From a bacterium (GTDB lineage Bacteria > Patescibacteriota > Minisyncoccia > UBA6257 > 2-01-FULL-56-20), in the NCBI GenBank assembly GCA_021827685.1, contig JAKAUM010000004.1, positions 1-51,222 of the forward strand: a stretch of 51,222 bases of DNA, read 5' to 3'. The position numbers and the translations under genes were made by a program. The notes below the pieces were generated by a model. That model worked only from the letters and a program-made list of their open reading frames with translations. It was not told the origin of the DNA and searched no databases. The first letter of the stretch is position 1; the number at the start of each line of letters is the position of its first letter. Shown here in pieces: positions 1 through 51,222 of this stretch.

Positions 1-2
1 TC

Positions 3-110
3 CACCGGCTCGTCTGGGACTACAATCACCGCCGGATCCACTCCGCGCTCAAGATGCCGCCGTTACTGTTCGCAGAGCGCTACCAGAAACTCGTCGAAAA
101 AGTGTCTTAA
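3..110 (+). mobile_element. C-terminal tail of an IS transposase / integrase-core (DDE) protein, truncated by window edge
   Basis: Frame 3 reads HRLVWDYNHRRIHSALKMPPLLFAERYQKLVEKVS*, the typical W-x-YN-xx-R-x-H-x-AL-xx-P C-terminus of IS3/IS481-type integrase-core transposases. The sequence after it, to ~127 (ctttggggtcattgaca), resembles an IS terminal inverted repeat (rc TGTCAATGACCCCAAAG). Confidence 0.75.
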
Positions 111-159
111 CTTTGGGGTCATTGACAATAAGATTATTTGTGGCGATGCGGTAGAGGTT

Positions 160-924
160 ATGAAGCGGATGCCCGACCACTCAGTTGATCTTGTGGTGAC
201 TTCACCTCCTTATGATGACATACGTGATTATAAGGGATTTACCTTTGACCTTCATACTGCGGGCGAACAGATTTATCGTGTCCTCAAGGACGGTGGAATC
301 GCAGTTATGGTTATCCAGGACCAAACCAAGAATTTCGGCAAGACGCTCACCTCGTTCCGAACTATCCTCGACTGGTGCGATAGTTTTGGATTCAAGCTAT
401 TTGAAAATGTGATTTACCGGAAATATGGCGCAGAAGGTGCGTGGTGGAATAAGCGGTTCCGCGTTGATCATGAATATATGCCCATCTTCCTTAAGGGGGA
501 GCGGCCACAGTATTTTAATAAGGAGCATCTAAAGATTCCGTCGAAGCATGGCGGGAAGACTATGACGGGCGGTGGCACCCGCCTGACCAATGGCGTGAGA
601 ATTGCTACTCGGTCAATTACGATAAATCCAACAAAGTGTCGTGGAACGATCTGGGAGTATCTCACGGCGGGTGATGGGACTCGTCTCAAACACGAACACC
701 CAGCGACATTTCCCGATAAATTACCCTATGACTTCATACAATGCTTTTCGCCCGAGGGCGGCATTGTATTAGATCCTTACGTAGGAAGTGGAACGACCAC
801 TATCGCCGCTAAGAATCTCGGCCGTCATTACATTGGCGTAGATATCGCGCCGGAGTACTGTGCATTAGCGGAAAAACGGATGAAGATAGAAAGTGGTCCT
901 GAAAATCAGAAGAAACTCTTTTAA
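160..924 (+). CDS. Site-specific DNA methyltransferase, beta-class (N4C/N6A type)
   Basis: Motif IV TSPPY near the N-terminus and SAM motif DPYVGSGTT near the C-terminus (beta order). The reading frame is open upstream to the window edge, and IDNKIICGDAVEV (121-159) is probably part of the original protein. Confidence 0.85.
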   Translation: MKRMPDHSVDLVVTSPPYDDIRDYKGFTFDLHTAGEQIYRVLKDGGIAVMVIQDQTKNFGKTLTSFRTILDWCDSFGFKLFENVIYRKYGAEGAWWNKRFRVDHEYMPIFLKGERPQYFNKEHLKIPSKHGGKTMTGGGTRLTNGVRIATRSITINPTKCRGTIWEYLTAGDGTRLKHEHPATFPDKLPYDFIQCFSPEGGIVLDPYVGSGTTTIAAKNLGRHYIGVDIAPEYCALAEKRMKIESGPENQKKLF

Positions 925-1775
925 AACTGCCCCGCGGTATCGGTGGTGTATTCAATGTCAGCGCGACTGATGATGGCGAAGGAAAGTGGGTTCTGCGCGA
1001 GGAGGGTATTGTATCGTGCCTTGCCCGGCTGCACGCTACCCTTCTGAAATTTCATAATATCGTAAGGCCCCCAGTGCCATTTCGATTCATCAAACGCCCA
1101 GCCAGTCTTCTTAGAGAGTATTTCAAGGAATATCTTTGCTTGCTGGATCGTTTCGGATCGCATTGCTCCCGTTGTTTCATTGATATTCGCAACGTGTCCC
1201 CGCGAATCGGATATCTTTATCTTATCGCCACCCCTCGCACCGCCGCCAACCGCGGCGATTTCAACAAACAACTCGCCGAGCGCCGTCATAAGTTCGTAGA
1301 CAGAATAATGCCTGTCCAAGAATATTTTTTGGAGCGGATTTCCATCGCCTGATGCGATGAGAAATTCCAACCAGCTTATGCAATTTTCCGGATAATTGAA
1401 CTGATTTTTGAATGTTCCGTCGGTATATAGTAAGGGGCTAATCGCATCCCGCTTAATATCAATCGCATGTTTTTGCGCAAGGATGCCCAGTAAAAGGTGT
1501 ATCGTGCCGAAAGGGTATTTTAATTTGAAGTCGCTTTTGAAATCGTAGTTCCGGAGGTTGTTCGCAGCGATGGCGTTTTTGAAGTTGTGCCAGTTGGAGG
1601 GGAGATCATTCTTGTCGTACATAAGCATGTGCTGGCCGATACTCTTCACGCCCTCCCGAAAAATTTCCATATCAAGAAATACGCAGTCGCGAGCGCGGAC
1701 GCCTTTCTCCACGATGAGAATTTTTCCATCGTAGAACCCCTTAACATTCCACCCCAAGTAATGGGAGGTAAGCAA
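921..1775 (-). CDS. Uncharacterised protein convergent with the methyltransferase; possible nuclease/DHH-like partner; N-terminus probably frameshifted
   Basis: 284 aa ORF overlapping the MTase 3' end by 4 bp. In-frame sequence upstream of the TTG start encodes SPDSDGLLCGLL (D-x-D-G-like motif) without a canonical start codon. Confidence 0.6.
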   Translation of the reverse strand: MLTSHYLGWNVKGFYDGKILIVEKGVRARDCVFLDMEIFREGVKSIGQHMLMYDKNDLPSNWHNFKNAIAANNLRNYDFKSDFKLKYPFGTIHLLLGILAQKHAIDIKRDAISPLLYTDGTFKNQFNYPENCISWLEFLIASGDGNPLQKIFLDRHYSVYELMTALGELFVEIAAVGGGARGGDKIKISDSRGHVANINETTGAMRSETIQQAKIFLEILSKKTGWAFDESKWHWGPYDIMKFQKGSVQPGKARYNTLLAQNPLSFAIISRADIEYTTDTAGQF

Positions 1776-2073
1776 ACCACAGAGCAGGCCATCACTGTCT
1801 GGGCTTAAGATGCAATGATGACCGCTGCATAGTCAATAACGTCGGTCGGCATTCCTCAAATTTAATGAATTTTTAATGATTTCGCAACCCGTCCCGGAAT
1901 GCATGATACTGCGACGAGATAAGGGCGGCGATGGCAAAAACATCCGACGACATCTTTTTGTGGTGTTTAGTAGTATCGCTAGCTTAATATGGGGTTTCCG
2001 GCGCGGTAAATTACCTCGTTTTGACGTATTGATTTTTCTATAAGGGCGGCTTATATTTACAGATATAAATATC

Positions 2074-2727
2074 ATGGCCCTGACATCTTCCTATCTCATC
2101 ACAACCAGGAACCTAGAGTCGTTTTTTAACAGCCTAATTACCGCGAAGGCGCCGGATGCGTTTACTCAGAAATTCCTCGAAAGTCTTGAATTTAAAAGCA
2201 CAAATGACCGGCTCTACATAGGTCTCTTGAAGGGCCTTGGCTTTTTGGATGCAAATGCTGTACCTACGGAAAGATATTTCAAGTTTCTTGATCAATCGCA
2301 GTCGAAGCAGGTTTTAGCGGATGCCATAAGGGAGGCATACGGCGATCTTTTCGCGGTCAATATTAAGGCTCATGAACTTACGGTTCATGAGGCAAAAAAC
2401 AAACTCCGAACTTTGACTCAAGGAAAGAATTCAGAAAAGGTGCTTGGGTTGATGGCGAACACATTCAAAGCTTTAGTTGATTATGCGGAGTGGAAAAATG
2501 AGCAGAAGAAGCCGGACGAAAAGAAGACAAAGGAGAAAGAAGTTGAGCAAGAGAAAGTGCCCGAGGGCAAAGAGATGCCTGCCCCGGACGAAACGGATGA
2601 AAGTGGTATCGGCGGCAAGTTAAAAAATACTCAGCTGCACTACAATATTCAAATTCATCTGCCGGAATCGCGAGACCAGGCGGTATATGATGCCCTTTTC
2701 AAAAGCTTAAAAAAGCACTTGTTTTAG
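2074..2727 (+). CDS. DUF5343-like domain protein with charged linker
   Basis: MALTSSYLITTRNLESFFNSLITAKAPDAFTQKFLESLEFKSTNDRLYIGLLKGLGFLD..., recognised as DUF5343-like by pattern memory; K/E-rich linker, then C-terminal YNIQIHLPESRD...YDALFKSLKKHL. Confidence 0.7.
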   Translation: MALTSSYLITTRNLESFFNSLITAKAPDAFTQKFLESLEFKSTNDRLYIGLLKGLGFLDANAVPTERYFKFLDQSQSKQVLADAIREAYGDLFAVNIKAHELTVHEAKNKLRTLTQGKNSEKVLGLMANTFKALVDYAEWKNEQKKPDEKKTKEKEVEQEKVPEGKEMPAPDETDESGIGGKLKNTQLHYNIQIHLPESRDQAVYDALFKSLKKHLF

Positions 2728-2728
2728 C

Positions 2729-3313
2729 ATGGACCATGATCCACTGTACGCCTTCGTTTTTAGGGGGCTTTTAACAGAGGAGGCCCTAGATAATGCTGGC
2801 CGTAAACCTAAGGGTAATTTTTCAGAAGAATGGGAATTTGAAAATACCAAAAGACTTGGCATACCTTTTTTGGATGAGTCGCTGGTAATAAAATCGAGGA
2901 AAATGGCGGTGGTATATACGGCAATTTGTGCATTCGAGAATTCAGTAAGGGAGTTTATTGAGAAAAAATTGTTCGAAGAAAGGCGCGAGAAGTGGTGGGA
3001 ACTGTCTGTAAAAAAGGATATTCGTGATAAAGCGGAAAGCAGAAAAAAATCCGAAAAAGACGTTCGTTGGCTGACCGCAAGAGGGGATTCGATGATTTAC
3101 TATACCGAATTTGGTGATCTCATTTCTATAATGGCGAAGCCGGAAAACTGGAAATTTTTTGAGGTACATATCGGCAACATAGAATGGGCAAAGCAAATAA
3201 TTACTACGTTGGAAAAATCCAGGAATATTATAATGCACAGCGGCGAACTCGCACCAACCGATATAGAGCGGGTTGGAATGTATATTCGAGATTGGATTCG
3301 GCAGGTTGGTTAA
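2729..3313 (+). CDS. HEPN-domain protein (Swt1-family-like), putative RNase/toxin
   Basis: Starts 1 nt after the upstream stop. Contains RNIIMH (HEPN R-x4-6-H signature with R-N) near the C-terminus in a helical protein. Confidence 0.65.
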   Translation: MDHDPLYAFVFRGLLTEEALDNAGRKPKGNFSEEWEFENTKRLGIPFLDESLVIKSRKMAVVYTAICAFENSVREFIEKKLFEERREKWWELSVKKDIRDKAESRKKSEKDVRWLTARGDSMIYYTEFGDLISIMAKPENWKFFEVHIGNIEWAKQIITTLEKSRNIIMHSGELAPTDIERVGMYIRDWIRQVG

Positions 3314-3362
3314 AGCACATTCCAACGCTCTCGCATCGCCCTCGATACTGCACCTCTCGTAG

Positions 3363-3433
3363 CTGCCGGGCCTGGATTCGAACCAAGATACCCGCGTCCA
3401 GAGCGCGGAGTCCTACCATTAGACGACCCGGCA
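3363..3433 (-). tRNA. tRNA-Gln (CTG anticodon)
   Basis: rc TGCCGGGTCGTCTAATGGTAGGACTCCGCGCTCTGGACGCGGGTATCTTGGTTCGAATCCAGGCCCGGCAG; 7-bp acceptor, loop CTCTGGA, GGTTCGAATCC T-arm. Confidence 0.95.
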
Positions 3434-3604
3434 AAGAGAAAAAGAGAAAATGACGCGCGCAACCGCAAAGCAGCCGCAAATCAGCCGCGCCGCAGTCCTA
3501 TGGTACAACAGAACGGCGCGCGATATCAAACCTTTGGGGCGCAACCGTCCGCCGGATCATAATCGCAGTCGCGGGATGCAAGCGGCGATCGCAACGATGC
3601 GGCA

Positions 3605-4711
3605 TCAGGCCGCGAGATATTCGGCAAGGACGATCTCGAGCGGCACGACGGCGAAGGGGGAGTAGCGCATTTCGGCGTAGGCGCGGATGAGGGCGCGGAG
3701 GAAGGAGACGAGGAGTTTTACGTCAGCCGAGGCGGCGAGGGCTTCGGCGCGCGCGAGCTCGTCTTTCGTAAGTTCTTTTTCGAAGATCGAGGCGCTGTCC
3801 GGGTTGACGTTAAGCGAAAGGACCTTCCGCAAATAATGGATGAGGTCTTTCGTGAATTGGACGAGATTGTAGCCCTCGTCGTGCAGGGCGGCGACCTCCG
3901 CCGCCGCGTTCCGCAGGTCCTTCTTAATAATGAGGGAGGCGAGCGCGTGGACTTTCGCGAAGCCCGTGCGGCCCGTCGCGCGCGCGGCGGCTTCGAGATC
4001 GATGTGCGCCGTGAGGGATGAAATCTGGTCGAGGAGCGACTCCGCGTCGCGGAAGCTTCCTTCGGCCGCCGCGGCGATGAGTTCGAGCGCCGCGCCGTCG
4101 ATGTTTATCTTTTCCTCGCGCGCGATTGCCGTAAGTTTTTCCATGATGACGGTTTTTGAAAGGCGCTTGAATGCGAAGCGCTGGACCCGCGAGACGATTG
4201 TGGGCGGCAGTTTTTCATATTCGGTGGTCGCAAGGATGATGACGGCATGCCGCGGCGGTTCTTCGAGGGTTTTAAGGAGCGCGTTGAATGCGGCGCCGGT
4301 GAGCATATGCGCCTCGTCGATGATGTATACCTTGTGCGGCGCGGCCGCGGGCGCCGTCTTAATGCTCTCCTTTAGGTTCCTGATTTCGTCTATGCCGCGG
4401 TTGGACGCGGCATCTATCTCGATGACGTCGAAGGAATTCTGCGTATCGATTTCGCGGCAGGAGCGGCATTCGTTGCAGGGCTCGCCGAGTTTCGCGAAGG
4501 CGGGGTCGGTTGCGCGCTTTTCGCAATTGAGGAGTTTCGCGACGAGCCGCGCCGTCGTCGTTTTGCCCGTGCCGCGAGGGCCGTAGAAAAGATACGCCTG
4601 CCCGAGGCGGCCGCTTTTCGCCGCGTTTTTCAGGATTGTGATGCTCGTTTCCTGGCCAAGGAGCTCGTCGAGCTTCCTGGGGCGGTACTTCCGGTACAAT
4701 GCCTGCGCCAT
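3605..4711 (-). CDS. dnaX: DNA polymerase III subunit gamma/tau (short form)
   Basis: MAQALYRKYRPRKLDELLGQE..., Walker A GPRGTGKTTTAR, Zn-binding CNECRSC, DEAH box DEAHML. The track start at 5530 is an artefactual extension. Confidence 0.95.
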   Translation of the reverse strand: MAQALYRKYRPRKLDELLGQETSITILKNAAKSGRLGQAYLFYGPRGTGKTTTARLVAKLLNCEKRATDPAFAKLGEPCNECRSCREIDTQNSFDVIEIDAASNRGIDEIRNLKESIKTAPAAAPHKVYIIDEAHMLTGAAFNALLKTLEEPPRHAVIILATTEYEKLPPTIVSRVQRFAFKRLSKTVIMEKLTAIAREEKINIDGAALELIAAAAEGSFRDAESLLDQISSLTAHIDLEAAARATGRTGFAKVHALASLIIKKDLRNAAAEVAALHDEGYNLVQFTKDLIHYLRKVLSLNVNPDSASIFEKELTKDELARAEALAASADVKLLVSFLRALIRAYAEMRYSPFAVVPLEIVLAEYLAA

Positions 4712-4810
4712 TACGAAGATTATACCCGCCGCCGGGAGGAAAATGAAGCGGACGCGCTTGTCGTTGCGCCTCCCTACGGACTTGCCTATGATAGAGGGAA
4801 CGCGCGAGAT

Positions 4811-5581
4811 ATGCCTTACGAAGTAAAACTGGACCGATGGAGCGGCCCGCTCGGGAAATTGCTTGAGCTTATTGAAGCCCGAGAGATGCCCGTCGGCGAA
4901 GTGAGCATGGCGAAGGTGACGGATGATTTCCTCCGGTACCTTTCGGAATTCCGCGAAAGCGGCGGCGAGGGGGAGGACCGCCTTCGCGCCGATCTCCGCA
5001 TCCTCGCGGATTTCATCGCCGTCGCGAGCCGGCTCATCCTCCTTAAGTCGAAAACGCTCCTGCCGGGGCTTGCGCTCGGCGCGGAAGAAGAGGCCGACAT
5101 CAAGGATCTCGAGGACCGCCTCAAGCGCTACCAGTCCCTCCGCCCGGCGCTCAAGCATCTTCAAAGGCTCTGGCGCGAAAGCCACCGCTCGTACAGCCGT
5201 CCGTATTTCCTCGGCAAGGGGGGCGGGGTCGCCTCTGCGGGGCTTGCCGGGCGCGTCTTCTATCCCGGGAACGGAGCCGATGCCGCGGCGCTCCGCAGCG
5301 CCCTCTCGGGCATTTTCGACGCGGCAACGGCCTACGCCTTTGAAACGGAAACCGTGAGGGAGCGGATTGTCTCGCTTGAAGAGAAGATCTCCGAGGTGCT
5401 TTCGCGCGTGCAGGAAGAGGGCGGTATGCGCTTCGGGAAGGCGCCCGACGGAAAAACGCGCGGGGAAATGATCGTGCTCTTTCTCGCGATCCTTCATCTC
5501 GCGCGCGAGCAGGCCGTGCTCCTGGAACAAGTGGAGGCGTTTTCTGATATAATGGTCAAGAAAAACGGCGTTTCCTCATGA
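4811..5581 (+). CDS. scpA: Segregation and condensation protein A
   Basis: YEVKLDRWSGPLGKLLELIEAREMPVGEVSMAKVTDDFLRYL kleisin-like N-terminus, followed by scpB. Confidence 0.85.
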   Translation: MPYEVKLDRWSGPLGKLLELIEAREMPVGEVSMAKVTDDFLRYLSEFRESGGEGEDRLRADLRILADFIAVASRLILLKSKTLLPGLALGAEEEADIKDLEDRLKRYQSLRPALKHLQRLWRESHRSYSRPYFLGKGGGVASAGLAGRVFYPGNGADAAALRSALSGIFDAATAYAFETETVRERIVSLEEKISEVLSRVQEEGGMRFGKAPDGKTRGEMIVLFLAILHLAREQAVLLEQVEAFSDIMVKKNGVSS

Positions 5582-5591
5582 CGAAGTCCGT

Positions 5592-6155
5592 ATGACGAAC
5601 GAAGAACTCGAAAAATATGCGGCAGGGTTGGAGGCCCTGCTTTTCGTGCACGGCGAGCCCCTCGCGCATAAGAAGATGGAGGCGGCGCTTGGCTTGAAGC
5701 CCGGCGAGGCGGAGGCGGTGCTTACGGAACTCGCGCGGCGGCTGGAAGATCCTGCGCGCGGCCTTATGCTCGTCCGCGACCGCGAAAAAGCCCAGCTTGC
5801 GACAAAGCCGGCGTGGAGCCATCTTCTCGCCGAATTCGTGAAGGAAGAGGTGGCGGAGGAGCTTACCCCCGCGGCGCTTGAAGCCCTCGGCATCGTGGCG
5901 TACCTCGGCCCCATCTCCCGCGCGAAGCTGGAATATCTGCGCGGCGTGAATTCCATCGTGATTCTCCGAAGTCTGACGATGCGCGGGCTCGTTGAACGGT
6001 TCCCCGACCCGGAGCATCCGCAAAGCTTCCTCTATCGCGCGACGCTCGATCTCGTGAAGCACCTCGGCGTTGCCAAAGAAGAAGAGCTTCCCGAATACGA
6101 AAAATTCCGTGGGCTCCTGAAAATATTCGAGGAAAACACGCCGCAGGCCCAATGA
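5592..6155 (+). CDS. scpB: Segregation and condensation protein B
   Basis: LEALLFVHGEPL...ELTPAALEALGIVAYLGPISRAKLEYLRGVNS, typical ScpB. Confidence 0.92.
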   Translation: MTNEELEKYAAGLEALLFVHGEPLAHKKMEAALGLKPGEAEAVLTELARRLEDPARGLMLVRDREKAQLATKPAWSHLLAEFVKEEVAEELTPAALEALGIVAYLGPISRAKLEYLRGVNSIVILRSLTMRGLVERFPDPEHPQSFLYRATLDLVKHLGVAKEEELPEYEKFRGLLKIFEENTPQAQ

Positions 6156-7171
6156 AAAACCACGCCGTAAAATTCCTCCTGCTTGCGGCGGTGTTCGTCG
6201 CCGTCTTTTTTTCGCGAACCATGTATCCGCAGTTTTGGGGCGTCGCGGGCGCCGGCGCGGGGCAGGGGACGGGCGCCGGCGGCAGAGGTGCCGGTACCGC
6301 GGCAGGCGCCTCTGCGGGAGGCACCGCTTCGGAAGTGCCTCTTTTCCGCATGCCGCCGGTCGCGGTAAGCGCGGCGGGCGGCGAGGGAATCGCGGCTTCC
6401 GCGCCGGAGGCGGCGGCAGCTACGGATTCCGCGGGAAACGGGACGCCGCCTCCGGCGCTCACTGATGCCGCTTCGCTCGTGATGGATCTCGGGACCGGCG
6501 CCGTCGCCGAGGCGAAAAACCCCGGCCTCCGCTGGCCGACGGCATCGCTCGCGAAGCTTATGAGCGCGACGATTATCTTCGATAAAATCCCGACGAGCAC
6601 GGATATCACGATTACGAACCAGATGTTCGCCGCCGATCCAGACGAGCGCAATCTCATCGTCGGCGGGCGGTACACCGTCGAAGACCTCCTGCACCTTATG
6701 CTTATGCCGTCCTCGAACGTCGCCGCGCAGGCGAATGCCGATTTCTACGGCCTCGACGCCTTCTTGAACGAAATGAACGCGCGCGCGGCGGAGTGGGGCA
6801 TGGCCGACACGCACTATGACGACCCCTCCGGCATTTCGGCGGGGGATGAGTCCACCGTAAGCGACCTCGCGAAGCTCGCGCAGGTCATCTACGCCCGCTA
6901 CCCGGGCATTTTTGCCATAAGCGACACCCCCGCTTTTTATCTCACGAATCTTAATACTGGCGCGCGCAAGCTCGTGAGGAGCATTAACGCGTTCGCCGGC
7001 ACGCCGGATTTCATCGGCGGGAAAACCGGCTATACCGACCAAGCCGACCAGAACCTTCTCACGGTGTTCCGTTACCGCGGCAGTCCGGTTCTCATAATCG
7101 TCCTCGGCTCGCATCAGCGTTTCGCCGATACGATGGCGCTCTTCAACTGGTTCAAGGAGAATTTCAAATAG
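6152..7171 (+). CDS. D-alanyl-D-alanine carboxypeptidase (serine-type PBP, S11) with Gly/Ala-rich linker
   Basis: SLAKLMSATI (SxxK), SSN and KTGYT motifs; N-terminal TM segment. Confidence 0.9.
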   Translation: MKNHAVKFLLLAAVFVAVFFSRTMYPQFWGVAGAGAGQGTGAGGRGAGTAAGASAGGTASEVPLFRMPPVAVSAAGGEGIAASAPEAAAATDSAGNGTPPPALTDAASLVMDLGTGAVAEAKNPGLRWPTASLAKLMSATIIFDKIPTSTDITITNQMFAADPDERNLIVGGRYTVEDLLHLMLMPSSNVAAQANADFYGLDAFLNEMNARAAEWGMADTHYDDPSGISAGDESTVSDLAKLAQVIYARYPGIFAISDTPAFYLTNLNTGARKLVRSINAFAGTPDFIGGKTGYTDQADQNLLTVFRYRGSPVLIIVLGSHQRFADTMALFNWFKENFK

Positions 7172-7172
7172 C

Positions 7173-8225
7173 ATGATTATCGCGCAAACCGTGCGGGTCA
7201 TAGTCATTACGGCGATCGCATTCCTCGTCGCGCTCCTTCTCACGCCTTTCTGGGAGCGCTTCCTGCGGCGGAAAAAATTCGCAAAGCAGATCCGGGACGG
7301 CGAGGCGGCGCCCGTGTTCTACGAACTGCATAAAAAGAAAGAGGGGACGCCTTCCGGCGGAGGCATCATTATCTGGTCCACGGTGCTCATTCTCGCCGCG
7401 GTATTCGGGATACTGGATCACTTTTTCGACGAGAGCGTCTGGGGGTATCTCAACTTTATCAGCCGCCCGGAGACCTTTCTCCCGCTCGCGGCGCTTGTCG
7501 GCGCGGCGGGTGTGGGCCTCGTGGACGACTGGCTCGGCGCGCAGAGGCGCGGCGGGGCGCCCGGCGGCGGGATCAAGGTAAGGCACAAATCGCTTATCTA
7601 TCTCGCGATTGCCGCGGTCGGCGCCTGGTGGTTCTATTTCAAGCTCGGCTGGGACGTCATCAACGTGCCGTTCGTCGGCACCTTCACGATCGGCTGGTGG
7701 TATATCCCCATTTTCATCTTCATCATTTTCGCGAGCGCATTCTCCGCAAACGAGACCGACGGACTGGACGGGCTTCTCGGCGGCGCATCGCTCTTCGCGT
7801 TCGTGGCGCTCACGACCGTTGCCTTCGTCCTGCGCCGCTTCAATCTCGCCGCGTTCGGCGGCGCCATTATCGGCGCCCTGCTCGCGTTCCTCTGGAACAA
7901 CATCTATCCCGCAAAGTTCTTTATGGGCGACACGGGATCCATGTCCCTTGGCATCACGATCGGCGTGATTGCCATGCTCACGAACACCGCGCTTCTTTTG
8001 CCTTTTTTTGCGCTGATTCTCGTGCTTGAGTCGCTTTCGGTGATCATCCAAATCGCTTCCAAAAAACTGCGGCACGGCCGGAAAGTATTCCGCTCCACGC
8101 CGATCCATCATCATTTCGAAGCGCTCGGTTGGCCGGAGTCGCGGGTGACCATGCGCTTTTGGATCATTTCCGCCATTTCAACCGCCCTGGGACTCGTCAT
8201 ATTTTTCCTTTCCCTCGCGCGATAG
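7173..8225 (+). CDS. mraY: Phospho-N-acetylmuramoyl-pentapeptide-transferase
   Basis: GTPSGGGIIIW, LVDDWLG, NETDGLDGLLGG, FMGDTGSMSLG, TPIHHHFEALGWPESRVTMRFW. Confidence 0.95.
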   Translation: MIIAQTVRVIVITAIAFLVALLLTPFWERFLRRKKFAKQIRDGEAAPVFYELHKKKEGTPSGGGIIIWSTVLILAAVFGILDHFFDESVWGYLNFISRPETFLPLAALVGAAGVGLVDDWLGAQRRGGAPGGGIKVRHKSLIYLAIAAVGAWWFYFKLGWDVINVPFVGTFTIGWWYIPIFIFIIFASAFSANETDGLDGLLGGASLFAFVALTTVAFVLRRFNLAAFGGAIIGALLAFLWNNIYPAKFFMGDTGSMSLGITIGVIAMLTNTALLLPFFALILVLESLSVIIQIASKKLRHGRKVFRSTPIHHHFEALGWPESRVTMRFWIISAISTALGLVIFFLSLAR

Positions 8226-8292
8226 GCGCCCGGAGCCGTAGCGGAGCCCCGCGCCGCATCGGGGCCTTGCTGGCATATGTGCGCCGCGCCCA

Positions 8293-8326
8293 AAATAAAA
8301 GCCGGGGAGGATAAACCTTCCCCGGC
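8293..8326 (-). terminator. Rho-independent terminator for the minus-strand small membrane ORF
   Basis: On the minus strand a GC-rich hairpin (GCCGGGGAAGGTTTATCCTCCCCGGC) is followed by TTTTATTTT. Confidence 0.75.
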
Positions 8327-8349
8327 GATGCGCCGCGGCTATCCGGATT

Positions 8350-8607
8350 CTATGAATCCATATAATAGCCGCGCCGCCGCAGTTCCTCCATCATCCGCGC
8401 CTTCCGTTGGCGACTGGCGCGAATGTCCATGGCCACGTCCACTACGCATGAAGACATGAGCACGATGATGGTGAATAGTCCTCCGAAGACATAGAGAGTA
8501 TGGGAAAATATCATTCCCATGCCAACCATGACGAGGCCTATTACCGCTGCGATGAAGAGCTTTGTTTCTGTGGTTCGCTCCTCTCGCGGGTTAGAACTTT
8601 TCTGCAT
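8350..8607 (-). CDS. Small hypothetical membrane protein (85 aa)
   Basis: Two hydrophobic segments; own promoter-like (-35 TTGACT / 17 nt / -10 TAATCT) and terminator-like signals. Confidence 0.65.
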   Translation of the reverse strand: MQKSSNPREERTTETKLFIAAVIGLVMVGMGMIFSHTLYVFGGLFTIIVLMSSCVVDVAMDIRASRQRKARMMEELRRRGYYMDS

Positions 8608-8651
8608 AAAGCCCCCTTTCCGAAATACAGATTACCATATTTCATATAATT

Positions 8652-8692
8652 AGTCAAATCATTTGACGCGCGACGCCTGCGCCTGCTATACT
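8652..8692 (+). promoter_or_regulatory. rpsB promoter, sharing a palindrome with the divergent promoter of the 8350-8607 ORF
   Basis: -35 TTGACG (8663-8668), 18-nt spacer, TGcTATACT -10 (8687-8692), ATG at 8701. GTCAAATCATTTGAC palindrome at 8653-8667. Confidence 0.65.
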
Positions 8693-8700
8693 GTGTCGGT

Positions 8701-9462
8701 ATGGCAGAGGAAACAGCGGCATATCCGGCGGAAGCCTCCCGCGAAATGATTGACGCGGGCGTTTTTTATGGCCGGAAAAAGAGCAAGGTGAATCCGAAGA
8801 TGCGCCCGTTCATCCTGATGGATCGCGGCGGCATTGAAATCGTCAATTTGGAAAAAACCGCCGAGGCAATCGTGCGCGCGGCGGGCTTCGTCGAGGAAAA
8901 AGCGCGCCAGGGCGGACTCATATTACTCGTGGGCACCGAGCCGGCCGCGGAGGCCTCTATCCTGCGCATGGCGAAGGAGTTCGGCCTTCCGCACGTGACG
9001 ACCCGCTGGGTGGGCGGCGCCATTACGAATTTCAGCATCATTGCGAAGCGGATCGAGCACCTGAAGAAGCTCCGCGGCGACCTCGCCTCGGGCGCTTTTG
9101 AAAAATATACGAAGAAGGAGCGCCTAGAGCTTGAGCGCGAAAAAGGACGGCTCGAAGAGCTCATGGGCGGACTCGAAAATCTTTCCCGCGAACCGGAGCT
9201 TCTCATTATGGTTGATCCCGTGCTCCACAAGACGGCAGTGCGCGAAGCGCGCCGGAGGAAAATTCCGATTGTGGCGCTTGCGAACGTGGACGCCGATCCG
9301 GACGAAATCGAATACCTCGTGCCCGGCAACGACAAGGCCAAGACGAGCATAGAGTGGTTTTTCGGAAAGATCGAAGACGCCCTTCGGAAGGGCATCGCGG
9401 CGCGCGCGGCGGCCGTGGCGCCGGCGGCGGCGGACGCGATGGGCAAGGAACACGCAAAATAA
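8701..9462 (+). CDS. rpsB: 30S ribosomal protein S2
   Basis: MIDAGVFYGRKKSKVNPKMRPFI...GTEPAA...RWVGGAITNF...DADPDEIEYLVPGNDKA. Confidence 0.93.
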   Translation: MAEETAAYPAEASREMIDAGVFYGRKKSKVNPKMRPFILMDRGGIEIVNLEKTAEAIVRAAGFVEEKARQGGLILLVGTEPAAEASILRMAKEFGLPHVTTRWVGGAITNFSIIAKRIEHLKKLRGDLASGAFEKYTKKERLELEREKGRLEELMGGLENLSREPELLIMVDPVLHKTAVREARRRKIPIVALANVDADPDEIEYLVPGNDKAKTSIEWFFGKIEDALRKGIAARAAAVAPAAADAMGKEHAK

Positions 9463-9923
9463 TGGAAACGGATAAGAAGATTTCGGCGGAACGCGTGCAG
9501 GCGCTCCGCGAAGCGACTGGAGCGGGCGTGATGGATTGCCGCAAGGCGCTCACCGAAGCGGCGGGCGACCTTGAGGCGGCGAAAAAGATAATCCGCGAGA
9601 AAGGGCTTTCCAAGGCGGAAAAGCGCGCAGATCGCGAAACCGGCGCCGGACTCGTGCGCGCTTACGTGCACAATGACCGCATCGGCGTACTCGTGGAACT
9701 CCGCGCGGAAACCGATTTCGTCGTACGCTCGGAACCGTTCCAGAAGCTGGCCCACGAACTTGCGATGCAGATTGCGGCGACCGATCCGGCGGACGCGGAT
9801 GCGCTCCTTGCCCAGCCGTACATCAAAGACGAATCACGGATCGTGAAGGATCTCTTGAGCGACGTGATTGCAAAAACGGGGGAGAACATCACGATCGGAA
9901 AGTTTTTCCGCATTGCCGCCTAG
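9462..9923 (+). CDS. tsf: Elongation factor Ts (short)
   Basis: VQALREATGAGVMDCRKALTEAAGDLEAAKKIIREKG; overlaps the rpsB stop (TAATG). Confidence 0.93.
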   Translation: METDKKISAERVQALREATGAGVMDCRKALTEAAGDLEAAKKIIREKGLSKAEKRADRETGAGLVRAYVHNDRIGVLVELRAETDFVVRSEPFQKLAHELAMQIAATDPADADALLAQPYIKDESRIVKDLLSDVIAKTGENITIGKFFRIAA

Positions 9924-9927
9924 CGCC

Positions 9928-10293
9928 ATGGTAATGTTCATCTTCACGCTCGTCCTTATGGCGTCGCTCGGTGCGATGCTCTATCTTATGGCGCAGGCCT
10001 TGCCGCGCGTGGCGGATGCGCCGGAGGCGGAGCATGACGCGGATCCCGGCGCTTCGCGCGGCGCCTGGGCCCGGTCGCACGTTCCGGAGAAAATCGACGC
10101 GGCGCTGAACGGCTTCCTCGTCAAATTTTTAAGGAAGATTCGCGTGGCAACCCTGAAAATCGACAATGCCGTAAGCGGGCATCTCGCGAAAGTGAAACCG
10201 GATGCGGGCGCGAAAAAACCGGCCATTGATTTTAAAGAAATTGCGGAGCAGAATAAGGAAGGAGCGGGAGGTGGTTCCGAAAAAACAGGCTAA
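9928..10293 (+). CDS. Hypothetical single-TM protein
   Basis: N-terminal hydrophobic helix MVMFIFTLVLMASLGAMLYLMAQ, charged C-terminal part; start set at ATG 9928 rather than track 9868. Confidence 0.6.
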   Translation: MVMFIFTLVLMASLGAMLYLMAQALPRVADAPEAEHDADPGASRGAWARSHVPEKIDAALNGFLVKFLRKIRVATLKIDNAVSGHLAKVKPDAGAKKPAIDFKEIAEQNKEGAGGGSEKTG

Positions 10294-10297
10294 AAAC

Positions 10298-10380
10298 GCG
10301 CAGGTGGCGGAGCGGTCAATCGCACCTGACTGTAAATCAGGCGCCTACGGGCTACGCAGGTTCGAATCCTGCCCTGCGCA
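10298..10380 (+). tRNA. tRNA-Tyr (GTA anticodon), long variable arm
   Basis: GCGCAGGTGGCGGAGCGG...CTGACTGTAAATCAG...GCAGGTTCGAATCCTGCCCTGCGCA. Confidence 0.95.
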
Positions 10381-10490
10381 CACGAGATAGGAAAGATACC
10401 TGCAATCTCTAAAATTAGCTTACGCGAACTATTTCGCTCGTCATCATTTTTGTTATCATAAAAGAGAAGATCCTCCTTGCTTCTCACCGC

Positions 10491-11824
10491 ATGACCTCTG
10501 CCCCCCCCATTCCTCATTCTCTAGGTATACGCCTTCCTCTCGCGCCTCTTTTACCCTGATCGAGCTCCTTATTGTGATCGCCATCATCGCGATCCTGGCC
10601 ACGGTCGTGATCCTGGCCCTGAACCCCGCGGAGCTCCTCAGGGAGTCTAGGGATTCAAACCGCCTCTCGGACATGAAGAATCTTGACCAGGCGATCTCCT
10701 TGTATGAAGAGGATACGGGAGGGAGCCTGGGGACAGCCTCCACCGTATATGTCTCAGTCCCTGATCCGGCGGCCACCTCCTCGGCGGGAACAAATTGCGC
10801 CTCCCTCGGCCTCCCCTCCCTCCCTTCCGGCTGGAGCTACCACTGCGCAGGAACCCAATGGTATCGCAACGTGGACGGGACAGGGTGGGTCCCGCTCGAT
10901 TTCTCATCCGCCTCCTACGGTTCTCCTCTCGGCTCTCTTCCCGTGGACCCCCTCAACGCCACCTCCTCCGGCCTCTACTATACCTATGTGACGAATGGGA
11001 GCCAGTATGAGCTTACGGCGGTGATGGAGAGCGCGAAGTTTGCCGCTCAGGAAGCCGATGATGGCGGAGTTGATCCTGCCATGTATGAAGAGGGTACTAA
11101 TCTTGCCCTGTCCCCGTTTGTGCATGGGATGGTGGGGTATTGGGCGTTCAACGAGGGGTCGGGCGGTGTAGGAGCCACAACCGTAGACAGCTCTGGGTTT
11201 GGGAACAGCGGTACATTGCAAGATGCTACGTCTACTGGAACGGGACCTACATGGATAGCGAGCGGCTGTATCGAAGGGGATTGTCTAAGTTTTGACGGGG
11301 CGGATGATTATGTAAATATCGCTAACGGTAATATATACTCAACGACGGTCGTTAATGGTACCTTCACGGTTGTAGCGTGGGTAAATTTTACGGCAATAAA
11401 TCCTGGCTCCTTTTGGAACAATCCTATCGCTGCACAGGACCAAGGTTTTGGTAATGTCCCTAAATGGATTTTCGGCTATGGAAACGGTTACCCTTCAGGT
11501 GGACCTGGAACAGGGTTCCTATTTACAGGTTCCAACATGAATCCTTATTTTATCAACTCGCCCACAATGTGGACGGCTACACCAGGCACGTGGTATTTTA
11601 TCGCCGTCACTCGTTCAGGGTCAACCTTCACTTTCTACCGAAATGGCGCGTCTGACGGTTCCGTCACAAATTCAAATATCCCAGCGTCGATAAGTCATGC
11701 GGTGACTTTCGGATTTTCAGAAGCAGGCAGTTCTTACCTTAATGGCATGGAGGATGATATGAGGATTTATAATCGTGTCCTTTCAGCTTCCGAAATCCAG
11801 GCCATCTATAACGCGGAGAAGTAG
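10491..11824 (+). CDS. Type IV prepilin-like N-terminus fused to a LamG/concanavalin-like domain; apparent frameshift at a C8 tract (10501-10508)
   Basis: FTLIELLIVIAIIAILATVVILALNP class III prepilin signature; C-terminal GYWAFNEGSG...DSSGFGNSGTL...LSFDGADDYVNI...MEDDMRIYNRVLSASEIQAIYN is LamG-like. The in-frame ATG at 10491 is one base out of frame with the body. Confidence 0.75.
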
Positions 11825-11931
11825 CTACTGCCTCGGTCCTCTCTCGATTCGCACGTCTACGCACCGGAAACGCCGGGGATTTTAGAAAAATTTTATCCCC
11901 CGCGTGGCATGATTGGGGCATCCCTCTATCC

Positions 11932-12603
11932 ATGCGAATTCTTCTCCTCGAGGATAATCCGGACATTGCGGCCGCCGTCATGGATGTTTTGCGGCGGGAA
12001 AGATTTGCGGTGGACTGCGCGGAGACGGGGGAGAAGGGGCTCATGTGGGGGAAGGTCAATACTTATGATCTTGGCATCTTTGATATCGCGCTTGCGGGGC
12101 GCGAAGACGGCATCCGGGTCTGCAGGGCTTTGCGCTCATCGAGGCGCGATTTTCCCATCCTCATTCTTTCCGTTACGGGAGAAGTCGTGCGGAAGGTGGA
12201 GGCGCTCGAGGCCGGAGCCGACGACTATCTTTCCAAGCCGTTCTCGTCCGCGGAACTTATGGCGCGCGTCCGCGCGCTCCTGCGGCGCGAAAAAAAGATC
12301 GTCGGCCCGAAGCTCGTCATGGGCGACCTTTCGCTTGATGCAAGATCGCACGCCGCCGCCCGCGCCGGGAAATCGATTACGCTGAATCGCAAGGAGTTCA
12401 TGCTCCTTGAATATTTCATGCGCAATCCGGGCGCGGTGCTCACGCGGGCGATGATATTGGAGCACGTATGGGATATGAACGCGGATCCTTTTACGAACAC
12501 GGTTGACGTGCACGTGCGGTTCCTGCGGAGAAAAATCGACGAGCCCTTCAGGAAAAAGTTCATCAAGACGGTCCACGGATACGGCTATAAAATGGAAGCA
12601 TAG
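11932..12603 (+). CDS. OmpR-family response regulator (orphan within window)
   Basis: MRILLLEDNPDIA receiver domain, winged-helix LNRKEFMLLEYFMRNPGAVLTRAMILEHVW...VDVHVRFLRRKID...TVHGYGYKM. Confidence 0.92.
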   Translation: MRILLLEDNPDIAAAVMDVLRRERFAVDCAETGEKGLMWGKVNTYDLGIFDIALAGREDGIRVCRALRSSRRDFPILILSVTGEVVRKVEALEAGADDYLSKPFSSAELMARVRALLRREKKIVGPKLVMGDLSLDARSHAAARAGKSITLNRKEFMLLEYFMRNPGAVLTRAMILEHVWDMNADPFTNTVDVHVRFLRRKIDEPFRKKFIKTVHGYGYKMEA

Positions 12604-12625
12604 CCGGTTTTGTTATAATTGGCGG

Positions 12626-13312
12626 ATGATTGCGAAAGAGGATTTGCCGGCGCAAAAACGGCGGGCGGGCGCGATCCTGCGGAAGCTGAAGGGGCTTATC
12701 CCCGACGCTAAAATCGCGCTGAAGTACCGGAGCAACTGGGAACTTCTCGTCGCAGTCGAGCTTTCCGCGCAGTGCACCGACAAAAAAGTGAACGAGGTGA
12801 CGGCGCGGCTTTTTAAGAAATACCGGAAGCTGGACGATTACGTCCGCGCCGATCCGCGCGAATTCGAGCGCGATGTCCGTGCGACCGGATTCTATCGCGC
12901 GAAAACCAGGAATATTCTGGTGGCGGCAAAGATGGTGAAGGGGAAATTCCGCGGCCGCCTGCCGCGCACCATGGAAGAGATGCTCGTGATTCCGGGCGTC
13001 GGGAGGAAGTCGGCGAACGTGATCCTGGGAAACGCCTACGGCATTACGGAAGGGATTGCGGTGGATACGCACGTAAAGCGGCTCGCGGGCGTTCTCGGCT
13101 TGTCGGACGAAAAGACGCCGGAGAAGATCGAACGCGATCTTATGGCGGAAATCCCGCGCCGCGACTGGTTCCGCGCCACGTATCTGCTTATCGAATACGG
13201 ACGCCGCTATTGCCCTGCGCGGCCGCACCGGCACGAGCTCTGTCCGCTTGCAAAAATACCCCACCGGTTTATTCACAGGGGGCTCGCCGCAAAACGTGCT
13301 ACACTGGAATAG
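12626..13312 (+). CDS. nth: Endonuclease III-like DNA glycosylase/AP lyase with degenerate FeS-cluster ligands
   Basis: LLVAVELSAQCTDKKVNEVT, LPRTMEEMLVIPGVGRKSANVILGNAYG, VDTHVKRLAGVLGL. Confidence 0.9.
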   Translation: MIAKEDLPAQKRRAGAILRKLKGLIPDAKIALKYRSNWELLVAVELSAQCTDKKVNEVTARLFKKYRKLDDYVRADPREFERDVRATGFYRAKTRNILVAAKMVKGKFRGRLPRTMEEMLVIPGVGRKSANVILGNAYGITEGIAVDTHVKRLAGVLGLSDEKTPEKIERDLMAEIPRRDWFRATYLLIEYGRRYCPARPHRHELCPLAKIPHRFIHRGLAAKRATLE

Positions 13313-13333
13313 TTAACGTTAAGTTAACGGAAC

Positions 13334-13370
13334 AAAAATCGTTCCCTGCGTGAGGCGGGGAGCGGTTTTT
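13334..13370 (+). terminator. Hairpin terminator after nth
   Basis: AAAAATCGTTCCCTGC-GTGAG-GCGGGGAGCGGTTTTT inverted repeat (with G-U pairs) ending in a T-run. Confidence 0.8.
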
Positions 13371-13467
13371 GTTTTGTTGACGCCGCTGCGGGAGGACGCT
13401 ACACTTCCGGAGCAACCCCGTAGGCCGCGCCGGCGGGGAGTTTGCGCGCATTTGCGCGTACGAGAAC

Positions 13468-15492
13468 ATGGAACGATTCGAACTTATCTCGGAACACAGT
13501 CCCGCGGGAGACCAGCCCGCGGCGATCGAGGCGCTCGCCGCGGGCTTGGAGCGCGGCATGGGCGGCCAGACGCTCCTCGGCGTGACGGGCTCCGGGAAAA
13601 CTTTTACGATGGCGAACGTGATCGCGCGGCGCAATATTCCGACGCTCGTGATCGCGCACAATAAAACCCTCGCCGCCCAGCTCGCGAACGAATTCCGCGA
13701 ACTCTTCCCGAAGAACTCGGTGAATTATTTCGTTTCCTATTACGACTATTACCAGCCGGAGGCGTATATCCCGTCCTCGGACACCTACATCGACAAAGAG
13801 GCGCTCATCAACGACGAAATCGACAAATTGCGGCACGCGGCGACGACTGCGCTCCTCACGCGGCGCGACGTCATCGTAGTCGCATCGGTTTCCTGCATCT
13901 ACGGCCTCGGCGCGCCGGAAGTCTACGCGGAAAACATTTTTCGGTTCAAGGTCGGCGACCGCCTTGAACGCAAGGATTTCGCGCGGAAGCTCGTTTCCCT
14001 GCAGTTCTCGCGGACGACGGCCGACCTCAAGCGGGGAACCTACCGCTTGCGGGGCGAGAAGTGGGAAATCATGCCGGCCGACCGCGAAGTCATTTACTAC
14101 CTCGAGGCGGACCGGGGAGTAATCCGCGCGATTTACGAAGTGGACCCGGTAGCGGGATTCATCCCAGGGAAAACTCCCGCGGTCGCGGAGGCGGTCTTCG
14201 CGCCGGCGAAGCATTTCATCACGGAAGCGCCGGAGCGCGAGCGGGCGATCAAAGCGATCATGGAAGAGCTTCGCGGACAGCTTGCGTATTTCGAGCGCGA
14301 AAAGAAATTCCTGGAAGCGGAGCGCTTGGAGCGCCGGACGAAGTTCGACGTTGCGATGATGCGCGAGGTGGGATACTGCCACGGCATCGAAAACTATTCC
14401 CGCCACCTGTCCGGCCGCCGCGCGGGGGAGCCGCCCGATACGCTCCTCGACTATTTCCCCCGCGCGGCGGCCGGCGGGCCCGGGTTTCTCACGATCATCG
14501 ACGAATCCCATATGACGGTGCCCCAGCTCGCGGGCATGTATGAAGGCGACGCCGCACGCAAGAAGACGCTCGTGGAATACGGTTTCCGGCTTCCCTCGGC
14601 GGCGGACAACCGGCCGCTCAAATTCGATGAGTTTACGGAGCGGATCGGCCCCGTGATTTACGCCTCGGCGACGCCGGGTCCTTACGAGCGGGAGCGGAGC
14701 AAGCCGCCGCGGGGGCAGATCGTCGAACAGATCATCCGGCCGACCGGCCTCGTCGATCCGAAAATTACGATCCGCCCGGCGCGAGGCCAGGTGGAGGATC
14801 TTATTCCGCGGATCGCGGAGCGCGCGGCGAAAAAGGAGCGCGCGCTCGTTACGACCCTTACGAAGCGCATGGCCGAGGACCTCGCGGCGTATCTGGAAGA
14901 GAAAAAAATGAAGGTGAGCTATCTCCACAGCGACGTAAAGACGCTTGACCGGATAAGGATATTGACCGATCTGCGGCGCGGGAAGGTGGACGTGCTCGTG
15001 GGCGTGAACCTCCTCCGCGAAGGCCTGGACCTTCCGGAGGTGTCGCTTGTCGCAATCATGGATGCGGACAAGGAAGGGTTTTTAAGGAGCGAGGTGTCGC
15101 TTATCCAGACGATCGGTCGCGCGGCACGCAATGCCGGAGGCGAAGTGCTGATGTACGCCGACCACGTGACGGGATCCATCGCGCGCGCCGTGGCGGAGAC
15201 CGAGCGCCGGCGCAACCTCCAGCTTGCTTACAATAAGAAACACGGCATCACGCCGCGGACCGTGGTGCGGGCGATCACGAGCATCCTGCCCGACATCGAC
15301 GAAATATTGAAGCTCGAAACGAAGCCGGTCCCGAAGACGAAAACGGGGATGAAAAAGCTGATCGCCGACAAGGAACGCGAAATGAAAGAAGCGGCGAAAC
15401 GCCTCGACTTCGAGCTCGCGGCGCTCCTGCGGGACGAAATCAAGGCGCTGCAATCGCGCAAAAAAGTTGACGGAGCGGCGGGGATGCCATAA
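13468..15492 (+). CDS. uvrB: Excinuclease ABC subunit B
   Basis: [69 protein letters not shown]-terminal UVR motif. Confidence 0.97.
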
Positions 15493-15541
15493 GCTTTTCC
15501 TGTACCCCCCCGGCAAGACGGCCGTCAGGGGAAATTTCTGG

Positions 15542-18085
15542 ATGCCCCACGATAAAATCATCGTAAAAGGCGCGCGCGAGCACAATTTGAAGAACGTCAG
15601 CTTGGAGATTCCGAGGGACAAAATGGTGGTGTTCACCGGATTGTCCGGCTCGGGGAAATCCTCCCTCGCGTTCGATACGATTTTTGCCGAAGGCCAGCGC
15701 CGCTACATCGAATCCCTTTCCGCCTACGCGCGGCAGTTTTTGGGCCGGCTCGACAAGCCGGATGTCGACGATATCGAAGGTCTTTCGCCGGCCATCTCCA
15801 TCGACCAGAAGAGCCATTCTTCGAATCCGCGTTCCACGGTCGCGACCATCACGGAAATTTACGATTACCTCCGCGTGCTTTTCGCCCGCGCGGGAAAGCC
15901 ATTCTGCCCGGAATGCGGGCGCGAAATCAGGAAGCTCACGAACGAGGAAATCGTGGACGTCGCGGCGGAGATTGCGGGAGAAGGCGGGAATCTGCCGGGC
16001 GGCGGGAAAAACCTCGTGATCCTTGCGCCCGTCGTCCGCGGCCGGAAAGGGGAGTATTACCAGATGCTTTATGATTTCCTGAAAGCCGGCTTCTCCGAGG
16101 CGCGGATCGACGGCAAATACCGCTCTCTCCGCGAGCGCGTGGAGCTCGGCCGCTACAAGACGCACGCAATCGATCTCGTCGTCGATCGCATGCCGGCAGG
16201 CATGAATTTCAAGGATAAGGACAACCGCCTGCGCCTCGCGGAGGCGGTTGAAAACGCGCTGAAGTACGGCAACGGCGTCGCGACGGTAATCGCGGACAGG
16301 GAGGTTTCGCTGTCCGCCAAGTTTACCTGCCCGCACGAGGGATTTTCGTTCCCGGAAATCGAGCCGCGCCTATTTTCCTTCAACAGCCCCTACGGCGCAT
16401 GCCCCGAATGCCACGGCCTCGGGACGAAAGACCTATGGTCGGAAGAGCCGTGCGCCGCCTGCGAAGGGAAGCGATTGAGGAGAGAAAGCTTGAACGTTCT
16501 CATCAACGGCAAGAACATCACGCACGTAACGGCGCTTTCCATCGGCGATGCGCTCGCATTTTTCGGCAAGATGGCGTTTAAAAACGCTTCCGCGACGGAG
16601 GTCGCCGAGGCGCCGCTCCGCGAAATAAAAAACCGGCTGAAGTTCATGGCCGATGTGGGGCTCGAATATCTGACCCTTGACCGGAGGGCAGGGACGCTTT
16701 CCGGCGGCGAGGCCCAGCGCATCCGGCTCGCTTCGCAGATCGGTTCGCGCCTCGTGGGGACGCTGTACATATTGGACGAGCCGACCATCGGCCTACACCA
16801 GCGGGACAACGCGAAGCTCGTGAAGACGCTCCAGGATCTCCGTGATCTCGGGAATACGATCCTCGTCGTGGAGCACGACGAGGATACGATCCGCGCGGCG
16901 GATCATCTCGTCGATATCGGTCCGGCGGCGGGCGCGCACGGCGGGAAAATCGTCGCCGAAGGCCCCTTGCCCGCCCTCCTTAAAGATGCGAAACAGGATT
17001 CGCTCACCCTGCAATATTTGCGCGGGAAGAAGTTTATCGAAACGCCCGCCGTGCGGCGGAAAGTCACCGTCGGCAAAGGCGGCGAAGTTTCGCAGGAAGC
17101 CCTTAGGATCCGCGGCGCGCGCGCAAACAACCTGCAGGGAGTCGATGTCGATATTCCCCTGCGGCGCTTCGTCGCGGTAACGGGCGTATCAGGCTCTGGT
17201 AAATCCAGCCTGGTCTACGACGTGCTCTACCGGACGGTGGCGGACAAGCTGAACCATGCGGAGCGCAAGGCGGGCGCGCGGGCGGCGCTTTCGGGCATGG
17301 AACATATAAACCGCATTATCAATATCGATCAGTCGGCGATCGGCCGCACGCCGCGGTCGAATCCCGCCACCTACGTCGGCGCATGGACGCATATCCGCGA
17401 TCTTTTTGCCTCGACCGAGGATGCGCGCGTGCGCGGCTATAAGCCCGGCAGGTTCAGCTTCAACGTGCCCGGCGGGCGGTGCGAGAACTGCGAGGGCCAC
17501 GGAACGATTGCAATCGAGATGCACTTCCTGCCGACGGTTTACGTCGCCTGCGACGTCTGCCGCGGCAAGCGGTTCGACCGGGAAACGCTCGAGGTGGAAT
17601 ACCGCAAGAAGAATATTTACGACGTCCTGCAGATGACCGTGGAGGAAGCGGTTCAATTTTTCGAAGACATACCGTGGCTCCGCGAAAAGCTGTCCGTCCT
17701 CGAAGAGGTGGGTCTCGGCTACCTGCAGATCGGCCAGTCGGCGACGACGCTGTCCGGCGGCGAAGCCCAGCGCATCAAGCTCTCCGCCGAACTCGGCAAG
17801 CGCGACACGCGCCGCACGCTTTACCTCTTGGATGAGCCGACGACGGGATTGCATTTTGCCGACGTGGACCAGCTTTTGAAGGTCCTTCAGCGGCTCGTCG
17901 ACCGCGGGAATACGGCGGTCGTGATCGAGCACAACCTCGACGTCATTAAAAGCGCCGACTGGGTGATCGATCTCGGCCCCGAAGGAGGCGAGCGCGGCGG
18001 GCGGCTCGTCGCGGCGGGTACCCCGGAAGACGTGGCCCGCCGCGCGGACAGCGCCACCGGCCACTATCTTAGGAAAATCCTGTAG
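15542..18085 (+). CDS. uvrA: Excinuclease ABC subunit A
   Basis: [62 protein letters not shown]; two ABC modules and Zn fingers. Confidence 0.97.
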
Positions 18086-18094
18086 GCGCATCCT

Positions 18095-19381
18095 ATGTCC
18101 GAAAAGCCCGCTTCCGGAAACCTGAACGCGGCTCGCTATGGAAAACTGCCCGAGACGCCGGGCGTGTATCTTATGAAAGATACGCGCGGCCGCGTCCTTT
18201 ACGTCGGCAAAGCGGCGAATTTGCGCCGCCGCGTCGCGAGCTATTTCGAGCGGCCGCACGACGTCCGCATCGAAGCGCTTGTCCGGAGGATTGCGAAGAT
18301 AGGCGTGCAAAAAACCGATACGGCGCTCGAGGCGCTGATTCTCGAAGCCGGACTCATCAAGCGCCTCGCTCCTCCGTTCAACGTGCGCGAGAAGGACGAT
18401 AAGAGCTTCCTCTATATTGAAATTACGAAGGAAGCATTTCCGCGCGTATTCCTCGCGCGCGGCGGCGGGGGGCACGGGCGGGGGCGGGGAAGCGCCGCGG
18501 CGGGAGGCGGAGGGCGATCCGCGCGCTTCGGTCCGTTCGCTTCGGCGTCGAGCGCGCGGGAAGCGCTGCGCATCCTCAGGCGCATTTTCCCCTGGAGCAC
18601 GCACGATCCGGAAAAACTCGGCGCGTTCGATCGTCCGTGCTTCGACTATGAAATAGGGCTTTGCCCGGGAACGTGCATAGGCGCGATTCCGCGGACGGAA
18701 TATGCGAAGAATATCATGCGCCTCAAATTGTTCCTCAGCGGAAAAAAAGAGTGCGTCATCCGTGGAATCGAGAAGGAAATGAAAGCCGCCGCCGCGGCGC
18801 GGGATTTCGAAAAAGCCGAAAAATTGAGGCGGCAGGCGTTCGCCTTGCGCCATATCCACGATACGGCTCTTATTTCCGACGCCGAGATGCCCGTGGTTCC
18901 GTCGGCGGACGTCGCCTCGCCCTACCGCATCGAGGGCTATGACATATCCAATATCTCGGGCGACTCCGCAACCGGCTCCATGGTGGTATTCGAGAACGGC
19001 GTGCCGAACAAAGGCGAATACCGCCGGTTCCGCATCCGTACGCTGTTCCGGCCGAACGACGTCGGCATGCTTACGGAAGTCCTCGAGAGGCGCTTTAGCC
19101 GGCGCGGCGAGGATGCCGCGCGCGCATGGCGCCTCCCGAACTTGATCCTTATCGACGGAGGCATCGCGCAGGCCAACGCGGCGCGCAGGGTGATCCGCCG
19201 CGCGGGCCTCGATATTCCCATCATAGGCATCGTGAAAGGACCTGACCGCAAAAGGAACGACCTCATTGGCGCGATTCCGGGCGGCGTGCGGAAGGAGACG
19301 CTTGTCCGCGTGCGCGACGAGGCGCACCGGTTCGCCATCGGATACCATAGGAAGTTGCGGGAGGCGAGGGCCTTGCAATAA
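18095..19381 (+). CDS. uvrC: Excinuclease ABC subunit C, short form
   Basis: GIY-YIG N-terminus PGVYLMKDTRGRVLYVGKAANLRRRVASYF; RNase H-like C-terminal half IEGYDISNISGDSATGSMVVFENG; ends without an obvious HhH tail. Confidence 0.93.
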   Translation: MSEKPASGNLNAARYGKLPETPGVYLMKDTRGRVLYVGKAANLRRRVASYFERPHDVRIEALVRRIAKIGVQKTDTALEALILEAGLIKRLAPPFNVREKDDKSFLYIEITKEAFPRVFLARGGGGHGRGRGSAAAGGGGRSARFGPFASASSAREALRILRRIFPWSTHDPEKLGAFDRPCFDYEIGLCPGTCIGAIPRTEYAKNIMRLKLFLSGKKECVIRGIEKEMKAAAAARDFEKAEKLRRQAFALRHIHDTALISDAEMPVVPSADVASPYRIEGYDISNISGDSATGSMVVFENGVPNKGEYRRFRIRTLFRPNDVGMLTEVLERRFSRRGEDAARAWRLPNLILIDGGIAQANAARRVIRRAGLDIPIIGIVKGPDRKRNDLIGAIPGGVRKETLVRVRDEAHRFAIGYHRKLREARALQ

Positions 19382-19423
19382 GCGGAACGTGCGCGCCGCC
19401 GCGCGCGTGATAAAATATTCACG

Positions 19424-20056
19424 ATGGAATATGGATCTCGCTTTATGAAGTCGTTGCGCGCGGCGGGCGAGGCGCTCGCGCGCGGGGGAGTCGGCGTCCT
19501 GCCGACCGATACGATTTACGGCCTCGTAGGGTCCGCGCTGCGGCCGGGAACGGTGGCGCGGATTTACCGCTTGCGCCGGCGGAATCCGGCGAAACCGGTG
19601 ATCGTGCTCATCTCATCGCCGGAGGAGGTGCGGCGCTTCGGCGTAGAACCGAGTAAGAAGGAGCAGGCGGTCATGGCCGCGGCTTGGCCGGGAAAAACAA
19701 GCATCATCCTTCCTTGTCGGAGCCGCGCGCTCTACTATCTCCACCGCGGCACGGGGACGCTGGCGTTCCGGGTTCCCAGGCCGAAATGGCTGCGCGAGTT
19801 TCTCCGGAGCGCGGGCCCGCTTGCGGCGCCGAGCGCGAATCCGGAAGGGATGCCTCCGGCGCTCACCGTGCGCGAGGCAAAAAAATATTTCGGGCGCCGT
19901 GCCGGCTTCTACGTCGACCGCGGCCGCCTTGCGGGAAAACCGTCCACGCTTATTTCCATAAAAAACGGAAGGGCGTCGGTGGTTCGCGCCGGCGCGGGCA
20001 GGGGAATCGGCCGCGGCGCCGCGGCGCGCAAGGCAACGGGCCGCCGAACGGCATGA
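19424..20056 (+). CDS. tsaC: Threonylcarbamoyl-AMP synthase-like (Sua5/YciO/YrdC)
   Basis: GVGVLPTDTIYGLVGSA...IYRLRRRNPAKPVIVLI...PGKTSIIL...FRVPRPKWLREFLRSAGPLAAPSAN. Confidence 0.88.
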   Translation: MEYGSRFMKSLRAAGEALARGGVGVLPTDTIYGLVGSALRPGTVARIYRLRRRNPAKPVIVLISSPEEVRRFGVEPSKKEQAVMAAAWPGKTSIILPCRSRALYYLHRGTGTLAFRVPRPKWLREFLRSAGPLAAPSANPEGMPPALTVREAKKYFGRRAGFYVDRGRLAGKPSTLISIKNGRASVVRAGAGRGIGRGAAARKATGRRTA

Positions 20057-20069
20057 TATAATGGACGGC

Positions 20070-21749
20070 ATGATTGCAGACGAATTGAGGCCGATCCTCC
20101 GTGGCGACGTGGCGGACGACGAAGCAACGCTCGCGAAATACAGCCGCGACTACTCGATATTCAAAGTGCGGCCCCAGGCCGTCGTCTTTCCAAAAGACAC
20201 GGGCGACCTGAAGGCGCTCGTGAAATTCGCCGCGGAAAAGAAAGCGTCGGGCGAAGAAATTTCGCTCACCGGCCGCTCCGCGGGAACCGATATGACCGGC
20301 GGCCCCCTGAACGGCGGGATTATCGTTTCCTTTACTAAATATTTCAACCACATCAAAGACATCGCGGACGGGGATCCTGCGGATATGCACGTAGACGTCG
20401 AGCCCGGCGTCTATTTCCGCGATTTGGAGAAGGAGCTTGATGCGCGCGGGCTCCTCTATCCCGCATATCCGGCCTCGAAAGAGCTTTGCGCGATCGGCGG
20501 CATGGTAAACAACAATTCCGGGGGCGAACTTACGCTTGCATACGGAAAAACCGAGCGCTATGTCCGCGAGCTTAAAGTCGTCCTCGCCGACGGGGAAGAA
20601 CATGTCCTAAAACCGCTCTCCGAAGCCGGACTTAGGGAAAAACTTGCGGAAAAGAGCTTCGAAGGGGACGTTTACCGCCGCCTCTATGCCCTCCTTGACG
20701 CGCATTACGCCGAAATCGAAAAAGCGCGCCCCGACGTTTCTAAAAACTCCGCGGGCTACGGCCTTTGGAATGTCTGGGACAAGGACAAGAAAACTTTTGA
20801 CATTACGAAGCTCTTCGTCGGGTCGCAGGGGACGCTCGGCCTGCTCGCCGAAGCGCGCCTCGGCCTCGTGAAGCGGGAGAAATATTCGCGGCTCGCGGTC
20901 ATCTTCCTCCGGTCGCTCGACCCCGTGGGCGCGCTCGTGAACGAGCTCCTAAAATTCCACCCGGAAAGCTTGGAATCCTACGACGACAAGACGATGGAGG
21001 TCGCGGTAAAGCTTTGGCGCCCGGTCCTGCGCTCAATGAAGGGGAACGTGGTGAAGCTTGCATGGCAGTTCCTGCCGGAAGTATTCATGGTGCTCCGCCA
21101 CGGGATGCCCAAGATGATCATGCTTGCGGAGCTTGCGTCCGATGACGAGGAGGCGCTCGCGGCGAAAATCGAAGAGCTTCGCGCCGCCGTCGCGCGCTTC
21201 GGCGAGACGCATCCTGGCGTGAGCGTGCGCGCCCTGCGCAACGAAGGCGAAGCGGAAAAATACTGGACCATCCGCCGCGAGAGCTTCGCGCTTCTCCACG
21301 GCGCAATCAAGAACAAGGACACCGCGCCCTTCATCGACGACTTTATCGTAAAACCGGAATATCTTCCGGAAGTCCTGCCCAAGGTGAACGCAATCCTCGA
21401 CCAGTACAAAGAGGATCTCATTTATACGATTGCCGGCCACCCCGGGAACGGCAATTTCCACATTATTCCCCTCATGGACTTGCGCGATCCCCGCGTGCGC
21501 GCGCTGATTCCGAAAATCTCGGACGAGGTATACCGGCTCGTCTTCCAATATCATGGATCCATCACGGCGGAGCACAACGACGGGATCATCCGCACGCCGT
21601 ATCTTGACGGAATGTACGGTTCCGCGATTACGGCGCTTTTCGCCGAGGTCAAAAAGATTTTCGATCCGGAAGGCATTTTCAATCCCGGCAAAAAGACCGG
21701 CGGCACCTTGGAATACGCAATAAAGCACATCGCGCCGACAAGCCAATAA
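20070..21749 (+). CDS. FAD-binding oxidoreductase (GlcD/D-lactate dehydrogenase-like)
   Basis: FPKDTGDLKALVKFA...SLTGRSAGTDMTGGPLNGGIIV, NNNSGGELTLAYGKTERYV, C-terminal HPGNGNFH...FNPGKK. Start moved to ATG 20070 because ATG 20061 lies inside the -10 TATAAT. Confidence 0.88.
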   Translation: MIADELRPILRGDVADDEATLAKYSRDYSIFKVRPQAVVFPKDTGDLKALVKFAAEKKASGEEISLTGRSAGTDMTGGPLNGGIIVSFTKYFNHIKDIADGDPADMHVDVEPGVYFRDLEKELDARGLLYPAYPASKELCAIGGMVNNNSGGELTLAYGKTERYVRELKVVLADGEEHVLKPLSEAGLREKLAEKSFEGDVYRRLYALLDAHYAEIEKARPDVSKNSAGYGLWNVWDKDKKTFDITKLFVGSQGTLGLLAEARLGLVKREKYSRLAVIFLRSLDPVGALVNELLKFHPESLESYDDKTMEVAVKLWRPVLRSMKGNVVKLAWQFLPEVFMVLRHGMPKMIMLAELASDDEEALAAKIEELRAAVARFGETHPGVSVRALRNEGEAEKYWTIRRESFALLHGAIKNKDTAPFIDDFIVKPEYLPEVLPKVNAILDQYKEDLIYTIAGHPGNGNFHIIPLMDLRDPRVRALIPKISDEVYRLVFQYHGSITAEHNDGIIRTPYLDGMYGSAITALFAEVKKIFDPEGIFNPGKKTGGTLEYAIKHIAPTSQ

Positions 21750-21836
21750 AGCCGCGCTCGGCCCGGCGCCCCCGAAGAATTTCCCGAGGCGGAGCGGGTG
21801 GAAATAGAATGGGAGCGGATGGTATAATGGAGCGCA

Positions 21837-22544
21837 ATGACCAAACTTTCCCGCTCCAAGCTCGAATTATCCATCGACTGCCCGCAGTGCTTCTGGCTCG
21901 ACCTCAAACGGCGCGTCGGGCGCCCTCCGGGGTTTCCCTTTACCCTGAATAATGCGGTGGACCATCTCTTAAAAGAGGAATTCGACGGTTACCGCGAAAA
22001 AGGGAAGCCTCATCCCGTCATGGAAAAATTCCGCATCGAAGCGGTTCCCTTCCAGCACGAAAAATTAAACCAATGGCGCCATAATTTTACCGGCGTCCAG
22101 CACGAACACAAGCCGACGGACTTCCTGGTTTACGGCGCAGTGGATGATCTCTGGGCGGGTCCGGACGGGCGGATTTCCGTCGTGGATTATAAGGCGACCG
22201 GCGCGAAAGGATATAAAATCCACGATTCATACCGTCGGCAGATGGAAATTTACCAGTGGCTTCTCCGGCGGAACGGGCTCGAAGTGTCTCCCACGGGATA
22301 CTTCGTGTTTGCCCAGGCCGACAAAGCGAAGGGCTTCGGCGACGGCGCCGCGGCGCTCGCGTTCGAACTTTTCGTAGAGCCGCTCATAGGGGACGATTCC
22401 TGGGTGGAGCAGGCGCTCTTCTCCGCGCGGAAGATGCTCGACCGAGATACGGCGCCGGATGCGGCGCCGGACTGCGAATACTGCAGCTACCGCCGCGCGG
22501 CAGGAGAAGCGGATCTTGCCAAAAAGGCCTCCCGTATGGTATGA
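21837..22544 (+). CDS. PD-(D/E)XK nuclease superfamily protein, Cas4/RecB-like with Cys pairs
   Basis: GAVDDLW...ISVVDYKATG...YRRQMEIYQWLL (D...DxK...QxxxY); Cys pairs CPQC (N-term) and CEYC (C-term), compatible with an FeS cluster. Confidence 0.8.
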   Translation: MTKLSRSKLELSIDCPQCFWLDLKRRVGRPPGFPFTLNNAVDHLLKEEFDGYREKGKPHPVMEKFRIEAVPFQHEKLNQWRHNFTGVQHEHKPTDFLVYGAVDDLWAGPDGRISVVDYKATGAKGYKIHDSYRRQMEIYQWLLRRNGLEVSPTGYFVFAQADKAKGFGDGAAALAFELFVEPLIGDDSWVEQALFSARKMLDRDTAPDAAPDCEYCSYRRAAGEADLAKKASRMV

Positions 22545-22563
22545 TCCGAACCGGAGGTGGAAG

Positions 22564-22683
22564 ATGACAATTAAACAAGTGGCCGACGCCATGGCAGTAG
22601 TTGGCGTCGCAATGTTTTTCGTTTTGGTCGGATGGGTGGTGTTTAATCTCGTCGCTCTTTCCTGGCGACGGCCACCCACGTGA
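22564..22683 (+). CDS. Small single-TM protein (39 aa)
   Basis: MTIKQVADAMAVVGVAMFFVLVGWVVFNLVALSWRRPPT, preceded by a GGAGG RBS and followed by a terminator. Confidence 0.6.
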   Translation: MTIKQVADAMAVVGVAMFFVLVGWVVFNLVALSWRRPPT

Positions 22684-22687
22684 GCGA

Positions 22688-22717
22688 GGGCCGATATATC
22701 CTATCGGCCCCTTTTTT
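22688..22717 (+). terminator. Rho-independent terminator
   Basis: GGGCCGATA-TATCC-TATCGGCCC followed by CTTTTTT. Confidence 0.85.
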
Positions 22718-22807
22718 ATCGTAAGCGGCAGCGATGCGGCAAGTTGTCCCGCGCGCGGCGGCCGCCGTCGCGCAATATGAAATATAATATAATAACCAGA
22801 AAGAAAC

Positions 22808-23251
22808 ATGATACTCACCAGTCCTTCTTTTGAAGATCAGGGGGCGATCCCCAAGAAGTTCACCTGCGACGGCGGCGATATCAATCCCGAACTTCAGATC
22901 CAAAACGTGCCGCCGGACGCGCGTTCCCTTGCGCTCATCCTGCACGATCATGACGCGCCTCTTCCCGGCGGCTTTACGCACTGGATCGCCTGGAATATCT
23001 CGCCGCTCGCCGCTTTCATAAAAGAAGAGAGCGCGCCCCCCGGCGCCCTTGAGGGGACTAACAGCGCGGGGAAAGAGGGCTACATCGGGCCGTGTCCGCC
23101 ATCGGGCGCGCATCGGTACGAATTCCGCCTCTACGCGCTCGATGTCGAACTCCCGCTCGCCGCGGCGGCGGACAGGTCGGCATTCGAGGCCGCGATAGCG
23201 GGACACGTGCTCGAAGAGGCTTCGCTGACGGGTATTTACGCGCGGCAATAA
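22808..23251 (+). CDS. YbhB/YbcL family (PEBP, Raf kinase inhibitor-like) protein
   Basis: FTCDGGDINPELQIQNVPPDARSLALILHDHDAPLPGGFTHWIAWNI...GYIGPCPPSGAHRYEFRLYALD. Confidence 0.92.
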   Translation: MILTSPSFEDQGAIPKKFTCDGGDINPELQIQNVPPDARSLALILHDHDAPLPGGFTHWIAWNISPLAAFIKEESAPPGALEGTNSAGKEGYIGPCPPSGAHRYEFRLYALDVELPLAAAADRSAFEAAIAGHVLEEASLTGIYARQ

Positions 23252-23296
23252 AATCGCCGCGGCGGCATGCGTGCCGCCGTATGGTAGAATAAAAAA

Positions 23297-23665
23297 ATGA
23301 AGAACAGCGCCGCGGCGACCATACTCCGCTGGGGACTCGCGTTCGTCTTTTTCTATGCGGGGATTGCGGCGCTTCTCAACCCGCCGTCGTGGATCGGCTA
23401 TTTGCCCGGATTCCTCGCGCGCGCCGCTTTTTCCGCGCGGCTCCTTGCGGGCTTCGCGGTATATGAGATAGTCCTTGCCGCATGGCTCTTCACCGGGCGG
23501 AAGGCCGCATGGTCGTCCCTCTTCGCGGCCGTAACGCTCGCCGCCATCGTCGTTTTCAGCGCGGGCGGGGTTGATATTACGTTCCGCGACGTCGGCCTCG
23601 CGTTTGCGGCGCTTGCGCTGTTCGAACTATCGCGCGGCCGGCCCGGCGGCAAGACGGCTATCTGA
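23297..23665 (+). CDS. DoxX-like small membrane protein
   Basis: Four hydrophobic helices; LRWGLAFVFFYAGIAALLNPPSWIGYLPGFL. Confidence 0.65.
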   Translation: MKNSAAATILRWGLAFVFFYAGIAALLNPPSWIGYLPGFLARAAFSARLLAGFAVYEIVLAAWLFTGRKAAWSSLFAAVTLAAIVVFSAGGVDITFRDVGLAFAALALFELSRGRPGGKTAI

Positions 23666-24224
23666 TCGAGGCCTCGGGCTCCTGCGGCCGGCGCGGGTGC
23701 GGAGCAAGAAGGGCAAGCAGGATTGCGGCGAAAATCGTGAGCGACATCGTGGGTACGGTAACATAGCCGTAGTAGAGGAAATAGAGGTGCGTGCAGCTCG
23801 GGCCGCTTGCACTGCAGGGCACGATCGCCGGCCCCCCGAATTGTATGAAGGTATGGTAGAGCGAAACCGCCAAGCCGATTCCGGAGAGGATGGCGGCATA
23901 TATCCGAATATGCGCATCATTCCGCACGAGAGCCGCAAGCAACAGCATCACCTGCGGATATAGGAAAATGCGCTGCCACCAGCAGAGTTCGCAGGGCGCG
24001 AATCCGGCGATATTCGAATAAAACAAGCTTCCCAGGAGGCCCGCGAGCGCCGCAAGGAACGCGAAGAGAATCGCCCGGCGGCCCACGAACGCCGCAAGTC
24101 CGGATCCCCAGCGGGTCCGCGAAAGCGGAGTCATAAGAAGAAAGACGAAAGCCGCGAGCGCGATGTCGAGCGCAAGAGTCCCTGCCGCAAGGATGCCGCT
24201 TACGGTCGCTACGAACGGAGTCAT
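23658..24224 (-). CDS. Disulfide bond formation protein B (DsbB/BdbC-like)
   Basis: FAPCELCWWQRIFLYPQ (CxxC) plus a second periplasmic Cys pair CSASGPSC; multi-TM. Confidence 0.9.
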   Translation of the reverse strand: MTPFVATVSGILAAGTLALDIALAAFVFLLMTPLSRTRWGSGLAAFVGRRAILFAFLAALAGLLGSLFYSNIAGFAPCELCWWQRIFLYPQVMLLLAALVRNDAHIRIYAAILSGIGLAVSLYHTFIQFGGPAIVPCSASGPSCTHLYFLYYGYVTVPTMSLTIFAAILLALLAPHPRRPQEPEASIR

Positions 24225-24628
24225 GGGAATATTCTAAACCATTGCCCCCGCGAAGACGAGGATGGCAGGGCGCAGCCGGTCTTTTCGGAAATCGTCTGGA
24301 GGGCCTGGACGCCCGCGGCTCTTACGCCGCCGGGGAAAGCCCATGTCGGATATTCTTTTATGCCCGCCGCGATGCAGGCCGGAGTTTCTCCCGAGGCGTT
24401 CGGCAGGGAGCATTCCTCATAGGGGAGATATCTTGCCGCATCGCCGAATTCGTTCTTCTGCTCCGCGCAGTGCGGGCACCAAAAGGCGCCGTAAAACGTC
24501 GTGGAAGTATGCGCAACGCACTTCGCGAACGCGTCATACATTCCGTTCGGCGGAGGGAGTGTTTTTAGGTATATAAAGCCGAGGAGGATTGCCGCGACGG
24601 CGATAAGAACCCAAAAAGCGGTTCGCAT
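24221..24628 (-). CDS. Membrane-anchored thioredoxin-fold protein (CPHC)
   Basis: N-terminal TM, TFYGAFWCPHCAEQKNEFG, ...YPTW (cis-Pro region). Confidence 0.8.
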   Translation of the reverse strand: MRTAFWVLIAVAAILLGFIYLKTLPPPNGMYDAFAKCVAHTSTTFYGAFWCPHCAEQKNEFGDAARYLPYEECSLPNASGETPACIAAGIKEYPTWAFPGGVRAAGVQALQTISEKTGCALPSSSSRGQWFRIFP

Positions 24629-24656
24629 ATCAGAATAGTATACCAGAAAAGGGCGG

Positions 24657-25715
24657 CTATTTATTCAGGAAGTACGACCTGTATTCGTCGTCTCCGGTAT
24701 AGGCGAGAAAAGAATCCATGAAGAAGAGAACGGCGGCGATGCGGCCGCGGTCGTTCTTTAATTCGGCAAGGGCGCCGCGCCCGGCATGATCGCGCAAAAG
24801 CCCGTAGAGGCCTCCCTCGAGGAGCGCACTCGTGGGCCCCGCCTGGAGATCCGCCTCGTGGTGCAGTTCGGCATTCAGCCGGTATGCCTCGCGCTTAGGG
24901 ACGGACGCGATAAGCGGAAAATCCAGAAACCGCTCCGGATGGCGATAGAGCTGCGCGCCGAACCCTTCAATGGATTCGAGCTCGCGGAGATCCTCCGGCG
25001 TACGGCTGCCGGGCACTTTCTCCGCCTTCGACATCGAGGCCACCCCGAAAATTTTCACCCGCCCGCCGAACTGCGGCTTGAGATACTTTTGCGCCGCCAT
25101 GAGCGTCGAGCAGGTGCCCGTCACGGCGCCGAAAATGAATCCGGAGGAACCCGCCGCTTTTTCCATTTCGCGCGCGATGTGCCGCATGCTCCACCGGTGC
25201 CCCTCGATCGAATCCTCGCGGGTATATTGGTCTTCGAGGACGCAGCCGTTTTCCGTCGCGAAACGGCGCGCATAGTCGGTCGCCGGAACGCCTTCGGGCG
25301 CGTAGACGACTTTCGCGCCGGCGAATTCGATATGCCGCACCTTGCCTTCCGGCAAGGAACGGTTCACTACGGCGTACACTTCCCCGATGTTGAACATTCT
25401 GGAAAGGTTCGCCATGTCTTTTATAAAATTGCCGGACGAGGAGCCCGCGATGGCGGGGCGGCCGCGGAATTTTCCCGCCGCTTCGTCCGCGAGGAGCATG
25501 GCGAGCGCCGGAAACACTTTTCCGGAATACAGCGGGATTTGATACGCCGGAAACGCATATACCTCAAGGGCTTCCTCCAGCGCCGCGGCGCGGAACCAAT
25601 CGGCTTCGCGGATCGAGGAAGGCACGGGGACTTTGATCAAGGGAGGAAGCTCTTCGGAAACGAGCCGGAGAATCCGCGCCCGCCGTTCGGTCTGTTTGGT
25701 TTCGTCGGCCGCCAT
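24657..25715 (-). CDS. PLP-dependent cysteine synthase/Trp-synthase-beta-fold protein (divergent)
   Basis: Central AGSSSGNFIKDMANLSRMF and FGAVTGTCSTLMAAQKYLK motifs typical of fold type II PLP enzymes. Confidence 0.7.
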   Translation of the reverse strand: MAADETKQTERRARILRLVSEELPPLIKVPVPSSIREADWFRAAALEEALEVYAFPAYQIPLYSGKVFPALAMLLADEAAGKFRGRPAIAGSSSGNFIKDMANLSRMFNIGEVYAVVNRSLPEGKVRHIEFAGAKVVYAPEGVPATDYARRFATENGCVLEDQYTREDSIEGHRWSMRHIAREMEKAAGSSGFIFGAVTGTCSTLMAAQKYLKPQFGGRVKIFGVASMSKAEKVPGSRTPEDLRELESIEGFGAQLYRHPERFLDFPLIASVPKREAYRLNAELHHEADLQAGPTSALLEGGLYGLLRDHAGRGALAELKNDRGRIAAVLFFMDSFLAYTGDDEYRSYFLNK

Positions 25716-25753
25716 GATGGTCTTCCGCTAAAAATTAGCATATAATGACGGCT

Positions 25754-26461
25754 ATGACAAAGGAATCGATGCCGCAAAGCGCTCCGCGGATCACGGTGGG
25801 CGGCGCGGCCTACGAGCGGATTCCCCTCAAGGTTCCGGAATTGATCCCTTTCGGCGAAAATCTCGCGGATACCCTGAAAAAATACGTGATGCCGCACGTG
25901 AAGCCCGGCGACTGGGTGGCGCTTTCGGAAAAACTCGTTTCCATTTCGGAAAACCGCGTGCGGCATATTTCTACGGTCAAGGTATCCCTCCTCGCGCGCA
26001 TCATCACAAAAGGGGTAAAAAAACATAAGAACATGACGGCCTGGTCGCGTCCGGAAAAGGTGCAGGTTGCGATCGAAGAAGCGGGCGCGTGGCGCATCAT
26101 CCCGGCGGCGGTCATCGGCGGCATCGGAAAGCTTTTCGGCGCGCGCGGCGTTTTTTGGGTTATCGCGGGGAACCGCGTCTCGGAAATCGACGGGTTTATC
26201 CCCGAGGACATGTATCCCTATACCGAATGGGCGGTGCTCCCGCCGCCCGACCCGCAAGGCGTGTGCGACAGGATAGAACGCGAACTCGGCGTGCCGTGCG
26301 TGACGGGCGACATGAACTACATAGGCGTGAAGATCCTCGGCGTGAGTAAGGGCGTCGGCCTCGACAAAAAAACCGTGAAGCAGATATTGATCGACAATCC
26401 TCTCGGACAGGGGAACAAAATGACGCCATTCTGCATTGTAAGAAAAATTTCCTCCGAATAA
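25754..26461 (+). CDS. Coenzyme F420-0:L-glutamate ligase (CofE)-like protein
   Basis: VKPGDWVALSEKLVSISENRV...VIAGNRVSEIDGFIPEDMYPYTEW...; start moved to ATG 25754 because ATG 25745 lies in TATAAT. Confidence 0.75.
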   Translation: MTKESMPQSAPRITVGGAAYERIPLKVPELIPFGENLADTLKKYVMPHVKPGDWVALSEKLVSISENRVRHISTVKVSLLARIITKGVKKHKNMTAWSRPEKVQVAIEEAGAWRIIPAAVIGGIGKLFGARGVFWVIAGNRVSEIDGFIPEDMYPYTEWAVLPPPDPQGVCDRIERELGVPCVTGDMNYIGVKILGVSKGVGLDKKTVKQILIDNPLGQGNKMTPFCIVRKISSE

Positions 26462-27243
26462 TGAGCTTGCGGAACGCGATAAAAAAACGGACGCCCTGGC
26501 CGCTGCATTATCTTTACCTGAAACTGTATTATTTTCCGAAAGATGCGGTGGCCGCGTGGCGCCTGCTGTCCCGCCGCCCTGCGGCGCCGGACGCCTCGTT
26601 TGCCGCGCGTCTGCGGCTCATCGGCGCTTTCTATCGTATTTCTTATTTCGTCGATTGCCCGCATACCGAGCATGAGCTCCTGAGCATCGCGCAGGCCATC
26701 CTCGACCTGCCGCCCGAGCTTCCTGGTTCGATTGTCGAAGCCGGCGCGTTCCGCGGCGGCAGTACCGCGAAACTCAGCCTGGTCGCGCGCCTCGCCGGCA
26801 GGGAACTCGACGTATTCGATTCATTCGAAGGAATGCCGGAAAACGACGAGGAGCACGGGAAAAGCATTTACGGGCGCGAACACCGCTTCCGGCGCGGAAG
26901 CCACGCCGCGCCGATCGAAAATGCCCGGATGAACGTGGCGCGGTACGGCGACATAAGCCGGACGCATTTTCATAAAGGATGGTTCAGCGAAACCATGCCC
27001 GGCTTCAAAAAGCAGGTTGCGGCGGCGTGCATCAACGTGGATCTCGTCCAGTCCACGCGCGACTGCCTGAAATATCTCTATCCGCTCGTCCCGAAAGGAG
27101 GCGTCATTTTCTCGCAGGACGCGCACTTTCCATGGGTCATTTCCCTCCTGCGCGACGACGCGTTCTGGCGGAATGAGATAGGCATCCCGCGGCCGGAGAT
27201 TCCCGGCCTCGGGGCCTCTAAATTCGTCGCAATCCGTAAATAG
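26461..27243 (+). CDS. TylF/macrocin O-methyltransferase-like protein
   Basis: GSIVEAGAFRGGSTAKLSLVARLAGRELDVFDSFEGMPENDEEHGK...CINVDLVQSTRDCLKYLYPLVPKGGVIFSQDAHFP; TAATG overlap with previous CDS. Confidence 0.82.
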   Translation: MSLRNAIKKRTPWPLHYLYLKLYYFPKDAVAAWRLLSRRPAAPDASFAARLRLIGAFYRISYFVDCPHTEHELLSIAQAILDLPPELPGSIVEAGAFRGGSTAKLSLVARLAGRELDVFDSFEGMPENDEEHGKSIYGREHRFRRGSHAAPIENARMNVARYGDISRTHFHKGWFSETMPGFKKQVAAACINVDLVQSTRDCLKYLYPLVPKGGVIFSQDAHFPWVISLLRDDAFWRNEIGIPRPEIPGLGASKFVAIRK

Positions 27244-27270
27244 GCGTCGCGGCGCGGGGCCGTACGCGAC

Positions 27271-28500
27271 CTAGCCGCCGCAGGCGTCGCCCGCGGCATA
27301 TGGGCCGCTCGTGGCATTTGGATTGTAGTAGCTCGTAGCAACTACGCAATACCAAGATATGGAAGGAATTCCCGGCGTTATATCGATATCCGTCCGATCC
27401 GTCGTAAAGCCCGAGAGCGTGACCGAGAGGGAGGGCTCTGTTCCGTTGATGCTGAGCGGGTGCGCGCCGAAGAGTTCAAGGGGAAACAGTTTTGCCCCAT
27501 TCGCGGGGATGGTGATGGGCCACGAAAACGTCACGCCGGTTTGGAGATGGGTGTACGGCGAAGAAGAAGCGGCAGGGATGTTCTCTAGATGGTAATCCAG
27601 GTAGTGCGACGAATCGGCCGGGTCCTTGAGGCGCAAGATCAGCGGGCCGTATGCCGTCGCGAGATAAGAATAGGAAATATTAAAGGTCTCCGAGAGTACG
27701 GAGATCGGCTTGGTATCGCCGTTTACGAAGACGAATCCTCCTTCGTTCATCCCGCTGCTTAAGTAAGTATCCATATTCGCGGGCGGCGTCGCTTCGAATT
27801 CGCCCGGGCCGGTCAGAAAAGGGAAGTCCTGCGAAACCGTCCGCCGGTCGGAGCCGGAGAGGGGAGTGAGGGAAAGCGTACAGTCGTAATTCGTGCGTAC
27901 GCCGAACACCGGCGCGGATTGCCCGCTTGCGCCGTCAGGCGGCGGATTGCAGGAATAAGCCGCGGCGAACTGCGGGATGCCTGCCGTTCCGCCTATTTCC
28001 GCCGCACCATAGGGCCATTGCAGGAGCGTCGCGCCGTTTTCCGTAATCGTAAAAGAAAGCGCGAACGCGCCGCCCGTACTGCGCGAGAGCGAAATTGCGG
28101 TATGCGCAAGCACGGCAGAAGCGGTCGTAAGGGCGGGCGCCGATACCGGAGCGGGAGAAAAGACTTCGCGGCGGGCCTGCGGTGCGGCCGAGGATCTATC
28201 AATAAAAACAATTCGGGGCAATACCCCCGGCGTGACCGGAGAATTCCAGAATGCGATATCCGTGCCCGTCGCGCCGGCTCCCAGGCCGGCGCCTGCCTCC
28301 TTTGTCGGCGCGGCCGCGGCATGCAATGGCGCCGCGGAATTTTCGATCAGCGCGGTTTGCGAAGCGCCGAATGGCCCGGGCGGCGGGAACGTCGGCACGA
28401 GCGCCGCGCGCCCTCCGCCGAGCACGCTTATCCCGGCCGCAATGAGTCCGATAAAAGCGCCCGCGCCTTGATAAAAAAGACCCATCAGGGAACCTGCCAT
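27271..28500 (-). CDS. Hypothetical surface/secreted protein (N-terminal TM, Ser/Pro/Ala-rich ectodomain)
   Basis: MAGSLMGLFYQGAGAFIGLIAAGISVLGGGR hydrophobic N-terminus then a low-complexity extracellular-like sequence. Confidence 0.55.
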   Translation of the reverse strand: MAGSLMGLFYQGAGAFIGLIAAGISVLGGGRAALVPTFPPPGPFGASQTALIENSAAPLHAAAAPTKEAGAGLGAGATGTDIAFWNSPVTPGVLPRIVFIDRSSAAPQARREVFSPAPVSAPALTTASAVLAHTAISLSRSTGGAFALSFTITENGATLLQWPYGAAEIGGTAGIPQFAAAYSCNPPPDGASGQSAPVFGVRTNYDCTLSLTPLSGSDRRTVSQDFPFLTGPGEFEATPPANMDTYLSSGMNEGGFVFVNGDTKPISVLSETFNISYSYLATAYGPLILRLKDPADSSHYLDYHLENIPAASSSPYTHLQTGVTFSWPITIPANGAKLFPLELFGAHPLSINGTEPSLSVTLSGFTTDRTDIDITPGIPSISWYCVVATSYYNPNATSGPYAAGDACGG

Positions 28501-28626
28501 AGGAATGAAAATAGCACGATCCGGCCCCGCTTGGAAGCACGCATGCGGTTGGTGGCCGGACAGCTTGAATGCGGTTACGCTACCCTGGATCTATGGTTCT
28601 CGACATTTCTACTTGCACCATCAAAA

Positions 28627-29859
28627 ATGTTAAAATTGAAACATACGATGCAAAGAGATAATACTCTCCCTAAAGAGGTAAAACGTTGGTCATTTTATAA
28701 CTTCGCCAACCATAGTTATCAACTAACGTACGTCGCATTTCTGTTGCCGGTCTTTTTCTCCACAATCCTTCTGGCAAGAGGATATTCGCTAGCTGACTGG
28801 GGAGCCGCTAACGGTATTTCCACGGCCATAGGTGTGGTTACCGCAGTCATTATCGGTCGCTACGCGGATATGCATGACAAACTAAAAGCGTTCCGGTGGT
28901 CTGTTGCACTCTCGTTCCTTGGCATGCTCGCATTATCATTTTCCGCGCCCTATTTTTCATCCCTCCTCTATTGGATATTTATTGCCACGAATGCTGTTTT
29001 TATCTGGTCCATTGCACTATCGGACTCAATTCTACCGCACGTATCCGATGACGATACCGCATATCGGTACGGAGGCTTTGCGTGGGGGTTCGGTTATCTC
29101 GGTGGCATAGTAAGTTTAGTGGTCGCACTCATCCTGCAATACCTTACGGGAACATACTCGGTATGGGTCTTCGTCAGTGTCCCGATTTTCTATCTTCTAT
29201 TCTCTTGGTATTCGATTTCTGGATTGAAAGAGGTTCCGTTTAAAGATATTCCGGCGGCCAAGGAAACTGCGACGATTTCGAGGGGGCAGAAAGCGACGCT
29301 TTTTCTCGGCTACTGGCTTATTGCCGAGTGTATAACAGTAATCAGCCTTTTTGCTTCAATCTATTTTTATCGGGAACTCCATTTTTCTGCAATGCAGGTC
29401 GGACTTCTCTTTTTAATCATCGATCTCATCGCTTTCCCTGCAACGTGGTTTGGCGGGGTATTGGCTCAGCGGCGAAGCAGTCTAAAACTTCTAGGAGTGA
29501 CTATTATCCTGTGGGGGGTTTCGCTTGCGATCTTCGTTTCTCCTCATGTCGGTTGGTTATTGCTTGGTCTGGCTATCCTTCTTATTGGATTGGCATACGG
29601 CAATAGTCAATCTTATCTACGATCGCAGTATTCTACGCTCATTAGGCCGAGCGAATCGGGTTTCCAATTCGGAATGTACGCCATTATTGCTGAAGCATCG
29701 GTGCTCATCGGCCCGGTCATCTATGGCTACGCAAGCGACCAGCTTCACAGCCAAAAACTCCCTATGATTTTCCTATTTATCTCCATGGTTGTTGGATACA
29801 CTATCGTCTGGAGTATTATCCGGCGCCTTCATAATGACGTTGCGATCGGGAGGGCATGA
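28627..29859 (+). CDS. MFS transporter, UMF1/Atg22-like
   Basis: WSFYNFANHSYQLTYVAFLLPVFF... multi-TM; AT-richer than its surroundings. Track start 27919 is an artefactual extension antisense to the upstream gene. Confidence 0.85.
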   Translation: MLKLKHTMQRDNTLPKEVKRWSFYNFANHSYQLTYVAFLLPVFFSTILLARGYSLADWGAANGISTAIGVVTAVIIGRYADMHDKLKAFRWSVALSFLGMLALSFSAPYFSSLLYWIFIATNAVFIWSIALSDSILPHVSDDDTAYRYGGFAWGFGYLGGIVSLVVALILQYLTGTYSVWVFVSVPIFYLLFSWYSISGLKEVPFKDIPAAKETATISRGQKATLFLGYWLIAECITVISLFASIYFYRELHFSAMQVGLLFLIIDLIAFPATWFGGVLAQRRSSLKLLGVTIILWGVSLAIFVSPHVGWLLLGLAILLIGLAYGNSQSYLRSQYSTLIRPSESGFQFGMYAIIAEASVLIGPVIYGYASDQLHSQKLPMIFLFISMVVGYTIVWSIIRRLHNDVAIGRA

Positions 29860-29950
29860 CGAGCGGCGGATGTGCTCGGAACCACAAACCGGCAAGGGAT
29901 TGGTAGTGAGCTAGCAATAATGAGCGTCTAGCTTTTCAATACGTCCGTTG

Positions 29951-30021
29951 CTGGGGGGGAAGGAGTCGGACCTTCATACCGGGATCCAAAGTCCCGTGTC
30001 CTACCGTTAGACGACCCCCCA
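29951..30021 (-). tRNA. tRNA-Gln (TTG anticodon)
   Basis: rc TGGGGGGTCGTCTAACGGTAGGACACGGGACTTTGGATCCCGGTATGAAGGTCCGACTCCTTCCCCCCCAG; loop CTTTGGA. Confidence 0.92.
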
Positions 30022-30061
30022 ATTCATGTTCAATTTATCCGAATATGGTAGTATTGTAAAT

Positions 30062-30694
30062 ATGAAGTATGAACTGCCGGCATTGCCGTATGCGTATGGC
30101 GCGCTCGAGCCGTGGATCGACGCGCGAACCATGGAGATCCATCATACCAAGCATCATCAGACTTATGTCGACAAGCTGAACGCGGCGCTCGAGAAGCATC
30201 CCGAAATCGCCGATCGGCCGCTTGAGGAACTACTGAAGGATATCGACGGCGTGCCGGGAGATATTCGGACGGCGGTGATGAACCACGGCGGGGGCCATGC
30301 AAACCATTCATTTTTCTGGCCCATCATGGCCGCAACGGCCGTAAAGGAAGGCGGGGGTGCGGAAGCCGCCGCGGACGGAGGGCCCGGCGGAGAGATAGGG
30401 AAAGCGCTCGAGAAAACTTTCGGCTCGTTCGCGCAATTCAAAGAACAGTTCTCGAAAACGGCCGCGGAGATTTTCGGTTCCGGCTGGGCATGGCTCGTCC
30501 GCGCCGAGGACGGCACGCTCGCCGTCACCGCAACCGCAAATCAGGACAGCCCCCTCATGCGCCGCGAAAAACCGGTGCTCGGGCTGGACGTTTGGGAACA
30601 TGCCTATTATCTCAAGCATCAGTCCGATAGGAAAGCGTATATTGCCGATTGGTGGCACGTGGTGAACTGGCCGGAAGTGGAAAAGCACCTGTAA
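30062..30694 (+). CDS. Superoxide dismutase (Fe/Mn)
   Basis: [77 protein letters not shown]. Confidence 0.96.
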
Positions 30695-30702
30695 GCCGCG
30701 GG

Positions 30703-31551
30703 TCAGGCCTGCCGGGGCCTTTCTCCTTCCTTCTGGATCATCATCAGCTTCAGTTTTCCGTCATCCAGAACGGCCGCTTTCAGCAGTTTTACGCGCGCAC
30801 CGTCCTTTATCGTCCATGCCCCGGGTTCTTCGGAGAACGCATTAATCTTTCGCGTGATGGCGGCCGCGCGCGCCGCGTCGCCCGCCTCCGCGCGCTTTAG
30901 ATCATCCTCATCTATCCGCGCGTCCTCCGTCGTGAATTTCTTCGTATACGAGGCGCGGGCTTCGTCCTGCGTCGCCGCCGGCAGGCGCCCCTCTGCCGCG
31001 CGCGGCAGGGCTCCGAGGAGCATTTTCCCGCCGAGTGCGCCGAGCGCTTCCTCGAGCGCATGATAATCCGTCTGCAGGGGATCGAGCGGCAATTTCTCCT
31101 GCGCGAGCACGGGCCCGTGGTCCACCTTCTCGTCCATAAGATAGAGCGTAACGCCGGTTTCGCGTTCGCCCGCAAGGATGACGGATTGAATGGGAGACGC
31201 GCCGCGGTATGCGGGAAGAAGCGACGGGTGTACCCCTATCGTCCCGCAGCGGGGAATCCTAAGGATGGACGAGGGGATGATTTTCGCATAAGCGGCGACG
31301 ACGAAAAGATCGGGCGCGAGCGCGGAGAGCTTTCCCGCGAATTTGCCGTCCAGCGTTTCCGGCTGGAAGACGGCGATTGCGGGATTGCGCTCCAGGACGA
31401 TCCGCTTCGCGGGCGGCGGCGCGATAATTTTCTTCCGTCCCGCGGGTCGATCCGGATTGCAGACGACTGCCACGGGGGCAAGGCCGCCGTCGATCAGCCG
31501 GCCGAGTATGATTTCCGCGAAGCGCGGAGTGCCGAAAAAGACGTATTTCAT
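30703..31551 (-). CDS. fmt: Methionyl-tRNA formyltransferase
   Basis: YVFFGTPRFAEIILGRLID...VCNPDRPAGR...VVAAYAKIIP...GTIGVHPSLLPAYRGASPIQSVILAGERETGVTLYLMDEKVDHGPVL. Confidence 0.95.
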   Translation of the reverse strand: MKYVFFGTPRFAEIILGRLIDGGLAPVAVVCNPDRPAGRKKIIAPPPAKRIVLERNPAIAVFQPETLDGKFAGKLSALAPDLFVVAAYAKIIPSSILRIPRCGTIGVHPSLLPAYRGASPIQSVILAGERETGVTLYLMDEKVDHGPVLAQEKLPLDPLQTDYHALEEALGALGGKMLLGALPRAAEGRLPAATQDEARASYTKKFTTEDARIDEDDLKRAEAGDAARAAAITRKINAFSEEPGAWTIKDGARVKLLKAAVLDDGKLKLMMIQKEGERPRQA

Positions 31552-31566
31552 GGGCAGGCGCCTTCG

Positions 31567-32091
31567 TTAGCCGCCATCTTTGCCGCGAATCCGGTCGTCG
31601 GCTTCGCTCGAATGAATGTCCTTCGTGCGGTCGATGAAAAGTTTGCCGTCCAGGTGGTCGATTTCGTGTTGGAATACGCGCGCGAGGAGGCCCCATGCCT
31701 TTACTTTCGCAGGGCGGCCGGCCTTGTCGAATCCGGCAATCGTCACGCGGGCGGGACGCACGACGTCGCCCCACTTGCCAGGAATACTGAGGCATCCCTC
31801 TTCATAAGAGACGGTCTCTTCGCTTGTTTTCTCGATATGCGGATTGAAGACGGCGTAGAATTTCACCCCGCCGTGGGCGTCAGGGACTTCCGCAACGAAT
31901 ACGCGCAATGAAAGCCCTATTTGATTCGCCGAAAGCCCAATGCCGTTCGCCGCACGCATGATCCGGCGCATGCGCGCTACGAGCTCGTTCGTCTCCTTTC
32001 GGGAAGATTTTGAAAAATCGAAATTGGCCGTTTTTGCGCGGAGGATTTTTTCTTCCCTTTTATTGCCGATGACGAGTATCTTATTTTCCAT
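31567..32091 (-). CDS. def: Peptide deformylase
   Basis: GIGLSANQIG, EEGCLSIPG, FQHEIDHLDGKLFIDR. Confidence 0.95.
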   Translation of the reverse strand: MENKILVIGNKREEKILRAKTANFDFSKSSRKETNELVARMRRIMRAANGIGLSANQIGLSLRVFVAEVPDAHGGVKFYAVFNPHIEKTSEETVSYEEGCLSIPGKWGDVVRPARVTIAGFDKAGRPAKVKAWGLLARVFQHEIDHLDGKLFIDRTKDIHSSEADDRIRGKDGG

Positions 32092-32404
32092 TGGATCGTA
32101 CGGAGCGTTTGCGCGGCGCCCGCGGCGGGCGCAACGGCCGCGCCGGGCGGGGCAGTTCGGCGATTAGCGCCATGAAATACGCCCCAGGCTTGCGGACGTC
32201 CCTGCGCTCGGCGACATCTTTTGCAAGGCCGAGCAGGCGCTCTCCGCCGTACTCCTTTGCCAGTTTTATATAGAGCGACTTGTGCCGTTCGTCCCTCAGC
32301 GCCGCCGCAATTTCCAAGCCGAGTAATTGGTACTTCCGGTAGACGCGCGATTCTTTCGCGCGGCGCCGGAGCTCCGCAAGGTATGTGGATGCGATCCGCG
32401 CCAT
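32081..32404 (-). CDS. Hypothetical helical protein overlapping def start
   Basis: ORF with basic helical composition immediately upstream of def, 11-bp overlap. Confidence 0.55.
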   Translation of the reverse strand: MARIASTYLAELRRRAKESRVYRKYQLLGLEIAAALRDERHKSLYIKLAKEYGGERLLGLAKDVAERRDVRKPGAYFMALIAELPRPARPLRPPRAPRKRSVRSNGK

Positions 32405-32470
32405 GATTCCATCCTAAATCATTCCGGGGAGTTTGTCAGCCGGCCGGCCATGGTGTATTATGGAGCATAC

Positions 32471-33721
32471 ATGCGGAAAAAAGGACGAAAAATACTGGAA
32501 GTCGCGGTCATTGCCGTCGTTGCCGTCGCCCTCGCGGGGAGTGGATACTGGCTCGGTTACGCGGACGGCCGGAAAGTGCCGAAGAATGTCATAGTTACGG
32601 GCCTCACGAATTTCCAGCAGCCGTCTTCCACAACGGCCAATTTCAGCACCTTCTGGGAGGCATGGCAGACGATTAACGACAGCTACCTTAGGAACCCTTC
32701 AACGACGAACCAACAAAAGGTATACGGCGCGATTACGGGCCTCGTGGACTCGCTCGGCGATCCATATTCCGAATATTTCACCCCGCAGGCCAACCAGCAG
32801 TTCCAGCAGGATATCACCGGCGACTTCGGCGGCGTCGGCATCCAGATCGATCTCGACGCGCAGGGGCATCTCGTCATCGTGGCGCCCCTCAAGGGCACGC
32901 CGGGCGCGGCGGCGGGTCTCCAGCCGAAAGATTGGCTTGTCGCGATCAACGGTTCTTCGACCGCGAGTATGACTTTGGATAACGCCGTATCCCTTATCCG
33001 CGGCCCCGTCGGCTCCGTCGTCACGCTTTCCATCATGCGCGACGGATGGTCCGCGCCGAAGGATTTTAAAATCACCCGCGAGACGATCAGCGTCCCCAAT
33101 GTTGAATTCGAAATGAAGGGGGATGTCGCCGTGATTACGCTCGCCGAGTTCACCCAGGACGCGGAACCGGAATTCTACCGCGCGCTTCAGAAGATGGTCG
33201 CCGCGAATGCAAAGGGAATGGTGCTGGATCTTCGCGACGATCCGGGCGGCTATCTCCAGGTTGCCGTGGACCTTGCGGGATACTTCCTGAAGCCCGGCTC
33301 CCTCGTCGTGAAAGAAGTGGGGCGCACCGTGCCCGAACAGGACTATACCGCTTCGGGCAGCGGCGCGCTGGACAATTTCCCGATGGTCATCCTCGTGAAC
33401 GGCGGCACGGCATCCGCGGCTGAAATTCTTTCCGGCGCCTTGCGCGACGACCGAGGCATAAAGCTCGTGGGCGAGCGGACCTTCGGCAAGGGGACCGTGC
33501 AGGAGCTTGAGCCCCTCTCGGACGGATCGGCGATAAAACTCACCGTGGCGCACTGGGTCATGCCTTCCGGGAAGATACTCGACCATAAAGGAATTATTCC
33601 GGATTACGTGATAGCCAACCCGACCTCGACGCCTTCCGCAATCTTCGGTGCGGCGGCGGCGGGATCCGACCCTCAGCTCGAAAAGGCCCTCGAGGTACTG
33701 CAAAAGGAGATCGGCGGCTGA
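32471..33721 (+). CDS. S41-family C-terminal processing peptidase with PDZ domain
   Basis: N-terminal [95 protein letters not shown]. Confidence 0.94.
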
Positions 33722-33725
33722 TGCA

Positions 33726-34172
33726 ATGAAAGTCATCCTCCTCGAAGACGTCCGCAAGATAGGAAAAAGGCGCGAGGTCAGAGAGGTAAGCGACGGATAC
33801 GCGCGGAATTTTCTTTTTCCCAACAAGCTCGCCGAGCTCGCGACTCCTGCGGCGCTAAAAAAGCTCGCAGAATGGCAGGCGGCGCGCGAAAAGGAAAGCG
33901 CAGGACTGCAGGCGCGCCTAGAAGAAATCGCACGGAAATTTGCGGCGACGACGCTGGAATTCCGGCTGAAGGCGGATTCCGACGGCACCCTTTTCGGCTC
34001 CGTGAATAAAGAAACTGTTCTTAAGGCGTTGCGCGAGCGCGGGCTCGTGACGAAGGAACGCGTCGAAATTCATCTCGACCGGCCCATCAAAGAAGCGGGG
34101 GATTATCTCGTCCGCGTGGATCTGAAAAAGGGCATCCTTGCGGACCTCAAAATATCCGTCAAGGCCGGCTGA
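33726..34172 (+). CDS. rplI: 50S ribosomal protein L9
   Basis: [40 protein letters not shown]. Confidence 0.95.
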
Positions 34173-34196
34173 TCTCCCTCGGCCGACGCCGGCGAG

Positions 34197-34469
34197 CTAT
34201 TCCACCGAAACGAAAGTGGCCTTCTTCCTCGAGCGATCGAAAAGGGCCTTCGTTCTCTCGCTGAACCGAACCACGCCGTTTTTCGCGGCATAGAGCGTGT
34301 CATCGCCGGCGCGCAAGACGTTCGCGCCCGGGGTATATTTCGTGCCGCGCTGGCGCACGATAATCTGGCCGACGGCAACTTTCGCGCCGTGGTTTATCTT
34401 CACTCCGAGCCGCTTCGCGACGGAATCGCGGCCGAGCTTTGTCGATCCGAGGGCTTTAGTATGTGCCAT
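34197..34469 (-). CDS. rpmA: 50S ribosomal protein L27
   Basis: [28 protein letters not shown]...[18 protein letters not shown]. Confidence 0.95.
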
Positions 34470-34516
34470 ATGAGTTCCATTCTATGGTAGAATGAGGGCA
34501 AAGTCAAACAAAAGCC

Positions 34517-35236
34517 GTGGCATCCTCGAACAAACTGATATTGGATATCGAAACCGTCGGGGAGGACTTCGATGGGCTCGACCACGCGACGCAGGACAAC
34601 CTTACGCGCTGGATTAAACGGGAATCCGACGACGAAGAGGACTATAAGCGCGCGCTCGAGGAGCTGAAAAGCGGCCTCGGGTTTTCGCCGCTCACGGGCG
34701 AGATAGTGGCCCTCGGCGTGCTCGATTTCCATAAAAACGAAGGTGGCGTATATTATCAGGCGCCGGGACAGAAGAATGGCGAGCTCAAAGAAGAGGGGAT
34801 ACTCCTCAAGCAGATGGCCGAAGATGAGATGCTCCGGAAATTCTGGGAACTCGCGGAGCGCTATCAGGTCTTTGTGACGTTTAACGGCCGCAGTTTTGAT
34901 ATTCCATTTCTCATGATCCGCTCCGCGATCCATGGCATCCGCCCGACGAAAGACCTTATGCGCGGCCGCTATCTTTATCAAAACAATCCCGAAGCCCTGC
35001 ATATCGACCTTTATGAACAGCTTACCTTTTACGGGGCCATGCGGAGAAAAGGAGGGCTGCATCTCTGGGCGCGGGCGTTCGGCATCCCAAGCCCGAAATC
35101 CGGCGGCACGGCGGGAGATGACGTAGGGCCGCTTTTCAAGAAGAAAAAATTCCTCGATATCGCAAAATATAATGCGGGGGATCTGCGCGCCACCCGCGAG
35201 CTCTATGCGCGCTGGGAACAGTTCCTGAGTTTTTAG
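34517..35236 (+). CDS. 3'-5' exonuclease, DnaQ/PolB-like RNase H fold
   Basis: LILDIETVG (DxE), VTFNGRSFDIPFLMIRS (NGxxFD), DLRATRELYARW (ExoIII-like D). Confidence 0.82.
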   Translation: MASSNKLILDIETVGEDFDGLDHATQDNLTRWIKRESDDEEDYKRALEELKSGLGFSPLTGEIVALGVLDFHKNEGGVYYQAPGQKNGELKEEGILLKQMAEDEMLRKFWELAERYQVFVTFNGRSFDIPFLMIRSAIHGIRPTKDLMRGRYLYQNNPEALHIDLYEQLTFYGAMRRKGGLHLWARAFGIPSPKSGGTAGDDVGPLFKKKKFLDIAKYNAGDLRATRELYARWEQFLSF

Positions 35237-35271
35237 AGGAATTTAACCGCCGTTGCGGTAAGGTTTCGGGC

Positions 35272-35430
35272 GTGGAGAAAATAGGGAAGTGGATAAAGCG
35301 CCGCAAGCGCGAGGTAACCTTTTTATTCGCGGTTTTCCTTGCATCAACCGTGAGTTTCGGCGCGGGATGGGCCGCCAATAGGGAATTTCTGCACGCGCCG
35401 ATTATCATTGAGAAATGCGGCGCGCCATAA
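35272..35430 (+). CDS. Small membrane-anchored protein (52 aa), missed by the ORF track
   Basis: GTG start: VEKIGKWIKRRKREVTFLFAVFLASTVSFGAGWAANREFLHAPIIIEKCGAP*; one TM helix. Confidence 0.6.
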   Translation: MEKIGKWIKRRKREVTFLFAVFLASTVSFGAGWAANREFLHAPIIIEKCGAP

Positions 35431-35445
35431 CGCGCGGCGGCGAGG

Positions 35446-35488
35446 CGATAAAGAAAACCCGCGTGGGTTACGCGGGTTTTCTTTATCG
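35446..35488. terminator. Bidirectional intrinsic terminator between convergent genes
   Basis: Perfect 19-bp inverted repeat CGATAAAGAAAACCCGCGT-gggtt-ACGCGGGTTTTCTTTATCG with T-tracts on both strands. Confidence 0.92.
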
Positions 35489-35500
35489 AGACGGAGGCGC

Positions 35501-36286
35501 CTACTTCGAGGAAACGGGGGCAGGAGTTGAAACTGGAGTCGGAGCCGAAGCCGGAGTCGGCGGCGTGTCTGCCGCGATGACCGGAACAGCCGGCGGGGCG
35601 TCCTCCTCAACGGGCCAGAAGAGCCAGAGCGCCATGGCCGCCAGTATGAGGACGATGACCACCGTGAGCGGCCAGTTCACTTGTGCGAGCGCGAGTGCAA
35701 GTCCGGATTTCACGGTTCCTGCGGCAGGAGTAATGCTCGCTACCGGACTCTGCGCGCTTCGAGAAGTCCGCGTTGCGGTCGGCTTGGACTGCGGCTTGGC
35801 GCCGACAAGGGCCGAGACCGTCGCTTTCGGCGACGACTGAGCAGAATAGGCGACCGGCGAGGCCGCGCCGCCTGCTACCGTATTCCCGATAGCGGCGAGC
35901 GTCGTGCCGATTTTCTCGACGGCCGACGCGACCTGCTCTTTACGGCCTCCGAGCGTCGGATCGGCCGCGAGCTCCCGTGCGGCGGCGGCGAGATTAGCCG
36001 AAAGCCCCGCAAGAGCTTGCGTGAGCGAAGCGCGATCCTGCGCTGACAGCGTCAATCCTCCCGGGACCGGAGCCGATCCGGGAAGCGCGGACGCGGAGTA
36101 TATTCCCCGGGCCGCCGCCTCCGCCTGCAGAGTATGGAGCTTCGCCTCAAGAACGGAAAGTTCCGACTGCAAAACGGCCGCTTCCGCGGGCGTAAGACCC
36201 GCAGTCGCCGCATGCGCCGAAACAGTGATTCCTCCGAAGCCCGCGATCGCAACAACGGCGAAAACAAACAAAACTATTTTTTTCAT
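35501..36286 (-). CDS. Hypothetical exported protein: signal peptide, helical region, C-terminal TM and Pro-rich tail
   Basis: MKKIVLFVFAVVAIAGFGGITVSAHAATAG signal peptide; TM LTVVIVLILAAMALWLFW; start set to 36286 rather than 36358. Confidence 0.65.
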   Translation of the reverse strand: MKKIVLFVFAVVAIAGFGGITVSAHAATAGLTPAEAAVLQSELSVLEAKLHTLQAEAAARGIYSASALPGSAPVPGGLTLSAQDRASLTQALAGLSANLAAAARELAADPTLGGRKEQVASAVEKIGTTLAAIGNTVAGGAASPVAYSAQSSPKATVSALVGAKPQSKPTATRTSRSAQSPVASITPAAGTVKSGLALALAQVNWPLTVVIVLILAAMALWLFWPVEEDAPPAVPVIAADTPPTPASAPTPVSTPAPVSSK

Positions 36287-36464
36287 AAAATTTTTAATTG
36301 CAATTTGACGGCCTTTGAAATAAAAAGGTGCCAAGGAACTTCGGATGGTGTAAAACAACTACCCGCAGTATACCCTCCGCCTGCGGAATTGCAACGAAAG
36401 CGTACGGTTGCATATAGATTGCCCTCTTGCGCGTTTTCCCTTATAATACAACGCACGCAAAGCC

Positions 36465-38318
36465 ATGGAACTCCGCAATATCGCCATCATCGCCCATGTC
36501 GATCATGGGAAAACGACGCTTGTTGACGCGCTCCTTAAGCAGAGCTCGAACTTTAAATTGAAAACGGGAGCGGCGACCGAGCTTATCATGGACTCGAATG
36601 AGCTCGAGCGCGAGCGCGGAATCACGATTTTTTCAAAGAACGCGTCGGTAACGTACCATGGCGTGAAGATCAACATCGTAGACACGCCGGGCCATGCGGA
36701 TTTCGGGGGAGAAGTTGAGCGCATCATGCGCATGGTGGACGGCGTCCTGCTCCTTGTGGATGCCAAAGAAGGCCCCATGCCGCAGACGAAATTCGTCCTC
36801 CGAAAGGCGATCCAGGCGGGCCATAAAGTAATCGTGGTAATCAATAAAATCGACAAGCCGGATGCGCGGCCGGAATGGGCTTTGAACGCCACGTACGATC
36901 TTTTCTTTGAACTGGATGCGACGGAGGAGCAAATCGAATTCCCCGTGATCTATGCCGCCGCGCGGGAGGGAAAGGCGGGGGCGGCAAAAGACCTCTCGGC
37001 GATGAAGGATATCGAGCCGATTTTCGAAGCAATCGTGCGCCATATCCCGGCCCCGGAGAAACCGAAGCGGGCGCCCGGCGAGGAAGACCTCCTGCAATTC
37101 TTAACCGTGAACCTCGCCTATGACAATTACAAGGGCAAAATCGCCGTCGGCCGCCTCTATAGCGGCACGCTTCGGAAGGGCGCGACCGTCGCGCGCGTGG
37201 CGCGCGACGGCACGGTCACGAAAGAAGAGCTCACGGCCATCATGCTCTTCGACGGGCTGGGCCGCATGGATGCGGAACGCGCCGAAGCGGGGGATATCGC
37301 GGCCATCGCGGGCATTCCGGACATCACGATAGGGGAGACGATCACCGATCCCGACCACCCGCTCCCGCTTCCCACGATTGCGATCGACGAACCGACGATC
37401 AAGATGACCTTCGGCATAAATACCTCGCCGCTCCGCGGCACGGAAGGAAAGTTCACGACCTCCCGCAACCTGAAAGAACGGCTCGAGAAAGAGCTTGAAA
37501 CCGATGTGGCGCTCAAGGTTGTCCCGACCGATACGACGGACAAGTGGGTCGTAGCCGGGCGCGGCGAACTCCACCTCGCGATCCTCATCGAAAAAATGCG
37601 GCGCGAGGGGTTCGAGCTCGAGGTTTCGAAGCCGCAGGTCATTTTTAAAGAAGAAAAGCTCCCGGACGGCGGCGCGCGGAAGCTCGAGCCGATGGAGCTC
37701 GTTTCCGTCGAAGTGCCGAATGAATACAGCGGCGCAGTCATAGAAATGTTCGGCAAGCGCCTCGGACAGATGAAAAATATGCGCGCGGACGACAAGGGGA
37801 TCTCATTCATGGACTTCGAAGCGCCGACGCGGGGGCTCATCGGCATCCGCAACAGGTTCCTCACCGCCACGCGCGGCACCGGCATTATGAACACGCTCTT
37901 CCTCGGTTACGAACCCTACAGGGGCGACCTCACGGCGATACCGCACGGCTCGATCGTCGCGACCCAAGCCGGCCAGTCCAACAACTACGGGCTCGTGACC
38001 GCTCAGGGCCGCGGGAAGCTCTTTATCAGCGCCGGCACCGCGGTATACGAAGGCATGGTGGTCGGGGAAAACGCGAAAGAGGGCGACGTCTTCGTCCACG
38101 TCGCGCGCGAAAGGCAGCTCACGAACTTCCGGGCGAAAAACGAAGGGCTTGCCGACCAGCTCGAAGTCCCGCTCAACCTATCGCTCGAGGACGCGCTGGA
38201 TTATATTTCCGACGACGAACTCGTGGAAGCGACGCCGCAAAATATCCGCATCAGGAAAAAATACCTCACCGAAACGGAGAGGAAGCGGGCGGGCTCCGGC
38301 GCAAAAGCGGCCGGATAG
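36465..38318 (+). CDS. typA: GTP-binding protein TypA/BipA
   Basis: MELRNIAIIAHVDHGKTTLVDALLKQS, NELERERGITIFSKNA, DTPGHADFGGEVERI, NKIDKPDARP. Confidence 0.96.
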   Translation: MELRNIAIIAHVDHGKTTLVDALLKQSSNFKLKTGAATELIMDSNELERERGITIFSKNASVTYHGVKINIVDTPGHADFGGEVERIMRMVDGVLLLVDAKEGPMPQTKFVLRKAIQAGHKVIVVINKIDKPDARPEWALNATYDLFFELDATEEQIEFPVIYAAAREGKAGAAKDLSAMKDIEPIFEAIVRHIPAPEKPKRAPGEEDLLQFLTVNLAYDNYKGKIAVGRLYSGTLRKGATVARVARDGTVTKEELTAIMLFDGLGRMDAERAEAGDIAAIAGIPDITIGETITDPDHPLPLPTIAIDEPTIKMTFGINTSPLRGTEGKFTTSRNLKERLEKELETDVALKVVPTDTTDKWVVAGRGELHLAILIEKMRREGFELEVSKPQVIFKEEKLPDGGARKLEPMELVSVEVPNEYSGAVIEMFGKRLGQMKNMRADDKGISFMDFEAPTRGLIGIRNRFLTATRGTGIMNTLFLGYEPYRGDLTAIPHGSIVATQAGQSNNYGLVTAQGRGKLFISAGTAVYEGMVVGENAKEGDVFVHVARERQLTNFRAKNEGLADQLEVPLNLSLEDALDYISDDELVEATPQNIRIRKKYLTETERKRAGSGAKAAG

Positions 38319-38335
38319 GGCAGGGGTCTGCTATT

Positions 38336-39130
38336 TTATAGATAGCCCGCTTTTTTCAGCCAAGCATCGTTTTCCCATTCCCAAAGGCGCTTTGCGCCGA
38401 GAAAGGCCTGGAAGTCATTCTGCCAATAGGGGAACTCCTGCAATTCTATTTCGCCGATGAGGGGGCCCCATGAATGCGCACAGGCGCGCATCATGGCGGC
38501 GCGGCCGTTTTTCCAGTCCACGCGCACTTTCTCGCGCCCTCCCTTTACGCGCCTCACGGCGCCGCAGCGCTCGCACCGTTGGATCTGGTCGATCCGGAGG
38601 ATCCAGCGCGTCGCGAGATTGCGGAATTGCCCTTTCAAAGCATCCATATACGCCGAGGTCTGCAGGCAATAATCGCGGTAGATCGACTGGGATGTCTTGA
38701 TGTCCAGCACGCCGAGCTGGCCGCCGATGAGGGCGATCGCGTCCACCGTTCCGGCATAGCGGTGATCGTAATTTACGATGCGGCGTTCCACCGTATCCGG
38801 CGTCACTTGAATATTGTTCCGCGACCAGAATTCCCTGAACGCCGCGACGGCGGGCGCCACTTCCGGCGGGATTTCATGGTCTTTCCCGAGAAGGAGCGCC
38901 TCGACCGCCTCATGGATCATCGTGCCCTCGCGCGCGGACTGCTCCGTGGATTCCTGGGCGGCGCGGAAACTCGCCGCCTCCGCGTAATACCGGTAGAGCG
39001 CCGGCTTCGCTTTTATCGTCACGATTTTCGTGACGCGCGGATACCATACGCCGTCGATCGTATAGCCGGATTTTTCCTTGAAGTCGTTGAGGTCTTTATA
39101 TTCGCCGAACATAGCGGGGGTTTGCTCCAT
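38336..39130 (-). CDS. PD-(D/E)XK nuclease-like protein with inserted Cys-rich segment
   Basis: GTVDAIALIGGQLGVLDIKTS...LQTSAYMDAL; internal CERC...CAH. Overlaps the murC 3' end by 35 bp. Confidence 0.75.
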   Translation of the reverse strand: MEQTPAMFGEYKDLNDFKEKSGYTIDGVWYPRVTKIVTIKAKPALYRYYAEAASFRAAQESTEQSAREGTMIHEAVEALLLGKDHEIPPEVAPAVAAFREFWSRNNIQVTPDTVERRIVNYDHRYAGTVDAIALIGGQLGVLDIKTSQSIYRDYCLQTSAYMDALKGQFRNLATRWILRIDQIQRCERCGAVRRVKGGREKVRVDWKNGRAAMMRACAHSWGPLIGEIELQEFPYWQNDFQAFLGAKRLWEWENDAWLKKAGYL

Positions 39131-40505
39131 GATACCCCGCAGTACGCGCGGCGGCAAAGAGCAGGTTCCCCGTAAGCTCGAAAATGTCGCCCGCGCCCAT
39201 CATGACGATAACCCATTCCGAAAGGGGATCGGCGAGCGTACGGATGGCGGGCCCGAGCGCGCGGGCATCGGCGAGATAAAAAAGCCGTTTCGACGGCTCG
39301 CGCCTTTGAATTGCGCGGGCGAGGGCTTCCGAATCGCGCGCGCGGCCTCCGCGGCCGCTTCCGCCGCCGTCACGCCCGTTCACCTTGTACACGGGGAGAA
39401 TGAGCACCGCGTCGGCGCCCGCGAAAGCCGTCATGAAATCGCCGAAGAGCGCATTGAGGCGCTTTATCTGGTGCGGCTGGAACACGCAAAGAATCCGCTT
39501 CCGCGGATATTTTTCGCGGAACGCGGAAAGCGTGGCCCTGATCTCGGCCGGGTGGTGCCCGTAATCGTCATAGACGGGCGCCCCGTTCCGGCCGCCGATC
39601 ATTCCGCGGTATTCCATCCGACGCCGCGCGCCGCGATATGAACCGATTGCGGCAAGCGTCTTTTTCTCAGGGATGCCGAGCGCGCGGCCGAGGGCAAGGA
39701 CCGCCGCGGCATTCGAGACGTTATGCGCGCCGGGAATTTTTATCGCGCGGCGGATTTTCCGCGCGGCCGCGCCTTTTGCGGAATACCAAACCACCTTCGC
39801 CCCTTTCCTTTTCGCAAGGATCGCGATCTTGGGACGGAGCGCGCGGAGATGCGGATCATCGCCGTTCAGGATAAGAAATCCTCCGCTCCGGATATTTCCC
39901 ATGAATCCGAGGAACGCCTTTTTCACTCCCGCGAGATTGCCGAAAACATCGAGGTGCTCGCGGTCTATATTCGTCACGACCGCGGCAAAAGGGGAATAGC
40001 GCGCAAACGCATTGCCGAATTCGTCGGCTTCGAGCGCAAGCCAGCCGCCGCGCAGGCCGCCTGCGCGGAAATTCCGATCCCCGAATTCGGGGATTGCCGC
40101 GCCGACGATGACCGTGGGGTCCATCCCGCCGCGCATCATCGCGAGCGCCGCAAGTGCGGTCGTCGTGCTCTTTCCGTGCGCGCCCGCGACCGCGACCGTC
40201 CGGTATTCTTCCGTAAGTTCCGTGATAGCCTCGGGATAGGTGAGTACCCTGATGCCGCGCCGCCGCGCCGCCTTTAACTCGGGATTATCAGCCGGAATGG
40301 CCTGGGATATAACGACCAAATCTAGGCCGCGCGGCAGGCTGGCCTTTTGGGGGCTTATTTTAGCCCTTATGCCGACTTTTTTCAGTTTAGCGAGGATCGG
40401 CTGGCGGACGGCATCCGACCCGGAGACGACCCATTTTTGGGCTTTAAGGTACTGCGCGAGAGAACTCATTCCGATACCGCCGATACCTATAAAGTAAGCC
40501 CTCAT
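39096..40505 (-). CDS. murC: UDP-N-acetylmuramate--L-alanine ligase
   Basis: YFIGIGGIGMSSLAQYL, VAGAHGKSTTTA, VVTNIDREHLDVF, DDYGHHPAEIRATL. Confidence 0.96.
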   Translation of the reverse strand: MRAYFIGIGGIGMSSLAQYLKAQKWVVSGSDAVRQPILAKLKKVGIRAKISPQKASLPRGLDLVVISQAIPADNPELKAARRRGIRVLTYPEAITELTEEYRTVAVAGAHGKSTTTALAALAMMRGGMDPTVIVGAAIPEFGDRNFRAGGLRGGWLALEADEFGNAFARYSPFAAVVTNIDREHLDVFGNLAGVKKAFLGFMGNIRSGGFLILNGDDPHLRALRPKIAILAKRKGAKVVWYSAKGAAARKIRRAIKIPGAHNVSNAAAVLALGRALGIPEKKTLAAIGSYRGARRRMEYRGMIGGRNGAPVYDDYGHHPAEIRATLSAFREKYPRKRILCVFQPHQIKRLNALFGDFMTAFAGADAVLILPVYKVNGRDGGGSGRGGRARDSEALARAIQRREPSKRLFYLADARALGPAIRTLADPLSEWVIVMMGAGDIFELTGNLLFAAARTAGYHGANPRYVRRI

Positions 40506-40540
40506 GCCTTTATCATAGGGGAAACCGCTGTTTCAGAAAA

Positions 40541-40580
40541 CCCTATATGTCGCACAATGTATATTTTGCGACATATAGGG
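40541..40580. repeat. Perfect 14-bp inverted repeat upstream of murC
   Basis: CCCTATATGTCGCA - 12 nt - TGCGACATATAGGG. Confidence 0.85.
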
Positions 40581-40590
40581 ACGCAAACCC

Positions 40591-41118
40591 TTACGCCCTT
40601 ATTATTCCCGACAGCCAGTCAACTAATTGTTTCGCCGCGCCGAGGAGCCATGAAAATATGCCGAGCGCCGCGGAAAGAAAACTCAAAATATGGAACCCGG
40701 CGATGCCATAGAGCCATGCGTCGAATTGCTGGAGGCCGTTTTGAATGGCGCCTTGCACGCCCCCTCCGTTCATCAGATTATTTCCCGACGAAAGCATATT
40801 CGGCATCGAATATGCAGGCAGGTTCGGAAGGCCGAGGCCGCTCGGCAGAACGGGCGCCGATAAGTTAAACTGCGGCGCGGCGCCGGAGCGCCCCGCCGAA
40901 CCGATGCTCTGGAAGAATTCCGTAAGCGGCGCGAGAAGCGACTGGAAATCCATGCCGGATCCTCCGGCGGACGGAACGGCATATCCCCCGTCCGGCGGAG
41001 TTCCGCCGACCGGATATGCGAATACGATTCCCGCAGGCGCGGCGGAATACCATAAAATCAGCGCGGCGGCGCCAGCGGCGGCCGTGCCGGCAAGCCAGCG
41101 GCGGCTCTCCTTCCTCAT
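40591..41118 (-). CDS. Hypothetical exported protein (175 aa)
   Basis: Basic N-terminus plus hydrophobic segment RRWLAGTAAAGAAALILWYSAAPAGIVFA, Gly/Ser/Pro-rich middle, amphipathic C-terminus. Confidence 0.5.
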   Translation of the reverse strand: MRKESRRWLAGTAAAGAAALILWYSAAPAGIVFAYPVGGTPPDGGYAVPSAGGSGMDFQSLLAPLTEFFQSIGSAGRSGAAPQFNLSAPVLPSGLGLPNLPAYSMPNMLSSGNNLMNGGGVQGAIQNGLQQFDAWLYGIAGFHILSFLSAALGIFSWLLGAAKQLVDWLSGIIRA

Positions 41119-41125
41119 ATATTAA

Positions 41126-42661
41126 TTATACCACATCAAGGGCCTTCCTGACCCTCCTTAAGGATTCTTCCTTTCCCAAAACATCCATGATTTCGACCGG
41201 GCCGGGGGATGCGCGCAGGCCGGACAGGGCGGTGCGCAGGGGCCAGAGCACCGCACCCCTTTTTCCTCCCGTTGCCGTAATGACATCCGTCACGGCCGCC
41301 GCAACGGCTTCGCGGGTGAACTCGCGGCCGTCGATTCCCGCGAGGGCGTCCGCGGCGGCGGCGAGCGCCGCGCGGGCTTCTTCCCGCAAACCGCCCTGCG
41401 GGACAAGAAGCGCGGCATCGTAATCCGGCAACGCGAAAAAGAATTTCCCGTGCTCGAGGAAATCCGCGAGCGTATCGGCGCGGGAACGCTCCACCGCGAC
41501 GAATTTGCGGAGAAATTCAGGATCGTCGGTCCGCTCCGCAAAAAGCTTTCCGGACGAGGGCATTGCACCGCCCGCGCTTCCGCCGCTCCCCTGCCCCGCG
41601 CCGCCGCCAAGCCTCGCCCGGGCGAAAAACGGTCCAAGCGCCCGGACGATCTCTTCGTCCGGCATGGTTTTCATATACTCGCGGTTCAGCCAATTGAGCT
41701 TCTGCTCGTCGAACACGGCGCCGGCCGCTTGCACGCCTGCAAGATCGAATGCTTTCGCGAGCTCGTCCGCGGGCCAAACCTCGCGGTCGCCCTTCGGATG
41801 CCATCCGAGGAATGCCAGGAAATTCACGACGGCGGCGGGCAGGTATCCCCGGCGGCGGTACGAGAGGAGCGCCGTATCGGAAAAACGCTTGGACATTTTC
41901 GAACGGTCGGCGTTCAGGATGAGCGGAATGTGCGCGTAAATGGGTTCGGCGAATCCGAGAGCCCGCTGGAAGAGAATCTGCTTCGGCGTATTCGAAAGAT
42001 GGTCTTCGCCGCGGATGACGTGCGTGATTTCCATGAGCGCGTCGTCCACGACGACCGTGAAATTATAGAGCGGCGCCGCAAGATTCTTTGCGATCACGAT
42101 ATCGCCGAAGAGCGAGGCGTCAAAAGACACCTTCCCGCGGATCATGTCGTTGAATTCCACTTTTGTCGCAGGCACCTTGAACCGGATTGCCTGCGGCGCC
42201 TGGCCTTCCGGCGGCGCCGCGAGCGAACGGCACCGGCCCCCGTACCGCGGCGGAAGCCCCTGGGAAAGAAGGGCTTCGCGCTGGGCTTCGAGTTCTTCCT
42301 TCGTGCAATAGCAATAATATGCGTCGCCTTTTGCGAGAAGCTCTTCGAGATATTTTCTATAATGCGCGCCCCTCTCGCTCTGGCGGAAAGGGCCCTCGTC
42401 CCACCCGAGGCCGAGCCACGAGAGGCCATCGATAATGTCCTTCTCGAACTCTTCTTTGGACCGCGCGGCGTCCGTGTCCTCGATGCGCAGGATGAATACG
42501 CCGCCTCGCCTGCGCGCAAAAAGCCAGTTAAAGAGCGCCGTACGGGCGCTGCCTATATGCAACGGCCCCGTCGGGCTCGGAGCGAACCGCACCCGCACTG
42601 CGCCGCCGGAGGCGCCGGGTATTGCCGATCGTTCGGACATTCCTTTCATATACATGCCCAT
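41126..42661 (-). CDS. gltX: Glutamate--tRNA ligase
   Basis: VRFAPSPTGPLHIGSARTALFNWLFAR, RIEDTD, SKMSKR; the track N-terminal extension (to 42850) is antisense artefact. Confidence 0.95.
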   Translation of the reverse strand: MGMYMKGMSERSAIPGASGGAVRVRFAPSPTGPLHIGSARTALFNWLFARRRGGVFILRIEDTDAARSKEEFEKDIIDGLSWLGLGWDEGPFRQSERGAHYRKYLEELLAKGDAYYCYCTKEELEAQREALLSQGLPPRYGGRCRSLAAPPEGQAPQAIRFKVPATKVEFNDMIRGKVSFDASLFGDIVIAKNLAAPLYNFTVVVDDALMEITHVIRGEDHLSNTPKQILFQRALGFAEPIYAHIPLILNADRSKMSKRFSDTALLSYRRRGYLPAAVVNFLAFLGWHPKGDREVWPADELAKAFDLAGVQAAGAVFDEQKLNWLNREYMKTMPDEEIVRALGPFFARARLGGGAGQGSGGSAGGAMPSSGKLFAERTDDPEFLRKFVAVERSRADTLADFLEHGKFFFALPDYDAALLVPQGGLREEARAALAAAADALAGIDGREFTREAVAAAVTDVITATGGKRGAVLWPLRTALSGLRASPGPVEIMDVLGKEESLRRVRKALDVV

Positions 42662-42725
42662 ACTACCGCAGAACGCGAGTTTTACAAGCCGGTTCCGCCC
42701 GCCGGGGCGGCTCTCATCCTTATTC

Positions 42726-43853
42726 TCAAAGGAGGGAAAGTATCCCGTTGGCGACCGTCTCCGCCGCGCCCGGAGCCGCGAACTTCGCGGCGGCGGCGGA
42801 CATTTTCGCACGCGCGCCCTCGTTGCCCAAAAGCGATCTAAGCTGATCAAGAAAGATCCTAGGCAGGAGGTTCTCCTCTTCTATCACCACCGCGGCGCCC
42901 GCTTCCGCATACGCGTAGGCGTTCGCGCGCTGATGGCCGTTCGCGGATTCCTCAAGGGGGATGAGAATCGCAGGCACGCCGAATGCGGCGAGTTCAAAAA
43001 TCGTGCCGCTCCCCGCGCGCGCGACCGCAAGATCGGCCGCCGCGAGCGCGGTGGGCATATCCTTGTCCAAAAATCCCGCCGCCTTGTAGCGGTTCTCGAA
43101 TCCGGCGTCGATCGTCGCCGCGCGCGCAAGCCGCTCGGTTTCCGCAAGGTTCGCAACGCCGGCCTGATGAAGCACCTGCGCGAGCTTGACGACCTCGCCA
43201 AGGTTCTCGAGAAGGAAGAGATTGATCCTCCGGGCGCCCTGCGACCCGCCGAGGACGAGCACTAAGGGGTCGGACTGCTTGAAGCCGAGCGATTCCTTCG
43301 CGGCGCCGTGCTCCGCGCGGAACGAAGCGAGTGCCGCGCGCACCGGATTGCCCGAAAGCTCGGTTTTCGACTGGTCGAAGTATCGCGCCGCTTCCGGAAA
43401 GCTCACGAAAATCTTCGATGCGTAGCGCCCGGAAGCACGGTTCGTTTTCCCGGGCACCGCGTCCGATTCATGGATGACGATGGGGATCCGGTAAAAATGC
43501 CCGGCGGCCACCACGGGGAAGGCGCCCGTGCCGCCCTTCGAGAAAATCACATCGGGCATGAAGAAAAAAAGCTTCCAGAGGGCCTGCAGGAAACCGATGG
43601 CGAATTTCGGCGCATCCAGGAAATTGAGCACCGACGCGTACGCGCGCATCTTCCCGGCCGCAATCGGCGCGTTCTCTACGCCGCAATTTTCAAAAAGCGT
43701 TTCATAGCCGTCGCGCGGCCCCATGCGGACAAACCGGTAAGGGACGCCCGCCTCGTTAAACTCTTTGCAAAGCGCCTCGACGACGGCAATGGCGGGGTAT
43801 GCGTGTCCCCCACTGCCCCCGCCCGCAAGCACTATTCTGATCGTGCGTTTCAT
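42726..43853 (-). CDS. murG: UDP-N-acetylglucosamine transferase MurG
   Basis: IVLAGGGSGGHAYPAIAVVEAL, HESDAVPGKTNR, VLGGSQGARRIN, ARAGSGTIFELAAFGVPAILIPL. Confidence 0.94.
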   Translation of the reverse strand: MKRTIRIVLAGGGSGGHAYPAIAVVEALCKEFNEAGVPYRFVRMGPRDGYETLFENCGVENAPIAAGKMRAYASVLNFLDAPKFAIGFLQALWKLFFFMPDVIFSKGGTGAFPVVAAGHFYRIPIVIHESDAVPGKTNRASGRYASKIFVSFPEAARYFDQSKTELSGNPVRAALASFRAEHGAAKESLGFKQSDPLVLVLGGSQGARRINLFLLENLGEVVKLAQVLHQAGVANLAETERLARAATIDAGFENRYKAAGFLDKDMPTALAAADLAVARAGSGTIFELAAFGVPAILIPLEESANGHQRANAYAYAEAGAAVVIEEENLLPRIFLDQLRSLLGNEGARAKMSAAAAKFAAPGAAETVANGILSLL

Positions 43854-43859
43854 TTCCGT

Positions 43860-44999
43860 TTAGGAATATTTTGACACGTTCAGGGAAATTCCGCTCATCG
43901 TGAGGAAAATCGCGAGCGCCGTGCCGCCATAGCTTACAAAAGGCAGGGGCACGCCCGTAAGCGGGATGAGGCCCGAAGTCGCCGCCATATTGATGAATGC
44001 CTGGAGCGCGATAACCGACCCGAAGCCGACGAGAAGGGAGCGGCCGAACTTGTCGGCGGCGCGGCGGGCAAGGAGGAACATCCTGAATGCGAATGTGGCG
44101 AAAAGGGCCACGAGCGCCACGGCCCCGATGAAACCGAGCTCCTCGGCCACGATCGCAAAGATGGAATCGTCGACGGCATCGGGAAGATAGGCGCCCTTTG
44201 AGGCCGACTGGCCGTAACCCACTCCGGTGATGCCTCCGGAACCGATGGCGATGAGCGATTGGTTCAGCTGGTAATTCAATCCCTGCGTATAGGCGCTCTG
44301 ATGGAGGAAACCGAGGATGCGCGCGCGGCGGTAAGGCGTGGCGAGGACGAGAAGGCCGATCGAAGCGATGCCGAGTACGGCGGCGAGGAGGATGTAGCGG
44401 AACGGCGCCCCGCTCATAAAGTAGACGATGAGGCCGGAGGCGATAAGGATGACTACCGTGCTCGTGGCAGGCTGGAGAAGGAGCAGTCCGCCCATGACGC
44501 CGATAATCGCGAGGAACGGGACGAATCCCGAGCGGAAATCGGTCGCGCGATTGAACTTCGCATTAGAAAGCCATGCCGAGAGGTAAATAATGAGCGCGAA
44601 TTTTGCGAATTCCGCCGGCTGGAAGCTCAAAGGCCCGAGGCGGAGCCATCGGCTTGATCCGGACGCCGCATGGCCGAGCGGCGTAAAAACGAGGACGAGC
44701 GCCGCCACGGCTACGGAGAGAAGCGGCAAGGCGACCTTTTTCCAGTGCCGGTACGGAAAGAAATAGCCGAAGATAAAACCCGCCGCGCCGAGCGAAAAAC
44801 CGTAGAGGAGCTGGTGTTCCAGATAATAATACGTATTATTGAACTGAACTTTGCCGAGGCTGGACGATGCGGAAGCGAGCATCGCGATGCCGAAAAGCGC
44901 AAGCGCCGCGATAACGGCAAAAAGAAAATAGTCGGGGGTTCGCCCGCGTGCGGGCCCCGCATGCGAATGGGCGACGGAACCGGTGCGCGCGCGGGCCAT
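43860..44999 (-). CDS. ftsW: SEDS peptidoglycan polymerase FtsW
   Basis: Multi-TM SEDS protein; RWLRLGPLSFQPAEFAKFALIIYLSAW, GGITGVGYGQSASKGAYLPDAVDDSIFAIVAEELGFIG, LPFVSYGGTAL. Confidence 0.93.
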   Translation of the reverse strand: MARARTGSVAHSHAGPARGRTPDYFLFAVIAALALFGIAMLASASSSLGKVQFNNTYYYLEHQLLYGFSLGAAGFIFGYFFPYRHWKKVALPLLSVAVAALVLVFTPLGHAASGSSRWLRLGPLSFQPAEFAKFALIIYLSAWLSNAKFNRATDFRSGFVPFLAIIGVMGGLLLLQPATSTVVILIASGLIVYFMSGAPFRYILLAAVLGIASIGLLVLATPYRRARILGFLHQSAYTQGLNYQLNQSLIAIGSGGITGVGYGQSASKGAYLPDAVDDSIFAIVAEELGFIGAVALVALFATFAFRMFLLARRAADKFGRSLLVGFGSVIALQAFINMAATSGLIPLTGVPLPFVSYGGTALAIFLTMSGISLNVSKYS

Positions 45000-45000
45000 G

Positions 45001-46533
45001 TTACGCGCGGGCGCCGGCGGCGCGCGGCGCGCGGCGGAGGGCCTTCCCGGCGCCCGCGCCCCCGCACTCGCCTCCCTTCATCGCCGTTTTCCCGTTTACG
45101 ACCGTAAACCTGATTTCGCCGCCCTTAAAGCAGGCAAGATCCGCGAAATATCCTTCGGCAACCGCTCCCCGGTCGCGCAAACCGAACTCGGCCGCAGGCG
45201 CGGAGGTGATTTTCGCCACCGCGTCCTTAAGCGGCATGAGGTTTTCCTTTTCCGCCATCGCGAGAAAATCGGTGAACGTGCTTTTCGTGCGGGACGACTT
45301 GAGCTGTTTTCCGCGGAACGGCGCTTCGGCGAAACTCGGCGCGTTGGATGCTATAAAACTGTGCGGGCTTGCGATTGCCCGCCGCGCGGCCGCCACATTC
45401 ACATTCCGATACAGCACCGCGCCGCGCATCCTCATCGCAACCATAAGGCGGATGAGGGCGTCGCGGGAATCCTCGGCCTCGTACATTTCCTTGATCTCGC
45501 GGAGGGAACGGCCGACGAGAGAGTCGTTGCCCGGCGCCTGCGCGACGATAAGGCGATCCTCGTCAGGCGCCGGCATATCCGCCCTTACCCGTTTCGCAAA
45601 CCATTCGTCCTTCACGTTCGCCATCATGCGGCCCGCGCCACCGTTCTGGGCCCATTCGGGCAGGAAGGAATATATCGGCAGGAGCATGTCCTCCGAAGGA
45701 TAAAGGTCGAAGTGGAAATCAGCGGATTGCGGCAAAGATTCGATTAGATCGAGCGCCGCCGAATATTCCCTTTCCGCGCCGCGGATGGGAACGAAATGGC
45801 TTACGAGCGTCCGCGCGCCGGATCCTTTTGCAAGCGCGATGGTTTCCTCGACGGATTTTTCCACACCCTTGTCCATATTCCGAAGGTGCGTCGCGTATAC
45901 GCCCCCCGCGCTTTTCACAATATCGGCAACGAGCTTCAATTCGCCCGGCGGCGTGCTCCGCTCATGCACATAGGCAAGCCCGGTGGAGATGCCGAAAGCG
46001 CCTTCCCGCAAGGCCTCCCGCAAAGTCCCCGCGAGCACGCCGAGTTCGTTCTTCGTAAGCTCGCGGAGGGCTTCTCCGGTAATCGCGCGGCGGACCGTTC
46101 CGTGCCCCGCGAGCGTACCGAAGTTGACCCCGAGCCGGAACTTATCGAGCGCGCGGAGGAACTCCGCCGTCGTATGCCATCCCACGTTCGCGCGGTTCGG
46201 ATCCGTCCATTTGCCGACGGATTCCAGACTGCCGTAGAGGAGCGGCGCGAGGGACGCGCCGCACATGCCGCCGAAAATGGTCGTGACGCCTTGCTTTAAA
46301 AAATCCTCCTGGGCGGGATAGTCGAGAAGGGAAAGATAATGATCCGAGTCCGTGTTGACGTCGATGAAACCCGGCGAAAGGTAAGCTCCCCCGCCGTCGA
46401 GCACCTCGTCCGCTTTCTTGTTGGGGAAATTGCCGATGGCGGAAATCCGCTCTCCGCTTATAAAAACATCGGTCGGCTCCGGAAACTCCCGCGCGCCGCC
46501 GAGGATCAGGACATTTCGGACGAGAAGCGTCAT
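45001..46533 (-). CDS. Amidohydrolase-like, N-acyl-D-amino-acid deacylase-related (divergent metal site)
   Basis: VLDGGGAYLSPGFIDVNTDSDHY, FGGMCGASLAPL, FGISTGLAYVHERSTPPGEL, YATHLRNM, VSHFVPIRG, C-terminal GAVAEGYFADLACF. Confidence 0.82.
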   Translation of the reverse strand: MTLLVRNVLILGGAREFPEPTDVFISGERISAIGNFPNKKADEVLDGGGAYLSPGFIDVNTDSDHYLSLLDYPAQEDFLKQGVTTIFGGMCGASLAPLLYGSLESVGKWTDPNRANVGWHTTAEFLRALDKFRLGVNFGTLAGHGTVRRAITGEALRELTKNELGVLAGTLREALREGAFGISTGLAYVHERSTPPGELKLVADIVKSAGGVYATHLRNMDKGVEKSVEETIALAKGSGARTLVSHFVPIRGAEREYSAALDLIESLPQSADFHFDLYPSEDMLLPIYSFLPEWAQNGGAGRMMANVKDEWFAKRVRADMPAPDEDRLIVAQAPGNDSLVGRSLREIKEMYEAEDSRDALIRLMVAMRMRGAVLYRNVNVAAARRAIASPHSFIASNAPSFAEAPFRGKQLKSSRTKSTFTDFLAMAEKENLMPLKDAVAKITSAPAAEFGLRDRGAVAEGYFADLACFKGGEIRFTVVNGKTAMKGGECGGAGAGKALRRAPRAAGARA

Positions 46534-47523
46534 TTACTTCACGAGGTTTGCCGGCGCGCCCTCCGCGAAAGCGACGATGTTGTCGATCGTAGTATCGAGG
46601 ATCCGGAAGAAGGCCTCGCGCGTATTGAATGCGTTGTGCGGCGTCATAACCACGTTGGGCATCGCGGCAAGGCCGCCGTCGGCGGCCATGTCGCCCGCTT
46701 TCATTTCCGTTTCTTCTTCCAATACGTCGAGTCCCGCGCCGCCGAGCGCGCCCGCCTGGAGCGCCGCGCGGAGAGCCGCGGTTTCCACGATCGCGCCGCG
46801 GGCGGTGTTCACGAGATATGCGCCGCGCTTCATAAGGCCGATGTTCTGGGCGTTGATTAGGTGATGCGTGGACGGAAGATAGGGGGCGTGGATCGTCACG
46901 ATGTCGCTCTGCGCGAGGAGATCCGCAAGTTCGAAATACCGGAAATCCATTTCCTTCGCAAAAGCGTCGTCGCGATAAACGTCGTAAGCCGCGACCGTCA
47001 TGCCGAAGCCCTTTGCCATCCGGATGGCATGCTTGCCGATGCGGCCGGTGCCGACCACGCCCAGCGTTTTTCCCGCAAGGTCGAAACCGCAGAGTCCATC
47101 CGTCGTAAACCGTTTTTCATCGCGCACGCGGGCGCGCGCTTCGCAAATTTTCCGCGAAAGCGCGAGGATGAGCGCAAAAGCGAACTCGGCGACCGTGTTC
47201 TCGCCGTATGCCGGCACCGAGGAGACCGGAATCCCCCGCGCGGCGGCGGCGGCCAGGTCAATATGGTCGTATCCGGTCGAAAGCGTCGAAATAAACCTAA
47301 TTGACGGCAATTTCGCGATCACCTCCGCGCTCACCGCCGAATCCATGAAGACGCCGAGGACGTCGAAGTCCGCGCCCGCCGGAACGTGATCCTTGTCCAG
47401 GATGCCGTCCGCGAATTCCACCTCCACGCCGGCTGTTTTTAATTTTTCGTTCCGACGGAGATACGCTTCCCCTTCTTCGCCCCAGCGCCCGCAATTGAAA
47501 AAAACGGCCTTGTGCTTGTTCAT
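46534..47523 (-). CDS. D-isomer-specific 2-hydroxyacid dehydrogenase
   Basis: LGVVGTGRIGKHAIRMAKGFGM, LVNTARGAIVE, VMTPHNAFNT. Confidence 0.93.
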   Translation of the reverse strand: MNKHKAVFFNCGRWGEEGEAYLRRNEKLKTAGVEVEFADGILDKDHVPAGADFDVLGVFMDSAVSAEVIAKLPSIRFISTLSTGYDHIDLAAAAARGIPVSSVPAYGENTVAEFAFALILALSRKICEARARVRDEKRFTTDGLCGFDLAGKTLGVVGTGRIGKHAIRMAKGFGMTVAAYDVYRDDAFAKEMDFRYFELADLLAQSDIVTIHAPYLPSTHHLINAQNIGLMKRGAYLVNTARGAIVETAALRAALQAGALGGAGLDVLEEETEMKAGDMAADGGLAAMPNVVMTPHNAFNTREAFFRILDTTIDNIVAFAEGAPANLVK

Positions 47524-47537
47524 AAGAACATTATACC

Positions 47538-47569
47538 AAAACCGCCGCCCGAGGGAGGGCGGCGGTTTT
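47538..47569. terminator. Strong inverted repeat/terminator upstream of the dehydrogenase
   Basis: AAAACCGCCGCCC-GAGGGA-GGGCGGCGGTTTT perfect inverted repeat. Confidence 0.8.
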
Positions 47570-47742
47570 GCGGCCGTCGGCCCGGGTCGAAACGGGCGGC
47601 GGCCGGGAAAGAGCCATGTTGTGTTTATGCTCGTGTTCTCACATATTGTGGTGTGCGCAGTGCGTAATATTTTTTATGGTTTGGCGGCCTTTGTCCGCAA
47701 CGGCTGGCCTGCTCGCGTGATATCCCGTTGCGCTTGCCAACC

Positions 47743-48447
47743 TCATTGATTACTACACCCCGTGCACGGCGATATTTCGCCCACTCCGATCGCGCGGATG
47801 GTTCCGCTCCCATTGCGATCGCCGAAAACCACCACTTCCTCTCCCGATCGGGGCGCAAAAGAAGGTTCCAGGAAAGTAGCCGTCGAGACCTCGATCGCGG
47901 AGGTGGCTCCGTAAAGATCCATGAGCACGAAACCGCCGGGAAGCGGCGCCTGCACGAAGCCTCGATGGATATCGTCTTCTTCGGGCACGGCAAACCCCGG
48001 GTAATAGGCCCCTACGACCGGCACGCGCTGGTGTACGCCTTCCGAAAAAACCTCCCTTCGAAGCGAGGTGCCGATAATAAGAAGGTTCGCGGCGGCGATA
48101 AGGCAAAGCGCCCCGAGGAGCGAGTACACGATCGGCCAGCGGTAGCCCCACGGATAGCGGTGCATGATGGCCGCGAGCGTGGCGAGCAGGATCGCCACGA
48201 GCCCGATGAGCGCCCACGGGAGAGAAGTGAAGAAGGCGGACCATCCGGCCAGCCCGAACTCCGGCTCATACCATACGCCGCTCTCGCGCAGGGCAAACAC
48301 GGCGAAACCCGCGAGGTAGATCATAAGGAGAAGCACGATCACCCCGATGAGAATGCCGGTCGCGGTGCGCAAAGCGAAATACGCCTTCGGGCGCATTTTC
48401 GCCTCGCCGCGCGTTATCTTCCCCAAAACCTCTTCTTCTATTGCCAT
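47743..48447 (-). CDS. Multi-TM hypothetical protein next to sigma factor; candidate anti-sigma/regulatory partner
   Basis: Immediately downstream of the ECF sigma gene; MAIEEEVLGKITRGEAKMRPKAYFALRTATGILIGVIVLLLMIYL... with 3-4 TMs. Confidence 0.6.
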   Translation of the reverse strand: MAIEEEVLGKITRGEAKMRPKAYFALRTATGILIGVIVLLLMIYLAGFAVFALRESGVWYEPEFGLAGWSAFFTSLPWALIGLVAILLATLAAIMHRYPWGYRWPIVYSLLGALCLIAAANLLIIGTSLRREVFSEGVHQRVPVVGAYYPGFAVPEEDDIHRGFVQAPLPGGFVLMDLYGATSAIEVSTATFLEPSFAPRSGEEVVVFGDRNGSGTIRAIGVGEISPCTGCSNQ

Positions 48448-48460
48448 CTTTCCTAAGTTA

Positions 48461-49024
48461 TTACTGTTTATTTCCCACAATCTTTCGAAGGGCCGCTTTG
48501 CCGCGCTGGAGGCGGATGCCGACGGTCGAAACCGGAACGCGCAGGACGTCGGCGATCTCCTTGTAGTCCATCTCCTCGAAATAATAGAGGACGAGCGGCT
48601 CGCGATATTTCGGATCGAGCGCGCCGAGCGATTTCTCGACGAGCGATTTTATTTCCTTCCGCTCGACGTCCCCGTCCGCCGTTTCTTTCGCCACGGGATG
48701 GGGAAAGAGCAGGTCGAAGTCAAAAATGGAAACCGACGCCTCGCGCTTCGTCTTTTTTATCGCATTCACGAATTCGTTGTGCGCGATGCGGTAAATCCAG
48801 GGGGAAAAACGGCGCCGGGCGTCGAAGCTTTTGATGTTCACGTACGACTTGATGAACACATCCTGCAGAAGGTCATTCGCGCGGTCGCGATCGAAAAAAA
48901 ACCGCTCCGCATAACGCCTTAGTTTCGGCTCGTAGCGTTCCACAATGATCCGAAAGGCCTCTCGATCCCCTTCCTGTACGAGGATCGCAACCTCCTCATC
49001 CGATCTTTCGGGAGTGTCCGACAT
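48461..49024 (-). CDS. ECF-type sigma-70 RNA polymerase sigma factor
   Basis: Region 2 DLLQDVFIKSYVNIKSFDARRRFSPWIYRIAHNEFVNAIKK; region 4 YREPLVLYYFEEMDYKEIADVLRVPVSTVGIRLQRGKAALRK. Confidence 0.93.
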   Translation of the reverse strand: MSDTPERSDEEVAILVQEGDREAFRIIVERYEPKLRRYAERFFFDRDRANDLLQDVFIKSYVNIKSFDARRRFSPWIYRIAHNEFVNAIKKTKREASVSIFDFDLLFPHPVAKETADGDVERKEIKSLVEKSLGALDPKYREPLVLYYFEEMDYKEIADVLRVPVSTVGIRLQRGKAALRKIVGNKQ

Positions 49025-49149
49025 GGTCATTCGTTGAGAGATATGCGAAGCCGGGCGAATATGCGGCAATCTTCGGCAATCGGCGGCCGCCCTCCGCGCG
49101 CATATCTTACATACTACGACCCTGCCGCCCAATTTGTTTCATAAATCTT

Positions 49150-50103
49150 TTATTTTCGCGCCCGGGCGGCCTCAAGCGCCCCGCCGCGCCTGCGCCATAT
49201 CTCGATCATCCCGCCGGTATCCGTACGGAAAACGCGCGCAGGGGTCGAGGATGCAATCCTGCCGAGGAGGGATCTCGCAGGGGCGCCCGCGGCCGCTTTA
49301 CCCGCGCCGGTTCCGCCTCCTGCGGCCACGATGACCGCTTCCGGCCGGACGTCCCGGAGAAGCGACGCGCCCGTAGCGAGGCTCCCGCCGGCGTCGGCGG
49401 TTTTCAATATATCGGCGCGGAGGGCCGCCGATTCCGCCGCCGCAAGATAACGCTCCACCGCGAGGTCCGCGCCGCCCATGAAAATCGAGGTCATGGCGGC
49501 GGCGCTTTGCCCTTCCGCGGCTCCCTTTCCTTCCACGCGAAGGACGAGCGACGCTTCGCGCGGCTCGGGACTCTTTAAAAACGCACTCTCCGGCGAAAGC
49601 ACGGCAATCTCTCCGGATACGGTCTTGATGCGGTCATGCGCGCCGACGACCGCGACGGGAACCCCTTTCGAAGCCAGCTTCGCGCGCAGAACGCCCCAGC
49701 TCGCGGCACCCGGCCCCGCCGGGCGGCGCCCGCTCCAAAGAAACGTCCCTATGCGGAAATCGTCCAAAATCTCCGTAAATCCGCCCGACTGCCGCGCTGA
49801 CGGATACGAAGAAATAGCGATGTCGATATAGCGGTCGCCGGACGGCAGGATCGCGGCGAGCGCGCTTGCGGCGGCGCTTCCCGCAGGCCCTGCATCAATC
49901 AAGATTTTCACATCGTCCGGAAACATTACGAGCTCTCCCCCGCCCTCCGCCGCGGATAGAAAATATTCGCGCGTGCCTGACGAATTTTCCCGCATGCGGC
50001 CGCCGCCAAGGCCTGCCATTCCCGCCGCGAAATATACGTCGAGTAAAACGAGCGACGCGGCAAGGATGAGGTTAAAAGTACCGAACTTGCGGAAAAAAAT
50101 CAT
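49150..50103 (-). CDS. ComEC C-terminal (metallo-beta-lactamase-like) domain as a separate ORF, catalytic motif degenerate
   Basis: VKILIDAGPAGSAAASALAAILPSGDRYIDIAISSYPSARQSGGFTEILDDF aligns by eye with MBL 'LIDGGP...HPHADHIGGL' but lacks HxHxDH; ATGA overlap with the comEC channel ORF. Confidence 0.7.
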   Translation of the reverse strand: MIFFRKFGTFNLILAASLVLLDVYFAAGMAGLGGGRMRENSSGTREYFLSAAEGGGELVMFPDDVKILIDAGPAGSAAASALAAILPSGDRYIDIAISSYPSARQSGGFTEILDDFRIGTFLWSGRRPAGPGAASWGVLRAKLASKGVPVAVVGAHDRIKTVSGEIAVLSPESAFLKSPEPREASLVLRVEGKGAAEGQSAAAMTSIFMGGADLAVERYLAAAESAALRADILKTADAGGSLATGASLLRDVRPEAVIVAAGGGTGAGKAAAGAPARSLLGRIASSTPARVFRTDTGGMIEIWRRRGGALEAARARK

Positions 50104-51222
50104 GGCGGGAGCGAGGCGGGGACGCCCGCCGCGCGAAGGCTGCTCCGGCGGGAAAATACGAATAGCGCGAGGAGCAGATAATAGGACGCGATGAAGAACG
50201 CGGAATCGAAACTGAACGGCACGGGAACCGCGAGCGCGGCGAACGTCCTTATCACGAGAAGCTGATAGCGGAGGAAGAAGCCGGCGCATTGGGCCGCGAA
50301 AAACGCAAGGCGCCCTGACGCGAAACCGAAAACGGCGAGCATGGTCCCGAGCGCCATCGTAGCCGGTATCGTCGCGGTCACGAGCACGTTGGCGAAAACC
50401 CCGACGAGCGAAAGGGGGCCGAACGCGCGGATAAGGATCGGCATGACGGCGATCTGGGCCGAGAGAACTATGGCTGCGGCATCCCGCAAGCCGAACGGCG
50501 CGTGCGCCGGCGCAGGCCCGCCTGCGCGGAGCAATCCGCGGATCGGCGGCCCGAGAAAGATGATGCCAAGCAAGCCCACGAAGGAGAGGATAAAACCGAC
50601 ATTAAAGACGGGCGCAGAGGGATCGGCGAGAACCATCGCGGCGGCAGTGAAAGCGATCAGGTTCCGCAGGTTGGGCGCCTCCCCTATCGCGCGGGCTGCG
50701 AGCGCGACCACGCCCATGATCGCAGCCCGCACGGCGGATGCGCGCCAGCCCGTCATGGATATAAAAAGGACGATGAGCGCCGCCGTGGCGGCGAGTGACG
50801 CGCGGCGCGGAAGGAATTTTTTGAAGAAAGCGCCGCACACGGCGACCAGGATCATGATTTGGTAGCCCGAAACGGCGATAATATGCGCGGCGCCGGCGCG
50901 CGATAGCTCGTTCCGAAGATCGGGCGGGATGCCCGCGCGGTAGCCGAACATAATGCCGCCAAGGAGCCCTGCTTCGTCCGCCGGAAGCGCCCCACGGAAT
51001 TCCCGGATCGCGGCGGCCTTGATCCCCAACATCCAGTCGCGGAAGAAAAAACCCTTGTGTTGCGCGACGAGGCCGACCGCCGGGGAAAACATGATAGGCG
51101 GGGCGTGCGGCTCGCGGGAAGCCTCGAGCGTGCCGCTTATCGTCACGAGGTCGCCGTACGCGAACTCCGCTTCCGGGCCGGCCGGAGGCGCAAGAAATAA
51201 AAACGAACCGCGGAAAGGCGGC
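50100..51222 (-). CDS. comEC: ComEC/Rec2 competence channel domain (5' end beyond window)
   Basis: LLGGIMFGYRAGIPPDLRNELSRAGAAHIIAVSGYQIMILV, STRAND-wise open to the window edge; FISMTGWRASAVRAAIMG. Confidence 0.88.
   Translation of the reverse strand, partial: PPFRGSFLFLAPPAGPEAEFAYGDLVTISGTLEASREPHAPPIMFSPAVGLVAQHKGFFFRDWMLGIKAAAIREFRGALPADEAGLLGGIMFGYRAGIPPDLRNELSRAGAAHIIAVSGYQIMILVAVCGAFFKKFLPRRASLAATAALIVLFISMTGWRASAVRAAIMGVVALAARAIGEAPNLRNLIAFTAAAMVLADPSAPVFNVGFILSFVGLLGIIFLGPPIRGLLRAGGPAPAHAPFGLRDAAAIVLSAQIAVMPILIRAFGPLSLVGVFANVLVTATIPATMALGTMLAVFGFASGRLAFFAAQCAGFFLRYQLLVIRTFAALAVPVPFSFDSAFFIASYYLLLALFVFSRRSSLRAAGVPASLPP

Follow-up and report, generated by a model that had tools for sequence, protein, structure and literature searches.

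A broken candidate restriction endonuclease gene of an apparently undescribed family, convergent with a DNA methyltransferase gene

At the beginning of contig C10 in a genome (G000) of 567 kb and 13 contigs, an open reading frame on the minus strand runs tail-to-tail into a DNA methyltransferase gene and seems to lack a proper beginning, which raises the question of what the gene encoded and in what state it now is. In the window, as we call the whole 51,222-nt stretch analysed here, the minus-strand frame stays open between 1832 and the stop codon at 921–923. It has no ATG, GTG, or TTG before the TTG at 1775–1773, its first start codon under translation table 11, and this TTG lies downstream of the codons for ILSPDSDG, so there is no normal start ahead of that motif; the frame upstream of and across the TTG encodes ILSPDSDGLLCGLLTSHYLGW. 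In another frame, an ATG at 1852–1850 opens MPTDVIDYAAVIIAS, which is terminated by a TAA at 1807–1805. The coordinates stated in the first-pass annotation of this DNA, and its remark on the absence of a good start, were all borne out on re-reading the frames.

The explanation that we consider quite probable is that the gene, hereafter R, is the broken gene of a type II-like restriction endonuclease from an undescribed family, and the partner of the convergent methyltransferase, with a predicted action set out below. The features of the locus are collected in Table 1.

Table 1. Features at the start of the window (R, candidate restriction endonuclease gene; A1 and A2, alignments of R-family sequences).
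Feature	Positions	Strand	Remarks
3′ end of IS3-like element (transposase ORF tail ...VWDYNHRRIHSALKMPP)	1..127	+	contig starts inside the element; family assigned by reading the translated tail
Beta-class N6/N4 DNA methyltransferase domain (NKIICGDA...TSPPY...DPYVGSGTT)	127..924	+	PF01555, E 2.2e-39; first in-frame ATG at 160
Overlap of both stop codons, tail-to-tail, 4 nt	921..924	.	same in L002–L005
Intact 3′ portion of candidate gene R, 296 codons, from ILSPDSDG to the stop	921..1811	-	no other stops or indels
Codons for ILSPDSDG, conserved motif I (DxDG)	1788..1811	-	invariant or nearly so in A1 and A2
Out-of-frame 5′ end of gene R (MPTDVIDYAAVI...)	1809..1852	-	matches ...DVIDYAAVI... of relatives; ended by the TAA at 1807–1805
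Junction of the 34-nt deletion (all relatives have 11 codons + 1 nt more)	1815..1828	-	frame shifted; conserved P-W lost

The 34-nt deletion and the state of the locus

The window ORF matches proteins from five independent genomes with 58–67% identity (best segment) and E values down to 9e-145. DVIDYAAVI from the 5′ fragment also has its match in relatives (e.g., DDVIDYAAVIKKYPWLVQKDQNCILSPDSDG in locus L042, G511:C30), while the 3′ fragment opens with the nearly invariant ILSPDSDG, and by this homology both fragments are true coding sequence of a single gene. Counted from the D-Y pair up to the residue preceding ILSPDSDG, all 22 related loci have exactly 17 codons, or 51 nt (e.g., DYAAVIKKYPWLVQKDQNC in L042), whereas the same interval in the window is 17 nucleotides long (GCAGCGGTCATCATTGC); 34 nt, i.e., 11 codons plus one base, are therefore missing. 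The segment removed holds the conserved PW and about nine flanking residues, and in the AlphaFold model of the relative L003 it is placed confidently (residues 11–30, with helices 11–17 and 19–22). The two fragments belong to one gene but adjoin in none of these relatives.

Inactivation at the 5′ end, as first suggested, is supported by the frame-shifting deletion relative to the 22 relatives, but the cause is not a 1-nt insertion at the TAA, given the interval lengths and a junction that lies elsewhere (Table 1). The pieces beginning MPTDV and SPDSDG, expected to be contiguous in homologues, are not so when aligned, and the 34 nt between them are what the window has lost. The opposite case, that homologues start at the internal TTG and lack SPDSDG, is excluded, as the close homologues all have SPDSDG or a variant of it, preceded by about 22–40 residues. 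A true start at TTG 1775 was rejected for the same reason, all homologues extending through SPDSDG.

The methyltransferase side of the locus also differs from that of most relatives. The fusion protein in which relatives carry this domain (see below) aligns to the window only from its residue 220, at nt 127 (NKIICGDA); the homology begins exactly where the LexA–S24 part is fused in relatives, and the end of the IS element abuts there. Positions 1–127 are identical to G000:C2:1–127, and both are contig starts: a repeated IS element is where the assembly broke off. No LexA part was found in the window or elsewhere in the genome, whose assembly is 90% complete, nor was an XRE remnant found in the window. 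With R carrying the deletion, the methyltransferase cut off from any LexA part where the IS ends, and no XRE gene present, the system in the window is in decay, leaving at most an orphan methyltransferase.

How recent the break is can be judged from the remaining 296 codons, which have no indels relative to four relatives and show a pN of 0.23 against a pS of 0.95, synonymous change being saturated; being indel-free and strongly constrained, they point to a recent break, if it is real. The R gene in the window would therefore be a recently broken copy, or else an assembly artefact. We regard it as unlikely that R is intact in the organism and that the gap is an error of assembly or consensus. 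Such an error would fit the retention of all invariant residues, the strong purifying selection across these codons, and the incomplete 13-contig assembly from which the sequence comes; a 34-nt gap is, however, atypical of short-read errors, the IS end at nt 127 is a second, independent sign of decay, neither an XRE nor a LexA match was found for the locus, and R is broken in two further loci as well. One of these is L006, where R has a frameshift and its DxDG has changed to D-N-G-G (D35 is lost only in this copy), and the other is L042, where R stops at about residue 100 and no methyltransferase domain is present. Far less probable still is that the TAA is a site of phase variation or programmed frameshifting, as in the phase-variable or recoded gene suggested by the first-pass annotation. 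A −1 shift would connect both pieces, but the protein so made would be without the conserved P-W segment and its confidently modelled neighbours, and no shift or repeat tract occurs there in any inspected relative. As the deleted stretch includes the Pro-Trp segment, no single frameshift repairs the protein, and we return to a recent deletion in a decaying locus as the preferred reading.

Upstream of R, and divergent from it, lie a DUF5343 gene (PF17278; 2074–2727, plus strand) and a gene for a Swt1-like HEPN protein (PF18731; 2729–3313, plus strand), a pair that matches the PADLOC defence candidate PDC-M34A/B. As this pair adjoins the broken restriction-modification (R-M) pair, the start of the contig looks like a small defence island. 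A tRNA-Gln (CTG) gene (3362–3433, minus strand) lies right next to the PDC-M34 genes and to what is left of the R-M pair, and may mark an insertion hot spot.

The R family and its methyltransferase partner

Close relatives of R occur in Wolfebacteria, Wildermuthbacteria, other Paceibacteria/Parcubacteria, and one Chloroflexi. Further relatives were found in a phylum sample (four) and in a class sample (13); one of the four, L010, a weak first match (E 0.004), was judged spurious, the family motifs being absent. The family has no match in the Pfam, NCBIfam, PHROGs, or PADLOC profile libraries, sequence searches of the PDB with R, both as a single sequence and as profiles, gave chance matches only, and a tblastn search of phage and plasmid sequences with the window R protein returned nothing. 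R appears to represent an undescribed family. In alignment A2, composed of 22 R-family sequences down to 24% identity and including an Alkaliphilus plasmid protein, the invariant residues are D33-x-D35-G36, G53-x-Y55-D56, D75, G87-x-H89, N112, D159, and a few others (D33, D35, D75, H89, and D159 are in L003 numbering).

R is paired with its methyltransferase across these genomes. The methyltransferase in the window is 82% identical to the corresponding domain of L002/L004, and those of the relatives are 50–84% identical to it, with R tail-to-tail wherever the sequence suffices. Of the 22 loci of relatives beyond the window, 21 have a convergent methyltransferase beside R; the exception, L042, is itself a broken locus. 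The association is reciprocal: among 384 genomes of the Paceibacteria class, a methyltransferase of this clade (E < 1e-120) is present in 13, and R is present in the same 13 and additionally in G511. The pairing first suggested from the window alone is thus supported, and the co-occurrence with beta-class methyltransferases that was proposed as a check on it holds in all 13 genomes with a close methyltransferase. The same convergent pair is carried by a phage contig (L028).

In its layout, the unit resembles type II R-M systems with a controller (C) protein: a beta-class methyltransferase converges with a partner of ≈ 325 residues, often behind an XRE-type HTH gene (10 of the 22 relative loci have one immediately upstream of R, with HTH_3 confirmed for L002 and L004), and the distribution is patchy, some genomes having a broken partner or none. 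Unlike those systems, R matches no described restriction endonuclease family, and the relatives' methyltransferase is mostly fused to a LexA-type repressor.

More distant members were also seen. Four viral contigs of a marine phage group (L044–L047) encode short, 259-residue relatives of R, two genes away from another N6/N4 methyltransferase. On the Alkaliphilus plasmid pB6464, a distant member with DxDG ... GHH (L043:5941–7029) adjoins dnaE and an HD protein, and no methyltransferase is annotated within 6 kb of it. In L042, the stretch separating R from the LexA remnant contains an ORF whose G-T-P-D ... V-E-I-K pattern looks, by eye, like that of PD-(D/E)XK enzymes.

The LexA–methyltransferase chassis

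Most relatives of the window methyltransferase combine LexA_DNA_bind, Peptidase_S24, and N6_N4_Mtase domains in one polypeptide. Like the LexA repressor, they have the DNA-binding HTH and the S24 domain with an Ala-Gly cleavage site and a Ser/Lys dyad, and in nearly all of them the Ala-Gly site (IAAG), the serine (GxSM), and the lysine (ATLKK) are kept; unlike that repressor, they also comprise a DNA methyltransferase domain. With the LexA–S24 part alone as query, strong matches were obtained in 79 of the 384 Paceibacteria-class genomes, and all 20 loci examined, mostly from the top of the match list and not a random sample, have it fused to a domain with the methyltransferase motif [D/S]PP[Y/F]. 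Such fusions are common in Paceibacteria (L126–L153, L156–L175, and others), where they lie beside many restriction nuclease families.

The nuclease partners are exchanged from locus to locus. Among the next most similar methyltransferases of the class sample (35–39% identity), three LexA fusions adjoin an Endonuclease VII-type nuclease of ≈ 155 residues. Ten ORFs adjoining LexA–methyltransferases gave Pfam matches to TaqI, MvaI/BcnI, PvuII, MutH, Endonuclease VII (twice), HNH, and, weakly, PDDEXK; eight of the ten have a PADLOC restriction-enzyme match (“REase_II”), and seven are convergent with the methyltransferase and three in tandem. PacI/Endonuclease VII-type His-Me finger restriction endonucleases occupy the same position in the chassis as R (G647, G458, G404, G447, and G693) and are unrelated to it in sequence and motif set. 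By this analogy, the place of R is that of a restriction endonuclease, the strongest functional argument we have and one independent of fold. Because the chassis elsewhere adjoins known restriction nucleases in just this position, R is very probably the restriction endonuclease of the pair, in keeping with the nuclease-like gene of the first-pass annotation.

We believe that the chassis would be a modular R-M arrangement, possibly responsive to the SOS system, and that intact R with its methyltransferase (M) has the appearance of a defence system by which very small bacteria recognise self. The intact unit would have the order [XRE controller ->] R -> <- M, in which M in most cases bears the N-terminal LexA HTH and S24 self-cleavage domain. 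M would methylate a target sequence in host DNA, and R would recognise the same sequence and cut unmodified incoming DNA by means of metal-binding acidic and histidine residues (D33, D35, D75, H89, and D159) in a DHH-phosphoesterase-like site. The LexA–S24 part may repress the system's own promoter and cleave itself after DNA damage, which would tie R-M expression to damage of the genome. Cleavage activity, specificity, and regulation are predictions throughout.

Likeness to DHH phosphoesterases

The first-pass annotation had seen in D-x-D-G a reminder of DHH-type phosphoesterases, and this likeness is upheld by the motif order and by one AlphaFold model, while profiles do not confirm it. The order DxDG, D, G[QHN]H, D is that of the DHH phosphoesterases (RecJ, NrnA, PAP phosphatase, Cdc45; PF01368) with the first aspartate of DHH replaced by glycine. 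DHH motif I (DxD) is present in 22 of the 22 sequences of A2, and the single aspartates of motifs II and IV may have their counterparts in D75 and D159, which are invariant and stand in the same order, with a shorter spacing than in RecJ or NrnA. Motif III itself, D-H-H, is absent, all members having G87-[Q/H/N]-H89 instead, and motifs I and III are about 54 residues apart in R against about 80–90 in RecJ, NrnA, and the MnPPase-like proteins of L052–L054. The DHH profile of Pfam, PF01368, matches none of the 22 R members at E ≤ 10, and profile–profile comparison (hhalign) of R with RecJ and NrnA is not significant (E 0.36–0.44), whereas NrnA and RecJ match each other at 6.6e-8.

Two AlphaFold models were compared by fold, each built on a shallow alignment of 8 sequences. 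The better one, of L003 (pLDDT 77, pTM 0.83), has a Rossmann-like N-terminal half and a separate C-terminal domain, as DHH proteins do. Its six best PDB matches in Foldseek all belong to the DHH superfamily, namely a PAP phosphatase of the DHH type and RecJ, entries from Thermus thermophilus and S. aureus among them; RecJ2 and Cdc45 rank just below, and the scores are weak (best E 4e-3, probability 0.80, TM ≤ 0.36). A phage repair exonuclease leads its matches among viral structures, which include phage RecJ. The second model, of the phage homologue L028 (pLDDT 72), gave mixed Rossmann-like and RecJ matches and is ambiguous. Since the profile–profile comparison is not significant and the second model is ambiguous, we call R DHH-like, a resemblance in motifs and modelled fold, and not a DHH member; we lean modestly towards DHH-type chemistry for it.

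Most characterised DHH enzymes are nucleotide phosphatases or exonucleases, and R might accordingly be a phosphoesterase with another role tied to the methyltransferase, as a toxin-like nucleotide hydrolase, an oligonuclease, or a repair factor. The Alkaliphilus relative, which adjoins dnaE and not a methyltransferase, would suit such a role, but bona fide restriction endonuclease families hold the same position in the chassis and R co-occurs strictly with one methyltransferase clade, and we hold this reading to be improbable. Slightly less probable again is that R is a PD-(D/E)XK nuclease, its S-P-D33 ... Y-D56-G-K58 resembling the PD...(D/E)xK signature. P32, D33, D56, and K58 vary little or not at all in most members, and this is the fold of the majority of type II endonucleases (PMC4081073, PMC1952068). 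In the L003 model, however, a 14-residue helix (34–47) and not a beta hairpin separates PD from DGK; moreover, K58 is missing in L043 and L044, the fold was matched neither in Pfam nor among the Foldseek matches listed, and D35, D75, H89, and D159 would be left unexplained. A DHH-like restriction endonuclease therefore remains our preferred reading of R.

The folds described for type II endonucleases are PD-(D/E)XK, HNH, GIY-YIG, PLD, and half-pipe (PMC4081073, PMC1952068), and many restriction endonucleases were still unassigned to a fold according to a 2014 review, which mentions neither DHH nor LexA (PMC4081073). In the open literature searched, we found no description of a DHH member used as a restriction endonuclease, nor of the LexA–methyltransferase chassis. 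Only tentatively, as something a little short of probable, do we propose that a DHH-phosphoesterase-like protein was recruited as a restriction endonuclease, beyond the five known folds, within a modular chassis of Paceibacteria in which DNA damage retunes both modification and restriction. If true, the R family would bring into restriction a mode of catalysis hitherto familiar, among DHH enzymes, in exonucleases and phosphatases, and the chassis with its interchangeable nucleases in these minute genomes would suggest a general coupling of restriction-modification to the SOS response.

As for DHH proteins proper, no Pfam DHH protein (RecJ, NrnA) was found in the window genome; in the relatives sample, which includes that genome, only 3 of 13 have one, and among sampled members of the phylum 112 of 116 do.
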